Assembly: GCA_025356035.1 (NCBI GenBank)
Contig: JANXYN010000098.1
Coordinates: forward strand, 1-53,091
DNA: 53,091 nucleotides
DNA from: Geobacteraceae bacterium
Lineage (GTDB): Bacteria > Desulfobacterota > Desulfuromonadia > Geobacterales > Geobacteraceae
Direction of reading: 5' to 3'
Of this stretch, positions 1 through 53,091 are shown piece by piece. The position numbers and the translations under genes are program-made. Numbering within the stretch: the stretch's first letter is position 1; each line of letters opens with the position of its first letter. The notes below the pieces were generated by a model, which worked only from the letters and a program-made list of their open reading frames with translations, did not search any database and was not told where the DNA came from.

Positions 1-2
1 GG

Positions 3-2147
3 GGGAGTAATACCAAGAGCTATGCTGAACAACGATTCTGGATTCATGTAGTCGTAAAACCTCCGGGTAGTGATATGACCCTTGTTATACCATTACCCAT
101 GCGGAATAGCGACGGGCCATTTTTTGGTGGTAGAGAAAAGATACGAATTAACGAGATATGGGTTGTTGTAACCGAGCATATTACTAAAGGTGCTCAAGAG
201 AAAATTCACGACAAGTTCAAAAACAGAAAAATCTACTTTATAGACGGAGCTAGGCTTGAAAAGCTAATTGATAAATATATTTCTAATTATTGGATCGATG
301 TAAACCTCGAAGTAGGTGAATACCTAGCACAAATAAGAGAGCGCAACACACAACTTGATCGCAGCTTGAGTTTAATACAAGTATCGGATAAATGGTTCTA
401 CATAGAACAAGATATATATGATTTTCCTCGTCTCGATTACCGAATTAGAATGAGAAAATTGCAGCATAAAGCAACCAAAGTTGAAATAATGGATGCGATT
501 GATAATAATAATATAATATTGATAGAAGGTGGTATGGGTGCAGGTAAATCAAAACTGATACGAAAAGTAATTGAACATTATTCAGACCCAACTATATACA
601 TAGATGCACACATTTTACCAATACCTGTTACGTACAAAGATTATGTTGAGAAATATAATTGTAAACTTGAAAATGTGCTGGAAGTAAATTTAGACAAGGC
701 ACTAAGATCAGAATTAGATAAAAACGTAAGATACTTAATATTAATTGATGGATTTGATGAGAAAGACCTTCCTCCTGAAGAACAAGTTGAAAGACTTACT
801 GATATTGTTTCAGATATAAAATCCCACAACAATGTAAAAACTATAATTACATCGCGCTATATTAAAGGTATTGACCAAAGCAATGCTTTGGAAGATGAAT
901 TAGCCAGATATGAGTTACGCCCACTGACTTTTAAGAAAATGATAACGTTTTTAACCACATTGTGTACACAGCTTAATATTACCAACCGTATCGTTGATGA
1001 CCTCCAAAGATCACCACTATTTAAAGAATTGCCGAAAAGTCCAATTGCTGCAATCTTACTGGCAAAGCTCTTAAATGAAAATCAGCAAGACATCCCATCA
1101 AATATGACAGAACTATACGCAAAATATCTGGAACTAATGCTTGGGAGATGGGATATCGAAAAAGGACTTCAATCACAAAAAGAATATCAAGCGCTAGACA
1201 ATATAATGATGAATATATCTCGCTATATGCTTGAAAACCAAATTCCGGCTCTTTCTGTTGATGAAGTAAAATCCCAATTTGAAATTTACCTTAAAGGTCG
1301 TAATCTTGGGCTAGATGTTGGTGCATTATTTAACAAAATGATTCAAAGATGTGAAATGATAATTGTTGATCATGCTTCCAATACTTTTGCTTTTAAGCAT
1401 AGAACATTCCCAGAATTCTTTTTTGCAAAGTCATTTATCAATACACATGATATTGTACTAGACAATAGAATATTTCATCCATACTGGATGAACTCATATT
1501 TCTTTTACATAGGTTTATTAAGGGATTGTCCAGATGTTATCAAAGCTATTGTAGATATTCCAGCTGGTGGAGAGGGACAAAAATGGGTTAAATCAATTAA
1601 CATTTCTAATTATTTATTAGCGGCATATGCAACACCTTACGATGTAATATGTGATGCAGTTGTAAATGCTTTAATCGAGTGTGCAAATCTATATTCTGAC
1701 ATTGTATCAGGTAAATTTCCTAAGACTCCATTCGCTAAGTTGCCTAGAATGCATGTTCTATACATTATGCAACGAGTAATGCGAGATTCATACTCTTACG
1801 AATTCTTCAAAGAGGCTCTTGAATATGCAGCGCTTAAGATTGACTCTCTTGTTATTGATAACGATATTAAATGCTATGCTCTTTTCTTTCTAAATGTCGC
1901 GTATATAGACATTGGTGCAGGAGAAACTTTCGATTTTTTGCTGAAAAATCACCAAGAGAATATGCCTATTGATCTGGTTATGGCGTACAGGCACGAGTCC
2001 AAAAATATTAAAGAGCATTCTGATATGATGAAAAAACAAGACAAAAGGATTAAAAAAATATTTAAGCACAACAGACCTCTGATTGATGATGTTAATAAGC
2101 TATATGATAAGCCCATAGCAATTGGCTACAAAAAAGAGGACAAGTGA
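3..2147 (+). CDS. Nuclease-like/NACHT STAND ATPase, 5' end outside window
   Basis: The frame is open through the left edge, so the true start lies outside; the first in-window ATG (75) is only internal. The first ~110 residues, with a segment like IWVVVTEHITKGAQ followed by IYFIDGARLEKLI, look like the C-terminal half of an Mrr/REase-like (PD-(D/E)XK) fold; the catalytic part would be upstream. A NACHT-type P-loop ATPase follows: Walker A GGMGAGKS, Walker B YLILIDGFDE, and a winged-helix stretch FKHRTFPEFFFAKSF. The ~250-residue C-terminal part is helical with no recognised domain and may sense a ligand. REase-NACHT fusions are typical of STAND antiphage proteins (Avs-like) that activate a nuclease on recognising phage proteins. 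The gene is visibly AT-rich compared with everything after 3400 and lies next to a transposase, which suggests horizontal transfer. NACHT ATPase assignment is firm; the nuclease part and the defence role are inferred. Confidence 0.75.
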   Translation, partial: GSNTKSYAEQRFWIHVVVKPPGSDMTLVIPLPMRNSDGPFFGGREKIRINEIWVVVTEHITKGAQEKIHDKFKNRKIYFIDGARLEKLIDKYISNYWIDVNLEVGEYLAQIRERNTQLDRSLSLIQVSDKWFYIEQDIYDFPRLDYRIRMRKLQHKATKVEIMDAIDNNNIILIEGGMGAGKSKLIRKVIEHYSDPTIYIDAHILPIPVTYKDYVEKYNCKLENVLEVNLDKALRSELDKNVRYLILIDGFDEKDLPPEEQVERLTDIVSDIKSHNNVKTIITSRYIKGIDQSNALEDELARYELRPLTFKKMITFLTTLCTQLNITNRIVDDLQRSPLFKELPKSPIAAILLAKLLNENQQDIPSNMTELYAKYLELMLGRWDIEKGLQSQKEYQALDNIMMNISRYMLENQIPALSVDEVKSQFEIYLKGRNLGLDVGALFNKMIQRCEMIIVDHASNTFAFKHRTFPEFFFAKSFINTHDIVLDNRIFHPYWMNSYFFYIGLLRDCPDVIKAIVDIPAGGEGQKWVKSINISNYLLAAYATPYDVICDAVVNALIECANLYSDIVSGKFPKTPFAKLPRMHVLYIMQRVMRDSYSYEFFKEALEYAALKIDSLVIDNDIKCYALFFLNVAYIDIGAGETFDFLLKNHQENMPIDLVMAYRHESKNIKEHSDMMKKQDKRIKKIFKHNRPLIDDVNKLYDKPIAIGYKKEDK

Positions 2148-2200
2148 GATGCATTCAATTCATCTTTGCCACTGAGAGGAAAACTGTCAACAAAGCGCTG

Positions 2201-2229
2201 GACCGGCCCTGAACCAAAACCGGCCGGTC
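2201..2229. terminator. Hairpin downstream of the NACHT gene
   Basis: GACCGGCC (2201-2208) and GGCCGGTC (2222-2229) are perfect complements around a 13-nt loop, 53 bases after the NACHT stop codon. There is no T-run, so it may be a factor-dependent terminator or part of the repeat-rich boundary of the transposase unit. Confidence 0.35.
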
Positions 2230-2262
2230 AGCTCTCAGCCGTTACCCGCAAAAGGAGTCGAT

Positions 2263-2298
2263 CAAGGGCGCGGAGGGGGTCGAGGGCGCGGAGGGGGT
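2263..2298 (+). repeat. Two tandem 18-bp repeats upstream of transposase
   Basis: Two head-to-tail copies of an 18-bp G-rich unit (C-A/G-AGGGCGCGGAGGGGGT), differing at one base, lie just outside the left inverted repeat of the transposase unit. A differently sequenced 16-bp tandem pair lies just outside the right end. Confidence 0.8.
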
Positions 2299-2303
2299 CG
2301 GGT

Positions 2304-2331
2304 TTGACATTTAAACATTCTCCATTATCAT
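2304..2331 (+). promoter_or_regulatory. Sigma70-type promoter of the transposase
   Basis: TTGACA (2304-2309), 16-bp spacer, TATCAT (2326-2331). Transcription would begin about 7 bases past the -10 box, at the ATG at 2338, so the mRNA would be leaderless; no Shine-Dalgarno sequence precedes the ATG. Confidence 0.5.
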
Positions 2332-2337
2332 TGACCA

Positions 2338-3279
2338 ATGGCACGTAAACTACGCATCCATTTTCCCAGCGCTGTTTATCATGTTATCCTTCGTGGTAAT
2401 GCAGGACAGCCGGTTTTCTTCGATGACGCGGACCGTTTTCGGTTCTACCTGCTCATGCAGGAAGGAATCGAAAAATTTGGCTACCGTGTTCACGCATTCT
2501 GTTGCATGACAAATCACATCCATATGGCACTACAGGTCGGTGACATTCCACTTTCACGAATCATGCAGAATCTTACCCTACGCTACACTACCTGGATAAA
2601 CCGTAAAAAACGCCGGACAGGACACTTGTTTCAGGGGCGCTACAAGGCAATCCTGCTTGACGCCGACAGTTACCTGCTTGAACTCGTCCGTTACATTCAT
2701 CTCAATCCGGTACGCTCAGATATGGTGATTTTACCTGAGGATTATCCCTGGAGCGGCCATCGTGCCTATTTGGGGAAAGAGGTGCTTCCCTGGCTCACAA
2801 CCGATTGGATAGTGTCACTCTTTTCTGCGATGAGTTCAGTGGCTCAGAAGGGATATGTTGAGTTTGTGGCCGAGGGAATGGACGAGCCCCGAAGGCCTGA
2901 ATTCCATTCCGGATCAATGGAAGGTCGCATCCTCGGGGATGATTGTTTTGCTGACGATGTGCTGCTGAAAGCAAATCAGCGACGGCAACGGCCAGCATCG
3001 TTGGAAGTGTTGCTGGACACAGTCTGCCAATACTACAGATTAACGAGATCGGAACTCTCTGCTGCCGGAAAGGTGAAGCCGCATGCTGAGGCCCGCGCGG
3101 TCTCGGCTCTTCTGGTTCGTGAATCGGCGCACTACTCTCTGACTGAATTAGGAAGGCAACTGAACAGGGATGTTGCGGCTTTGAGCCAGGCTGCACGACG
3201 CCTTGCCGAGCAACTTTATGACAATCGAATACTGAGATTGCGGGTTGATGAACTCCGGGTACGATTAGAGAATGTTTAA
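2338..3279 (+). CDS. REP-associated tyrosine transposase (Y1_Tnp, RAYT)
   Basis: A 313-residue IS200-like Y1 transposase. It begins with the family hallmark (RKLRIHFPSAVYHVILRGN); the HUH metal-binding motif is NHIHMAL near residue 60, and a conserved helix RYIHLNPVRSDMV near residue 120 includes a tyrosine that is a candidate nucleophile. The C-terminal ~100 residues end in a DnaA-like helix-turn-helix (YSLTELGRQLNRDVAALSQA). RAYTs cut and join single-stranded DNA and are associated with dispersed REP palindromes. The ATG at 2338 is chosen because the conserved N-terminus starts there. No SD is present, consistent with the promoter placement. The gene appears intact. Confidence 0.85.
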   Translation: MARKLRIHFPSAVYHVILRGNAGQPVFFDDADRFRFYLLMQEGIEKFGYRVHAFCCMTNHIHMALQVGDIPLSRIMQNLTLRYTTWINRKKRRTGHLFQGRYKAILLDADSYLLELVRYIHLNPVRSDMVILPEDYPWSGHRAYLGKEVLPWLTTDWIVSLFSAMSSVAQKGYVEFVAEGMDEPRRPEFHSGSMEGRILGDDCFADDVLLKANQRRQRPASLEVLLDTVCQYYRLTRSELSAAGKVKPHAEARAVSALLVRESAHYSLTELGRQLNRDVAALSQAARRLAEQLYDNRILRLRVDELRVRLENV

Positions 3280-3290
3280 AAGTTAAACCT

Positions 3291-3321
3291 GACCCCGCAT
3301 TTTCGTGACCCCGCATTTTCG
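3291..3321 (+). repeat. Two tandem 16-bp repeats after transposase
   Basis: GACCCCGCATTTTCGT at 3291-3306 is repeated at 3307-3321 (15 of 16 bases present). With the preceding TTAAACCT it gives the TAAACCTGACCCC motif, which resembles the TAAATCTGGCCCC arm of the hairpin at 35701. Confidence 0.75.
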
Positions 3322-3433
3322 CACTGGAAGCTCTAGAAGACTGCCTTGACAAGGAAGTCCATCCGCTTTCCAGTGCAGCTTAGGTCGTTGGGCGGTTTAA
3401 CCTGAATGATGTAATAATTCGGGAGGCGCACCG

Positions 3434-5428
3434 ATGCATGAAATGACATTGCTGCTCAACATCGCCGTGGCCCTGGTAGCGGCTTTTTTTGGTGGGCTGA
3501 TCGCCCGCCGCCTTGGGCTCCCCACCATTGTCGGCTATATGCTGGCTGGGATCGCAATCGGTCCGTTTACGCCGGGGTTCGTTGGCGATGTGAAGACGAT
3601 CGGCCAGCTGGCCGAGCTGGGGGTGATCTTCCTCATGTTCGGTGTCGGTCTGCACTTCTCGTTTGGCGACCTCTGGAAGGTGCGTGGCATTGCGATACCT
3701 GGCGCCGTTGGCCAGATCGCACTCGCCACCCTGCTCGGCTTCGGGATCAGTCAGCTCTGGGGGTGGACCGCAGCTGCCGGGTTGGTGCTGGGCCTGGCGG
3801 TTTCCATCGCCAGCACGGTGGTCCTGCTGCGCGGTCTGATGGACAACGGCCTGCTGAACACCCCCCACGGACAGGCGGCGGTCGGCTGGCTGGTCCTGGA
3901 AGACCTGGCAACGGTGCTGATTCTGGTCCTGCTGCCGACCCTGGCACCTGCCGTGGGCGGTTTCGACTGGCAGAACCTCGGCCTGACCCTGCTGAAAGCC
4001 GGCGCCTTCCTGCTGCTGCTGCTGTTCGTCGGCTCGAAGCTGATCCCCTGGCTGCTGCTGCGAATCGCCCATACCCGCTCCCGGGAGCTGTTCATTCTGG
4101 CAATTTTGGCAATCGCGCTCGGCACGGCGCTCGGCGCGGCGGAGCTGTTTGGCGTATCACTGGCGTTGGGCGCCTTTGTGGCGGGGGTCGTGGTCAGCGA
4201 ATCGCCGCTCAGTCATCAGGTCGGCGCCGATCTGCTCCCCTTCCGCGAGGCATTTGCCGTCCTGTTTTTCGTCTCCATCGGCATGCTGGTGAATCCGGGG
4301 CATTTGCTCGACAACATCGGCCCGGTCCTGGCGTTGACCGGCTTGATCCTGCTCGGGAAACCGCTGGTGACCATGCTGCTGGGCCTTTTGTTTCCCTGGC
4401 CGGCCCGCACTTCGCTGGTGGTGGCCGCCGGCTTGAGCCAGATCGGCGAGTTCTCCTTTATCCTGGGGCAGGCAGGGGTCTCCCTCGGCTTGCTCGCCCA
4501 GGACCAGTATTCCTTGATACTGGCCGGCGCACTCTTCTCCATTACCATGAATCCGCTGATGTTTAGGCTCATCAATCCAGCAGAACGCTGGCTACGCAGT
4601 TTTCCAAAATTGTGGAAGGCTTTGAACCGACAAGGCCCCGCCCCGGCGCCTGTTGCGGAAGAGATTGCCGACCACGTGGTAATCGTTGGCTTCGGCCGGG
4701 TCGGCCATCATATGGTCGATGTCCTGGGGGAGATGGCGATACCGCATCTGGTAGTGGAAGTGGATGCCGAACGGGTAGCAGAACTGAGTCGGCGCCATAT
4801 TGCCAGCCTGTTTGGCGATGCGGCCAATTCCGAGGTGCTGATGCATGCAGGCTTAAGCCGGGCACGGGCTTTGGTGGTCACGGTGCCGGACGAAGCCGCC
4901 AGTGAACTGATGGTTGCCGCGGCACGGGGCATTGCGCCCGAGCTGCCGATCATCGTCCGTGCCGCGAGCAATGCGGGGGTGAAGCGACTGGCACAACTCG
5001 GCGCGCAGCACGTCATCCACCCCGAGATGGAGGGGGGGCTGGAAATTGTCCGGCGGACCTTTCTCCAGCTGGGTTTCCCGCTGCGGAAAGTATACCAGTA
5101 TGCAGATGCGGTGCGCCGTGACCACTACGATCTGCAGGTCAATACCGAACAGGAACACCGGTTGCTGCTCGAACTCCTCGATGCGGCTGGCAGCATCGAG
5201 ATCGCCTGGTTGCGGCTTCCCCTTGGCAACCCACTGGTAGGTCAGACGCTGGCCGAAGCGAAGCTGCGCGCCCAAACGGGTGCGTCGGTGGTGGCAATCA
5301 TGCGCAACCGGCAATTGCTGGCCAATCCAAAGTCCATGACGGTATTTGCCGCCGAAGACCGGATCGGCCTGATCGGCGACCAACAGCAGATCGCCGCCGC
5401 CGAACGGCTGTTTGCCGTGACGGAATAG
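3434..5428 (+). CDS. CPA2 cation:proton antiporter with RCK domain
   Basis: 664 residues. Residues ~1-390 form a highly hydrophobic Na+/H+ exchanger domain of about 12 membrane segments. Residues ~415-530 form an RCK_N (TrkA-N) domain with the Rossmann motif VVIVGFGRVGHH, and the C-terminal ~90 residues match a TrkA-C-like module. The order is that of KefB/YbaL antiporters, which exchange K+ or Na+ for protons across the inner membrane under nucleotide or ligand control. The ATG at 3434 has an SD (GGGAGG) upstream. It converges on the NDUFA9-like gene. The ion and regulator cannot be told from sequence; YbaL-like is the closest guess. Confidence 0.88.
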   Translation: MHEMTLLLNIAVALVAAFFGGLIARRLGLPTIVGYMLAGIAIGPFTPGFVGDVKTIGQLAELGVIFLMFGVGLHFSFGDLWKVRGIAIPGAVGQIALATLLGFGISQLWGWTAAAGLVLGLAVSIASTVVLLRGLMDNGLLNTPHGQAAVGWLVLEDLATVLILVLLPTLAPAVGGFDWQNLGLTLLKAGAFLLLLLFVGSKLIPWLLLRIAHTRSRELFILAILAIALGTALGAAELFGVSLALGAFVAGVVVSESPLSHQVGADLLPFREAFAVLFFVSIGMLVNPGHLLDNIGPVLALTGLILLGKPLVTMLLGLLFPWPARTSLVVAAGLSQIGEFSFILGQAGVSLGLLAQDQYSLILAGALFSITMNPLMFRLINPAERWLRSFPKLWKALNRQGPAPAPVAEEIADHVVIVGFGRVGHHMVDVLGEMAIPHLVVEVDAERVAELSRRHIASLFGDAANSEVLMHAGLSRARALVVTVPDEAASELMVAAARGIAPELPIIVRAASNAGVKRLAQLGAQHVIHPEMEGGLEIVRRTFLQLGFPLRKVYQYADAVRRDHYDLQVNTEQEHRLLLELLDAAGSIEIAWLRLPLGNPLVGQTLAEAKLRAQTGASVVAIMRNRQLLANPKSMTVFAAEDRIGLIGDQQQIAAAERLFAVTE

Positions 5429-5502
5429 ACAGCGGCAGGTTCGTCAAATGCGTAAGAGTCGCCCCAATCAACCGAAATTCCCTGCCGGACGGACGCTCAG
5501 CC

Positions 5503-6384
5503 TCACCGCAGATAGCGCGCAATCCCCACCTCGAACCGCTCCGGCTCGAAGCCGAAGGTCTCCCGCCAGCTGCCGTCGCAGATATTCTCCTCAATCAGCA
5601 TCAGTAGCTGGTCCATGGTGAGCGGGAAAAAGGGGAGATTCTGCAGCATGGGCACCACCACCTTCATGAGGCCGAGCGGATTGGCCAGTTTCCGCACCCG
5701 CCCCTTCCCCAACACCCGACCGATGGCGTCGAGGAGCTCATTGTAGGTGAGTCGATCCGGTCCGCACAGCTCGAAGGTCTTGCCGAGGGTTTGCGGCATC
5801 TCCAGGGCCTGGACGAAGCAGCGCGCCACATCGTCGGCGAAGATCGGCTGCAACCGGTAATTGCCGTCGCCGATGACCGGCACCGCCGGGTAGGTTCGGA
5901 TATATCCGACCAGCTTGTTGACGAAGTCGTCCTTGGGGCCGAAGACGATCGAGGGGCGGAAGATGGTGTAATCGAGGCCGGAGCCGCGCACCAGTTCCTC
6001 GGCCTGGAACTTGCTCCGGTGATAGTTGGAAGTGGCATTGGGGCGGGTGCCAAGGGCCGACATCTGCAGATGCCGCCTGATGCCGGCCGCCTTGGCCGCC
6101 GCCAGCAGATTCCGCGTCCCCGCCACGTGGAGGCGGGCAAAGGTCATCCCCCGGCCGGGAAACTCCCGGATGATCCCGACCAGGTTGATGGTCGCGTCAC
6201 ACCCCTGCACAGCGGCAGCCAGGGTCTCCGGCAGAGTGATATCCCCCTCCACCTGCTCCATCCCCTGCTCGATGCCGTCGCCTCTTTTGTGCACCAGCAG
6301 CCGGATGCTGTGCCCCTTGGTCAGCAGCTGCCGCCGTAGATGACCGCCGATAAAGCCCGTGCCGCCACTCACAAATATCCGCAT
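5503..6384 (-). CDS. NDUFA9-like NAD(P)-binding epimerase-family protein
   Basis: An atypical short-chain dehydrogenase/epimerase of 293 residues. It opens with the dinucleotide-binding motif FVSGGTGFIGGHLRR, and also shows YHRSKFQAEELV and FRPSIVFGP, typical of the complex I NDUFA9/YwnB-like group, which generally binds NAD(P)H without clear catalytic activity. The start at 6384 is preferred over the upstream in-frame ATG (6414) because GGAGG lies just before it and the protein then begins directly at the Rossmann fold. Divergent from the addB-like gene. The substrate is unknown. Confidence 0.85.
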   Translation of the reverse strand: MRIFVSGGTGFIGGHLRRQLLTKGHSIRLLVHKRGDGIEQGMEQVEGDITLPETLAAAVQGCDATINLVGIIREFPGRGMTFARLHVAGTRNLLAAAKAAGIRRHLQMSALGTRPNATSNYHRSKFQAEELVRGSGLDYTIFRPSIVFGPKDDFVNKLVGYIRTYPAVPVIGDGNYRLQPIFADDVARCFVQALEMPQTLGKTFELCGPDRLTYNELLDAIGRVLGKGRVRKLANPLGLMKVVVPMLQNLPFFPLTMDQLLMLIEENICDGSWRETFGFEPERFEVGIARYLR

Positions 6385-6450
6385 TGCTACCCTCCGTTGG
6401 AAATTATTCTGCATAGGCCAGTGACAAGATTGTATCGAAGAATTCGCCGA

Positions 6451-6479
6451 TTGCCAGCGCCAGGGAGGTAGGCTATAAT
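6451..6479 (+). promoter_or_regulatory. Near-consensus sigma70 promoter of addB-like gene
   Basis: TTGCCA (6451-6456), 17-bp spacer, perfect TATAAT (6474-6479). The ATG at 6490 is only 10 bases past the -10 box, so the transcript would start about 3 bases before the start codon. The only purine-rich stretch (GGGAGG, 6462-6467) lies inside the promoter spacer and cannot be in the mRNA. Confidence 0.65.
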
Positions 6480-6489
6480 CCCAACCAGA

Positions 6490-9400
6490 ATGAGCCCCGC
6501 GACCTTACATATCCTCCCTTCCACCGCCGCCGTGGAGGCCTTTAGCCGGGCGGCACTCGCCTGTGAAGAGGTGCTGCTCGGCAGTAGCGCCATGACCCTG
6601 AAGCGGCTGGCCGATGATCTGTTCAAGGCTGGGAACTGTGACAGCCGGGCTCTGTCTGCGGTGGGGAGGCGCCTGCTGCTGGAGAAGATCGTGCAGCGCC
6701 AGTATGCTGGTGGTAAAGGCCATTTTGCACCGCTCCGGGACTTTCCGGGCTTCGTCAGGAGTCTGGAGGGTTTCATCGGCGAGTTGAAGCAGGCGCTAGT
6801 CACCGACGACGAGCTCGCTGCCATCGCGCAGAAAATGCCACGCCGGGAACGCCTGCTGGAACTGGCAACCCTTTATCGACTTTACAGCCAAGCCCTTGCC
6901 GACAAAGGTCTGATCGACAGCCATGACGCGGAAACCTTCGCCCTGCGCCACCTGCAGAAGGTAGCCGAACTCCCCCCAATGTTTAGCGGAGTAACCGGGC
7001 TGACGGTGAGCGGCATTTACGACTTCACCCCGCTGCAGACCGGGCTGATCACCGAACTGGCTCGCCGGCTCCCGGTAACCATCACCTTCCCCTTCGACTT
7101 CGACCGCCCCGAGCTGTTTGCCTACGTGGCAAAGACCGTCGAGACTTTTGAAGCGCTCGATAACCCCGCCCTACAGCTGGAGTTGCGCTTTGCCGGGGAG
7201 GAGGAAACCCTGGTCAATCCGGTGCTGTCACGCTTTTATTCGGCAACGAAGGCCACCATCCCGATCCCGGCGACGACACCCATCGAACTCTTTGCCGCAC
7301 CAGGCGCCTATCGGGAGTGCGAGGAGATCGGCCGGGTGATTCGTCGCCAGCTGGAGCAAGGAGTGGACCCCGCCAGCATTGCGGTGCTGTTCCGGGATAC
7401 CACTGGCTACGGGCCACTGCTGGAGGAAGTCTGCCGTCGCTTCCAGATCCCGGTTTCCTACCGGCGCGGTGCCCCCCTGTTCAGCGCGCCGCTGGTCCAC
7501 CTGCTCCTCGCCCCCTTTGAGCTACCCCAGACCCGCTACGGCCGTGAGGAGCTGCTGGCCCTACTGAAAGCATCGGGCTTCCCCCCCCTGCGCGACAGGG
7601 GAGGCCGGGAACTCGACCTCGATCTAGTGGAGGAGGTGCTGCTCGCCGCCAGGTACATCGACGATTCGCTCGGCTCGGTGGAAACCAGGCTCGACCGGCT
7701 GATTAAATCCAGGAAAGCCAGGGGGAGATCGTTCGGTGCGGAGGAGCGGGTCGCGCAGGCGCTGGCGCCGCTGATGAAAGAGCTGCGCCAGTTTGATGGG
7801 GAAAAGACCCTGCAGCAGTTCACCGAACTGCTGGAACGCTTCATCGATCGGCACCGGATCTACCGGACCGGTATCGAAACCGGCGACCGTCGGGCCCTGA
7901 AGCGGGACGCCTCGGCCATCACCCTGTTTCAAAAGGTGCTCGGCAACCTGGAGGACGACATCCGGCTCCTGGGGTTGACCGAGGAGCGGCTCGACCCCGC
8001 TGAGTTCGTAACCCTGCTCCGGCTCGGCATGGAGGGGGAGTTTCTCGCCGGCGAACGCGGCTCCGGTGTTACCATCATGAACTTCCACGATGCCCGCGCC
8101 CTCCGTTTTGACCACCTGATCATCGGCGGCCTCAACGAGGGGGTCTGTCCGCCGCGCCACGACAGCCATCCGCTCTTCAAAGACGGCGACAAGCAGTTAT
8201 TCAACAAAATCTGCGGCGCTCGCCGCTTCCGCCTGGCCGCGGAGAAGTCTGCTGAAGAGCCGCTCCTCTTCTACCTGGCCATGGGGTGCGCTGGCAGCTC
8301 GCTCACCCTCTCCTCTAGCTATGCCGATAGCAGTGGTAACGCCCTGCTCCGCTCCCCCTTCCTGGAGGAGGTCATGGAAGCTGGCCGACTGACCGAGCGG
8401 CGCATACCGGTAAACCGGCCGACTCCCGCCCTGGAGGAGTGCCTGGAACGGGAAGAACTGCTCAACTCTCTGGCCGCCAGCCGCATCTTTACCCTCCCGT
8501 CGGCGCTGCCGGCTGTCGCCACTCCTGCAAGTAGCGCTCTCCAGGAGCAGCTGAGCCGCATCGCCCAGACCGCTGCGATCGAAGGGGGGCGGGAAGAGTT
8601 TTTCCGCAGCGAAGAACTCGCCAGTCGTGCCGCTCTTTCCACCCCGTACACCGGCACCCTCCGCCGCAGCGATATCCTCGCCGCCCTGACGACCCATTAC
8701 GAGACTCCGCCAGGGAACAGCTTCGCCCCCACCAGCCTGGAGGAATACGGCTGCTGTCCGTTCCGTTACTTCCTCAAGCGGCTGGTGCGGCTTGCCCCGC
8801 TGGATAAGCCCGAGCTGGAGCTGGAGGTGAAGGACGAGGGGAGCCTGGTCCATGAAATTCTCAGGGAGTTCTTCCAGGGGCGCAAGGATGCCGGACAACT
8901 CCCGCTCACCGGCTCGGCGAAGGAGCAGGAGGCGCTGGTGGAGGTGGCAGCAGCGGTATTTGCCCGCTGGGAGGCGGAACGCTACACCGGCGAGGAGCTT
9001 TTGTGGGATTTGGAAAAGGGGAAACTTCTGACGACCCTGGCAGGGGTGGTGGCGGCCGAGACGCACGAGGGATCGGCACTCCTCCCCCACTCTTTCGAGC
9101 TCCCCTTCGCAGGACTTGAAGTGACCGACCCTTCCGGCGCCACCATCAATCTCACCGGCAAGATCGACCGGGTCGATGTGGCCGCTGCAACCGGCACGCT
9201 CCGGGTGGTGGACTACAAGATGGCCGCCAACGCCCAACGTTACGGAGAGCTCCTGAAAAAGAAGGAGCTCGGGGAGACCTCTTTCCAGATGCCGGTCTAC
9301 CTGCTCGCCGCGGCTGCGGCGATGGCAAAGGAATTCGGCCGCGACTTTACCGACTTCAGCGCCCGTTACTGGCTGCTGCGCAAGCCGGCCTGCCGGGACA

Positions 9401-9615
9401 AGGAGTTTACCGGCAACCCGAAGGAGGATTTTAGCGGCTTTTTCGCCACCGATCCGACAGAACGCGCTCCCCTTGGCAACGACAACTTCCTGAACCGCCT
9501 CTGCGCCAAGGTCGGCGCCATGAAGCACGGCGATTTCCAGATCACCCCACGGCAATGCGAGTTCTGCGATTTCGCCTCGGTCTGCCGTTACGTGGAGGTC
9601 GGATTGAAGGGGTAG
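6490..9615 (+). CDS. addB: AddB-like exonuclease with PD-(D/E)XK and Fe-S cysteines
   Basis: 1041 residues, as expected for an AddB/RexB subunit. The N-terminal helicase-like half lacks a Walker A motif. The C-terminal nuclease shows VHEILREFF, then GKIDRVDV and VVDYK (PD-(D/E)XK core). Its iron-sulphur staple is a cysteine in YGCCPFRYF plus CEFCDFASVC near the C-terminus, the arrangement seen in AddB and Cas4. With AddA it would process double-strand ends for RecA. The addA-like partner is 2.8 kb downstream on the same strand, with five unrelated genes in between. The start is the first ATG after a strong promoter; no SD is present. Family assignment is confident; pairing with the 12454 gene is inferred. 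Confidence 0.85.
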   Translation: MSPATLHILPSTAAVEAFSRAALACEEVLLGSSAMTLKRLADDLFKAGNCDSRALSAVGRRLLLEKIVQRQYAGGKGHFAPLRDFPGFVRSLEGFIGELKQALVTDDELAAIAQKMPRRERLLELATLYRLYSQALADKGLIDSHDAETFALRHLQKVAELPPMFSGVTGLTVSGIYDFTPLQTGLITELARRLPVTITFPFDFDRPELFAYVAKTVETFEALDNPALQLELRFAGEEETLVNPVLSRFYSATKATIPIPATTPIELFAAPGAYRECEEIGRVIRRQLEQGVDPASIAVLFRDTTGYGPLLEEVCRRFQIPVSYRRGAPLFSAPLVHLLLAPFELPQTRYGREELLALLKASGFPPLRDRGGRELDLDLVEEVLLAARYIDDSLGSVETRLDRLIKSRKARGRSFGAEERVAQALAPLMKELRQFDGEKTLQQFTELLERFIDRHRIYRTGIETGDRRALKRDASAITLFQKVLGNLEDDIRLLGLTEERLDPAEFVTLLRLGMEGEFLAGERGSGVTIMNFHDARALRFDHLIIGGLNEGVCPPRHDSHPLFKDGDKQLFNKICGARRFRLAAEKSAEEPLLFYLAMGCAGSSLTLSSSYADSSGNALLRSPFLEEVMEAGRLTERRIPVNRPTPALEECLEREELLNSLAASRIFTLPSALPAVATPASSALQEQLSRIAQTAAIEGGREEFFRSEELASRAALSTPYTGTLRRSDILAALTTHYETPPGNSFAPTSLEEYGCCPFRYFLKRLVRLAPLDKPELELEVKDEGSLVHEILREFFQGRKDAGQLPLTGSAKEQEALVEVAAAVFARWEAERYTGEELLWDLEKGKLLTTLAGVVAAETHEGSALLPHSFELPFAGLEVTDPSGATINLTGKIDRVDVAAATGTLRVVDYKMAANAQRYGELLKKKELGETSFQMPVYLLAAAAAMAKEFGRDFTDFSARYWLLRKPACRDKEFTGNPKEDFSGFFATDPTERAPLGNDNFLNRLCAKVGAMKHGDFQITPRQCEFCDFASVCRYVEVGLKG

Positions 9616-9786
9616 CTGTCGGTAATCTGCCGCCCCCCGGCCAAGAGGAGAAGCTTGTGCAGTAGTTACTTTTGTGCAATAATTGTATACATTAAGAGGC
9701 ATAGAGACCGAACCGGCCGTCGCGCAGTCAGCGACTCGCCCGGCCAGCGGCTCGGCATTATTATAAATCGACAGGGGGGAATTTAG

Positions 9787-10263
9787 ATGAGCGAGCAGAA
9801 TAATGTATGTTACACATTCGAGGCCGCCGTGGAAATGGCGGTGAAGATGGAAGATGAAGGGTTCAGGTTTTACCTGGAGGCCGTGCGCAAGGTGCAGAAC
9901 AAGGGCGCGCGGGAAATCTTACGTGATGCAGCCCTGGACGAACTGCAGCACAAACATGAGCTGGAAAAGGCACTGCTGGAAGGGAACATGAAGGGGGATG
10001 GCGGGATGAGCCAGCCGGTGTCGACCATGAATCTCAATTACGTGCTGGCCAAAAAGGAGCTGCACCCCGGCTCGGATGCCCGAGAGGCCCTGGCCTACGC
10101 CATCCATCTGGAAACCGGCTCGATCGATTTCTACCGGAGGATGGCCAAAGGGTGCACGGGTGCGCCGATGGCTGCCCTGTTCGAGCGGCTGCTGGCCGAT
10201 GAGAGCCGCCACCTCCAGTCTTTGGAAGACCTCTACGAAGAGCATTTCCTGACCGAAAACTAA
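9787..10263 (+). CDS. Rubrerythrin-like ferritin-fold diiron protein
   Basis: 158 residues forming a four-helix ferritin-like domain with paired metal ligands: E in MEDEGFRFY, ExxH-type ELQHKHE, E in HLETGSIDFY, and ESRH near the C-terminus. There is no C-terminal rubredoxin CxxC module, so it is a rubrerythrin-domain protein rather than classical rubrerythrin. Family members reduce peroxide or store iron in anaerobes. The start is supported by GGGGGGA seven bases upstream. An AT-rich segment at 9690-9770 probably carries its promoter. It ends in a strong hairpin (10266-10296). Confidence 0.8.
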   Translation: MSEQNNVCYTFEAAVEMAVKMEDEGFRFYLEAVRKVQNKGAREILRDAALDELQHKHELEKALLEGNMKGDGGMSQPVSTMNLNYVLAKKELHPGSDAREALAYAIHLETGSIDFYRRMAKGCTGAPMAALFERLLADESRHLQSLEDLYEEHFLTEN

Positions 10264-10265
10264 CA

Positions 10266-10296
10266 GGAGGGGCGTAGCACGTCGCTACGCCCCTCC
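10266..10296. terminator. Bidirectional terminator hairpin
   Basis: A perfect 13-bp stem GGAGGGGCGTAGC/GCTACGCCCCTCC around ACGTC, placed between convergent genes. It lacks a clear T-run on either side. Confidence 0.6.
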
Positions 10297-10331
10297 CACC
10301 ACCCTTCTTCAGCGGCTCACGCCAGCCATAG

Positions 10332-10619
10332 TCACTTGAACTTCGACTTGGCACTGCTGAAAGCCTTCTTCAGCTCATCAAAGGCATGCTCCGCGCCTAT
10401 TTTGATCTCCTGCCACGCCTCGCCAGCCGACCCCTTCAGTTCGGTGAGCTTGGTCCGGGCCACCTCCTGCTTCTTCTTCAACTCGTCGATCTGCTTCTGG
10501 TACTCGAGCCGGACTTCCACCTTGGCCTTCTGCGCCTGGGCATTCAGCTTTTCGATCTCGATCTCCCACTGGGCCAGTTGCGCCTCCAACAGCTTCTGAT
10601 AATCCTTTTTCTCTTCCAT
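10332..10619 (-). CDS. Coiled-coil protein, sll1863-like stress family
   Basis: 95 residues, almost wholly charged alpha-helix with heptad character (KLLEAQLAQWEIEIEKLN, IDELKKKQEVARTKLTEL) and a basic tail SSAKSKFK. No membrane segment or signal peptide. Small coiled-coil proteins of this form are annotated as the sll1863 stress-response family; the molecular role is unknown. It lies 46 bases behind dodecin on the same strand and may share its transcript. The start is preceded by a GAGGGGGAACCG stretch acting as SD. Confidence 0.65.
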   Translation of the reverse strand: MEEKKDYQKLLEAQLAQWEIEIEKLNAQAQKAKVEVRLEYQKQIDELKKKQEVARTKLTELKGSAGEAWQEIKIGAEHAFDELKKAFSSAKSKFK

Positions 10620-10665
10620 CGGTTCCCCCTCGGCATTTTATTGAATAACCGCTCCCAGCATCATA

Positions 10666-10884
10666 TCATTCTTTCAGCTGGAATGCCACCTTGAGCACCA
10701 CTTGATACTCGGTGACCTTGCCATCATCGCCGACATGGCCACGGATCTCCCCCACCTCGAACCAGGAGACCTTGTCCAGGGTTTTATGCGCCTTGCTCAG
10801 CGCCGCCTGGATGGCCGCCTCGATCCCCGCCGGGGAAACCCCGATAATTTCCACCTTCTTGTAGACCCTGTTAGTTCCGTACAT
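10666..10884 (-). CDS. Dodecin family flavin-binding protein
   Basis: 72 residues matching dodecin: YKKVEIIGVSPAGIEAAIQ, then AHKTLDKVSWFEVGEIRGHV with the conserved tryptophan that stacks on flavin, and EYQVVLKVAFQL. Dodecins are dodecameric stores or buffers for riboflavin or FMN. The start at 10884 is preferred over 10914 because AGGAGG lies 4 bases upstream. Confidence 0.9.
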   Translation of the reverse strand: MYGTNRVYKKVEIIGVSPAGIEAAIQAALSKAHKTLDKVSWFEVGEIRGHVGDDGKVTEYQVVLKVAFQLKE

Positions 10885-11036
10885 AGAACCTCCTGTCACC
10901 CTGTTGTCCTTCAATCTTAACAGGGACCCGGCAACTGTAAAGGGGGCGGCGCGATTTTTCGCCTACCCCCTTCCCTTGCCGCGGCGATAATGATATTGTG
11001 GAGCGGAGGTTCAACTGACCTGCAAAGGACGCCACA

Positions 11037-11558
11037 ATGGAGACGAGAAACAGGAATCTGTTGTTCCGGGGGCTCGTGGTAAATATTGAGCAGCTGGAGG
11101 TAAAGGTCGGGGCGAAGGGGTGGCACACCTACCAGATCGTCCGCCATCCGGGGGGAGTGGGGGTGTTGCCGCTCCACGATGACGGCAGCGTCACCCTGAT
11201 CCGGCAGCTAAGGCCAGCCGCTGATTCCTTCCTGCTAGAAATCCCCGCCGGCCGGCTTACCCCCGGCGAGCTCCCAGCCAGCTGCGGCGCCCGAGAACTG
11301 CTAGAAGAGACCGGACTGGTGGCAGAACAACTGGAAACGCTCGGACAGCTTTTTTCCTCCCCCGGCGTGTTTGACGAGAAGATCCATCTGTTCCTCGGCA
11401 CCGGTCTGCTACAGGGAGAGAGCGCCCAGGAGGCCTATGAGGATATTGAAACAGTGCGTCTCCCGCTGACTGAGGCGCTGGCAATGGCCATGGACGGCAG
11501 GATAGTCGACAGCAAAACCATTGTCGCCCTGTTCCGGGCAGCGGGGAGGGAGCGGTGA
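11037..11558 (+). CDS. Nudix hydrolase, ADP-ribose pyrophosphatase-like
   Basis: 173 residues with a complete Nudix box: GRLTPGE, seven residues, RELLEETGL (pattern G-x5-E-x7-REUxEExGU). The sequence before it (IRQLRPAADSFLLEIPAG) matches ADP-ribose pyrophosphatases, which split ADP-ribose into AMP and ribose 5-phosphate. The SD AAAGGA precedes the ATG. It overlaps the next gene by 4 bases (GTGA), so the two are translationally coupled. Substrate assigned by family resemblance only. Confidence 0.85.
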   Translation: METRNRNLLFRGLVVNIEQLEVKVGAKGWHTYQIVRHPGGVGVLPLHDDGSVTLIRQLRPAADSFLLEIPAGRLTPGELPASCGARELLEETGLVAEQLETLGQLFSSPGVFDEKIHLFLGTGLLQGESAQEAYEDIETVRLPLTEALAMAMDGRIVDSKTIVALFRAAGRER

Positions 11559-12451
11559 TCCTTAAAGGAATAGTCGGGAAGGAGCAGGCCGGCCTGCGGC
11601 TGGATGACGGAGCAAAGGCCCTGTTCCCGGAACTGTCCAAGACCAGAATCCGGCAGATCGTTGACTGGGGAGGGTGCGCCATCAACCAATCCATGGTACG
11701 GGTGGCGTCACGAGTTCTGAAGGAGGGTGATGAGCTGATCTTCGGGGTGATGGAAGCGGAGCGCTGCCAGGAAGTCGCCTACCGTAAGGACGAGCTGTTG
11801 CTGGAGAACGAGGACTACCTGGCATTGAACAAGGCGGCCGGGATCAACTCCCAGCGCTCCCCCTACCAGTTGAAGGGGACCGTGGAATATGCAGTGGGAA
11901 CCTATTTGAAGAGCCTCGGGATCAACGAGCCGGTGATGATTGTCCATCGCCTCGACCGGGGCACCTCCGGGGTGATGTTCTTTCCCAAGAACCGCCGGGC
12001 CGCCGCCCAGATTTCGAAGCTTTTGCACGACGGAGCGGTGAATAAGCTTTACTGTGCCCTGGTTAGCGGCAGGCCGGCAGAAGATGGCTGGAGCGTCGAC
12101 GCGCCGATCGCCAAGGTTGGCAAATCACGCTACGGTGTGGCCAGCCCCGGCAAGGAGGCCCAGACCGAATTCCGGGTCTTGGCCAGGGGCCTTGACGCAA
12201 CCTTGCTGGAAGCCCGCCCGCTCACCGGCCGCACCCATCAGATCCGGGTCCACCTGGAACATGCCGACCTCCCCATCATCGGCGATCAGACCTATGGCGG
12301 CGCGAAAGCGGCACGCATGATGCTCCACTGCCGGTCCATGTCTTTCACCGCCGCCGCTGGCCGCTGTATGGAGGCGGTTGCGCCGCTGGATCAAGCCTTT
12401 GTCGATGAGTGCCTGCGGCATGGGATCGATATAGCAAAGCTCACGGAATAA
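11555..12451 (+). CDS. RluA-family pseudouridine synthase
   Basis: 298 residues: an N-terminal S4 RNA-binding domain (LSKTRIRQIVDWGGCAIN) and a catalytic domain with HRLDRGTSGV, whose Asp is the nucleophile that turns uridine into pseudouridine in rRNA or tRNA; also GRTHQIRVH. The GTG start overlaps the Nudix stop by four bases. It ends 2 bases before the addA-like gene, giving a compact nudix-rluA-addA run. The exact target nucleotide cannot be predicted. Confidence 0.88.
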   Translation: MILKGIVGKEQAGLRLDDGAKALFPELSKTRIRQIVDWGGCAINQSMVRVASRVLKEGDELIFGVMEAERCQEVAYRKDELLLENEDYLALNKAAGINSQRSPYQLKGTVEYAVGTYLKSLGINEPVMIVHRLDRGTSGVMFFPKNRRAAAQISKLLHDGAVNKLYCALVSGRPAEDGWSVDAPIAKVGKSRYGVASPGKEAQTEFRVLARGLDATLLEARPLTGRTHQIRVHLEHADLPIIGDQTYGGAKAARMMLHCRSMSFTAAAGRCMEAVAPLDQAFVDECLRHGIDIAKLTE

Positions 12452-12453
12452 CT

Positions 12454-15400
12454 ATGCAGTGGTCCGAGGTAAAACAACAGGTTTTCGGCTTCGACAGCAG
12501 CATCGTGGTCTCGGCCGGGGCCGGTTCCGGCAAGACCGCCGCGCTGGTGGAACTCTACCTGCGGCTGCTGGCCGGCGAAACCTCGCTCCCCCGGCCTCTG
12601 GCGGTGGAGGAGATTGTCGCCATCACCTTTACCGACAAGGCTGCGGCCGAGATGAAGGAACGGGTGCGGGAGGCGCTAAAGAAAAGGCTGCAGCAAGTTG
12701 AGCATGGCGCTGACTGGGGCAAACTCTTACGCACTCTGCCGGCAGCTAATATCTCCACCTTTCACGCCTTTTGCTCCAGGATTCTGCGGGAAAACCCCGC
12801 CGAGGCCTGTGTCGACCCCGCCTTTGCCGTACTCGACGCCTTCACCTCGGCAGCCGAGCTGCAGGCAGCACTGGAAGAGGTGATCAAGGCAGAGCTGACC
12901 GCTCGCTCGCCGCAAATCCGCGCGCTCCTCGAGCAGTTTCCGCTCTCAGGAAGAGGGCATGGCAAGGGACTCCGGGAACATTTGATCAATCTTCACTGGC
13001 AGCGGACCGGCAGCAAGCAAGATAATGCCGCCCTGCTCGGCACCTCCGCGGCCTGGGAGGAGCGTGCCCACACATTGTTTCGTGAGGAGAGCCGCCGCTT
13101 GCAGGGGCTGCTGCCTGAAGTGATGCGGATTCTCGGAACCAAGGAGGCGGTCTTTCACCAAAGACTCCTGGAACTGCCTCCCCTGTTGCAGCACGCCCCC
13201 CTCGATCCCGACTCCAGGGACACTCCGCGCCTGCTGGCAGCCATGCGCTGCTGCATCGCCGGCAACTGGGGGAAGGAGAAACCGGTCCGGGACCAGCTGA
13301 CCGACTGCCTCGATAGCTTGATTCCCGCCTGGCATCAGATTTTGAGCACCCCGCTGGTTGCTGCCCTCCTGCACCTCCTGCTGCAGCTGGAAGCCGCCTA
13401 TGGCCGGCGCAAGGTGCAGCGTGGCGCCCTTGACTTCGAGGATCTGCAGCTGAAGACTCGCGACCTGCTCCTCCGGGACCCCGAGCTCCGCGAGGAGTAC
13501 CGGCAAAAGTTCCCGGTGGTGATGGTGGATGAGTTCCAGGACACCAACCCGTTGCAGAAGGAGCTGGTGGAGCTGCTCTGCGGCGGGGAGCAGCGCTTGT
13601 TCATTGTCGGCGACCCGAAGCAGTCGATCTATCTCTTCCGCGGCGCCGATGTCACCGTGTTCAGTCAGATCCAGCGGGAGCTCGCCGCCAATGGCGGAGA
13701 GAACCTCTATTTCCAGGAGTCGTTCCGCTCCCGGCCGGCGCTCATCGCCTTCGTCAACCAGCTGTTCAGCGACGTCATGGTCGGCGGGGCCGAGTTTGAG
13801 GTGAAGTACGGCACGGGAGACCTCCTCGCGCCCCAGCGTCAGGAGCAGGACCCTACCCCCTGCGTCGAGCTCATCCGTATCGCCACCGGCGAAGGCGCCG
13901 ATGAACAGCGGCGCCTGGAGGCAGCCGCCATCGCCGGGAAGATCCGCCGCCTGGTGTCAGCACCCGAAGGGGTGGCGGTCTTTGACCGGCAAACAGTCAG
14001 CGGCAATGGGGGAGAGGCGACAACCGTCTTCGTCCCCCGCCCCCCCAGATTCGGCGACATTGCCATCCTCTTTCGCCGCTTCAGCAACCTGAAGATCTTT
14101 GAGCGGGAGCTGCGCCAGGCGGGTATCCCCTTTTACGTGGTGAAGGGGAAAGGCTTCTACCGTTGCCAGGAGCTCCTCGACCTCCTCAACTTTCTCAAAT
14201 ACCTGGAGTTTGGCGGGGACCTGACCGCCCTGGCCGGCGTGCTCCGCTCCCCGCTCTGCGGCATCTCCGACGAAACCCTCTATCTGCTCGGCCAGAACGA
14301 ACTTGGCCTGGCTGGCTGGGGCGACTATTTTCGCGCCGCCGTCCCCCCCAGAGACCCGCTCACCTGGCAGCGCATCGCTGGGCCCGACCAGACAAGACTT
14401 GCTGGCCTCGCCAGCCTCATTGCCCGGCTGAAGCCGCTGAAAGACCGACTGAGCCTGGCCGAGCTCCTCGAAGAGTGCCTCAGCGCCACCGGCTTTGCAG
14501 CCACCCTGCTGACCACCTTCCAGGGGGAACAGAAGGTGGCAAACCTCCGCAAGTTCCTGGAGTTCGCCCGCTCCTTTGCCGAACGGGGAGGGGCCTTGCG
14601 TGACTTTGTCAATCAGCTGACCGCCCTGGTAGAGGCAGAGCCAACCGAGGCGGAAGCGTCCATCGCCGCCGAAGGCGAGGATGTGGTGCGGCTGATGACC
14701 ATTCATCAGAGCAAGGGGCTGGAATTTCCCATCGTCTTCGTCCCGGAACTGGGGGGAGGCCTCCCCCCCGACCATGCCGCGATAAAGTATGATGAAAGCC
14801 TCGGCCTCGGCCTGAGGCTGCAGATCCCCGGCGGCGAGGCAACTCCCACCCTGGCGTTTCAGCAGATCGCCGAACTGCGCCGCAACAAGGAGGCTGCCGA
14901 ACAGAAGCGACTTTTCTACGTAGCACTGACCCGTGCCCGTGACTACTTGGTCCTTTCCGGGGAAGGCCGCGGCGAATGGCGCGCCTGGGTGGATGCCTTC
15001 TCTACCACTCCCGCCGCCCCGCTGCTTAAAATAAGTGGCTTTGCCGCGCCCCCCTTGGCGGCGGTCCCAAGCCAGGAGGCCGTAGCCGTTCGCCCTACCG
15101 AGCTCTCCAGCGATGCTTGGACTGATGCTGTCCAGCGCTCGCTCGACTATCGGCCGCCGCGCCCTACGACCATGGTCTTTTCTCCCACGGCACTGGAAGA
15201 CTATCAGCGCTGCCCGCGCAAATACTATTACAAGGCCGTGATGGGCCTCGACGAAGGTCTGTTTGCCCAGCTTTTGGGGGACCGGCCCCAACAGTGGCAA
15301 GGGAGCACGCCCGGCTTCTCTCCCCTCGAACAGGGGAACCTGGCCCACGCCATGCTGGAGCGCCTCGATTTTGGCGCAGATGCTTCCCTGCAGCGCGCCG

Positions 15401-15918
15401 CCTGCGAACGACAGGCGGCGCTGACCGTGGTCGGCCCTCCAATGAAGGAGGTGGGTGAGGTGATCGATAACGTGCTGGCATTGGCGGCCGCCACTCTGCG
15501 GCAGGAGCTTGCCGGCAAACAGTTGCTGCGCGAACATCCGTTCTTCCTGAAAATCTGCGGCTCCGCCAGCTATTACCTGAAAGGGACCATGGATCTGGTC
15601 GCGGTAGCTGACGAGGTGGTAACGGTTTACGACTACAAGTATCTGCAGCAGGATCAGGCGGACCTTGAAGGCTACCGATTCCAGCTTAGCACCTACATGC
15701 TCGCCCTGGCCAAGGGTTATCCCGGCAGACGGGTCGAAGGGAAACTACTTTTTCTCAAGGGGGGAGGTGCGGCGGCGATTGTCTGCGAGCTTGCTTCCTT
15801 TGAAGCGCTGCTGCTTGCGACCATGGAGGCGATTAGGGCCAGGGAAGCGGAAACTGATTTCGGCCTCCTCCAGGGGTGCGATGGGAGCCACTGCCCGTTC
15901 CGCCAGCGCTGCCGCTAG
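12454..15918 (+). CDS. addA: AddA-like UvrD helicase/nuclease
   Basis: 1154 residues, a superfamily 1A helicase of the AddA/RecB type. Walker A is SAGAGSGKTAALV, the DExx box is VVMVDEFQDTNP, then FIVGDPKQSIYLFRG, and motif V/VI regions LMTIHQSKGLEFPIVF and RLFYVALTRARD. The C-terminus is a PD-(D/E)XK nuclease (FSPTALEDYQRCPRKYY, GTMDLVAV, VYDYKY). Cysteines at QRCPRK and GCDGSHCPFRQRC (C-x4-C-x5-C) form an AddB/Cas4-like set, unusual for AddA. The start is the ATG at 12454 because the helicase begins there; upstream in-frame codons lie inside the rluA-like gene. Works with AddB on double-strand breaks. Confidence 0.87.
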   Translation: MQWSEVKQQVFGFDSSIVVSAGAGSGKTAALVELYLRLLAGETSLPRPLAVEEIVAITFTDKAAAEMKERVREALKKRLQQVEHGADWGKLLRTLPAANISTFHAFCSRILRENPAEACVDPAFAVLDAFTSAAELQAALEEVIKAELTARSPQIRALLEQFPLSGRGHGKGLREHLINLHWQRTGSKQDNAALLGTSAAWEERAHTLFREESRRLQGLLPEVMRILGTKEAVFHQRLLELPPLLQHAPLDPDSRDTPRLLAAMRCCIAGNWGKEKPVRDQLTDCLDSLIPAWHQILSTPLVAALLHLLLQLEAAYGRRKVQRGALDFEDLQLKTRDLLLRDPELREEYRQKFPVVMVDEFQDTNPLQKELVELLCGGEQRLFIVGDPKQSIYLFRGADVTVFSQIQRELAANGGENLYFQESFRSRPALIAFVNQLFSDVMVGGAEFEVKYGTGDLLAPQRQEQDPTPCVELIRIATGEGADEQRRLEAAAIAGKIRRLVSAPEGVAVFDRQTVSGNGGEATTVFVPRPPRFGDIAILFRRFSNLKIFERELRQAGIPFYVVKGKGFYRCQELLDLLNFLKYLEFGGDLTALAGVLRSPLCGISDETLYLLGQNELGLAGWGDYFRAAVPPRDPLTWQRIAGPDQTRLAGLASLIARLKPLKDRLSLAELLEECLSATGFAATLLTTFQGEQKVANLRKFLEFARSFAERGGALRDFVNQLTALVEAEPTEAEASIAAEGEDVVRLMTIHQSKGLEFPIVFVPELGGGLPPDHAAIKYDESLGLGLRLQIPGGEATPTLAFQQIAELRRNKEAAEQKRLFYVALTRARDYLVLSGEGRGEWRAWVDAFSTTPAAPLLKISGFAAPPLAAVPSQEAVAVRPTELSSDAWTDAVQRSLDYRPPRPTTMVFSPTALEDYQRCPRKYYYKAVMGLDEGLFAQLLGDRPQQWQGSTPGFSPLEQGNLAHAMLERLDFGADASLQRAACERQAALTVVGPPMKEVGEVIDNVLALAAATLRQELAGKQLLREHPFFLKICGSASYYLKGTMDLVAVADEVVTVYDYKYLQQDQADLEGYRFQLSTYMLALAKGYPGRRVEGKLLFLKGGGAAAIVCELASFEALLLATMEAIRAREAETDFGLLQGCDGSHCPFRQRCR

Positions 15919-15957
15919 CGGAAATGGGTAGTAACGGCACCTTCCGCCGGGCAAAAG

Positions 15958-15987
15958 AGGAGGCACCAGGATGTGCCCCCTTTTTTT
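15958..15987. terminator. Rho-independent terminator after addA
   Basis: AGGAGGCAC/GTGCCCCCT stem (one mismatch), loop CAGGAT, followed by seven Ts at 15981-15987. It ends the plus-strand nudix-rluA-addA run. Confidence 0.8.
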
Positions 15988-15989
15988 AA

Positions 15990-16502
15990 CTATCTCGTCC
16001 AATTGACCCGCACAAAACGTTGATCGTGGCTCCAGTGGTAATGGAGCTCACCGTCGTGCGCCTTGTACAGTTGGCGGCCAAGCTTCTGCGCCAGCTTGTC
16101 CTCGGTCGTGGCGATGGTAATCACGTCCTTCTCCTGGTTGATCTCCATGATCCGGCCGAGGGGGTTTTTCAGTCGCGAGTTGATCTCGGCGTTTTTCAGC
16201 AGATCGAGGATTTCCTCCTCATGCTCGCGCAGATAGCTGCCGGCCAGGGTGATCACGCCGCCAGGCAGATTGTCCTCCATCCGCTGACAGGCGGGGCAAA
16301 CCACCTGGTGAACGTCAGCCGCACCCTTCAGCCGAGCCAACGCCTTTTCATCCAGCTCCCACCGTTTCTGCCGGTAGATCAGACCGCACTTCTTGCAGAG
16401 GGACACTTCCCGATACCCCCGCTTCGACCGATAGACATCTGTGCTGCGCGCGGTCATCTGACCTTTTTCCTCCGGTGCAATTTTCTGGGCGCCCTTTGAC
16501 AT
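15990..16502 (-). CDS. Zinc-ribbon-like protein, BCAM0308 family
   Basis: 170 residues with two CxxC knuckles (LCKKCGLIY and VCPACQRM) about 45 residues apart, likely binding one zinc, followed by an alpha/beta region (LGRIMEINQEKDVITIATTEDKLAQ recalls the NMD3/RNA-binding end). Such proteins are annotated as BCAM0308 family; function unknown. The start at 16502 has AAGGAG 9 bases upstream; several in-frame ATGs precede it (16511, 16532, 16565), the first within the next gene's 3' region. Conserved cysteines are clear; a nucleic-acid role is a guess. Confidence 0.7.
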   Translation of the reverse strand: MSKGAQKIAPEEKGQMTARSTDVYRSKRGYREVSLCKKCGLIYRQKRWELDEKALARLKGAADVHQVVCPACQRMEDNLPGGVITLAGSYLREHEEEILDLLKNAEINSRLKNPLGRIMEINQEKDVITIATTEDKLAQKLGRQLYKAHDGELHYHWSHDQRFVRVNWTR

Positions 16503-16544
16503 AGCTGCCATCTCCTTTCTCGGTTGGCTCATCCTGTTAATTAT

Positions 16545-16573
16545 ATTATACCATGCGTTACCCATCCTGCCAG
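16545..16573 (-). promoter_or_regulatory. Sigma70-type promoter for the zinc-ribbon gene
   Basis: On the minus strand CTGGCA (16568-16573), 17-bp spacer, perfect TATAAT (16545-16550). It overlaps the 3' end of the kinase-GGDEF gene and would give a leader of about 36 bases with the AAGGAG site. Confidence 0.5.
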
Positions 16574-18312
16574 GCCACAGCCTGGTTCCGACCGGTCTCT
16601 TTGGCCCGATAGAGGGCCTTGTCCGCCTTGTCGATCAGCTCTCTGGAGGTGGCGGCATCCTCCGGGAAGGTGGCGATCCCCATGCTGATGGTGAGCGCGC
16701 CCCCAGGCTGGGTTTCCTCATGGGGGAAGCGGTATTCCTCGAAGGTCTTGCGCAGCTTTTCTCCCACCACCAGCGCCAGTTCTTTGCCGGTCTCCGGCAT
16801 GATGATGATAAACTCTTCCCCACCATAGCGTACGGCGATGTCCGAAGTGCGAAGGTTCTCCCGGAACAGTTCCCCCACCTTCTTCAGCACCTCATCCCCC
16901 TGCAGGTGACCGTGCCGATCATTGTAGTTCTTGAAGAAATCGATGTCGATCATGGCCAGTGAACAGAAGTGCCCATAGCGTCGAGCCCTCTCCAGCTCTC
17001 GATCTAGCGAGATCCAGAGCTGCCGGACGTTGTTCAGGCCGGTCATGGGGTCGGTATAGGCCTGGGCTGCTGCAATTTCATAGCTCTTTTTCAGGAACTC
17101 GTAGTTCAGTTTCTGGTTCACCAGGGCCTTAAGCTTTGGCTGCAGTTCGTTAGGGTCGAGGGGGGCGGCAAAAAAACCGTCGGCCCCCGCCTCGGCTCCT
17201 TTCCGCTTTTCCTCCTGGCCAGCCTGGGGGCTGACCATCACCACCGGCACATGCCTGGTATTGTCGTGGGATTTCAGCCGCAGGCAGACCTCAAAGCCGT
17301 TCAACTCGGTCAGGGCCGTTTCGAGCAAGAACAGGTCAGGGGGGGTGTCAATTCCGATGTTGAGGGCTTCCAGGCCGTTCCTGACTGGGACAATCTCGTA
17401 CCCCTGTTCCTGGAGGAAATGGTCGAGCATCTGCAGGAGCTCCGGCTCCGTCACCGCCAGCATTACCCTGGGGGTAACCCATTCCAGAGTCAGCGGCCCC
17501 TCCTCCGGGAGGATGAAGGTAAAAGTGCTTCCTTCCCCCAGATGGCTGTCAACCCAAATCCTGCCACCGTGCAGTTCTACAAACCGCTTCACCAGGGCCA
17601 GCCCGAGCCCCAAGGCACCTGGCCGGCTAGCACCGGCCTGGCCCCGCTCGAAACCGAGGAAAATATGCTCCAGGTCCGCCTCGCTGATGCCAAGCCCCTG
17701 GTCGGTTACCGCAACTTCCAGGAATTTGCGCTCAGCGTCACCAGCCAACGTCACCTCCCGGGCGCTGACGGTTATCTGCGACCCCGCCCGAGAAAAATTG
17801 AGGGCATTGGTCAGGAGTTCCTCCAGGATAAAGGCGAATTTGTGCTCATCGGCATTGATCGGCGGCAAATCCGGCTGATAGTTTTGCCTAATGCTGATGC
17901 CTAGCCTCCCGGAGAGCGCCCGCAAGTTCTCCACACTCTTGGTCAGAGCCTCGGCCGCTGAAAAGCGCTGGGGAAAAAAGCGAGTCATGCCGATGTCAAC
18001 CTTACACAGCTCCAAAATCCTCGCCATCATGGAACTGAGTCGTCCGCTGCTCTCAATTATTGCTTCAAGACTCCCTTTCTGGGCAGCATTGAGCGGACCG
18101 GCCCCCTCATCGTGCAACTGAGCGGCAACGTCAATGATATAACCAAGCGGCGCCTGCAGCTCCTTCGACATGTGGGCCAAAAACTCCGCCTTCACTTGAT
18201 TGGCAAGGAACAACCGCTCATTGGCAAGCCGGAGCTCGTCAGTCCGCTCTTTTACCAGGCTTTCCAGGAGCTCTTTTTCCCTGGCGGTCATGTCACGTTT
18301 TGCTCTGGTCAT
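16558..18312 (-). CDS. Hybrid kinase-REC-GGDEF diguanylate cyclase, phosphosites lost
   Basis: 584 residues in the order coiled coil (~9-45), HisKA-like (~45-110), HATPase_c (~150-270), REC (~283-395), GGDEF (~418-580). The HATPase keeps its N box (EELLTNALNFS), G1 (DQGLGIS) and G2 (GALGLGLAL). In the H-box AHMSKELQAPL, Lys50 replaces the phospho-accepting His. In the REC, the Asp pair is Thr-Glu (AVTEPE), the phospho-acceptor is Glu331 (LFLLETAL), and the usual Lys is Ala383 (FFAAPL). The cyclase is intact: GGEEF at 497-501 and an RxxD inhibitory site (RTSD, 488-491). It should make c-di-GMP without a normal phosphorelay. No membrane segment. The start is placed 13 bases after the stop of the cyclase-family gene; a TTG at 18360 is an alternative. 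Confidence 0.85.
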   Translation of the reverse strand: MTRAKRDMTAREKELLESLVKERTDELRLANERLFLANQVKAEFLAHMSKELQAPLGYIIDVAAQLHDEGAGPLNAAQKGSLEAIIESSGRLSSMMARILELCKVDIGMTRFFPQRFSAAEALTKSVENLRALSGRLGISIRQNYQPDLPPINADEHKFAFILEELLTNALNFSRAGSQITVSAREVTLAGDAERKFLEVAVTDQGLGISEADLEHIFLGFERGQAGASRPGALGLGLALVKRFVELHGGRIWVDSHLGEGSTFTFILPEEGPLTLEWVTPRVMLAVTEPELLQMLDHFLQEQGYEIVPVRNGLEALNIGIDTPPDLFLLETALTELNGFEVCLRLKSHDNTRHVPVVMVSPQAGQEEKRKGAEAGADGFFAAPLDPNELQPKLKALVNQKLNYEFLKKSYEIAAAQAYTDPMTGLNNVRQLWISLDRELERARRYGHFCSLAMIDIDFFKNYNDRHGHLQGDEVLKKVGELFRENLRTSDIAVRYGGEEFIIIMPETGKELALVVGEKLRKTFEEYRFPHEETQPGGALTISMGIATFPEDAATSRELIDKADKALYRAKETGRNQAVAWQDG

Positions 18313-18325
18313 GGCAACGTATCCA

Positions 18326-19006
18326 TCAGGCAAGCGGCCACTTGGAGGTATGGGGATCAAACTCGGCGGGCGCCGCCACCCCCTCCCGGCGGCGCAATAC
18401 AGCCCGCACCGGCGCGCCGTCCCCGCCTTTAATCTTCAGCGGCAGACAGATCAATTCATAAATCCCAGCCGGCACCCCCTCCAGGTTCACTCCCTCCAGG
18501 ACGATCACGCCGTTGCCGAGCAGCTGGCGATGGACGGCACCGTCACCGTCAAGCCGCTCGATGGATAGATAGTCGATCCCGACCAGTTTTATCCCCACTT
18601 CCGTCAGGTAGTGGGCAGCTTCCATGGTGAGATGGCAATACTCTTCAGAGAAGCCTGGATGATTCCAGAGGAGTGAATTGTCGGTTTTCAGCAGCAGCCG
18701 CTCCTCACCAGCCAGGGGCAACCTCGCCAGCTCCTTCCTGCCGATGCTCTTCACCCCAAGGATTTCAGCCACCAGCGCCCTTCCCAGCAACAGGGTAAGC
18801 GGTAGCTGGTCAACCGAAATGCCGTGATTGCTCACATGGCTGGGGGGATCGATGTGGGTGCCACTGTGGGTGGTGATGGTGAGGCGGGTGACATTGGCGT
18901 CGTCCCCCCGCGCCAGGCTTGTCACCGGCACCAACTCCAGGGGCGGATCGCCGGGATAGACCGGTAGTTCGCCAGAGAGGGGAACGCTGATATCGTAGAT
19001 CTTCAT
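18326..19006 (-). CDS. Cyclase/kynurenine formamidase-like metal hydrolase
   Basis: 226 residues of the cyclase family (Pfam Cyclase). The metal-binding signature is TTHSGTHIDPPSHV, with a further GVDYLS-like stretch (LVGIDYLSIE) and LEGVNLEGVP. Members include kynurenine formamidase, which hydrolyses N-formylkynurenine, and isatin hydrolase. No other kynurenine gene is nearby, so the substrate is open. Start at 19006: GAGGTG lies upstream and the conserved N-terminus (KIYDISVPL) begins here; the longer frame to 19222 runs into the terminator and ferritin gene. Confidence 0.82.
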   Translation of the reverse strand: MKIYDISVPLSGELPVYPGDPPLELVPVTSLARGDDANVTRLTITTHSGTHIDPPSHVSNHGISVDQLPLTLLLGRALVAEILGVKSIGRKELARLPLAGEERLLLKTDNSLLWNHPGFSEEYCHLTMEAAHYLTEVGIKLVGIDYLSIERLDGDGAVHRQLLGNGVIVLEGVNLEGVPAGIYELICLPLKIKGGDGAPVRAVLRRREGVAAPAEFDPHTSKWPLA

Positions 19007-19076
19007 AGGCACCTCGGGGGATATATTTGAATTATACCGGCTCAGCGGAGATTTGCGACTGCCACGGCAGAAAATA

Positions 19077-19120
19077 TTACGGCCGCCCCGTCGGGAATCT
19101 CCCGACAATGGCGGCCGTAA
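19077..19120 (-). terminator. Terminator of the ferritin-like gene
   Basis: A long stem: TTACGGCCGCC/GGCGGCCGTAA (11 bp, perfect) with an inner GTCGGGA/TCCCGAC helix, followed on the minus strand by a T-rich tail (ATATTTTC). Confidence 0.75.
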
Positions 19121-19166
19121 ACAATAATTAATGGACTCAAGCACTTTTGCCCTGCAAGATCGATTA

Positions 19167-19598
19167 CTAGAGGTCTTCCAGTAAGGTGGTGAAGGTATCG
19201 TGGTGCTCTTCCTCTTCCTCAAGGATCTCCCGGAACATATGGCCGGTCACCTCATCCCCCTCTTTTCTGGCAAGGGCGATGATTTCCCGGTAGAGCTCGA
19301 TTCCACCCTCTTCATCCTTGATATCCTGAGCGATCATCTCCTTCAAGGTATCCCCGACCATGATCGGTTCCGGCTTGGTGGTTGGCCGCCCGCCAAGATA
19401 ATAGAGACGCTCGGCAATCCGCTCGGCGTGCTTCATCTCCTGAATGGAGATCTTCTTGATCTCGTCCTTGACCGTGAACCCCTTGACCCCGCGCCAGAGC
19501 ACATGCTGCCACATATACTGAATGGAAACCTGCAACTCCCTCGCTATCCCTTTGTTCATCAAAGCCAACAGTTCTTTTGAGCCCTTTGCCGTTTGCAT
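19167..19598 (-). CDS. Bacterioferritin-like diiron protein
   Basis: 143 residues, four-helix ferritin-like fold with diiron ligands in ARELQVSIQYMW, QEMKHAERIAERL, DEEGGIELY and EEEEEHHDTF. It matches the short bacterioferritin/Dps-like group found in strict anaerobes, probably for iron storage or peroxide defence. A haem-ligating Met cannot be assigned. Start at 19598 is supported by GGGGGGA seven bases upstream. Confidence 0.8.
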   Translation of the reverse strand: MQTAKGSKELLALMNKGIARELQVSIQYMWQHVLWRGVKGFTVKDEIKKISIQEMKHAERIAERLYYLGGRPTTKPEPIMVGDTLKEMIAQDIKDEEGGIELYREIIALARKEGDEVTGHMFREILEEEEEHHDTFTTLLEDL

Positions 19599-19637
19599 GG
19601 ATTCCCCCCTAAATGGATATGGTGTCACTCAGGTCCA

Positions 19638-19665
19638 ATTCTACCATGCCATGGCGGGATGTCCA
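19638..19665 (-). promoter_or_regulatory. Sigma70-type promoter of the ferritin-like gene
   Basis: Minus strand TGGACA (19660-19665), 16-bp spacer, TAGAAT (19638-19643); about 33 bases of leader before the ATG. Confidence 0.45.
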
Positions 19666-19725
19666 GGTTGAGCAATGCCAAAATGCGTGCAAGCCTGCAC
19701 CGAAGAGGTAAAAGCGCCGGTGAAC

Positions 19726-20601
19726 TCAGCCAAGCTCCACCAGCAGCCGCTCCAGCTCTTGCCGATCGAAGCGGTAGCTCTCCCGGCAAAATTCACAGGT
19801 GACTTCGGCCTCCCCCTGCTGCTGGATAAGATCGGCCAATTCCTTGCTGCCGAGGGAGAGGAGGACCCGTTCGATCCTTTCCCGGCTGCAGGAGCAGCGA
19901 AAGGCCAATGCCCGCTTCTCCAGGATGTCGTACGGTATCCCGGCGAACAATGTATCGAGCAGCTGTTCCGGGGTCTGTCCCTGGCGCAGCAGGGCCGTCA
20001 CTGACTGGAGCTTGCCGATCCGCTCCATCAGCTGGTCGACCGCCTCCATATCGAATGGCGGCAGCGACTGGATGAGGAACCCGCCGGCGGCGGAAACCTC
20101 GCCGTTCGCTTCAACGAAGACCCCGAGGCCGACCGCGGAAGGGGTCTGTTCCGACTCGGTCAGATAAAGAGTTAAATCTTCGGCTATCTCGCCGCTCAAC
20201 AACTGCACCATCCCCCGGTACGGCTCCTTCATCCCCAGGTCCTTGGTGACGGAGAGGAAGCCGGCCCGCCCCAGGGCGCCCCCCACATCGAGCTTCCCAT
20301 CCTTTAGCGGCAGGTCCACCAGCGGGTCCGCCAGATAACCGCGCACCGTACCGTCGCTCTCCCCCTCAACGACAATCTTCCGCAGCGGCCCGTTCCCCTC
20401 GAATTTGAGGAACACCCGCTGGCCGGTTTTCAACAGCGCCCCCATCAGCGCCCCAGCGGTCAAAGCCCTCCCGAGTGCAGCAGAAGCGGTCGGCATGGTG
20501 CCATGGAGGCCACACGCCTCCTTGACCAGACCGGTGGTCACGCAGGCCAGCGCCCGGACCGTTCCAGATTTGGTAATAATTCGCACCAGATGATCATTCA
20601 T
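19726..20601 (-). CDS. hslO: Hsp33 redox-regulated chaperone
   Basis: 291 residues. N-terminal chaperone domain ([35 protein letters not shown]) and the C-terminal zinc switch FRCSCSRE...VTCEFCRE (CxC and CxxC). Oxidation releases zinc and turns on holdase activity against unfolding proteins in the cytoplasm. The SD AAGGA precedes the ATG. It follows the U32 peptidase gene by 94 bases of repeat-rich DNA. Confidence 0.95.
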
Positions 20602-20613
20602 AATGTTCCTTAT

Positions 20614-20694
20614 CGTGCGACGTGCGACGTTGTTCGTGCGACGTTAAAACCAAACACTAAGACCGCTGCACGTCGCACGGCTAACGCCGCACGA
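20614..20694. repeat. Cluster of CGTGCGACGT repeats
   Basis: Three direct copies of CGTGCGACGT (20614-20623, 20621-20630 overlapping, 20635-20644), an inverted copy ACGTCGCACG (20670-20679) and a degenerate one (20685-20694), filling the gap between U32 peptidase and hslO. The transcript could fold into a hairpin between the direct and inverted copies. Confidence 0.7.
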
Positions 20695-20695
20695 A

Positions 20696-23068
20696 TCACA
20701 CCAGACCCATGCTGAAATTGAACTCTGTAGTCCCCGGCAGCGCCGTGCCGCGGCCGAAGGCATCCAGCACCGGCCCCCATTTCTCCGGAGGGAGCTGTGC
20801 CAGATCCAGTTCGAACGAGGCGCACCCCATTTCCTGCAAACGTCCTCTGAATGAGGTCAGAGAAAACATGGTGGCGGGCGTCACCAGGGTGAGGCCGTCC
20901 TTCACCTCCACCTGATAGGCTTCGCCACGGTCGGACACGACCGGCGCATCGCTCTTCACATCCTTGATCCTGATCTTGGAGGTGATCACCGGCACCCCGG
21001 AATAGACCAGCACCCGTTTCCTGATGGCAAGGTCGGTGCGGAGCAGCGCGGCCATGTTGTCGGCGTCGTCCTCGATGTAGAGGGTTGCAACTGAAGCCCC
21101 CAACTCCTGCCAGGTCATCAGCGCCTGGCTGTTGAGGGAATAGAGACGGTAGTCAGTACAAAGCTCCACGTCGAGTCCCTTCAGGAGCGGGAAGTGGGAG
21201 AGGTTGGCCAACTCGAAGCGGCGGAAACCATAACTGCTGATGGCCGCCAGCGCCTCCCGGTAAAACGGCAACGCCTCGTCGAAGATGATGAACGGCAGGT
21301 GCCAGATGATCTGCCCCTCTTTCCCCTTCAGCTTGCGGCTAAACGCCGGCAGCTGGTGGAGGTTGGCCCGGGAGACCGGCAGGACAATGGCGTCAATCGC
21401 ATGCTGGTGCAGTATATGATAATCGCGGAGACTCTCCACCTTAACCACCACTTCCGCCCGCCGTTCCCCCTTTGCCGGCCGCTCTCCTACCAACGCAGCA
21501 AGTGCCCGCCTGGTCCCTGCCTCCCTCCGTTTATTTGCCTCGCCAATGGCCAGGCTGGCCAGCTGCCGGTAACATTCGCGGCGGATCTCCTTGAGCCGGG
21601 CCGGTGGGATGAAAACCGCCGGGAAATCCGGGGCCTGGAGCGATTCAAGCAAAAACGGCGTGTCGCCGGTTTTGTCGAACTGCCCCCGCAGAACCGCCAC
21701 CATATCGGTGCTTCTGGCCGACTCCAGCTTTCCGAGCGGGAAGACCAGGGCAAACTCCTGGTGGGGGAGTCGCGCGGTTACCCGCAAATTCTCCCCATCC
21801 AGAACCAATGACAGTCCACAGGGGAGCTTCTCCCCTTCTGCCGTCGCCAGCCTTTTCATGCAGGCGGCCTCGCTCATGGTGAAGGCGGTCTCGGACGAGA
21901 CCTTAAACACCGTGTCCCCCAACTTGAAGGCAAACGGCGCAGTGGTGGTGACCAGGGCCTTCTCGCGGGTGGCCATCACCTGCTCTTTGCCGAGGAACAG
22001 CTCCTTTACGGTAAAGGCCCGCCCTGCCATGTCGCTCTTCGGCTGGACCCGGAGCCGGTCCCCCACGTGAAGTCGATCGCGGCTCTCAAAGGTGAGACGG
22101 TTCCCCTTGATCGCCTTGATCTCGCCGAGGAAGCGGCCGGTTGCCCCCTTCAGGGAGGGGGTAGCGATGTCGGTCGGGGCCTTGGAGGCGAGAAAGCCCC
22201 GGGTCGGCACCCGGCCAAAGGAGAGTTTCAGCAGCTCCTTGGCTTCGGCCACCACCGCCAGCCGCCGTAGAGGCGGGGCGTCGAGCACCATTCGGTAGGC
22301 GCCGATCACGCTCGCCACGTACTCGGCCGATTTCATCCGCCCCTCAATCTTGAACGAGGCCACCCCCGCTTCGATCAGCTGCGGCACCATATCAATGCTG
22401 GAAAAATCGTTGGTGGAGAAGTAGTACCCCTCCTTCCCCCGGTATTTGTACTGGCGCCGGCAGGGTTGGGCACAGCGGCCACGGTTGCCGCTATGGCCAC
22501 CGAGGAAGGAGGAAAAGTAGCATTGGCCGGAAAAGGAGAAGCAGAGCGCGCCATGGATGAAACACTCGATCTCGGTTTTGGTGGATTGCACAATCGCGCC
22601 GATTTCGTCGATGTGGAGTTCCCGCGCCAGGACGATCCGCGCAAAGCCCAGTTCCTCCAGCTGCTTGACCCCGAGAGAGTTGTGAATGGTCATCTGGGTC
22701 GAGGCATGCAGCGGGATGCCGGGGAAATGCTCGCGGATCAGCCGGTACACCCCCATATCCTGCAGGATCACCCCGTCAACCCTCATCCATTCCAGGGCCG
22801 CCAGGGTCTCAACCAGCTGCGGCAGTTCCTGCTCCTTGACCAAAGTGTTGAGGGTGACATAAACTCGCCGGTTCTGGCCGTGGGCGTAGGCGATCAGCTT
22901 TTCCAGCTGGGCCAAGGTAAAGTTTTTCGCCTTGGCCCGCGCCGAGAATTCCTTGAGCCCCACATAGACCGCATCGGCCCCCTTCTCCATGGCGGCAAAA
23001 AAGGCTTCCAGCGACCCCGCAGGCGCGAGGAGCTCCGGTTTGTTTTCTCTGTTAGTCATAATATCCAT
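20696..23068 (-). CDS. U32 family peptidase (RlhA-like)
   Basis: 790 residues. It starts with ELLAPAGSLEAFFAAMEKGADAVY, the hallmark TIM-barrel start of U32 peptidases, and carries the Fe-S-type cysteines ECFIHGALCFSFSGQC and GRCAQPCRRQY plus KIEGRMKSAEYV. The long C-terminal part (~residues 300-790) matches the two-part architecture of RlhA-type proteins, which help hydroxylate 23S rRNA, rather than collagen-degrading peptidases. Start uncertain: ATG at 23068 or 23059 (both with weak SD). Confidence 0.85.
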   Translation of the reverse strand: MDIMTNRENKPELLAPAGSLEAFFAAMEKGADAVYVGLKEFSARAKAKNFTLAQLEKLIAYAHGQNRRVYVTLNTLVKEQELPQLVETLAALEWMRVDGVILQDMGVYRLIREHFPGIPLHASTQMTIHNSLGVKQLEELGFARIVLARELHIDEIGAIVQSTKTEIECFIHGALCFSFSGQCYFSSFLGGHSGNRGRCAQPCRRQYKYRGKEGYYFSTNDFSSIDMVPQLIEAGVASFKIEGRMKSAEYVASVIGAYRMVLDAPPLRRLAVVAEAKELLKLSFGRVPTRGFLASKAPTDIATPSLKGATGRFLGEIKAIKGNRLTFESRDRLHVGDRLRVQPKSDMAGRAFTVKELFLGKEQVMATREKALVTTTAPFAFKLGDTVFKVSSETAFTMSEAACMKRLATAEGEKLPCGLSLVLDGENLRVTARLPHQEFALVFPLGKLESARSTDMVAVLRGQFDKTGDTPFLLESLQAPDFPAVFIPPARLKEIRRECYRQLASLAIGEANKRREAGTRRALAALVGERPAKGERRAEVVVKVESLRDYHILHQHAIDAIVLPVSRANLHQLPAFSRKLKGKEGQIIWHLPFIIFDEALPFYREALAAISSYGFRRFELANLSHFPLLKGLDVELCTDYRLYSLNSQALMTWQELGASVATLYIEDDADNMAALLRTDLAIRKRVLVYSGVPVITSKIRIKDVKSDAPVVSDRGEAYQVEVKDGLTLVTPATMFSLTSFRGRLQEMGCASFELDLAQLPPEKWGPVLDAFGRGTALPGTTEFNFSMGLV

Positions 23069-23203
23069 CTGTTCAGCCTACCCGAATGCACCACCAGCGT
23101 CAAGAACGATTCACCGGCCGGATATTATGCAGATGATTTGACGAACGCCGCTGTTCTGGTTACACTGGGGGAGTATCCCACCCTGCCAGTCCGAGGTAAA
23201 ACC

Positions 23204-24970
23204 ATGCATCTTCCCATCATCTGCAGCATCTGTATCCTGGCGCTGGCAATGCCACAGGTTTTGCCGGCGGACGAGCCTATCAGCAGTTGCCTGACCTGTC
23301 ACGAAAACCGCGGCCGGATGACGGAGCTTGGCTTTCCCCACTTCACCGTCACTCAGGCAGAGGTGCAGGCCCAATCCGGGATGCCCGCCACCTGCAGCGC
23401 GTGCCATCTGGGGGACCCAACCGCGCAGGACAAGGACAAGGCCCACCAGGGTCTGGGTCGGCTGCTGCTGGTGAGGAAGCAGGGTTTAAACGCCGAGCCT
23501 ACCGAGCGACGCCTGCCGCTCGACATCATCGGCAAGGGGAATCCCCCCCTGCAGACCTTTACATACCTCGACATAAAGGATGGGCGGAAAGTGGTAGACC
23601 CGTCGGTCAAGCAGCTTATCTATCAGGACAAGAACCCTGCCACCCTCAGTCAGGATTTTGCCCTGCTGGCAAAAACTTGCGGCAGCTGCCATCCACGGCA
23701 GTTCAAGGAGTTCCGCTCCAGCGCCATGGGGAGCAATGCCAAACAGAGTCAGTACCAGAGCTGGAGCGATCCCAGCCGTGGCCCCCACAACTGCGGAGTC
23801 TGGTTTGGCGACAACTATGCAAAGATCGCCGCCACCACCGCGGTCCCCTTCTCCAAGGAGACGAGCCTCCTTAACCAGCGCTCCTGCAACACCTGCCACG
23901 TGGGGTGCCTTGACTGCCACTATACCCCCATGGCCCACGACCCGACCAAACCGGCCAGCGGCATGCACACCTTTGCCAAATTGCCACCACCCCAGAGCTG
24001 CTATGGCGGTGGTCGGGGCACCATCTGCCACGCCGGACCAGAAGAACGCCGGCGCGGCGCTGGATATTTCGGAGGGAGCTATGCCTTCCCGGAAGGGGCT
24101 GCAGCGGATCTGCACGCAGTTAACAAGGTCGGCTGTCTTGGTTGTCACAGCACCGCCGCCACCGAACCTCTACTGGGTCATGGCATGGTGAAAAGACAGG
24201 CAACCTGTGAAAAGTGCCATGCCTCTGCGGTCAAGACCCTGGCTAAGTCGGTACACCAACGACTGACCTGTGCTGCGTGCCATGTGCAGGACGTGGGTGG
24301 TTATCAGGGGACCTTCTGGGGCCCCGGCAAATTAGCCGGCAGCCAGACCCCCTTCGCCAAGTTCAACGACTATTACGGCACCATGCATGAACCGATTCTG
24401 CTCCGTGACCAGAGCGGCCGCTGGATTCCGGTCAAACCGTACCCGATGGCGGTCATGAACCAGAAAAGCGCGGAGTTGAAACCCGGCCTCCACTGGCGCT
24501 GGCCAAAGACGCTCCCTGACCTGCAACGAACCGATGATGCTTACGGCTACGTTGGTCTGAGCGGCGGGCTTCCCGAGAACAACCAGGCGCTCCTCTGGAT
24601 CCAGCTGGATAGGATCTCGCACAAATACGGCAGAAGCCGCGATTGCGATTCCTGTCACGGCCGGGCCGATGGCGAGCAGCGCCAGGATGTGAGCTGGGAG
24701 TATGGTGGCGACGGGGCATTCCCCTTCAAAGGGAAGCAGAGCGTGGTTGCCAACCGGCAAGGGCTTTTTATCCGGGGAATGCAGGCGCTGGAGCCGATTG
24801 AAACAACCGTCGGCTACACCATTTCGAGCTTTGCGCCATGGGTGTACCTGCCGGACAAATGGTGGATCAGCGGGGATTTTGCGCTGCCGGTCATCAAAGA
24901 CCGCACCGCCTATGATCGGCTAAAAGGGGATACGGAGAAGGCGAGGAAGGCAGGCATCCTCCACAGATAG
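23204..24970 (+). CDS. Periplasmic nonahaem c-type cytochrome
   Basis: 588 residues with a signal peptide (about residues 1-22, ending VLPADE). Nine CxxCH haem sites have their first Cys at residues 29, 64, 159, 228, 235, 311, 335, 356 and 481; sites 228 and 235 are almost contiguous. A tenth candidate is C266-x8-C275-H276, which is non-canonical. The last ~100 residues have no haem site. It would transfer electrons in the periplasm, perhaps to an extracellular or periplasmic acceptor; the partner is unknown. The start at 23204 is fixed by GAGGT 6 bases upstream and the signal peptide; the frame is open much further upstream opposite the U32 gene, but this is not coding. Confidence 0.88.
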   Translation: MHLPIICSICILALAMPQVLPADEPISSCLTCHENRGRMTELGFPHFTVTQAEVQAQSGMPATCSACHLGDPTAQDKDKAHQGLGRLLLVRKQGLNAEPTERRLPLDIIGKGNPPLQTFTYLDIKDGRKVVDPSVKQLIYQDKNPATLSQDFALLAKTCGSCHPRQFKEFRSSAMGSNAKQSQYQSWSDPSRGPHNCGVWFGDNYAKIAATTAVPFSKETSLLNQRSCNTCHVGCLDCHYTPMAHDPTKPASGMHTFAKLPPPQSCYGGGRGTICHAGPEERRRGAGYFGGSYAFPEGAAADLHAVNKVGCLGCHSTAATEPLLGHGMVKRQATCEKCHASAVKTLAKSVHQRLTCAACHVQDVGGYQGTFWGPGKLAGSQTPFAKFNDYYGTMHEPILLRDQSGRWIPVKPYPMAVMNQKSAELKPGLHWRWPKTLPDLQRTDDAYGYVGLSGGLPENNQALLWIQLDRISHKYGRSRDCDSCHGRADGEQRQDVSWEYGGDGAFPFKGKQSVVANRQGLFIRGMQALEPIETTVGYTISSFAPWVYLPDKWWISGDFALPVIKDRTAYDRLKGDTEKARKAGILHR

Positions 24971-24986
24971 ATGCGACGAGGTTTCG

Positions 24987-25535
24987 CTACTCGTCAAAAT
25001 AGAACGGCTCGCTCTTCAGCTCAAAGGTGATCTTCTTTACCGTGGTCGCCAGACTTTCCGCATCCTTCGGCTGGCACCAGTAATTGATGACCCCCCACTG
25101 TTTTCGGGTGATGTCGAGTGATTCTCCCCAGGTCGCATCGCCGTTAGTGGCTTCGATCCGTAGGCGATGTGTCCCCTTTGCCAGCTCAAATTGGTATTTA
25201 CGCCAGTTGCGCTGGTACTTGATCTTGAATTTGTCATCGATAACCTTGCGGCCATCGATAAAGACCTTGATCTCCACCGGATTTATCGCAAAACTTTGAT
25301 TACTCACATAGAGAATCAACGCAGCACTGCCACTCGCCACGGGGGGACTGATGCTGGTGGCAGCAGCGGGGCGGTTTGTTTCGGCCCCAGGGTCGGTTTT
25401 TTTGCTGGCGACCGGGGCACCCGTGCCGGGATCGGCCAGGGTGCCTCCAGGGACTCGGCCCACTCCTCCCGGCCCCTGACATGCCGCCAGCATCAGCGCA
25501 ACCACCGCCATTAATACCAATCTGCTGATGACCAT
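24987..25535 (-). CDS. Hypothetical lipoprotein
   Basis: 182 residues. Lipobox LMLAAC (Cys at residue 19) after a hydrophobic signal segment, then a Gly/Pro/Ala-rich linker of ~55 residues and a C-terminal beta-rich domain (NPVEIKVFIDGRKVIDDKF, AKGTHRLRIEATNG). Unrecognised family; the second part resembles beta-sandwich ligand domains. It ends 16 bases from the convergent cytochrome gene, without a visible terminator between them. The SD is weak. Confidence 0.7.
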   Translation of the reverse strand: MVISRLVLMAVVALMLAACQGPGGVGRVPGGTLADPGTGAPVASKKTDPGAETNRPAAATSISPPVASGSAALILYVSNQSFAINPVEIKVFIDGRKVIDDKFKIKYQRNWRKYQFELAKGTHRLRIEATNGDATWGESLDITRKQWGVINYWCQPKDAESLATTVKKITFELKSEPFYFDE

Positions 25536-25598
25536 AACCGCTCCGCGCCCGGTCTCTCTCCCACCATTTTCCCAAGCTTCGCCACGTGGCCGGAAACA

Positions 25599-25634
25599 GC
25601 CGCGGCCTGCCGTAATAATCTGGCAGGCCGCGGC
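25599..25634 (-). terminator. Hairpin after the rhodanese gene
   Basis: Perfect 13-bp stem GCCGCGGCCTGCC/GGCAGGCCGCGGC with a 10-nt loop. Weak T-tail (TGTTT) on the minus strand. Confidence 0.55.
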
Positions 25635-25706
25635 AATTGTCTTCGGCGGCTTGTCAGCCGGGCTTCCTTTGACTAATGTCCATCCGGTAACTTGGCAAAA
25701 AACTAT

Positions 25707-26504
25707 CTACTTGAGCGCACCAGCCTCATCGGCGCTCAACGCACCCTTGTCCAGGAAATAGTAGTTTTTATAGCCGTTGTTCTCCAGGTAATACTGGAGC
25801 CATTCGACCTGCTTGCCAACCGCGTCGGTAATGAGCAGCTGCTTACCTTTGAATTCTTTGGCGGCAAGTAACTGGACGAGCCGGTCTGAAGGGATATTGC
25901 GCAGTTTGGGGAGCTGCGGGATCTCTTTGCGCTGGAACGGTTCACGGATGTCGATCACCACCACATCGTCCTTCTCTGCGCGCTTCTTGAATTCCGCAAA
26001 ACTGATCTTTCTTTTGGCCAGCGCCTCATGGGAGATAAGTTTATCCTTGGCAGCCGGTGTTTTACCCATCAGCGTAGCCTTGTCAGGATTTGCAATGGTC
26101 CATTCATGGATCCCCGCATCATAGGCGAACACATTATGGAAGCCCTGGTCCATGGCCTGCTCGGCCGCTTCATAGGCCTTTTTGCAGGTGTGACCGTTAC
26201 AGTAGAACACTATCGGCTCAGCTGCGGTTTTGCTCCGAAGGTTTTCCAGCTCCTTGGTGAAGGTAGCCTTGGCGACCGGGATATGGATCGCCTTGTTGAT
26301 GTGAATAACGTCAAATTCCAGCTTTGACCGGACATCGACGATAATCACTTTCTTGTAATCCCGTTTGAGGGTGTCGGTGGTGATGTACTTCACCTTGGCA
26401 AACTCGGCCCGTAGCGGATACCCCTCTTCGGCCAGCACCGGTGCCGCTGCCATGAGGAAACAAACCAACCCGAACAGCATCTTGCTCAGCAAACCTTTAG
26501 ACAT
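25707..26504 (-). CDS. Exported tandem-rhodanese protein
   Basis: 265 residues. Signal peptide (~1-25, APVLAEE). First rhodanese domain: IIVDVRSKLEFDVIHI, then the active-site loop FYCNGHTCKKA with the persulphide-forming Cys. Second domain: VVVIDIREPFQRKEIP but the active loop reads LLITDAVGKQ, without Cys, so it is catalytically dead. Such proteins handle sulphane sulphur in the periplasm or act as binding modules. The SD GAGGAGA precedes the ATG. Operon partner not evident. Confidence 0.85.
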   Translation of the reverse strand: MSKGLLSKMLFGLVCFLMAAAPVLAEEGYPLRAEFAKVKYITTDTLKRDYKKVIIVDVRSKLEFDVIHINKAIHIPVAKATFTKELENLRSKTAAEPIVFYCNGHTCKKAYEAAEQAMDQGFHNVFAYDAGIHEWTIANPDKATLMGKTPAAKDKLISHEALAKRKISFAEFKKRAEKDDVVVIDIREPFQRKEIPQLPKLRNIPSDRLVQLLAAKEFKGKQLLITDAVGKQVEWLQYYLENNGYKNYYFLDKGALSADEAGALK

Positions 26505-26580
26505 TGTATTCTCCTCTCTCGATTGTGATCTGCACTACACACAAGAATCTTCCGTTGTCACAGGGCGCAACCGCTGCACC

Positions 26581-28707
26581 CTAAAAAGTGAAGGGGCTGT
26601 TGCGCTGGGACGGCTCTTCCGGCAACGGCGGAAACGAATGGGCCGGTGCTTCGTGGTCGTCATCCGCCTCTCCCGGCTGTGGAACACTGGCCAGTTGAGC
26701 TGCAGGGGCCTTAACCGAGGTCCGGAAGACCTCCATTTCCTTCTTCAGCGCCTCCACATCCTCACGTAGCGAGGTGATGAAGCCGGCGACCCCCTTGACT
26801 TCCCGCACCGTTTCCTTCCCCCGCTTCATCACCCCTTCCATGGCGGTAATAATCTGCTCATTGAGCTGCTGCTGCTCGGCAGACGCGGTAGCGATGTCGG
26901 CGGTCTTCTGGTTGGCCAGCTCGATATTATTCGAAATAAGCCGGGTGCTCCCCACCTGCTCCTCGGTTGCCCTTCTGGTGACCTCCATGGTCTCCTTGAT
27001 CGGGCTGATATTCTGCAACAGAAATGCGGTGCTTTTCTCCTGCTCGGTGGTGGCGCGGTTTACCTCATAGATCCGGTTCTTGATCTGTTCGGTGGCGCCC
27101 ACAACCAGTTCCAAGCCTTTGGTCTGTTCAAGGGAGGCGCGTTCGATACTCTTGGCGATTTCCGTGGCGTGCTGCGACGCGTTAAAGATCTCCCGCAAAA
27201 CGTCGCCGGTCTTGCCGACGATCTCGTTGCCGCTCCTGACCACCTTGACGGTATCCCGCGTTTCGCCGACCACCTCACTGATTTCATGCTGGATGGTGGC
27301 GACGATATTCTCGATTTCCTTGGTCGACAGCGCCGTTTTGTCGGAAAGCTCCTTCATCTCGTTGGCCACCACTGCAAAGCCCTTGCCATGCTCGCCCGCC
27401 TGGGCGGCGATGATCTGGGCATTGAAACTGAGGAGGCGGGTCTTTTCCGTGACATCTTCGATAACCGCCAGGATCTTGCCAATGTCCTTGGAGCGGCTGT
27501 CAAGACGGTCAATGGCGGCTGTCAGTGCCACAATGAACGATTCAACGCCCTGCATGCTGGTCGTCGCATTGGCGACCGAGGCAATCCCTTTTTCCGCGAT
27601 GATGCTGGTGGTCTGATGGCTGAGTTGGGCGGACTCTTTCACCATGCTCTCCACCTGCTTGACCGAGCGGTAGATCTCCTCCACCGACGAGGAGGCTTCC
27701 TCGATCGAACTAGACACCGCATTGGACATGACCGCCACCTGCCGTGCCGAATGAGACAATTCCGTCATGGTGGAATAGGAGTTATGGACATTCTTGTTCA
27801 GGAGTTCGGTGGTGTTCGCAATCTCCTCGGAGGTAGCCCCCATCTGCAGCAGCGCCGAGACGTTATCGCTGGATAGAGACAACAGCCTGTCGGTATTGGC
27901 TATGATCTGCCGTTGGGACTCTGTCGCCTCACGCACCGCCACCGACACCTGTTCGGTGGAGGCCTGCTGGTCATTAACCACCATGATTACCTTGTCGAAG
28001 GTCTGGTTGAGCTGATTAGTCACCTCCGCCACATTCGCCGAGATTGCGTTGACTCTGGTAATTGTCGCCGCAAGCCTTTCCACCAGAAAGCGGATGCCGT
28101 TGGCGATACTGCCGATTTCGTCATTCCCCAAGATCGGCACGCTGACAGCCAGGTCGCCGGCAGTGATCTGGTTGATCGCCCGGTTGATCTCGGTTACCGG
28201 CCTCTTGATATAACTATTAAACAATCTCACCAGTACCAGCGCCGCAACCACCAGCATAAACCCCTGATACAGCGGAATCAGCAGCAGGTTTCGGTTCATG
28301 CTCGCGTCGATGGTGGTCGTGGTATAGTTGATAATAACTGTGCCGATCACCTCGTCATAGAGTGAGATCGGCTGCTTGACGGTAAATATCTGTCGCTCGC
28401 CCCGCTTAATCGACTGTTCCCGGATAACCTCGCCTTTTTTCCCGAGGAACTGCATCGTCTCGATGTCTTCGTCCTCCAAGGATTCCTTCAGGTAGGAATC
28501 GAGCAGCGCGAAGTTGTAATTCATGATCGGTTCGGCGCTGATGCCGGCTGCCTGCTTAACGGTCCTGGCCATCCGCTTGTGCAAGGAATCCACAAGGTTT
28601 GACCGGGTATGCCGCAGATAAAAAAATGTCCCGACCCCCTGACCCATCACCAGCACCAGCAGCAGCACTGCAACAAACTTTCCCGTAATCGACTTGCCAA
28701 AATTCAT
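26581..28707 (-). CDS. Methyl-accepting chemotaxis protein A
   Basis: 708 residues. TM1 (~10-32), periplasmic sensor of ~130 residues containing [19 protein letters not shown]2 (~145-165, [17 protein letters not shown]), HAMP (~165-220), then a long cytoplasmic coiled coil with the receptor hairpin around IAAQAGEHGKGFAVVANEM. No CheR-binding NWETF-like C-terminal pentapeptide. It is a close paralogue of the 29134 receptor in TM and sensor regions but has a different signalling half. Start at 28707 (AGGGGT upstream), not the in-frame ATG at 28731. Confidence 0.9.
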   Translation of the reverse strand: MNFGKSITGKFVAVLLLVLVMGQGVGTFFYLRHTRSNLVDSLHKRMARTVKQAAGISAEPIMNYNFALLDSYLKESLEDEDIETMQFLGKKGEVIREQSIKRGERQIFTVKQPISLYDEVIGTVIINYTTTTIDASMNRNLLLIPLYQGFMLVVAALVLVRLFNSYIKRPVTEINRAINQITAGDLAVSVPILGNDEIGSIANGIRFLVERLAATITRVNAISANVAEVTNQLNQTFDKVIMVVNDQQASTEQVSVAVREATESQRQIIANTDRLLSLSSDNVSALLQMGATSEEIANTTELLNKNVHNSYSTMTELSHSARQVAVMSNAVSSSIEEASSSVEEIYRSVKQVESMVKESAQLSHQTTSIIAEKGIASVANATTSMQGVESFIVALTAAIDRLDSRSKDIGKILAVIEDVTEKTRLLSFNAQIIAAQAGEHGKGFAVVANEMKELSDKTALSTKEIENIVATIQHEISEVVGETRDTVKVVRSGNEIVGKTGDVLREIFNASQHATEIAKSIERASLEQTKGLELVVGATEQIKNRIYEVNRATTEQEKSTAFLLQNISPIKETMEVTRRATEEQVGSTRLISNNIELANQKTADIATASAEQQQLNEQIITAMEGVMKRGKETVREVKGVAGFITSLREDVEALKKEMEVFRTSVKAPAAQLASVPQPGEADDDHEAPAHSFPPLPEEPSQRNSPFTF

Positions 28708-29133
28708 ACTACCCCTCATGACCCTGACCACCGACGCCTCCGCCGCAACTGTGAGACGGTCTCTCCGTCAGCCTGAGCAAAAATGAAATGCCTTCGCCTG
28801 CTGCGCAACTCCGGTTACGCTACATCTTTTTAGTAATATATGGCAATTATGTCAAGGTAGATTATTGTCCAGCATGACAAAAAACGCCACACAACCCGCC
28901 AAAACACTGGGGATATGGTAATTACAGCTTTTTTCGTGGCGGATGGTTTCGACGCGCTCTCTCTTCCGTCCTGCTCCAAGGGAACCTGAGCCAGCTGGTT
29001 AGTTACAGTGGTCGTCAACCTTGCCGTGCCGGTTTTAAAGCAAAAGCTACGCCAGATTAGTCAGCAATGCCAGCTGCAACTCCTTAGCTCTATTCCTGAA
29101 TTATCAACGCACTGGCTATCGGGCATGCAGGGC
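28708..29133. other. Gap between two receptor genes
   Basis: About 400 bases without a convincing gene. The only clear signal is the minus-strand promoter at 28827-28855. Short frames here have no ribosome site and no family resemblance. Confidence 0.6.
28827..28855 (-). promoter_or_regulatory. Sigma70-type promoter of receptor A
   Basis: Minus strand TTGACA (28850-28855), 17-bp spacer, TAAAAA (28827-28832); weak -10. The leader to the ATG would be about 115 bases. Confidence 0.4.
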
Positions 29134-30525
29134 TTAGCCTGGCTCGGGTACGGCGGGCCAGCTGCCGTCAGTCCTGAAGAATGCCACTGACCCCTGCAGT
29201 TGTTCGGCCTGGGCAGAGAGCTCTTCGGCCGTGGCCGCCAGCTGTTCGGCCGCTCCGGCATTGAGCTGGATCACCTGATCGAGCTGCTGGATTGCCCGGC
29301 TGATCTGCTCTGAGCCACCGCTTTGCTCACTGCTGGCGATGCTTACTTGTTGCACCAATTCCGCATTCTTCTGGATATTGGGTACCAGTCTTTCCAGAAG
29401 TGCGCCGGCCTCTTCCGCCACTGCAACGCTGTCGGCAGAGAGCTGACCAATATCGGCTGCCGCCAGCTGACTCCGTTCGGCGAGTTTGCGCACTTCCGAG
29501 GCAACCACGGCAAACCCCCGACCATGCTCGCCTGCCCGCGCCGCCTCTATCGCTGCATTCAACGCCAGCAGATTGGTCTGCCGCGCAAGCTCTTCAATAA
29601 TAGAGGTTTTCCCCGCGATCTCGCGCATGGCCTGCTTGGTCGCGGCCACCGCAGTGCCAGCCTCCCGGACATCGGCCGCGGCTTTAAAGCTGATCTCTTC
29701 GGTTTGTCGGGCATGATCGCTGTTGCACCTGATGCTGATGGCCATCTCTTCGGTAGAAGCTAACGCCTCCTCGGCGGCCACCGCCTGGTCAGAGGCTCCC
29801 CGGGCAATCTGCTGGGCACTGGCACTCAGCTGCTTGCTGCCGCTTGCCACATTCGCCGCGATGGCATTAATCTCCAATATGGCCACGGACAGCCGGCCGA
29901 CCAGTATACTCACCCCTTTGGCAATGGAACCGATTTCATCCTCACTCCGCACCGCCACGCTGACCGACAGGTCGCCAGCAGTCAGCTGCTGGACGGCTGA
30001 GTTGATCTCATTAACCGGTTTTCTGACATAGACGCCAAACAGGGCTATCACTGCCAGCGCCACGATCAAGAGCATGGCCCCCTGGTAAAGCGGAATCAGC
30101 AGGATGCTCCTCTCCATGCTCGTCTGGACGGTTTGGACGACATAGTCAAGCTGGACGGTGCCAATTACTTCGCTGTTCATGTTGATGGGGTGGCTAAGGG
30201 CAAACGGCGCCTTGTCGCCCTGCGCCCGCCCCTTTTCCCTGATGACGCCGCCGTTTCGGTCAAGGAGTCTGACGGACTGAATGTCCTGGTCCTCCAACAG
30301 CTCGCTGAGGTAGGCGTCGAGGAGGGCGAAGTTGTAATTTAGGATTGGCTCTGCACTCACCCGGGCGGCCTGACTGACTGTCCGCTGCATCCTGGCATGA
30401 AGGGAAGATGTAAGGCTGGCGCGGGTATCCCGGAGATAGAGAAAGGTCCCCAGCCCTTGACCGAGAGCCAGGATGAGCAGCAGGATCGCGACAAATTTGC
30501 CCGATATGGATGACCCAATCTTCAT
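29134..30525 (-). CDS. Methyl-accepting chemotaxis protein B
   Basis: 463 residues. TM1 (~8-30), sensor with [19 protein letters not shown]2 (~143-165), HAMP and a signalling domain with [21 protein letters not shown]. Shorter cytoplasmic arm than receptor A. The N-terminal ~200 residues are paralogous to receptor A, suggesting duplication with exchange of the signalling half. The SD GAGGTT precedes the ATG, and a sigma28-type promoter lies upstream. Confidence 0.92.
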
Positions 30526-30605
30526 AAGAACCTCACCAGCCCAGACCTGCGGCTGCCCGCCTGCCTTGGGCCGTCAAATCGTTACGAACATTCATCTACC
30601 TCCGC

Positions 30606-30632
30606 TTATCGGCAAGATAAACGAAAACTGAA
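30606..30632 (-). promoter_or_regulatory. Sigma28 (FliA)-type promoter of receptor B
   Basis: Minus strand TTCAGTTT (30625-30632), 11-bp spacer, perfect GCCGATAA (30606-30613), against the consensus TAAAGTTT-N11-GCCGATAA. It would couple receptor B to the flagellar regulon. Confidence 0.65.
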
Positions 30633-30656
30633 ACGTCTCCTACCTCGAAACAAGAA

Positions 30657-30684
30657 GGGCCGGCTGACAATGGTCAACCGGCCC
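30657..30684 (-). terminator. Terminator hairpin after the exported-protein gene
   Basis: GGGCCGGCTGAC/GTCAACCGGCCC (one mismatch), loop AATG, downstream of the 30758 gene on the minus strand; moderate T-richness follows (CTTCTTGTTT). Confidence 0.5.
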
Positions 30685-30757
30685 TCCTGGAAAAAAACTC
30701 AGATGCACCTGCCCGCTGCATATGGTCGCGCCGGCTCCTGGACTTACTCCGTACCGC

Positions 30758-31255
30758 TCAATTGGAAGCTACAGATTTGCTCACCGCGCTGCGCTTCTTC
30801 CGACTGGCACTTTTTTTCGCCTCTCCGGTAAGGGAGAGGATGTCCGCCATGGTCGCCTTCCACACCCCCTCCTCCTTCACCAGCTTGAACGGCCTGGTGC
30901 GGAAGTCGATGGCTGAACCGACGAGCTCCATGCCGACTTTGGCCCGAAGAATGACTGTACTGTCGTCCTTCACCGTCACTCGCACTTCCTGGAGCTGCTC
31001 CCAGCAGCAGGACGGCCGGCGGAGAGAGACGGCAAGCTTCTTGATAAAGGCCTCCTTGCTTTGGCTGCCACTGGCAATGGTTCGTTCATAAAGCTCGGCA
31101 TATTTGCCGTCACGCCAAAGCTCCAGAATCTGCGTAAAACCCTGCTGCGCTTCAAGCTTAAGCTCTTCGCCACCCATGTAGGGCATCTTTGCTGCCGCGA
31201 AAGTTGCGCAACAACAACACCCCAAAGCCACCAACGAAACCAGCACCTTTCCCAT
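30758..31255 (-). CDS. Exported hypothetical protein
   Basis: 165 residues with an N-terminal signal (MGKVLVSLVALGCCCCATFAAA). The mature part resembles small DUF4864/NTF2-like exported proteins: a helix (KLEAQQGFTQILELWRDGKYAELYE), Cys pairs (PSCCWEQL) and beta-strands (EVRVTVKDDSTVILRAKVG). The C-terminus is basic. Function unknown. Start at 31255 because GGGGGAAGG precedes it and the signal peptide begins there. Confidence 0.65.
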   Translation of the reverse strand: MGKVLVSLVALGCCCCATFAAAKMPYMGGEELKLEAQQGFTQILELWRDGKYAELYERTIASGSQSKEAFIKKLAVSLRRPSCCWEQLQEVRVTVKDDSTVILRAKVGMELVGSAIDFRTRPFKLVKEEGVWKATMADILSLTGEAKKSASRKKRSAVSKSVASN

Positions 31256-31379
31256 GGCCTTCCCCCCCCTGAGATGAACTTTCGCTAATACTAATGGAAT
31301 CCGCCCCAAGACGCAACAATATTCTGGTCTAATTACCCTGGGTTCCTCACCGGCCGCGGGGGTAATGCATTATCTAGGC

Positions 31380-32399
31380 TTACAGGGTCCGTTCGGCCGC
31401 CTCGGCAAAGAGCTGCAACCTGGCCATCAACAGGTTGAATTTGGCCGGCTTGAGCGACTGGGGGCCGTCGGAAGAGGCATGCTCCGGGTCGGGGTGTACC
31501 TCGATGATCAGGCCATCGGCGCCGGCAGCCACAGCGGCATAGGCCATCGGCGCCACGTAATGGTAATGGCCGGTGCCGTGGGAAGGGTCGGCGATTACCG
31601 GCAGATGGGTTTTCTCCTTCAGCACCGGGATCGCCGAAAGATCGAGGGTATTGCGGGTAGCGGTCTCAAAGGTGCGGATTCCCCGCTCGCAGAGGATCAC
31701 CGCCTGGTTCCCCTCACTCATGATATATTCGGCGCTCATCAGGAACTCCTGGATGGTCATCGACATTCCCCGTTTCAGCAACACCGGGCGTTTCAGTTGG
31801 CCGACCTTTTTCAGCAGGGCAAAATTCTGGGAGTTGCGCGCTCCGATCTGCAGAATATCCGCATACTCGGCCACCAGCTCGGCAGTCTCCGGATTGACCA
31901 CCTCGGTGACAAAGGGGAGGCCGGTAAGCTGCCGGGCCTTGGCCAGGAGCTTCAGTCCCTCCTCTTCCAACCCCTGGAAGGAGTAGGGGGAGGTCCGCGG
32001 CTTGAACGCACCGCCTCTCAACATCTGGGCCCCGGCGGCCTTGACCGCCTCCGCCGACTCGATGATCTGCTTCTCGCTCTCCACCGAACAGGGGCCTGCC
32101 ATGACGATAAGCTCCCGACCGCCAATGCTTACCGCTTCACTGATTTTAATGACGCTTGGCTCCCGTTTCACCTCTTTGGAGGCAAGCTTGTACGGCTGCA
32201 GGATCGGAACCACGCTCTCCACACCATGCATCGACTCAATCGACTGAAGCACCAGCTTGCCACGATCATCCCCCACCGCGCCAATCACGTCGCGAGTGGC
32301 GCCGTGAATCACGTGCGGCTGGTAGCCGCACTCCCTGATCCGCTTCAACACCTCATCCCGGTCCTGTTTAGCTGCGCCTGCTTTCATGACAATGATCAT
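31380..32399 (-). CDS. aroF: DAHP synthase (3-deoxy-7-phosphoheptulonate synthase)
   Basis: 339 residues, type I-beta DAHP synthase: an N-terminal ACT-like/ferredoxin-like regulatory domain (~1-70, [16 protein letters not shown]) and the (beta/alpha)8 barrel with [40 protein letters not shown] and ADPSHGTG. It joins phosphoenolpyruvate and erythrose 4-phosphate, the entry to the shikimate pathway. The SD AAGGAG precedes the ATG. The gene has an attenuator-like leader (32442-32695). aroF is used for the type I-beta class; other symbols are possible. Confidence 0.93.
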
Positions 32400-32441
32400 C
32401 CTTTCGCTCCTTTTGTGGCGTTGATAAGTGGCCGAAAACGC

Positions 32442-32470
32442 AAAAGGCCGGAGGAATCCCCCCCGGCCTT
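32442..32470 (-). terminator. Second leader terminator of aroF (attenuator)
   Basis: Minus strand AAGGCCGGGGG/CCTCCGGCCTT stem with a short loop, ending in CCTTTTG; 43 bases before the aroF start codon. Confidence 0.65.
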
Positions 32471-32496
32471 GGTCTCTGCTATTGGTCTTAACAACT

Positions 32497-32535
32497 AAAA
32501 AAGCCGGGGGTCAGTTCCTGTCCACCCTCGGCTTT
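32497..32535 (-). terminator. First leader terminator of aroF (attenuator)
   Basis: Minus strand stem AAAGCCGAGGGT (32524-32535) with ACCCCCGGCTTT (32500-32511), one mismatch, followed by a run of Ts. A second segment CGGCTTT inside the leader peptide codons (Tyr16-Phe18) can pair with the same 5' arm AAAGCCG and might act as an antiterminator. Confidence 0.75.
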
Positions 32536-32566
32536 CGGTCTCGTTTACGGTTTGTTCCAGCTCCCC

Positions 32567-32659
32567 CTAAATCGCACCTCTACCCTGGGCAGACGGCCTA
32601 AAATCAAAGCCGTACCAAAAGCAAAAGTTCGCAAAGGTGACGAAGCTGGTGGAAATCAT
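32567..32659 (-). CDS. Aromatic-rich leader peptide of aroF
   Basis: A 30-residue open frame, ATG to TAG, in the aroF leader. Eight of the fifteen residues 6-20 are aromatic (FVTFANFCFWYGFDF): six Phe, one Trp, one Tyr. Such codon runs are the signature of ribosome-mediated attenuation of aromatic amino acid biosynthesis. The stop is 32 bases before the first terminator hairpin. No SD precedes the ATG; the promoter would place the start of transcription at the ATG. Longer frames upstream of it exist but start before the promoter. The peptide itself is unlikely to have another role. Confidence 0.75.
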   Translation of the reverse strand: MISTSFVTFANFCFWYGFDFRPSAQGRGAI

Positions 32660-32665
32660 AGCGGT

Positions 32666-32695
32666 ATAATTACTGAACCAGCCGTTACCTGTCAA
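32666..32695 (-). promoter_or_regulatory. Promoter of the aroF leader
   Basis: Minus strand TTGACA (32690-32695), 18-bp spacer, AATTAT (32666-32671). Transcription would begin at about 32659, the A of the leader peptide ATG. Confidence 0.55.
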
Positions 32696-32764
32696 GAGAA
32701 AAATGACGGTGCTCAGCGAACAGCCCGGCCAGCCCAGGAAGCGACGCCTTGTTCGCCCACCTAT

Positions 32765-32799
32765 CAAAAGCAAAGCCGGCATCCGCTCCGGACACCGGC
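32765..32799 (-). terminator. Terminator of the small membrane protein gene
   Basis: Minus strand 11-bp stem GCCGGTGTCCG/CGGATGCCGGC (two G-U pairs), loop GAG, then TTTGCTTTTG. Confidence 0.7.
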
Positions 32800-32841
32800 C
32801 CTGCATCGGGTTGTTTCCCCCTTGGCAACTTTCGCTGGCAT

Positions 32842-32958
32842 TTAATCCTTGCTGTTCTTCCCCAGAAATTTACAGAACACCCAAAACGCAAATATAACGG
32901 TCAGCAGAAAAACTCCCGCCAGCTCCAGTCCAAACCTTAAATTTGCCGTCGATTCCAT
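32842..32958 (-). CDS. 38-residue single-pass membrane protein
   Basis: A short gene with its own signals. SD GGAGGT lies 5 bases before the ATG at 32958, and a rho-independent terminator follows its TAA. The product has an N-terminal soluble 10-12 residues, one hydrophobic segment (LAGVFLLTVIFAFWVFCKF, ~14-32) and a basic/polar tail (LGKNSKD). It resembles no enzyme family; a small inner-membrane modulator or complex subunit is possible. It is read toward aroF but is separated by the terminator and the aroF leader promoter, so is its own unit. A weak promoter (TTGACT, TATGGA) may lie at ~33002-33032. Confidence 0.7.
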   Translation of the reverse strand: MESTANLRFGLELAGVFLLTVIFAFWVFCKFLGKNSKD

Positions 32959-33179
32959 GCGCCACCTCCCGTCCGTATTTATGAAAACTATGCTTAATTC
33001 CATAGCACCAACATGCAGGCCAAGTCAAGTTGTTTTATTAGCATACGTTAATCAATATACACAATCATATGGATGACTGCAGATTTGCCCCTGCCATTTC
33101 CCCTGGCGGGCCATTGAACAAACGACGGGCCCCTGCAATCCATCAGAGGACAAAGACAGGGGAAATTGCGGCAAACCCT

Positions 33180-33208
33180 TTGACAATACCTACCCTTTCC
33201 GCTAATTT
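33180..33208 (+). promoter_or_regulatory. Promoter of the YqaA-like gene
   Basis: TTGACA (33180-33185), 17-bp spacer, TAATTT (33203-33208). The ATG at 33215 is at +1, implying a leaderless mRNA; no SD is seen. Confidence 0.5.
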
Positions 33209-33214
33209 GAACCG

Positions 33215-33673
33215 ATGCTCGAATTCCTCAGCACCCCTGCTTACCCGGCCCTGTTCACCTTGAGCTTCCTTGCCTCGACCCTGATCCCCCTCGGGTCAGA
33301 GTGGCTGCTGGTGGCGATGCTGCTGAAAAAGGCCGATCCAGTTGCAGCGGTGGCTGTCGCTACGGCCGGCAACTACCTGGGTGCCTGCACCACTTATGCA
33401 ATCGGGATATTTGGCGGCCCCTTCCTGATCCGCAGAGTGTTGCGCATTGATGCAGCGGCGGAGCTGAGAGCGGAGCAGATATACAGCAAATACGGGGCCT
33501 GGTCACTTCTGCTGTCCTGGCTGCCACTGGTCGGAGACCCGCTCTGTCTGGCAGGAGGCCTACTGAGGGTCCATTTTGTCCGTTTTTCCCTGCTGGTCTT
33601 TGTCGGCAAGCTGGCCCGTTACGCGGCCGTCGCTTGGCTTACCCTGCAAAGCGCGCAGATCATGAAGCAGTAG
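33215..33673 (+). CDS. YqaA/DedA-like membrane protein
   Basis: 152 residues with about four hydrophobic segments. LIPLGSEWLLVAMLLK and GNYLGACTTYAIG match the YqaA subgroup of DedA/SNARE-associated proteins, and LPLVGDPLCLAGGLLRV matches its conserved loop. DedA-type proteins are inner-membrane, proton-dependent transporters or lipid scramblases; for YqaA the substrate is not known. Start chosen at the only ATG before the first hydrophobic segment. Confidence 0.8.
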   Translation: MLEFLSTPAYPALFTLSFLASTLIPLGSEWLLVAMLLKKADPVAAVAVATAGNYLGACTTYAIGIFGGPFLIRRVLRIDAAAELRAEQIYSKYGAWSLLLSWLPLVGDPLCLAGGLLRVHFVRFSLLVFVGKLARYAAVAWLTLQSAQIMKQ

Positions 33674-33695
33674 ACGGAAACCACTACAAAATCAT

Positions 33696-33826
33696 TTTCG
33701 CCACAGAGACACAGAGGTCTCGGAGAAAGCTTTAAATACAACCAAAAAACATTTCGAGTTTTTGCCAGCTTGAAATAACAGAAGATTAACGTTTTTCCTC
33801 TGTGCTCTCCGTGACTCTGTGGCAAA
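33696..33826. repeat. Inverted pair of GCCACAGAG-type repeats
   Basis: GCCACAGAGACACAGAGG (from 33700) and, on the opposite strand, GCCACAGAGTCACGGAG with GCACAGAGG (33797-33823) face each other across ~70 AT-rich bases. This kind of dispersed 'CCACAGAG-CACAGAG' repeat recurs in many bacterial genomes and looks mobile or hairpin-forming. No gene lies inside. Confidence 0.75.
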
Positions 33827-33869
33827 TTTGCCTTGATTTGTCTTGATCTAGTTTCTCCCCGGAGGTTTG

Positions 33870-35162
33870 ATGATTACCTGTCGCAAAATGACCCTCTCCA
33901 ACGGCCTGCGTCTGGTGGCGGTGGAGATGCCGCACCTGCACAGCGCCGAGATTGCCATCTACCTGCGGGTGGGTGGGCGCAACGATCCGCCGACCAAGGC
34001 CGGGCTTTCCCACTTCCTCGAACACATGCTGTTTCGCGGCACCCAGGAACATCCCTCCAACCTGGAGCTGGAAACCGCCTTTGAAGCCATTGGCGGCAGC
34101 GTCAACGCCGCCACCGATGCCGAAACCACCTGCTATTACTCCCGCGTCCATCCGGAGCATCTGGCCGAGGGTGTCCGACTCTTCTCCTCCATGCTGCTCC
34201 GCCCCACCTTCCCCGGCCTCGACATCGAGAAACGGATCATCACCGAGGAAGCCCTCGAAGATATCAATGAGCATGGCGCCGAGATCAATCCCGATAACTT
34301 GGCGAACCAATTGCTCTGGCCCGGCCATCCCCTGGGAATAACCACCGTCGGCTCCCTGGAAACCATCGCCAGCATCAGCGAGTCCGACCTGCGTGGCCAC
34401 CTGGCAAGTTTCTACGTGCCGGCCGGTTGCGTGATCGCCATGGCTGGAGATATCCATGCCGAAGTGGCCTTCAAGGCCTGTGCCGAGATTTTTGGCGCCT
34501 GGAGCGCCCCGCCGCCCCCTGCGCCAACCCCTGCAACCTCTCTGCAGAGCACCCCGCAAACCAGTTTTGTCAAGGATTCCGCCAGCCAGGTGAATCTGCA
34601 GCTCTCCTTCCGCGGCTTTGCCCGCCCAGACCAGCGCATCATGGCCACCAGGCTGATCCGTCGAATCCTCTGCGGTGGCGGCAGTTCCAGACTCTATCTG
34701 GCCCTGCGAGAACGGCTGGGGATCGTCTATTCGGTCGATGCCGGCATCTCGGCCTTTGAGGAAACCGGCGCCTTTTCCATTGAGCTTTCCACTACCACGG
34801 AAAACCTGCCGCTGGCCGTGGCCGAGGTCCTGTCTGAGGCACGGCGGCTGGCCGTGGAGCCGATGGAGCCCAGCGAACTGCAGCGGATTATCCAGAGCTA
34901 TTTCTTCGATCTGGATTACAGCCGGGATTCCACCTTTGAAATGCAGGTACGCTATGGCTGGGGCGAACTGATGGGGGTGGCGCGCGACATCGAAGCGGAC
35001 CAGGCAGAGGCGGCCGCCCTCGACCCGGCAGCGATCCAGGCAGCCTCAGCCGAGCTGTTCGCCCCCCACAACCTCAACCTGGTTGCAGTGGGACCGTGGA
35101 AAGCTGCAACCAGGCGGAAGGTGGAAAAGCTGGTGGATAATTATGCGCAGGAGTGGAGGTAA
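33870..35162 (+). CDS. M16 zinc peptidase (processing peptidase-like)
   Basis: 430 residues of the insulinase/M16 family. The zinc motif is SHFLEHMLFRG (HxxEH) near residue 50, with the downstream Glu in ITEEALEDINEH; the second half is the M16_C domain with SSRLYLALRERLGIVYSV. It probably degrades or processes peptides in the cytoplasm or envelope; no signal peptide is seen. GGAGG lies 4 bases before the ATG at 33870; a TTG one codon upstream is also in frame. Confidence 0.92.
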   Translation: MITCRKMTLSNGLRLVAVEMPHLHSAEIAIYLRVGGRNDPPTKAGLSHFLEHMLFRGTQEHPSNLELETAFEAIGGSVNAATDAETTCYYSRVHPEHLAEGVRLFSSMLLRPTFPGLDIEKRIITEEALEDINEHGAEINPDNLANQLLWPGHPLGITTVGSLETIASISESDLRGHLASFYVPAGCVIAMAGDIHAEVAFKACAEIFGAWSAPPPPAPTPATSLQSTPQTSFVKDSASQVNLQLSFRGFARPDQRIMATRLIRRILCGGGSSRLYLALRERLGIVYSVDAGISAFEETGAFSIELSTTTENLPLAVAEVLSEARRLAVEPMEPSELQRIIQSYFFDLDYSRDSTFEMQVRYGWGELMGVARDIEADQAEAAALDPAAIQAASAELFAPHNLNLVAVGPWKAATRRKVEKLVDNYAQEWR

Positions 35163-35235
35163 CGTCAACGAACGGCTGGATAGAAAGAGCGATTGGACGT
35201 CTTTCGTCCACCACAACCCAACAGGAGGTGTTCCC

Positions 35236-35625
35236 ATGAAACCATTCATGTCGAGCTACAATGCCCAGTGCTACGCGCTTATGCGGATCGTCGTTGGCTT
35301 TCTGTTTCTATGGCACGGCGCCCAGAAACTGTTCGGCATTCCGAGCCCTATGCCCGGCGGAGTTCCTTCTTTTATTATCTACGGTGCCGGTCCGATCGAG
35401 CTGATTGGCGGCACCCTGGTCATGATCGGGTTATTCACCAGCTGGTCGGCCTTCATCGTTAGCGGTGAGATGGCCGTCGCTTACTGGATCGGGCACGGAA
35501 CGAAGGCGCTGCTGCCGATTGAGAACCACGGGGAGCTCGCGGTGCTTTACTGCTTCGTTTTTCTGTTCATCTCCACCCATGGGGGCGGGATCTGGAGCGT
35601 CGATGCTGCGCAGAGCCGAGAATAG
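35236..35625 (+). CDS. DoxX family membrane protein
   Basis: 129 residues with four hydrophobic segments. FLFLWHGAQKLFG and PIELIGGTLVMIGL are typical of DoxX/SURF4-like proteins, linked to thiosulphate:quinone oxidoreductase or redox-stress complexes, but usually of unclear function. The SD AGGAGGTG precedes the ATG. It follows the M16 peptidase by 73 bases. Confidence 0.88.
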   Translation: MKPFMSSYNAQCYALMRIVVGFLFLWHGAQKLFGIPSPMPGGVPSFIIYGAGPIELIGGTLVMIGLFTSWSAFIVSGEMAVAYWIGHGTKALLPIENHGELAVLYCFVFLFISTHGGGIWSVDAAQSRE

Positions 35626-35700
35626 TCAAGGCTAAAAGCAGACGGGCCAGACTAAAGCATAAAAAATCTTGGTGATGCTCTTCACTCAAACATAAAGGAT

Positions 35701-35748
35701 AAAGGGGCCAGATTTATTTCAGTGGAAATAAATCTGGCCCCTTTTTTT
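35701..35748. terminator. Perfect 20-bp hairpin terminator
   Basis: AAAGGGGCCAGATTTATTTC pairs perfectly with its mirror at 35725-35744, loop AGTG, followed by Ts. It terminates the M16-DoxX unit. Its arm (TAAATCTGGCCCC) resembles sequences beside the transposase at 3282-3295. Confidence 0.85.
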
Positions 35749-35968
35749 GTTTTTTTGCTTTCTCGTGGGATTGATGCTTGTCGTATTTGCGTTTTTTACC
35801 CAGGAAAAAGGAGGCTCTAAGCACGAATGACGCCCGGTATTGGATATTTGCCATATAATCCACTGGTTAGCTTTGTCCTACCCCGGATTGGCCGTGGCTG
35901 ATAAAGCGCATATTAATGTTTGCCTACAAAATCGCTAAGGTTTTATATAGAAGGTTAATAATAATATC

Positions 35969-35997
35969 TTGACAATCTAAAAGCGAACGACTATTTT
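35969..35997 (+). promoter_or_regulatory. Sigma70-type promoter of the exported protein gene
   Basis: TTGACA (35969-35974), 17-bp spacer, TATTTT (35992-35997), giving a leader of ~38 bases. Confidence 0.6.
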
Positions 35998-36041
35998 GGC
36001 CTCCAACTGGGATGTTAACAACAATAAATAAGGGGCCAACA

Positions 36042-37127
36042 ATGAACAACGACGTATCTAGCGTAAAAGTTGCAAACTGTCTAACCGTCTGCGCAAAGGT
36101 GCTCATCGCCTTTGTCACCCTGCTTGTCGTCGCGTCTTTCCATTCACAGGCAACCGCCGCAGAGACTGTAATGTCAGACAATTTTAATGACAACTACGCT
36201 AATTCTCTCCTCTGGAGCACGACCAACGTGGTTGGAACCGGCCCTTCCCTGTCCGAGACAAACCAAAAGCTAGAAATCTATTTTCCCAGCTTTTCCAATG
36301 GATCGGCTTTCGGTGCTGGTTATTCGAGCGTTTGCAAGCTGCGTGGCGACTTTGACGTCCAGGTCGACTACGAACTCCTCCTCTGGCCGTTTGCCAATGG
36401 AGTTAGAGTGGGGCTTGCCGCCGCAAATCTAGGTTCTCCCGCGGCAGTTGAACGAACCAACTTCAGCGCCAATATCTCTAATGACGTTCCTGGCTGGCCG
36501 CGGGAGGTATACCTTGCCCACTTCAGTGACGGAGTTAATGGCATTACCGAGTCTGCTGACTTTGCCGGAAAATTGCGACTGGTACGAACTGGCGACCAAT
36601 TGACAGGTTACTATTTTGCTTCCGGCGGCTGGGTCCCGATAAACACAGCATATACTTCCACAAATGATACTGCCGTCAGCCTCTCAGCCTGGAGCCATGA
36701 CAACATATTTACCGGCCAGGACGTTAAGCTGGCCTTCGACAATTTCATCGTGAACCGGGGGCTGGCAGTCTGCCAGGGTAAGATCGCCGTGCCAATTGAT
36801 ATAAAGCCGGGAAGTTCCCCTAACAGCATCAATCTCGGCTCCGTCGGCACCGTACCTGTGGCAATTCTGAGTACGGCAAGCTTCGATGCCACTCAAGTAG
36901 ACCCTGCTTCCGTTACATTGTCTGGGGCTGCCCTAGCTCTGAAGGGAAAAGGGACGCAGATGTATTCCCTAGAGGATGTTGATGCCGACGGTAGGCTTGA
37001 TCTGGTTGTTCACGTCACAACGAGCGCCTTGCAGCTGAACGAAAACGATACCAGCGCAATCCTCGAAGGTCGTTTGTATGATGGAACGCTGGTGAAGGGA
37101 AGCGACACGGTACGTATTGTACCCTGA
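36042..37127 (+). CDS. Exported beta-sandwich protein
   Basis: 361 residues. A signal peptide spans ~1-40 (CAKVLIAFVTLLVVASFHS...ATAAE). Residues ~45-240 look like a jelly-roll/concanavalin-type domain (LRGDFDVQVDYELL, GNRLRVG-like VRVGLAAANLG, LRLVRTGDQLTGYYF, KLAFDNFIV). The C-terminal ~100 residues (VPIDIKPGSSPNSINL..., DVDADGRLDLVVHV) are a recurring module of secreted bacterial proteins, with a possible Ca-binding D-x-D-x-D loop. It may bind or attach to surfaces; no catalytic residues are seen. The SD AAGGGG precedes the ATG. Confidence 0.75.
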   Translation: MNNDVSSVKVANCLTVCAKVLIAFVTLLVVASFHSQATAAETVMSDNFNDNYANSLLWSTTNVVGTGPSLSETNQKLEIYFPSFSNGSAFGAGYSSVCKLRGDFDVQVDYELLLWPFANGVRVGLAAANLGSPAAVERTNFSANISNDVPGWPREVYLAHFSDGVNGITESADFAGKLRLVRTGDQLTGYYFASGGWVPINTAYTSTNDTAVSLSAWSHDNIFTGQDVKLAFDNFIVNRGLAVCQGKIAVPIDIKPGSSPNSINLGSVGTVPVAILSTASFDATQVDPASVTLSGAALALKGKGTQMYSLEDVDADGRLDLVVHVTTSALQLNENDTSAILEGRLYDGTLVKGSDTVRIVP

Positions 37128-37165
37128 TGTCCTGTAAGTGCAACAAGGTTGCCAGAGTATTTCCT

Positions 37166-37203
37166 AAAGGGGCTGCCAGTATCATTGGTAGCCCCTTTCC
37201 TTT
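37166..37203 (+). terminator. Terminator of the exported protein gene
   Basis: AAAGGGGCTGCCA/TGGTAGCCCCTTT stem (one mismatch), loop GTATCAT, then CCTTTCC. The 218 bases after it up to 37421 hold only short frames without SD; nothing else is visible. Confidence 0.75.
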
Positions 37204-37421
37204 CCAACGGCTGGGCGACGAAAGATCGAGAAGGCCATATTCAGCAAAGAGGTATTCCACAGCCTTGGGAAGAAGACGTTATTGTGGCGGTGCGAGTTCC
37301 GTGGAACGATATACTCCTGCCACTCTGAAGAAACAGTACTCGGCGGGAGAGGTGGAGCTGTAAGTGCAGGACTTTAGGGGCTTCCAGACTTTTAGAGGGA
37401 GAGGTAAGTGATATTGGCGAT

Positions 37422-38879
37422 TCAGTATTTCAGTTCAAGAACTTTTGCCCGCACCCGGCCGACGATGGCGCCCAGCGGCGCCAGCTCAGCCGGCGAATCT
37501 CCTTCCACCAGCTTTAAGTGGGTCGGATCTGCCGGGACCTGGCCAAGGGTTGGGTCCACCGCCAGCCACCCCCCCGCGTAACTTTCGGCCCAGCTGTGAT
37601 AGACAAAACCCTGTCCCGCCACGTAGACCAGGCCTGCTACGGTCTTGGTCGGGATGCCAGCCGCCCTCGCTAGCGCGTTGTAGAGTTGGACATGGGCCAG
37701 GCAATCACCACTCTTGGTTTTCAAGGTCTCCATCGGCAACGGGCTGTCAGCATCGGTCAACCGCACATTGGCCGCCACCCACTGGACCAGCTTTGCCATT
37801 ATCCTGGCGAAATCTTGCTCCGCCCCGATAATCGCGCTGTTCCTCGCTACCAGCTCCGGATTTTCGGTGAGCAATCGCTCAGCTCCTTCCAAATAGACCT
37901 TGGGTATCCCGTTATCCGGCCCGGCGGCGGCTCCCCGGGGCACCATGGAGCTGTAAGTGGCAAAGATCGCCCTCTCACCATCCAGGCGTTCGGTCCGCTG
38001 GCCCGGGCCATCTAACAGCGGCACCGTGACGGGAAAGGGGGCCAGCTCAACCCGAACCCCTTTCAAGCCGCCCAGCTTTTCCAGGGGCCGATCCGGCTTG
38101 ACCAAGCTGAAATCTCGAACTACCCCTTTCCCGGCCAGGGCCGCCTCATAGAGAAACCTACCAATGCTCTGCTCGTCAGTGGCCTGGGTCACCACCAGCC
38201 CATCCCGCACCGATTCACGGAGAGTATTGCCTGGCAGGTCCACCCAGATGTCGTTATCCACCACCGGATACAGGTCATTTTGCAGGTGGATGACCGGAGT
38301 GCCGTCAGGGAGCTTTTCCGCTCCGACCAGCGTGACCTGCACCTTCTTCACCTGCAACGCTTCCGCGTCGAACGTCCGTATCTGGTAGCGCTTGCCCGGT
38401 GCTCCGCCCTGTTTGAGCGGGTAGAGATTGAGGAGCGGGGCCGGGTAGACCGCTCCCTTTACTTTCAGCAGTTTCTCCTTTTTCACCCCCCCTGTCTCCA
38501 CCAGCAGTCTGATTCCCTGGGGAATCACCTCGCCGTTAACGGTCAGCGAGCGGCCGTCGATCTTCTCTTCGATGGCAAAGGAGCTGAGCGCCAGGTCTCG
38601 GTTGACAAGATAACGCTCCCGGGAAGTGGCCTCACGGGAAAAGGCGAACACTACCATCCTGGCGCTTCCCTCGTTGTAAACCTCGTAGCCAGTGGCGGTT
38701 TGGCTGATTCTTAGATGAGCAAAGCCAACCCGCTCATCATTCATGCTGATGCTAAACCAGCGATCGCCAACCGGCAGCGTGGCAAGAGGGGGGATCACCG
38801 CAGCGCCTGCCGGCAGCAACAGGGCGAATGCCCAGCACAGAGCCAGTAGCGGTAAAACAAAAACAGGGTGCAGTCGCAT
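37422..38879 (-). CDS. Exported transglutaminase-like protein
   Basis: 485 residues. Signal peptide ~1-26 (ALLLPAGAA). The C-terminal ~130 residues are a transglutaminase-like core with a Cys-His-Asp triad: KSGDCLAHVQLYNALARAAG, VYHSWAESY, AVDPTLGQ. The N-terminal ~320 residues are an unrecognised beta-rich exported part. It probably cleaves or crosslinks peptides or acts as a papain-like hydrolase in the periplasm. The SD TAGGAAA precedes the ATG. It lies 49 bases after a small gene, likely in the same operon. Confidence 0.85.
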   Translation of the reverse strand: MRLHPVFVLPLLALCWAFALLLPAGAAVIPPLATLPVGDRWFSISMNDERVGFAHLRISQTATGYEVYNEGSARMVVFAFSREATSRERYLVNRDLALSSFAIEEKIDGRSLTVNGEVIPQGIRLLVETGGVKKEKLLKVKGAVYPAPLLNLYPLKQGGAPGKRYQIRTFDAEALQVKKVQVTLVGAEKLPDGTPVIHLQNDLYPVVDNDIWVDLPGNTLRESVRDGLVVTQATDEQSIGRFLYEAALAGKGVVRDFSLVKPDRPLEKLGGLKGVRVELAPFPVTVPLLDGPGQRTERLDGERAIFATYSSMVPRGAAAGPDNGIPKVYLEGAERLLTENPELVARNSAIIGAEQDFARIMAKLVQWVAANVRLTDADSPLPMETLKTKSGDCLAHVQLYNALARAAGIPTKTVAGLVYVAGQGFVYHSWAESYAGGWLAVDPTLGQVPADPTHLKLVEGDSPAELAPLGAIVGRVRAKVLELKY

Positions 38880-38928
38880 CGGATAATTTCCTAACAGTTC
38901 TTCAGCTGGGACGGACGGGCCATCGCTT

Positions 38929-39138
38929 TCACTCGGTGAATACCGGCTCCTTGGCCGCTTCCGGACGTGCCTCCGCTCGCTCCAGCTTGCACTGACCGGT
39001 GGCGGGATGCTCGTCGCCTCTCTGGTCCCGGTACTTATTCAACAACGAACCGGCAAATTCCAACAACTCCTCCTGTCCTGCGAGAGGAAGGCGGCGGAAA
39101 TCGTTGACAAGCCTCTGTTCATCCAGTTTATAATCCAT
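38929..39138 (-). CDS. Small hypothetical protein
   Basis: 69 residues: helical start (YKLDEQRLVNDFRRLPLAGQEELLEFAGSLLNKYRDQ), resembling small proteins of the toxin/antitoxin-neighbourhood or DUF2281 type, and an acidic, charged tail. GGAG upstream of the ATG at 39138; a longer in-frame start (39183) has no SD. Operon leader of the transglutaminase gene. Confidence 0.5.
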   Translation of the reverse strand: MDYKLDEQRLVNDFRRLPLAGQEELLEFAGSLLNKYRDQRGDEHPATGQCKLERAEARPEAAKEPVFTE

Positions 39139-39305
39139 AAGGGCCACTCTCCTTTGCCTCAAAGTGAAGCAAATATACCACAATCAGCCTTCCCTGACAA
39201 TCCGGGAATGCCGCCGGTCATCCGGCCACTCCGGATGGGCCCGGACGAACCTTGCTGGCTTTCCAGAAACCATTATATATTCCAGAGGTTAGCACATATT
39301 TTTGC

Positions 39306-39334
39306 TTGCGGCAAACGGGCATCAGCGCTATAAT
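39306..39334 (+). promoter_or_regulatory. Promoter of the candidate small RNA
   Basis: TTGCGG (39306-39311), 17-bp spacer, perfect TATAAT (39329-39334). Confidence 0.6.
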
Positions 39335-39340
39335 GGTTTC

Positions 39341-39420
39341 AGAGATATAGAGTTGCGAGGGTCGAAAGACCCTCATCTGCCCTAGCTGACTTGCCCTCCT
39401 AGTCACTAGGGTGTTTTTTT
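39341..39420 (+). ncRNA. Candidate small RNA with CCUCCU loop
   Basis: About 80 bases between a sigma70 promoter and a rho-independent terminator, without an open frame. Two hairpins: GAGGGTC-GAAA-GACCCTC (39357-39374, perfect stem with a GNRA tetraloop), and CCCTAG(C)TGACT/AGTCACTAGGG (39380-39411) with a 9-base loop TGCCCTCCT, followed by TG and seven Ts. The exposed CCUCCU complements SD sequences (AGGAGG), like C-rich-loop regulatory RNAs. It could instead be a leader of the downstream regulator, but the terminator sits 128 bases before its ATG and the regulator has its own promoter. Confidence 0.6.
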
Positions 39421-39433
39421 GCCCACACTAGAA

Positions 39434-39451
39434 TGTGCCACTTCCTGCACA
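39434..39451. promoter_or_regulatory. Palindromic operator 1
   Basis: TGTGCC-N6-TGCACA, upstream of the regulator promoter. Same motif at 39464 and 41857. Its centre is 30 bp (about three turns) from operator 2. Confidence 0.7.
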
Positions 39452-39463
39452 TATATTTATTTG

Positions 39464-39481
39464 TGTGCCATCTATTGCACA
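39464..39481. promoter_or_regulatory. Palindromic operator 2, overlaps -35
   Basis: TGTGCC-N6-TGCACA whose right half covers the -35 box at 39475-39480, so binding should block the regulator's own transcription. Confidence 0.72.
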
Positions 39482-39503
39482 ATTATACGATTTCCGTTAT
39501 ACT
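39475..39503 (+). promoter_or_regulatory. Promoter of the hydrogenase-like regulator
   Basis: TTGCAC (39475-39480), 17-bp spacer, TATACT (39498-39503). Start would be about 39510, 39 bases before the ATG. Confidence 0.55.
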
Positions 39504-39548
39504 CGCTTAACGATAACAACGCTGCAGATGCACAGCAGGCGAGGTCCC

Positions 39549-41855
39549 ATGGAACCAATTGTCACTATTCGGGAGAAGTGCCGCAAATGCTATTCTTGCG
39601 TAAGAAGCTGCCCGGTCAAAGCAATCAAGGTTGAAAATAACTACGCCGAGATCATCTTCGACCGGTGCATCGGCTGCGGCAACTGTCTTAGCAACTGCCC
39701 GCAAAAGGCCAAGGTGGTCACGGACAAGATCGGCACCACCGAGCAGCTGCTGGCCTCAGGCCAGCCGGTCATTGCCGTGCTCGGCTGCTCTTACCCTGCA
39801 TTCTTTCATAGTGTGCAACCGGGCCAACTGGTGACGGGGCTGAAAAAACTCGGCTTTGCCGAGGTCCATGAGGGATCCCATGGGGCGGAAATGATTGCCA
39901 CCAGTTACGCCCAGGCCATGGAAAAATCCGCCATCCCGCTCATTTCTTCGCACTGCCCGGCGGTGGTCGACCTGATTGAGCGGCACTATCCCAAACTGAT
40001 CAAAAATCTGGTCGGGGTCGTTTCGCCGATGGTGGCCATGGGGAGATATCTGCGGAACGCCTGGCAGCAGGAAATCAAGGTGGTCTACTTAAGCTCGTGC
40101 ATCGCCGCCAAATTCGAGATGCAGGCAGAGGAGACCCGGGATGCCATCGACATCGTCCTTACCTACCGGGAACTGGAAGGAATCTTCCGCGGCCGCGCCA
40201 TCTCCCTCGGTGCCCTGCCGGAAGAACCCTTTGATGGGATCAGACCGCACCTGGGCCGGCTTTTCTCCATTGCAGAGGGGACCTTCAAGGCGTTTTCTAT
40301 CGCCACCGACCCGCTGGAGACCGAGATTGTCACCGCCGAAGGGGAAGTGAACACCATGGGGATCATCAGGGATATGGCTGCCGGCCGGATCACCCCGCGC
40401 ATCGCCGACATCCGCTTCTGTTACGGCGGCTGTATCGGCGGTCCCGGCAAGAACAAGGAACTCACCGAATTTTACAAACGGAACATGGTTATTGCCCATT
40501 TCAAGCGGGATCTCCCGTATACCACCGCGGCCAGGTACCTGGAGTCAGGCCGGCCCATTAACCTGAGCCGTTCCTTTGCCAACAAATATGTGCGACTGGA
40601 CGTACCCAAGGGGAAGGAAGTCAAAACCATTCTGCAGTCCACAAACAAGTTCACCCAGAAGGATGAACTGAACTGCCGTGCCTGCGGCTACCGCACCTGC
40701 CGTGAATACGCGGTGGCAGTTTACCAGGGGTTGGCCGATATCGAGATGTGCCTCCCCTACCATCTGCACCAGCTCGAGGAAGACCGGGGGCGGCTGATCC
40801 AGAAATACGAACTGGCCCGCCGCGAACTGGATCGGGAATACGGCGATGAATTCATCGTCGGTACTGACCGGAATACCATTGAGGTTCTCGATCTTATCAA
40901 GCAGGTTGGCCCGACACCGACCACTGTCCTGATCCGTGGCGAATCCGGGACCGGCAAGGAGTTGACCGCCCGGGCCATCCATCGCTACAGCAAAAGAAAC
41001 GACAAGCCACTGGTGACGGTGAACTGCACCACCCTCACCGATTCGCTGCTGGAAAGCGAGCTGTTCGGCCACAAAAAAGGGTCGTTTACCGGAGCCATTG
41101 CCGACAAGAAGGGGCTTTTTGAAGCGGCAGACGGCGGCACCATTTTTCTCGACGAGATCGGCGACATCACCCCCAAACTGCAGGCCGAGCTGTTGCGCAT
41201 GTTGGATCAGGGGGAAGTCCGGCCAGTCGGCGGCAACACCACGAAAAAGGTGGATGTGCGCTTGATCGCCGCCACCAACAAGAACCTGGAAGAGGGGGTC
41301 AGAGATGGCTGGTTCAGGGAAGACCTGTATTACCGCCTGAACGTCTTTGCCATCACCATGCCCCCCCTGCGCAGCCGGGTCGAATCGATTCCGCTCCTCG
41401 CCCACCACTTTCTGGAAAAGACCCGCACCAAGCTGAACAAGAACATTGATGGCATCGAAGATATGGCCCTCAAGGCGATGCTTCGTTACCCCTGGCCCGG
41501 CAATATCCGGGAGATGGAAAACATCATCGAGCGAGCCGCGGTCCTTACCCACGATGAGATCATCAGGCTCGACAATCTGCCGCTCATCTTTGCCGAAAAC
41601 TATGCGGAGGGGGCAGACCAGGGATTTGACACCGGCGGCTCTTACAAGGCGGAACGGGGCAAACATCTGCTCCGGGTGGAAAAAGAGCTGCTGATTCGCT
41701 TTTTGACAGAAGCGGGAGGGAACGTCTCAAAGGCGGCCAAATTGGCAAATATTCCGCGTCGCACACTGTATCGACTACTGGAAAAGTACGGGGTAACCGG
41801 CAAGGGAGTAAAAAAACAGCTTACCCCGCTGGGCGGCGGTCAGAGCCCAAAATAA
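39549..41855 (+). CDS. Ferredoxin/Fe-hydrogenase-like sigma54 activator
   Basis: 768 residues in five parts. Two [4Fe-4S] ferredoxin motifs (Cys 11/14/17/21 and 40/43/46/50). A Fe-hydrogenase large-subunit-like domain (~75-300) with H-cluster-type ligands Cys136 (SSHCPAVV), Cys184 (SSCIAAKFE) and Cys291/Cys295 (CYGGC). A further Fe-S motif (NCRACGYRTC...MC, ~375-400). A sigma54 AAA+ domain (~435-670) with GESGTGKE, GSFTGA and GTIFLDEIGD. A Fis-type HTH at the C-terminus (SKAAKLANIPRRTLYRLLEKY). It probably senses H2 or redox state and activates RNA polymerase-sigma54. Start at 39549 (GAGGT upstream). Palindromes overlap its promoter and sit before the next gene's sigma54 promoter. Confidence 0.92.
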   Translation: MEPIVTIREKCRKCYSCVRSCPVKAIKVENNYAEIIFDRCIGCGNCLSNCPQKAKVVTDKIGTTEQLLASGQPVIAVLGCSYPAFFHSVQPGQLVTGLKKLGFAEVHEGSHGAEMIATSYAQAMEKSAIPLISSHCPAVVDLIERHYPKLIKNLVGVVSPMVAMGRYLRNAWQQEIKVVYLSSCIAAKFEMQAEETRDAIDIVLTYRELEGIFRGRAISLGALPEEPFDGIRPHLGRLFSIAEGTFKAFSIATDPLETEIVTAEGEVNTMGIIRDMAAGRITPRIADIRFCYGGCIGGPGKNKELTEFYKRNMVIAHFKRDLPYTTAARYLESGRPINLSRSFANKYVRLDVPKGKEVKTILQSTNKFTQKDELNCRACGYRTCREYAVAVYQGLADIEMCLPYHLHQLEEDRGRLIQKYELARRELDREYGDEFIVGTDRNTIEVLDLIKQVGPTPTTVLIRGESGTGKELTARAIHRYSKRNDKPLVTVNCTTLTDSLLESELFGHKKGSFTGAIADKKGLFEAADGGTIFLDEIGDITPKLQAELLRMLDQGEVRPVGGNTTKKVDVRLIAATNKNLEEGVRDGWFREDLYYRLNVFAITMPPLRSRVESIPLLAHHFLEKTRTKLNKNIDGIEDMALKAMLRYPWPGNIREMENIIERAAVLTHDEIIRLDNLPLIFAENYAEGADQGFDTGGSYKAERGKHLLRVEKELLIRFLTEAGGNVSKAAKLANIPRRTLYRLLEKYGVTGKGVKKQLTPLGGGQSPK

Positions 41856-41856
41856 C

Positions 41857-41874
41857 TGTGCCACTTGCGGCACA
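41857..41874. promoter_or_regulatory. Palindromic operator 3 (candidate UAS)
   Basis: TGTGCC-ACTTGC-GGCACA, a perfect 6+6 palindrome just after the regulator stop codon. Its centre is about 131 bp upstream of the start predicted from the sigma54 promoter at 41970, the usual distance for enhancer sites. Confidence 0.75.
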
Positions 41875-41969
41875 TTTGTCCCAGAGGCCAATATACTACG
41901 GCGTCCTACCGGTAGGAAATAACGCTTCATTTCGGCATGTTAGATGGAATAGCGAGAGAAACACACAGG

Positions 41970-41986
41970 TTGGCACGGTTATGGCA
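41970..41986 (+). promoter_or_regulatory. Sigma54-type promoter of the RHH gene
   Basis: TTGGCACGGTTATGGCA, with GG (41972-41973) and GC (41984-41985) ten bases apart as in the consensus TGGCAC-N5-TTGCA (one base off at -12). Confidence 0.7.
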
Positions 41987-42042
41987 TGAGTATTGTATTC
42001 GGTATAAACAAACGAGGGACGGCACCACGAGGAGGTCCTACC

Positions 42043-42228
42043 ATGGGCAGAATGAGAGAAAATCCACGTTATAATGTGATCTCCATGAGAATCAGCGACG
42101 AAGAGCGCGAGATGTTGGAACTGCTGGTCCAGACCACCCACAAGAGCGTTTCGGACATCATGCGCGAAGCAATGGAACTGATCACCAGCCAGCTGGCCAA
42201 GTCGCAGATGGGGAAAAAAGCCGCCTGA
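42043..42228 (+). CDS. Ribbon-helix-helix regulator
   Basis: 61 residues with the RHH pattern: a basic strand (RYNVISMRISDEEREML), then two helices (EREMLELLVQ, SVSDIMREAMELI). It should bind DNA as a dimer; target unknown. SD GGAGGT is 5 bases before the ATG. Apparently controlled by the preceding activator through the sigma54 promoter, and closed by its own terminator. Confidence 0.8.
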   Translation: MGRMRENPRYNVISMRISDEEREMLELLVQTTHKSVSDIMREAMELITSQLAKSQMGKKAA

Positions 42229-42230
42229 CG

Positions 42231-42258
42231 AAAGGGCCCCAGCTGCGGCCCTTTAATA
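42231..42258 (+). terminator. Terminator of the RHH gene
   Basis: AAAGGGCC/GGCCCTTT perfect 8-bp stem around CCAGCTGC, three bases after the stop codon. Confidence 0.7.
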
Positions 42259-42370
42259 TGGCACGCACCGGAAGGCACTGATCTCGTCGCCGGGATAGCG
42301 CCAGCACCTTCGGCGTGCCACGCCCAACCTGAAGCTTGAGGTCACCCAGGCTGCAGCAACGAAACTTCCC

Positions 42371-43843
42371 CTACTTCACCTTCCAGGTGGTCCCCTGCGG
42401 CGCATCGAAGAGGACAATGTTCCTGGCCAGCAGATAGTCACGAATCTCGTCACTCCGCTTGAAATCCTTCGTTTGCCGCGCCCGCACCCTTTCATCGATG
42501 AGCCGTTGAATTTCTTCCTCAGCCAATTCCAGCCCGGCCAGTTTTCTGCTGTTGATCCGCTCCAGATAGGCGGCCGGTGCCGAGCTAAACACTCCGAACA
42601 CCTCTCCTGCCTCCGCCATCTGCACCTTCACCTCGGTCAGCAGCGCCGACAATGCCGGACCAGCTTCCCCTTCGGCCAGGGCACGGTTCACACTGCGCAC
42701 CAGGTCAAATATATGACCGATCACCAGGGCGGTGTTGAAATCATCATCCATCGCTCCCCGGAACCGCTCGCGGAAACTGCGGCTCTTCTCCAGGAGGTCC
42801 CGGCCAGCCTCATTTAGCTCAGCCGGCTGCATTGTTTCTGCAGGATGACCGGCAAGGAACGCCTCGATCCCGGCCAGGGCGCTGTAAATCCTCGCCAGCC
42901 CGGCCTCGGCTTCGTCCAGATTCTGGTCAGAGAAGTCGATGGGGGAACGGTAGTGGGCGGTGAGGAGGAAGAAGCGCAACACCTCCCGGTCGTATTTCCC
43001 CAACACCTCTTTGATGGTAAAGAAATTCCCCAGCGATTTGCTCATCTTTTCCGAGTTTATGTTGACAAAGCCGTTATGCAGCCAGTATTTGACAAAGGGG
43101 TGGCCGGTGGCGGCCTCCGACTGGGCGATCTCGTTTTCGTGGTGCGGGAAAATCAGGTCCTTGCCGCCGCCATGGATATCAAAGGTCTCTCCCAGATATT
43201 TTATGCTCATGGCGGAGCATTCGATGTGCCAGCCGGGCCGCCCCTTCCCCCACGGGGATTCCCACCAGGGCTCATCCGGTTTCGCTTCTTTCCAGAGGGC
43301 GAAGTCCATCGGATGGCGTTTTTTCTCATCAACCTCAATCCGGGCGCCGGCCTGCATCTCCTCCAGGTTCCGCTTGGAGAGTTTCAGGTAGGGATCAAAC
43401 CGCTCCACGCAGAAATAGACGTCGCCACCCACCTGATAGGCGAATTCCTTATCTATCAGAGTCTTGACCAGCTGGATAATCTCCGCCATATGCTCGGTGG
43501 CCTTCGGCTGCATGGTCGGCAGCTCCACCCCGAGCTGGGCCATGTCACGGTCAAACTCCTCGATGTAGCGGTCCGCGATTACCCGGTAGGAAACCCCTTC
43601 CTGATTGGCCCGCCTGATGATCTTGTCGTCGATGTCGGTATAGTTCCGCACATAGGTCACCGCATACCCCAGTTGGCGGAGATAGCGAAAGATCACGTCA
43701 AATACCACATTGGCCCGCGCATGGCCGATGTGGCAGTTATCATAGACCGTCACCCCGCAGACATACATCTTGACCTGACCAGGGGTGACCGGAACAAACT
43801 CCTCTTTCCTGCCAGAAAGTGTGTTATACACGCGTAGTGTCAT
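42371..43843 (-). CDS. cysS: Cysteinyl-tRNA synthetase
   Basis: 490 residues. Class I signature HIGHARANV (HIGH) and [10 protein letters not shown] (KMSKS). Zinc ligands: Cys in YVCGVTVYD, Cys in [11 protein letters not shown] and the HHENE region. Joins cysteine to its tRNA. Start at 43843 has GAGGA upstream; the in-frame ATG at 43888 lies too far upstream of the conserved start. Upstream neighbour is cheY on the same strand, 102 bases away. Confidence 0.95.
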
Positions 43844-43945
43844 GCAATTCCTCGTTTCACCAGGATCAGTAACGGGCCAATCTAGCACAAAGCAACCGCC
43901 CTGTGAAGATATTATCCCGCGTGTAAACCCGCCATGCTGCTTGAA

Positions 43946-44332
43946 TCAGTGGGGCCGGCTCTGCTTCAGGATCTCTGTCACCTTGGAGACAATCCCCGCA
44001 TCGGTAAAAGGCTTCCGGATGTAACCGTTCGCCCCGGCATCAATCGTCAGGTGGCGCAGTTCCTCGTCGGTTTTGGAGGAAAGGAGAACGATCGGGATAT
44101 CCCGGCTGAAATCCTTTTCACGCAGCAGTTTAGCCTTTTTGTTGCCATCCAGCAGCGGCAACATCACATCGAGAATGATCAGATCGGGCCGTTTTTTGGC
44201 AAAAATGTACTTATTGGCATCTATCCCATTCAACGCGGTGAGCACCGTAAAACCGGCCTCCTCAAGGGCATCACGGGCCATGGCCAGCACCAGTGAGCTG
44301 TCATCTACGATCAGAATTGTCCCTTTCCCCAT
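43946..44332 (-). CDS. cheY: CheY-like response regulator
   Basis: 128 residues, single REC domain with all signature residues: Asp pair (LIVDDSSLV), phospho-acceptor Asp in LIILDVMLP, Thr/Ser in VLLSSKT and Lys in GYIRKPF. Last gene of the che cluster, 15 bases after cheB. Could also be a stand-alone c-di-GMP or other output partner, but position favours CheY. SD GGAGGA. Confidence 0.88.
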   Translation of the reverse strand: MGKGTILIVDDSSLVLAMARDALEEAGFTVLTALNGIDANKYIFAKKRPDLIILDVMLPLLDGNKKAKLLREKDFSRDIPIVLLSSKTDEELRHLTIDAGANGYIRKPFTDAGIVSKVTEILKQSRPH

Positions 44333-44347
44333 AACTCAACTCCTCCA

Positions 44348-45373
44348 TTAATACGCAAAGATCTTACTGACGGCCTTGGGAATACCGGCAAGCGGCAACA
44401 CTTCATCTGCCGCATCCAGCTCCAAGGCTGCCTTTGGCATACCAAACACGGCGCAGCTCTGTTCATCCTGAACAATGGTAACACCACCCTGCAGCTTAAT
44501 CCGGCGCAGTCCTTCGGCGCCATCCCTCCCCATGCCGGTCAGGAGCAGGGCCACCACCTCGCCACCCCGTTCACTTGCCAGTGACGAGAAAAGGAGATCA
44601 ATGGAGGGGCGACAGCAGTTGACCGGTGCATCGTCAGTCAGCTTGATCCGATCGCCGCAGACGATCATGTGCTGATCGCTGGGCGCAACCAGTACCTCCC
44701 CCGCGCGGAAACCGTCACCGTCTTTGGCCAACCGGACCGCAATGTCGCTTTCGCGGTCCAACCACTGGGCAAAGCCCCGGGCAAAGCCGCTGGCAATATG
44801 CTGGACAATGAAAACAGTGGCTTTCAGATCGGCAGGCAAGCTCTTGACGATGCTCATGACCGCTTTTGGCCCACCGGTGGAAGCGCCGATCGCCAGAATG
44901 TTCCGGGCCCCGCCGGCATGACGAATCGCCGGCAACTCACTCTTCGGCAGAGTGCGCCGATAGTGGCGGATCACCTTGATCCTGGCCAGCAACCTGACCC
45001 TTTCGCTGATCCGTTCGGCAAAGCGGCTTGCCTGATCGGCCTCCACCCCGGCCGGCTTCTCCATCACATCGAGAGCCCCCTTCTTGATGGCGGTAAAGAC
45101 GAGACCGACTTCCCGGTCTTCCACGGTGGCCGACAGGACTAAAATCGGCGTGGGATTACGGGCCATGATTTCCTCAATGGCGGAGAGGCCGTCCATGACG
45201 GGCATCAGGATATCCATAACGACTAGATCCGGTTTCAACAGCTCGGTCATGGCCACGGCAACCTTGCCGTTCTCCGCTTCTCCCACCACCTGGATATCGG
45301 CGGTGGCCTGGAATATGTCCTTCAGCACCGCACGGGTCAGGGCCGAATCATCTGCCAGCAATATCTTGATCAT
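44348..45373 (-). CDS. cheB: Chemotaxis methylesterase CheB
   Basis: 341 residues. N-terminal REC (KILLADDSALTRAV, VVMDILMPVMDG) and C-terminal methylesterase with the Ser-His-Asp triad: GASTGGPKA, VQHIASGFA and LTGMGRDGAEG. Demethylates or deamidates receptor glutamates for adaptation. ATG at 45373 is preferred over the adjoining TTG. Confidence 0.94.
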   Translation of the reverse strand: MIKILLADDSALTRAVLKDIFQATADIQVVGEAENGKVAVAMTELLKPDLVVMDILMPVMDGLSAIEEIMARNPTPILVLSATVEDREVGLVFTAIKKGALDVMEKPAGVEADQASRFAERISERVRLLARIKVIRHYRRTLPKSELPAIRHAGGARNILAIGASTGGPKAVMSIVKSLPADLKATVFIVQHIASGFARGFAQWLDRESDIAVRLAKDGDGFRAGEVLVAPSDQHMIVCGDRIKLTDDAPVNCCRPSIDLLFSSLASERGGEVVALLLTGMGRDGAEGLRRIKLQGGVTIVQDEQSCAVFGMPKAALELDAADEVLPLAGIPKAVSKIFAY

Positions 45374-45460
45374 CAATAGACCGCCTCATTGAAAAACAGT
45401 AACCAGTGGCAGGTAAAAACAAAAAAGCATAAACTTGTCACGCGTCACTAATTACGAATC

Positions 45461-47521
45461 TTAGCCGATCAGCGACTCGACCGTGTCAAGAAGTGCGCCC
45501 TGCTCGAAGCTCCCTTTAATGATGTAGGCCTGGGCCCCCGCCTCCATCGCCTTACGCTTGTCTTCATCACGGGAGAGCGATGAAACGATCATGATCGGCA
45601 CGTCACGATACTCTTCCAGTCCCCGCAACCGTTTGGTCAACTCAAAACCGTTGATGCCAGGCATCTCAATATCAGATATGACCAGGTCAAAGCGCCGGCC
45701 AGCCACTTTTTCCAAAGCATCTTCGCCGGAGATGGCAATCTCCACCTCATAACCGTGGGAAAGCAGAATACTGCGCTCCATGGTCCGGGTGGTGATGGAA
45801 TCGTCAACCACCAGTACCTTCCCCCGGGAAATTACCGCCAGACTCTCCTCGAAAGCCTGCCGGAACTTGCCAGTGGCCGCCCCTTCTGCGCTGGCAAACA
45901 GATCGGGAACATTCAGGATCAGCGCAGGTTCTCCATCACCAAGGATGGTGGCGCCGGAGATGAATGCAACACTTTTCAGCTGCATGCCGAGCCCTTTAAC
46001 CACTATTTCCGAACTGCCGATATTCTCGTCAACCGAACAGGCAAGACAATGACCCCGGAATTTGAGGATCACCAGCGCGATCTTGCCCCCCTGCTGAAAA
46101 CGCTTTTTCTCGGGTAAGCCGAGCATGGTTGCCAGCGAAACGAGGGGGGTGGTGACGCCGCGGACGGTGATGACCTCCTTGCCACCGACACTGGCCAGCT
46201 CGTCCCCCCGGATCTTCATGGTCTCCTGCACATAATTGAGGGGCACCGCAAAGGATTGACCAGCACTGACCAGCAGCAGGGCCTCGATCACCGAGAGCGT
46301 GAGCGGCAGATGCAGGGTTATTTCGGTATACTGGCCGACTTCGCTGGCTAGTGCCAGGGTCCCTTTTACCTGCTCGATGTTGTTCTTGACCACATCCATG
46401 CCGACGCCCCGCCCGGATAGATCGGTAACTTCATCGCTGGTGGAAAACCCTGGGCGCAGGATCAGGTAAAGCGCCTCATCATCTCTGAGCAGGTCCGCTT
46501 CTTCCTTGTCGATCACCCCCCGCTGTAGCGCGGTCTGTTTCAACTGCAGCGGATCGATGCCGCGGCCATCATCCCGCACATCGACCCTGACACTGTTCCC
46601 ATCGTATCTGGCGGCGATCCGGATCGTCCCTTGGGCCGGCTTCCCCCTCATTAACCGTTCTTCGGCCGACTCAAGGCCATGATCGATGGAATTGCGCAAC
46701 ATATGGAGCAGCATCGGCTTCAGATTTTCCAGAAGAACCCGGTCAAGCTCGATGTTCTCGCCGGTCACCACCAGCTCCGCCTCTTTCCCCTGCTCCCGGG
46801 CCAAGTCGCGCACCATCCGCCGGAACTCTTCGGTGATGGTTTTCAGCGGCAACATCCGCAGCGCCATGGCCTTGCCGTGAAGTTCCTGAATCAGAAAGCC
46901 TTGGTAGAGAACGTCCTCTTCCAGACCACGGGAAAAAGCTTGCAGCTCATGGGCCTGGGACAGATTACCGGTACCGGTACAAAGCCTTTTTAATGAGGCG
47001 GACCGATTCTCAAAGCGCCTCTGATTGATGATCAGCTCGCCGACCAGGTTAACCAGACTGTCCAGGGTGGTTACCTTGGCCCGCACCGTCTCGCCGATCC
47101 CCACTTCATTGCTGGCTTGGGACTCCTTGAACTCTCCGCCGGTGAATTCCCCCCGGTCAAAGGCTGCCACGAACTGCTCGATATTGACCGGCGACTCCTG
47201 GCATTCGGTAAGCGCCCGCATCATCCGAGTGATGGCATCGTTCCCCTTCAACAACAAGTCGATGACCGGGGCGGAAACTTGCCGCTTCCCCCCCTCCACG
47301 TCCTTTAGCAGGTCCTCCATCCGGTGGCCGATGGCGCTGATATCCGCAAAACCGAGCATCTGGGCCGACCCCTTGAGGGTATGGGCGTTGCGCAAAAGCT
47401 CATGGATCAGCTCCGCGTTGGCCGGTTCCCTCTCCAGGGCTAGCAGGCCCTGCTGCAGGGAGGCAAGATGCTCATCGGCCTCCCTGCAGAAGATGTCGAG
47501 ATATTTGCTCTTCTTCGTCAT
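45461..47521 (-). CDS. cheA: CheA histidine kinase fused to REC
   Basis: 686 residues: Hpt (HELLRNAHTLKGSAQ, with the phosphorylated His), P3 dimerisation, HATPase (HMLRNSIDHGLE, RGVGMDVVKNNIEQVKG), CheW-like domain and a C-terminal REC with intact Asp (VISDIEMPG) and Lys (YIIKG). No CheY-binding P2 segment is evident, so the fused REC may be a phosphate sink or a second output. The ATG abuts the MCP stop codon. Confidence 0.93.
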   Translation of the reverse strand: MTKKSKYLDIFCREADEHLASLQQGLLALEREPANAELIHELLRNAHTLKGSAQMLGFADISAIGHRMEDLLKDVEGGKRQVSAPVIDLLLKGNDAITRMMRALTECQESPVNIEQFVAAFDRGEFTGGEFKESQASNEVGIGETVRAKVTTLDSLVNLVGELIINQRRFENRSASLKRLCTGTGNLSQAHELQAFSRGLEEDVLYQGFLIQELHGKAMALRMLPLKTITEEFRRMVRDLAREQGKEAELVVTGENIELDRVLLENLKPMLLHMLRNSIDHGLESAEERLMRGKPAQGTIRIAARYDGNSVRVDVRDDGRGIDPLQLKQTALQRGVIDKEEADLLRDDEALYLILRPGFSTSDEVTDLSGRGVGMDVVKNNIEQVKGTLALASEVGQYTEITLHLPLTLSVIEALLLVSAGQSFAVPLNYVQETMKIRGDELASVGGKEVITVRGVTTPLVSLATMLGLPEKKRFQQGGKIALVILKFRGHCLACSVDENIGSSEIVVKGLGMQLKSVAFISGATILGDGEPALILNVPDLFASAEGAATGKFRQAFEESLAVISRGKVLVVDDSITTRTMERSILLSHGYEVEIAISGEDALEKVAGRRFDLVISDIEMPGINGFELTKRLRGLEEYRDVPIMIVSSLSRDEDKRKAMEAGAQAYIIKGSFEQGALLDTVESLIG

Positions 47522-49258
47522 CTAGACCTCTTCTTCAACCAGCTCTTTCAGTTTATCGGTCAGCTCCATGATTTCGGCGATGGCCGCTTCGGTCTCCTTG
47601 GCGCTGGACGCCACCTGCTTGGCCACGTCCCGCACCTCCACCATGGTTTCCGCCATCTGCTCGGAGGCCGAGGTCTGCTGCTGAGTCGACAGGCTTATCT
47701 CCCGAGCCGCCCTGGTAGTCTCCTCAACCATCGAGAGAATATTGCCGAACGAGAGCTGTACCTTGTCCACCAGTGCGGAGGCGGAATCCACCCCCTTGGT
47801 CCCCTCTTCGGTTACCATGATGGTGCTGTTGGTCGCCTTCTGGATCTCTTCAATCAACCCCTTAATCTGTCTGGTGGCGTCCACCGTTCTCTCAGCCAAA
47901 CGTTTTACTTCCTGCGCCACTATGGCGAAGCGTTTGCCGGCCTCTCCAGCCCCGGCGGCTTCAATGGCGGCATTGAGCGCCAGCAGATTCGTCTGATCGC
48001 TGATTTCGTCGATGATCTCGACGATCCCACCGATTTTCTGGCTGTTATCCCCCAGTTGCAGCATACTCTCGGCAATGCTCTGCACTTGTGTCTTCAGCCG
48101 TCCCATGCCGCCGATGGCGTTATTCATCTCCCTGCTCCCCGCAGTGCAGGTCTGATTTGTCTCTTCAGCCATGGATTCAACCGAGCGGGAGTTGTCGGTG
48201 ATCTGCTTGGCGGTAATGGCAATTTCTTCCGAGGTGGTGGTCACCTCCTGCACGGCACTCGCCTGCTGGGTGGCACCGGAAGATTGCTGGGCACTGATCG
48301 CCATCATCTCGTTGGCGGAACTGGACAACTGGATGATTGCCTCCTTGATGGAAGCGATCAGACGGTTGCTCTTCTCGATTTCCAGTTTAAGATTTTTCAC
48401 GATCACCGTGGTCATTTTGTTGAACGCCACGGCTAGGGTGCCGATCTCATCCTGACTCTCCACCGGCACCGCTTCATCCAGATTGCCCTCGGTGATGCGC
48501 CGTGCCGCGTCGGTCAGCTTCAGCAAAGGCCTTATGGAACGGCTCACCACGTAAAAAATGGTACAACTGGAGACCAGCAGCATCAGCAGCATGGAGCCGA
48601 TAATCTGGTAGCGAAGCGCGGCGATCTTCTGGTCGGTCTTCTCCATAGAGAAACCGATCCTGAACCCCCCCCAATGCTTGCCGTAAACAAACACCGGCGC
48701 GGAGATGTCCCACATCCGCTCGCCGGTATCCCGTTTATAGACCTGCTGTAAAAACTCCTGCTGGTTTTTCGCCGCCTTGAGGCCGACCTCGTCGTTAAAC
48801 AGCCGCTTGGTCCGGTTGCCGACCCTATCTTTCTCCGGATCGCCGGTCAGGGGCCGGGTGTATTTTGTGTTGTGGGTGGGAAGATAGCCATTGCGGTCGA
48901 CCAGCACTGCAAACACCACCTGGTCGTCCTTCAGGTACTCGTCTTCCAGCTCCTGGATGGCATGGTCGATGAAGCTGTCGTATCTGGTATGGTATTTCTG
49001 CGGGCTGGTGCCGGGGATCGGCTGGTAGTTCTGATCGAAGAGATCGTCGACAGTAAACTTGCCGCTGCTGACGGCATCCTCGAGCACCCGTTCAATCAGC
49101 TTGGCCCCGGTGAGCGCCTCGATACGTCCCTTGGAGAGGAGTTCCTCTTCCATGCTGACGCTGCGGGATCTGACAAAATAGGCCGTAAACAGGGCCATGA
49201 TGACCATCATCACCATGATGAGAATGGCTGCGATTTTGACTGAAAGCTTATTGAACAT
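47522..49258 (-). CDS. Chemoreceptor of the che cluster
   Basis: 578 residues: TM1 (~8-28), periplasmic Cache-like sensor of ~165 residues ([46 protein letters not shown]), TM2, HAMP and signalling tip [18 protein letters not shown]. Translationally adjacent to cheA. The sensor has no CxxCH, so it is not the haem-binding type. The ligand is unknown. Confidence 0.9.
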
Positions 49259-49349
49259 GGATCCACCTCGTACAGGTTAAAGTTTATACCGCGCCAACCT
49301 TCACCGCGACCGCGGGTCAGGCATTGGGCTGTGGCACGCTACCGGACGG

Positions 49350-49913
49350 TCATTGCTGCTCAACCAAGATTTCTGGTGCCTTCATAAGTTTGACAACATC
49401 GAGCAGGACCACCAGCTGTTCCTCCAGTCGGATCTGGCCGCGGATGAATTCCCGCTGGGTCCCGGAGAGCGACTGCACTACCGGCTCAAACCCCTCCAGG
49501 GAGAAGGATTCCACCCCCCGGACACTCTCGACCAGCAGCCCCGTTTTGAACTTGTCCCCTTTAACCACGATAATTCTGCCGCTGGCAGTGATCGGTGGGG
49601 AGGGAAGCCCCAAAAGCGGCCTGATGTCGATGGCAGCAGTTATTTCTCCCCGCAGGTTAAAAACCCCGACGATCAACTCCTGGACCCGCGGTACCTTTAC
49701 CAGTCGGGGAATCCGGATAACCTCCGCGGCGGAGGTTGTCTCAAATGCAAACAGCTCCCCGCCAAGCAAGAAGCTAACGCACTCCAGCTGTTCACCTTGG
49801 CTCTCCTCAACCGCAGAAAGTCCCTGCCAGTACTCCTCCCGCATCTCGTGGAGGATGGCCCCGATCTCGTACCCCCCCCGTTTTTTCTCATCCATCTTGT
49901 CACCCATGACCAT
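49350..49913 (-). CDS. cheW: CheW coupling protein
   Basis: 187 residues with the CheW core VSFLLGGELFAFETTSAAEVIR, VFNLRGEITAAIDIRPLLG, preceded by a ~40-residue helical extension. Couples receptors to CheA. Start at 49913 (GGGGA upstream); 49907 is an alternative. Confidence 0.9.
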   Translation of the reverse strand: MVMGDKMDEKKRGGYEIGAILHEMREEYWQGLSAVEESQGEQLECVSFLLGGELFAFETTSAAEVIRIPRLVKVPRVQELIVGVFNLRGEITAAIDIRPLLGLPSPPITASGRIIVVKGDKFKTGLLVESVRGVESFSLEGFEPVVQSLSGTQREFIRGQIRLEEQLVVLLDVVKLMKAPEILVEQQ

Positions 49914-49952
49914 TCCCCGCCATTTTAACCTCCAACCGGTTTTGCTCTGCAG

Positions 49953-51827
49953 CTACGCCACGTTGGCCAACTCGCTGCTGACCAGCCCCAGGAAAACCTC
50001 CCGGGAAAGCCCGCCCGAAAAGGGGATGATGATTTCCTCCGCGCATTTTTCCAGTAGTCTCAGGCTGTTTTTCAGCTCCCGGACCCCTTCCCGTTCTCTT
50101 CCCAGGCGAAAGTAGAGTTTCCCAAGGTTGTAGTGCGACATGACAAAATCCATATTAAGCAGTATCGCCCGCTGGTACTCCCCGACGGATTCCATTGCCC
50201 TGTCGGACATCTCCAGTACCAGACCCTTAAGAAAATAGGCGTCGGCAAATAGGTCGTCAACGGCAATGGCATCCTCGCAGGCCGCCAGCGCCTTCTGAAA
50301 GTGGCCGGCATTGGCCTGGATAAAGCCCTGCATCACCAGCGCACCGAGATGCCAGGGGTTTTGCTGCAGCACCTCCACCAGCAATTCCCCTGCCGAGCCG
50401 AAATCCTCGGCATCAAACCGGTGCTGGGCGCTCCGATAAAGCTCCTCAGCGTCAACGATCGGTACCGCTGCAACAGGTGGCGGAACCAACCGATAGGGGA
50501 GTAGGGGTGCCTGGCTGGAACGCAGCAACCGTGCCGTCCCTGAGCCGGCGGGCTTCCGCTCCTTGCCCAGCATTGCCGGCTGCTTGCAGGAAATCTCCTG
50601 GCCGCTTTTCCGCCGATAGTAAAAGCCACCACACTGGGAAATCCGCTCAAAGCTGGTCGAAATCTGGATCATCGTCTCGGCATGGCCGAGAAACAGATAG
50701 CCGCCGGGGTGGAGAGTGGCGGCAAACTTCTCCACGATCTTCCTGGTGGTGGCAACACTAAAATAGATCATGACATTACGGCAAAAAATCGCATCAAGTT
50801 CGCTCAGCTCGCCATTGCTATCGGGAAATTGGGCGGTCTGCAGGTTCAGATGGGAAAAAACCACCAGCCGTTTCACCTCATCCTTGACCAGATAACTCTC
50901 GCCAAACCGGTCGAAATATCGGTCCAGATAGTGCTGTTCGGTTACCCGCAAAGCCCGGGCACTATAGACTCCGTCCCTGGACCTGTTCAGCGCCCGGTTG
51001 TTGATATCAGTAGCGAGTACTTTGATGTCCCATTCCTGCCAGTCAGGGAGCGCCTCCATTATGGTCATTGCCAGTGAATAAGGCTCTTCCCCGGTGGAAC
51101 AGCCGGCTGACCAGATCCGCAACCGTTTCTCACCCTTGCGCCTGATCAATTCCGGAATGACATTCGTCCGCAGCGCCTCGAAGTGGGCTCCATAACGGAA
51201 AAAGTATGTTTCGCCCACGGTGAGAAACTGTAGGAGCTTTTGCAACTCCTGGCGACTCTCTTGGAAGCGGCTCAGATAGTTGAAATAGTCCCGATAAGAG
51301 CTGATCTTCAACACCCGCATCCGGTTGAGCACGCCACGCTCCAGGATTTTCAGGTTGCGCCGCTCGAAGTGGAGCCCGCTATGGAGAATCAGATAGTCAT
51401 AAAACAGCTGATAATCTCCACCGGCAAGGGTGCCGGCCGACAGCACTCCCCTCTTCCTCCCGCCGGCCTTGAGCAGCTCCATGTCTTCAGCCAACCGTTC
51501 CAGATCCACGGGCTTGGGAATGAAATCAAAAACTGTCAGTAGTTCGTATTCCAGATCCAGATGGGCCGAAACCACGATGATCGGAATGTGTCTGGTTTCT
51601 GCCAGCCGCTCCAGGCGCTGGATCAGCTCATAACCGCTGAGGCCGGGGAGCACCACGTCGAGGATAACTAAATCGGGTTTTTCCTGCCTGACCGCCTCCA
51701 GACCTATTTTGCCGGAGTGGACGCACGATACGGAGTGCCCGTCTGCCAGCAAAAAGGCAGACAGTTCGTCGCAGAGGGTCCTGCTCTCCTCGATGATCAG
51801 GATATGCAGCGATTTCTTTCCCGGCAC
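49953..51827 (-). CDS. cheR: REC-CheR-TPR methyltransferase
   Basis: 624 residues. N-terminal REC (Glu-Glu in IIEESRT, Asp in VILDVVLPG, Lys in FIPKPV), then CheR (LQFLTVGETYFFR, IWSAGCSTGEEPYSLAM, FCRNVMIYF), then TPR-like repeats over the last ~200 residues. It methylates receptor glutamates with S-adenosylmethionine. First gene of the che cluster, 35 bases after glnS. Confidence 0.93.
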   Translation of the reverse strand: MPGKKSLHILIIEESRTLCDELSAFLLADGHSVSCVHSGKIGLEAVRQEKPDLVILDVVLPGLSGYELIQRLERLAETRHIPIIVVSAHLDLEYELLTVFDFIPKPVDLERLAEDMELLKAGGRKRGVLSAGTLAGGDYQLFYDYLILHSGLHFERRNLKILERGVLNRMRVLKISSYRDYFNYLSRFQESRQELQKLLQFLTVGETYFFRYGAHFEALRTNVIPELIRRKGEKRLRIWSAGCSTGEEPYSLAMTIMEALPDWQEWDIKVLATDINNRALNRSRDGVYSARALRVTEQHYLDRYFDRFGESYLVKDEVKRLVVFSHLNLQTAQFPDSNGELSELDAIFCRNVMIYFSVATTRKIVEKFAATLHPGGYLFLGHAETMIQISTSFERISQCGGFYYRRKSGQEISCKQPAMLGKERKPAGSGTARLLRSSQAPLLPYRLVPPPVAAVPIVDAEELYRSAQHRFDAEDFGSAGELLVEVLQQNPWHLGALVMQGFIQANAGHFQKALAACEDAIAVDDLFADAYFLKGLVLEMSDRAMESVGEYQRAILLNMDFVMSHYNLGKLYFRLGREREGVRELKNSLRLLEKCAEEIIIPFSGGLSREVFLGLVSSELANVA

Positions 51828-51862
51828 CTTGCGCTACCCCCCATTACCTGCCATGGCTGCCG

Positions 51863-53091
51863 TCACCCCTTCTCCTGGCCATTGTTGGCCCATGAATCAC
51901 GCAGGGTTACGGTCCGGTTGAAGACCAGCGCGCCGGCCGCAGAATCCCGCTCGTCAACACAGAAATAGCCCTGCCGCTCGAACTGGCAACGGCTTCCCGG
52001 CAAAGCTCCGGCGAGGCTCGCTTCGATCCTGGCTGAGGTAAGGACCTCCAGGGAGCCAGGATTGATGAAGCACTTGTAATCCTGCCCCCCCTTGTCCGGG
52101 TTAGGCACCCCAAACAACCGGTCATAGAGACGGACCTCGGCCGCTATGGCATGGCGGGCCGAAACCCAGTGGATAGTCCCTTTCACCTTGCGTCCCGCCG
52201 CCGGACCACCGGTACGCGTATCTGGATCGTAGCTGCAATGGACCACCAGAATGTTCCCCGCCGCATCCTTCTCCACACTGGTGCATCTCACGATGAAGGC
52301 GTAGCGGAACCGCACTTCCTGCCCCAGCGTCAGACGATGGAACCCCTTGGGCGGTGTCTCCAGGAAGTCATCCCGCTCGATATAGAGCTCGCGGCAGAAA
52401 GGGACCCGACGACTCCCCATCTCCGGCCGTTGCGGATGGTTGGCCGCCTCGAATTCCTCCACCGTCCCTTCGGGAAAGTTATCAATGATCACCTTTAACG
52501 GCCGTAGTACCGCCATCGCCCGCGGCGCCTGAGCATTGAGATCTTCCCGCACGCTCTCCTCCAGCAGGCTCATGTCGATCCAGCTGTCGCTCCGGCCAAC
52601 CCCGATCCGCTCGCAGAAGGCACGGATCGACTCCGGCGTATATCCGCGCCGGCGGAGTCCAACCAGAGTAGGCATCCGCGGGTCGTCCCAGCCACTCACA
52701 TCACCATCCTGAACAAGCTGCAGGAGCTTACGCTTACTCATCACTGTATAGGTAAGGTTCAGTCGGGAGAATTCATACTGTCTGGGGTGATAGATGCCGA
52801 GCCGATCGAGGAACCATTCGTAGAGGGGGCGGTGGGACTCGAACTCCAGGGTGCAGATGGAGTGGGTGATCCCCTCTATGGAGTCTGACTGGCCATGGGC
52901 GTAGTCATACATGGGATAGATACACCACTTGCTCCCCACGTGGGGATGCTCGGCATGGAGAATCCGGTACATGACCGGGTCTCGGAGGTTTAGGTTGGGA
53001 GAAGCCATGTCGATTTTGGCCCGCAGCACCTTTGAGCCGTCCGGAAATTCCCCAGCACGCATGCGGCGGAACAGATCGAGGTTCTCTGCCG
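51863..53091 (-). CDS. glnS: Glutaminyl-tRNA synthetase, 5' end outside window
   Basis: About 409 residues present; the frame stays open past the right edge ([14 protein letters not shown]), so the N-terminus with the HIGH motif is missing. Seen here: [17 protein letters not shown], the KMSKS equivalent VMSKRKL, and the beta-barrel anticodon-binding domain. Charges tRNA-Gln. The che genes follow on the same strand. Confidence 0.93.

Follow-up and report, generated by a model that had tools for sequence, protein, structure and literature searches.

The DAHP synthase gene aroF in a 53,091-nucleotide stretch of Geobacteraceae DNA (the window) is preceded by a short aromatic-rich open reading frame and two hairpins, which raises the question of whether a ribosome translating this leader governs transcription into the gene, and through which RNA strands. 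The original prediction proposed ribosome-mediated attenuation by aromatic amino acids, and the comparative evidence strongly supports it: comparison of related loci backs the leader, an antiterminator helix (A:B), two hairpins (B:C and D:E) and the placement of the aromatic codons. The locus has a leader ORF in which codons for the amino acids under regulation cluster, and an intrinsic terminator before the structural gene, and covariation together with a masking calculation, both computational, point to an alternative helix that depends on ribosome position. The features, all on the minus strand, are as follows.

32690..32695 (-): −35 box TTGACA, starting 36 nt upstream of the leader ATG
32666..32671 (-): −10-like AATTAT; promoter match 10/12 with an 18-nt spacer, the −10 box being weak
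32659-32567 (-): leader peptide ORF MISTSFVTFANFCFWYGFDFRPSAQGRGAI, 30 amino acids in 30 codons, stop TAG, without a Shine-Dalgarno (SD) sequence; relatives have homologous leaders
32600..32644 (-): control codons 6-20 (F6 F9 F12 F14 W15 Y16 F18 F20)
32587..32594 (-): segment A GUCUGCCC, antiterminator 5' strand, codons 22-25, beyond the aromatic codons in the 3'-terminal part of the leader ORF
32579..32611 (-): local hairpins GGCUUUGAUUUUAGGCC and UCUGCCCAGGGUAGA, which can hide A without a covering ribosome; a possible protector
32520..32539 (-): segment B ACCGAAAGCCGAGGGUGGAC, forming the 5' arm of terminator 1 and its loop; GGGUGGAC (32520-32527) is the partner of A
32497..32535 (-): terminator 1 (T1, B:C), hairpin of about -18 kcal/mol with a U6 tract
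32497..32511 (-): segment C ACCCCCGGCUUUUUU, which supplies terminator 1 with its 3' arm and U tract
32458..32470 (-): segment D AAGGCCGGGGGGG, complementary to C; it makes up the 5' arm of terminator 2
32444..32470 (-): terminator 2 (T2, D:E), about -23 kcal/mol, with a broken tail UUUUGCGUUUU down to 32435
32407..32413 (-): aroF ribosome-binding site AAAGGAG
31380..32399 (-): aroF, DAHP synthase (type I-beta; NCBIfam PRK08673/TIGR01361)

As a full scheme, the element is very probably a ribosome-mediated transcription attenuator that senses charged tRNA of the three aromatic amino acids (Phe, Tyr and Trp) ahead of aroF. Leader transcription would begin at or near the AUG, and translation would proceed without a Shine-Dalgarno sequence. 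When charged aromatic tRNA is scarce, the ribosome would slow at codons about 9-18 and leave A open, and A would pair with the emerging B before C exists. With B occupied, terminator 1 could not form; the free C would then pair with D and block terminator 2 as well, and RNA polymerase would read into aroF. When the aromatic tRNAs are charged, the ribosome would run over A, B:C and D:E would form, and transcription would end. The order of events, the C:D relay, the leaderless start and the response to starvation are the parts of this scheme that we infer.

The leader peptide and its start

The predicted 30-residue peptide, with six Phe, one Trp and one Tyr in residues 6-20, is present at 32659-32567 on the minus strand, so that 8 of these 15 residues are aromatic. 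It is the sole ATG ORF of 15-45 amino acids with at least eight aromatics in 15 in the whole window, and none of the 200 first-order Markov copies generated from it contained an ORF as aromatic. Upstream of the leader, a second small ORF, MESTANLRFGLELAGVFLLTVIFAFWVFCKFLGKNSKD (32958-32842, minus strand), has six aromatics in 15; it may have arisen by chance or encode a small membrane peptide.

Among 80 loci found via DAHP synthase similarity, an aromatic leader was present at every Geobacteraceae or Desulfuromonadales aroF locus (L004-L034), as well as in two MAGs labelled Nitrospirota, and the usual ending was [FS]FWxGFxFRPSA. The aromatic codon run was thus retained in all close aroF homologues, as the original prediction required. 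The two Nitrospirota-labelled loci (L023 and L027, in genomes G395 and G396) carry both aroF and the element, with 77-79% protein identity to the window, and may reflect horizontal transfer or mis-binning. Aromatic leaders with VCP or VRP were found at more distant loci (L036, L043, L046, L048, L054, L056, L057, L064, L082, and L062), which belong to Methylomirabilota/Rokubacteria and two other deltaproteobacterial MAGs.

The leader of the window is probably leaderless, because TTGACA, a feature absent from the original prediction, lies 36 nt before its AUG and there is no Shine-Dalgarno sequence (anti-SD energy -2.2 kcal/mol); judging from the promoter position, transcription probably starts on the AUG itself or only a few nt from it. 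Across the family, 48 members, including the window, Geobacteraceae and Rokubacteria, have TTGAC 34-43 nt before the leader ATG and a mean anti-SD energy of -0.9 kcal/mol, and their leader peptides are probably leaderless too. Another 40 members, with TTGAC at 45-60 nt and a mean anti-SD energy of -5.9 kcal/mol, have ordinary SD-led leaders.

The antiterminator helix and ribosome position

In an alignment of 36 loci from leader to T1, RNAalifold returned A:B, unprompted, as the only consensus helix, and the partners of GUCUGCCC in B were GGGUGGAC, GGGCAGAC or GGGCGGAC. Pairing was intact in 99.6% of cells, with both-side changes at three pairs, compared with 35-50% when the partner was slid by one to three columns. 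Similarly, in 102 aligned matches from 100 loci, an alignment that was fitted to the covariance model and contains a couple of spurious or duplicate rows, 98.8% of cells were paired (slid control, 29-50%), with both-side changes in six of the eight pairs (60 cells). Fitting alone does not yield such compensatory changes. The variants include GUCUGCC:GGCAGAC, GUCCGCC:GGCGGAC, GUCUACC:GGUAGAC, GCCUGCC:GGCAGGC, and CUUGCACC:GGUGCA. In the Pelobacter-like loci L028 and L029, the A segment has diverged (CGACCCG with CGGGUUGAUG), and there is no clear T2. The two local hairpins over segment A were not conserved in Rokubacteria.

All three reading frames are used for GUCUGCCC across the leaders (65, 62, and 15 cases), giving RSA, VCP or GLP, which indicates that selection acts on the RNA and that the nucleotides rather than the peptide are conserved. 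This bears on the possibility that the short ORF codes for a functional small hydrophobic protein and that the hairpins are simply its ordinary terminator. The ORF is indeed aromatic-rich, hydrophobic and conserved in length, and the trpL peptide of Sinorhizobium meliloti has a second role (PMC7298713); however, the C-terminal residues vary with the frame while the nucleotides stay constant, and genes of aromatic metabolism follow the element, and we regard this possibility as very improbable. A metabolite riboswitch or protein-binding leader, in which the aromatic ORF would be incidental or secondary, is likewise hard to credit. A conserved long-range helix with terminators is found in many riboswitches, but no aptamer-like core is conserved here, A:B being the sole consensus helix between leader and T1, there is no Rfam match, and in three frames the aromatic codons keep their place relative to A, counted in codons.

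The original prediction placed the antiterminator elsewhere, with CGGCTTT (codons 16-18) pairing with AAAGCCG in the 5' arm of terminator 1. Both strings occur in the window and in about half of its close relatives. However, this pairing is not conserved: in the 36 homologues, 68% of cells were paired compared with 69% in shuffles, no covariation was seen, and the L012-L022 clade keeps CGGCTTT although its terminator arm is AACCGGGG. An attenuator operating through these strands can therefore be given almost no weight, and the strand that we favour as the partner of B is A.

The position of the aromatic codons relative to A was counted in 137 leaders. From codon -11 to codon -3 before A, 58-89% of residues were aromatic, whereas at position -2 there were none (0/137) and afterwards at most 8%; because the survey model was trained on aroF leaders, these codon counts, like the pairing counts, are biased upwards, and a few loci are duplicated. 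The sharp edge before A persists despite the differing frames. The family control region contains 39% Phe, 22% Tyr and 7% Trp, and this mixture suggests that the switch senses all three amino acids. Sensing of aromatic amino acids thus stands as proposed, while the narrower idea that Phe is the main signal does not.

To describe ribosome position, the RNA was taken to be covered to 12 nt past the start of the A-site codon, with the transcript ending after B. Before C emerges, the calculated probability of A:B in the window leader is 0.88-1.00 with the ribosome at codons 9-18; it falls to 0.75 at codon 19 and 0.37 at codon 20, and is 0 for codon 21 and all later ones. For stalls at codons 5-7, the local hairpins hide A and the probability is 0.04-0.10. 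In this model, of the early Phe codons at which stalling had been proposed, codon 9 would fall within the effective stretch and codon 6 would not. Once T1 is fully transcribed, equilibrium folding of the window leader favours B:C at any ribosome position (P about 0.8), and therefore A:B must win kinetically, by forming first. The folding check suggested with the original prediction thus gives a switch before C is transcribed but not in the complete window leader at equilibrium. In L036, L030, L056, and L057, by contrast, the switch is seen at equilibrium too, over stall stretches that match their own aromatic codons.

Two terminators and a proposed C:D relay

The terminator with a T-run predicted after the leader stop was recovered as a hairpin with a U6 tract at 32535-32497. 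The second predicted terminator also corresponds to a hairpin (32470-32444, with a broken U tail); it is probably not a mere terminator but a second switch linked to T1 via C:D pairing, although this assignment is less certain. The relay idea arose from the output of an automatic hairpin finder, which at first gave C:D in place of the B:C hairpins. The C:D duplex of the window has 11 pairs (-23.5 kcal/mol), and when A:B is forced, the best fold contains C:D and both terminators are lost. A second hairpin soon after T1 is present in most members of the family, and it frequently has a U run as well. In Rokubacteria, the only U run is the one at T2 (hairpins shown for L057), and thus T1 there can act only by competing.

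The core hexamers of the two strands, CCAYGG in C and CCRUGG in D, occur in combinations of 17, 10, 0, and 13 (Fisher p=1e-4), or 9, 5, 0, and 9 when counted by family by hand (p=0.003), although phylogeny is not fully accounted for in either P value. The one combination incompatible with C:D pairing (C=CCACGG with D=CCATGG) was seen in 0 of 13. A swapped-partner duplex test was clear in Rokubacteria and weaker elsewhere, because the cores are shared.

An alternative is that A:B acts on terminator 1 only, as the sole regulated terminator, and that hairpin 2 is redundant, weak or mRNA-stabilising, with no C:D relay. Several members do carry terminator 1 alone (no second terminator was found in L104, L108, L121, L153, and L160), the U tract of hairpin 2 in the window is broken, and in L036 T2 is stronger than C:D by about 2 kcal/mol and outcompetes it. 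C:D mismatches also occur in L117, L124, and L156. However, if the second terminator acted constitutively the gene would be silent, and still a good U run follows T2 in most members and stands at T2 alone in Rokubacteria; in addition, the mismatched core combination is absent, and with A:B forced, C pairs downstream with D in 118 of 142 members. Taken together, regulation at terminator 1 alone seems unlikely, although it deserves serious consideration, and the linked pair of terminators is the reading that we carry forward. A small hairpin lies between C and D in L012 (2920-2945, GGUCUG..CAGACC) and at the same place in L004, L013, L014, L019, and L021; it varies in sequence and would draw C and D together in the antiterminated state.

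Family distribution, downstream genes and known systems

A covariance model (R1) that contains the A:B helix only found one element in the window's own genome and none at the second DAHP synthase of that genome. Of 395 genomes sampled across the phylum, R1 matched 170 (~43%), which represent 113 of 246 genera, often with two or three elements per genome. Among 47 individual genomes from more distant DAHP synthase loci, 14 were positive: 13 belong to lineages that had given matches before, and the last has a doubtful 66-nt match (G432). The other 33 were negative, which indicates that R1 is not promiscuous. In Rfam searches of the window and 20 family loci, no family was assigned to the element at gathering scores, and E-value mode gave sub-threshold matches only. 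Elsewhere in the window, an atoC RNA (RF01733, 84.7 bits) lies at 39327-39418 on the plus strand, ahead of a gene at 39435. No earlier description of the element was found in the literature for Geobacter or Deltaproteobacteria; Narunsky 2024 (PMC11109978) screened a Geobacter genome, and the main text of that paper does not mention the element.

The genes downstream of 142 elements, a census that includes a few duplicates, comprised 93 DAHP synthases of the same type, 3 of another type, 14 ADH synthases (TIGR01949), 1 shikimate kinase, 10 PaaK-like CoA ligases, 10 LivK-like binding proteins, 9 PRK06836 aminotransferases, and 2 unclear genes, so that known aromatic-pathway or PaaK-like genes follow 121 of the 142. 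The PRK06836 aminotransferases, whose substrate is uncharacterised (L162, L165, L168, L171, L177, L178, L185, L189, and L119), are predicted to be aromatic aminotransferases, because an aromatic element precedes them. Two weak model matches lie before leuA (L187 and L198). They lack a convincing aromatic leader, were excluded from the family, and possibly represent a different attenuator with similar terminators.

In L226, L223, L225, L218, and L219, the element heads operons for a LivKHMGF-type ABC transporter, PaaK-like CoA ligases and an ACT-domain-like small protein. The order in L226 (G211:C3) is LivK-H-M-G-F, PaaK, IorA, and IorB, the last two coding for an indolepyruvate ferredoxin oxidoreductase (IOR; alpha subunit TIGR03336, 737 bits). 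Operons of this type are candidates for the salvage of aryl acids into aromatic amino acids. Together with known IOR chemistry, the arrangement suggests that aromatic starvation would turn on the import of aryl acids, from which aromatic amino acids would then be made.

Comparison very well supports the view that the element represents a family of attenuators. We lean slightly towards a broader reading, in which it would be an undescribed RNA family forming an aromatic regulon across the phylum and Rokubacteria. A five-strand relay (A:B and C:D versus B:C and D:E) would disarm two terminators per stall, leaderless and SD-led versions would exist, and the ABC transporter-PaaK-indolepyruvate oxidoreductase operons would be governed for synthesis from aryl acids rather than degradation. 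Ribosome-mediated attenuators have mostly been described operon by operon in a few bacterial groups, and amino acid regulation in this phylum of anaerobes is little studied; in the present case a single RNA design, which a covariance model can recognise, would join most entry points to the aromatic amino acids. The element may therefore serve as a regulon predictor, indicating which transporters, CoA ligases and oxidoreductases serve aromatic amino acid supply, and, if the broader reading is true, the ABC-PaaK-IOR operons belong to synthesis from aryl acids. It would also let leaderless and SD-led leader peptides be compared as they occur naturally within one switch, and it provides a testable two-terminator relay.

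Attenuation itself is a known kind of regulation, and what is new is the element's own variant, for which searches of Rfam and of the literature gave no match. Similar to the pheA and trp attenuators of enteric bacteria (Rfam Phe_leader and Trp_leader), it uses aromatic codons of a leader peptide to control a terminator. However, it has no Rfam match, uses different strands and an extra hairpin, and controls the first step of the shikimate pathway together with transport and CoA-ligase operons. The uORFC-13-1 motif (Brewer 2021, PMC8632094) also combines a uORF containing one or more Phe codons with a terminator that follows it, ahead of aroF (DAHP synthase). It is reported from Acholeplasma and environmental DNA only (24 sequences), precedes aroF only and has an RBS; the two differ in taxon and in the presence of an RBS. 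The trpL attenuator of S. meliloti, an alphaproteobacterium, has a leader transcript with the ATG of the leader ORF at its very 5' end and thus a leaderless leader peptide (PMC7298713). A leaderless start is predicted for the window's element as well; trpL differs in its Trp-specific 14-codon leader and serves trpE(G) only. Like the his operon attenuator of Salmonella and E. coli, the element is ribosome-mediated, with control codons in a leader ORF and, as in his-type attenuators, an extra hairpin between the leader ORF and the final terminator whose 3' arm can pair with the 5' arm of that terminator, although some members have T1 only. The element differs from the his attenuator in its amino acids and sequences, in having segment A within the leader ORF, past the control codons, in the absence of an SD in the window's clade, and in a terminator 1 that usually has a U run, which places two terminators in series.
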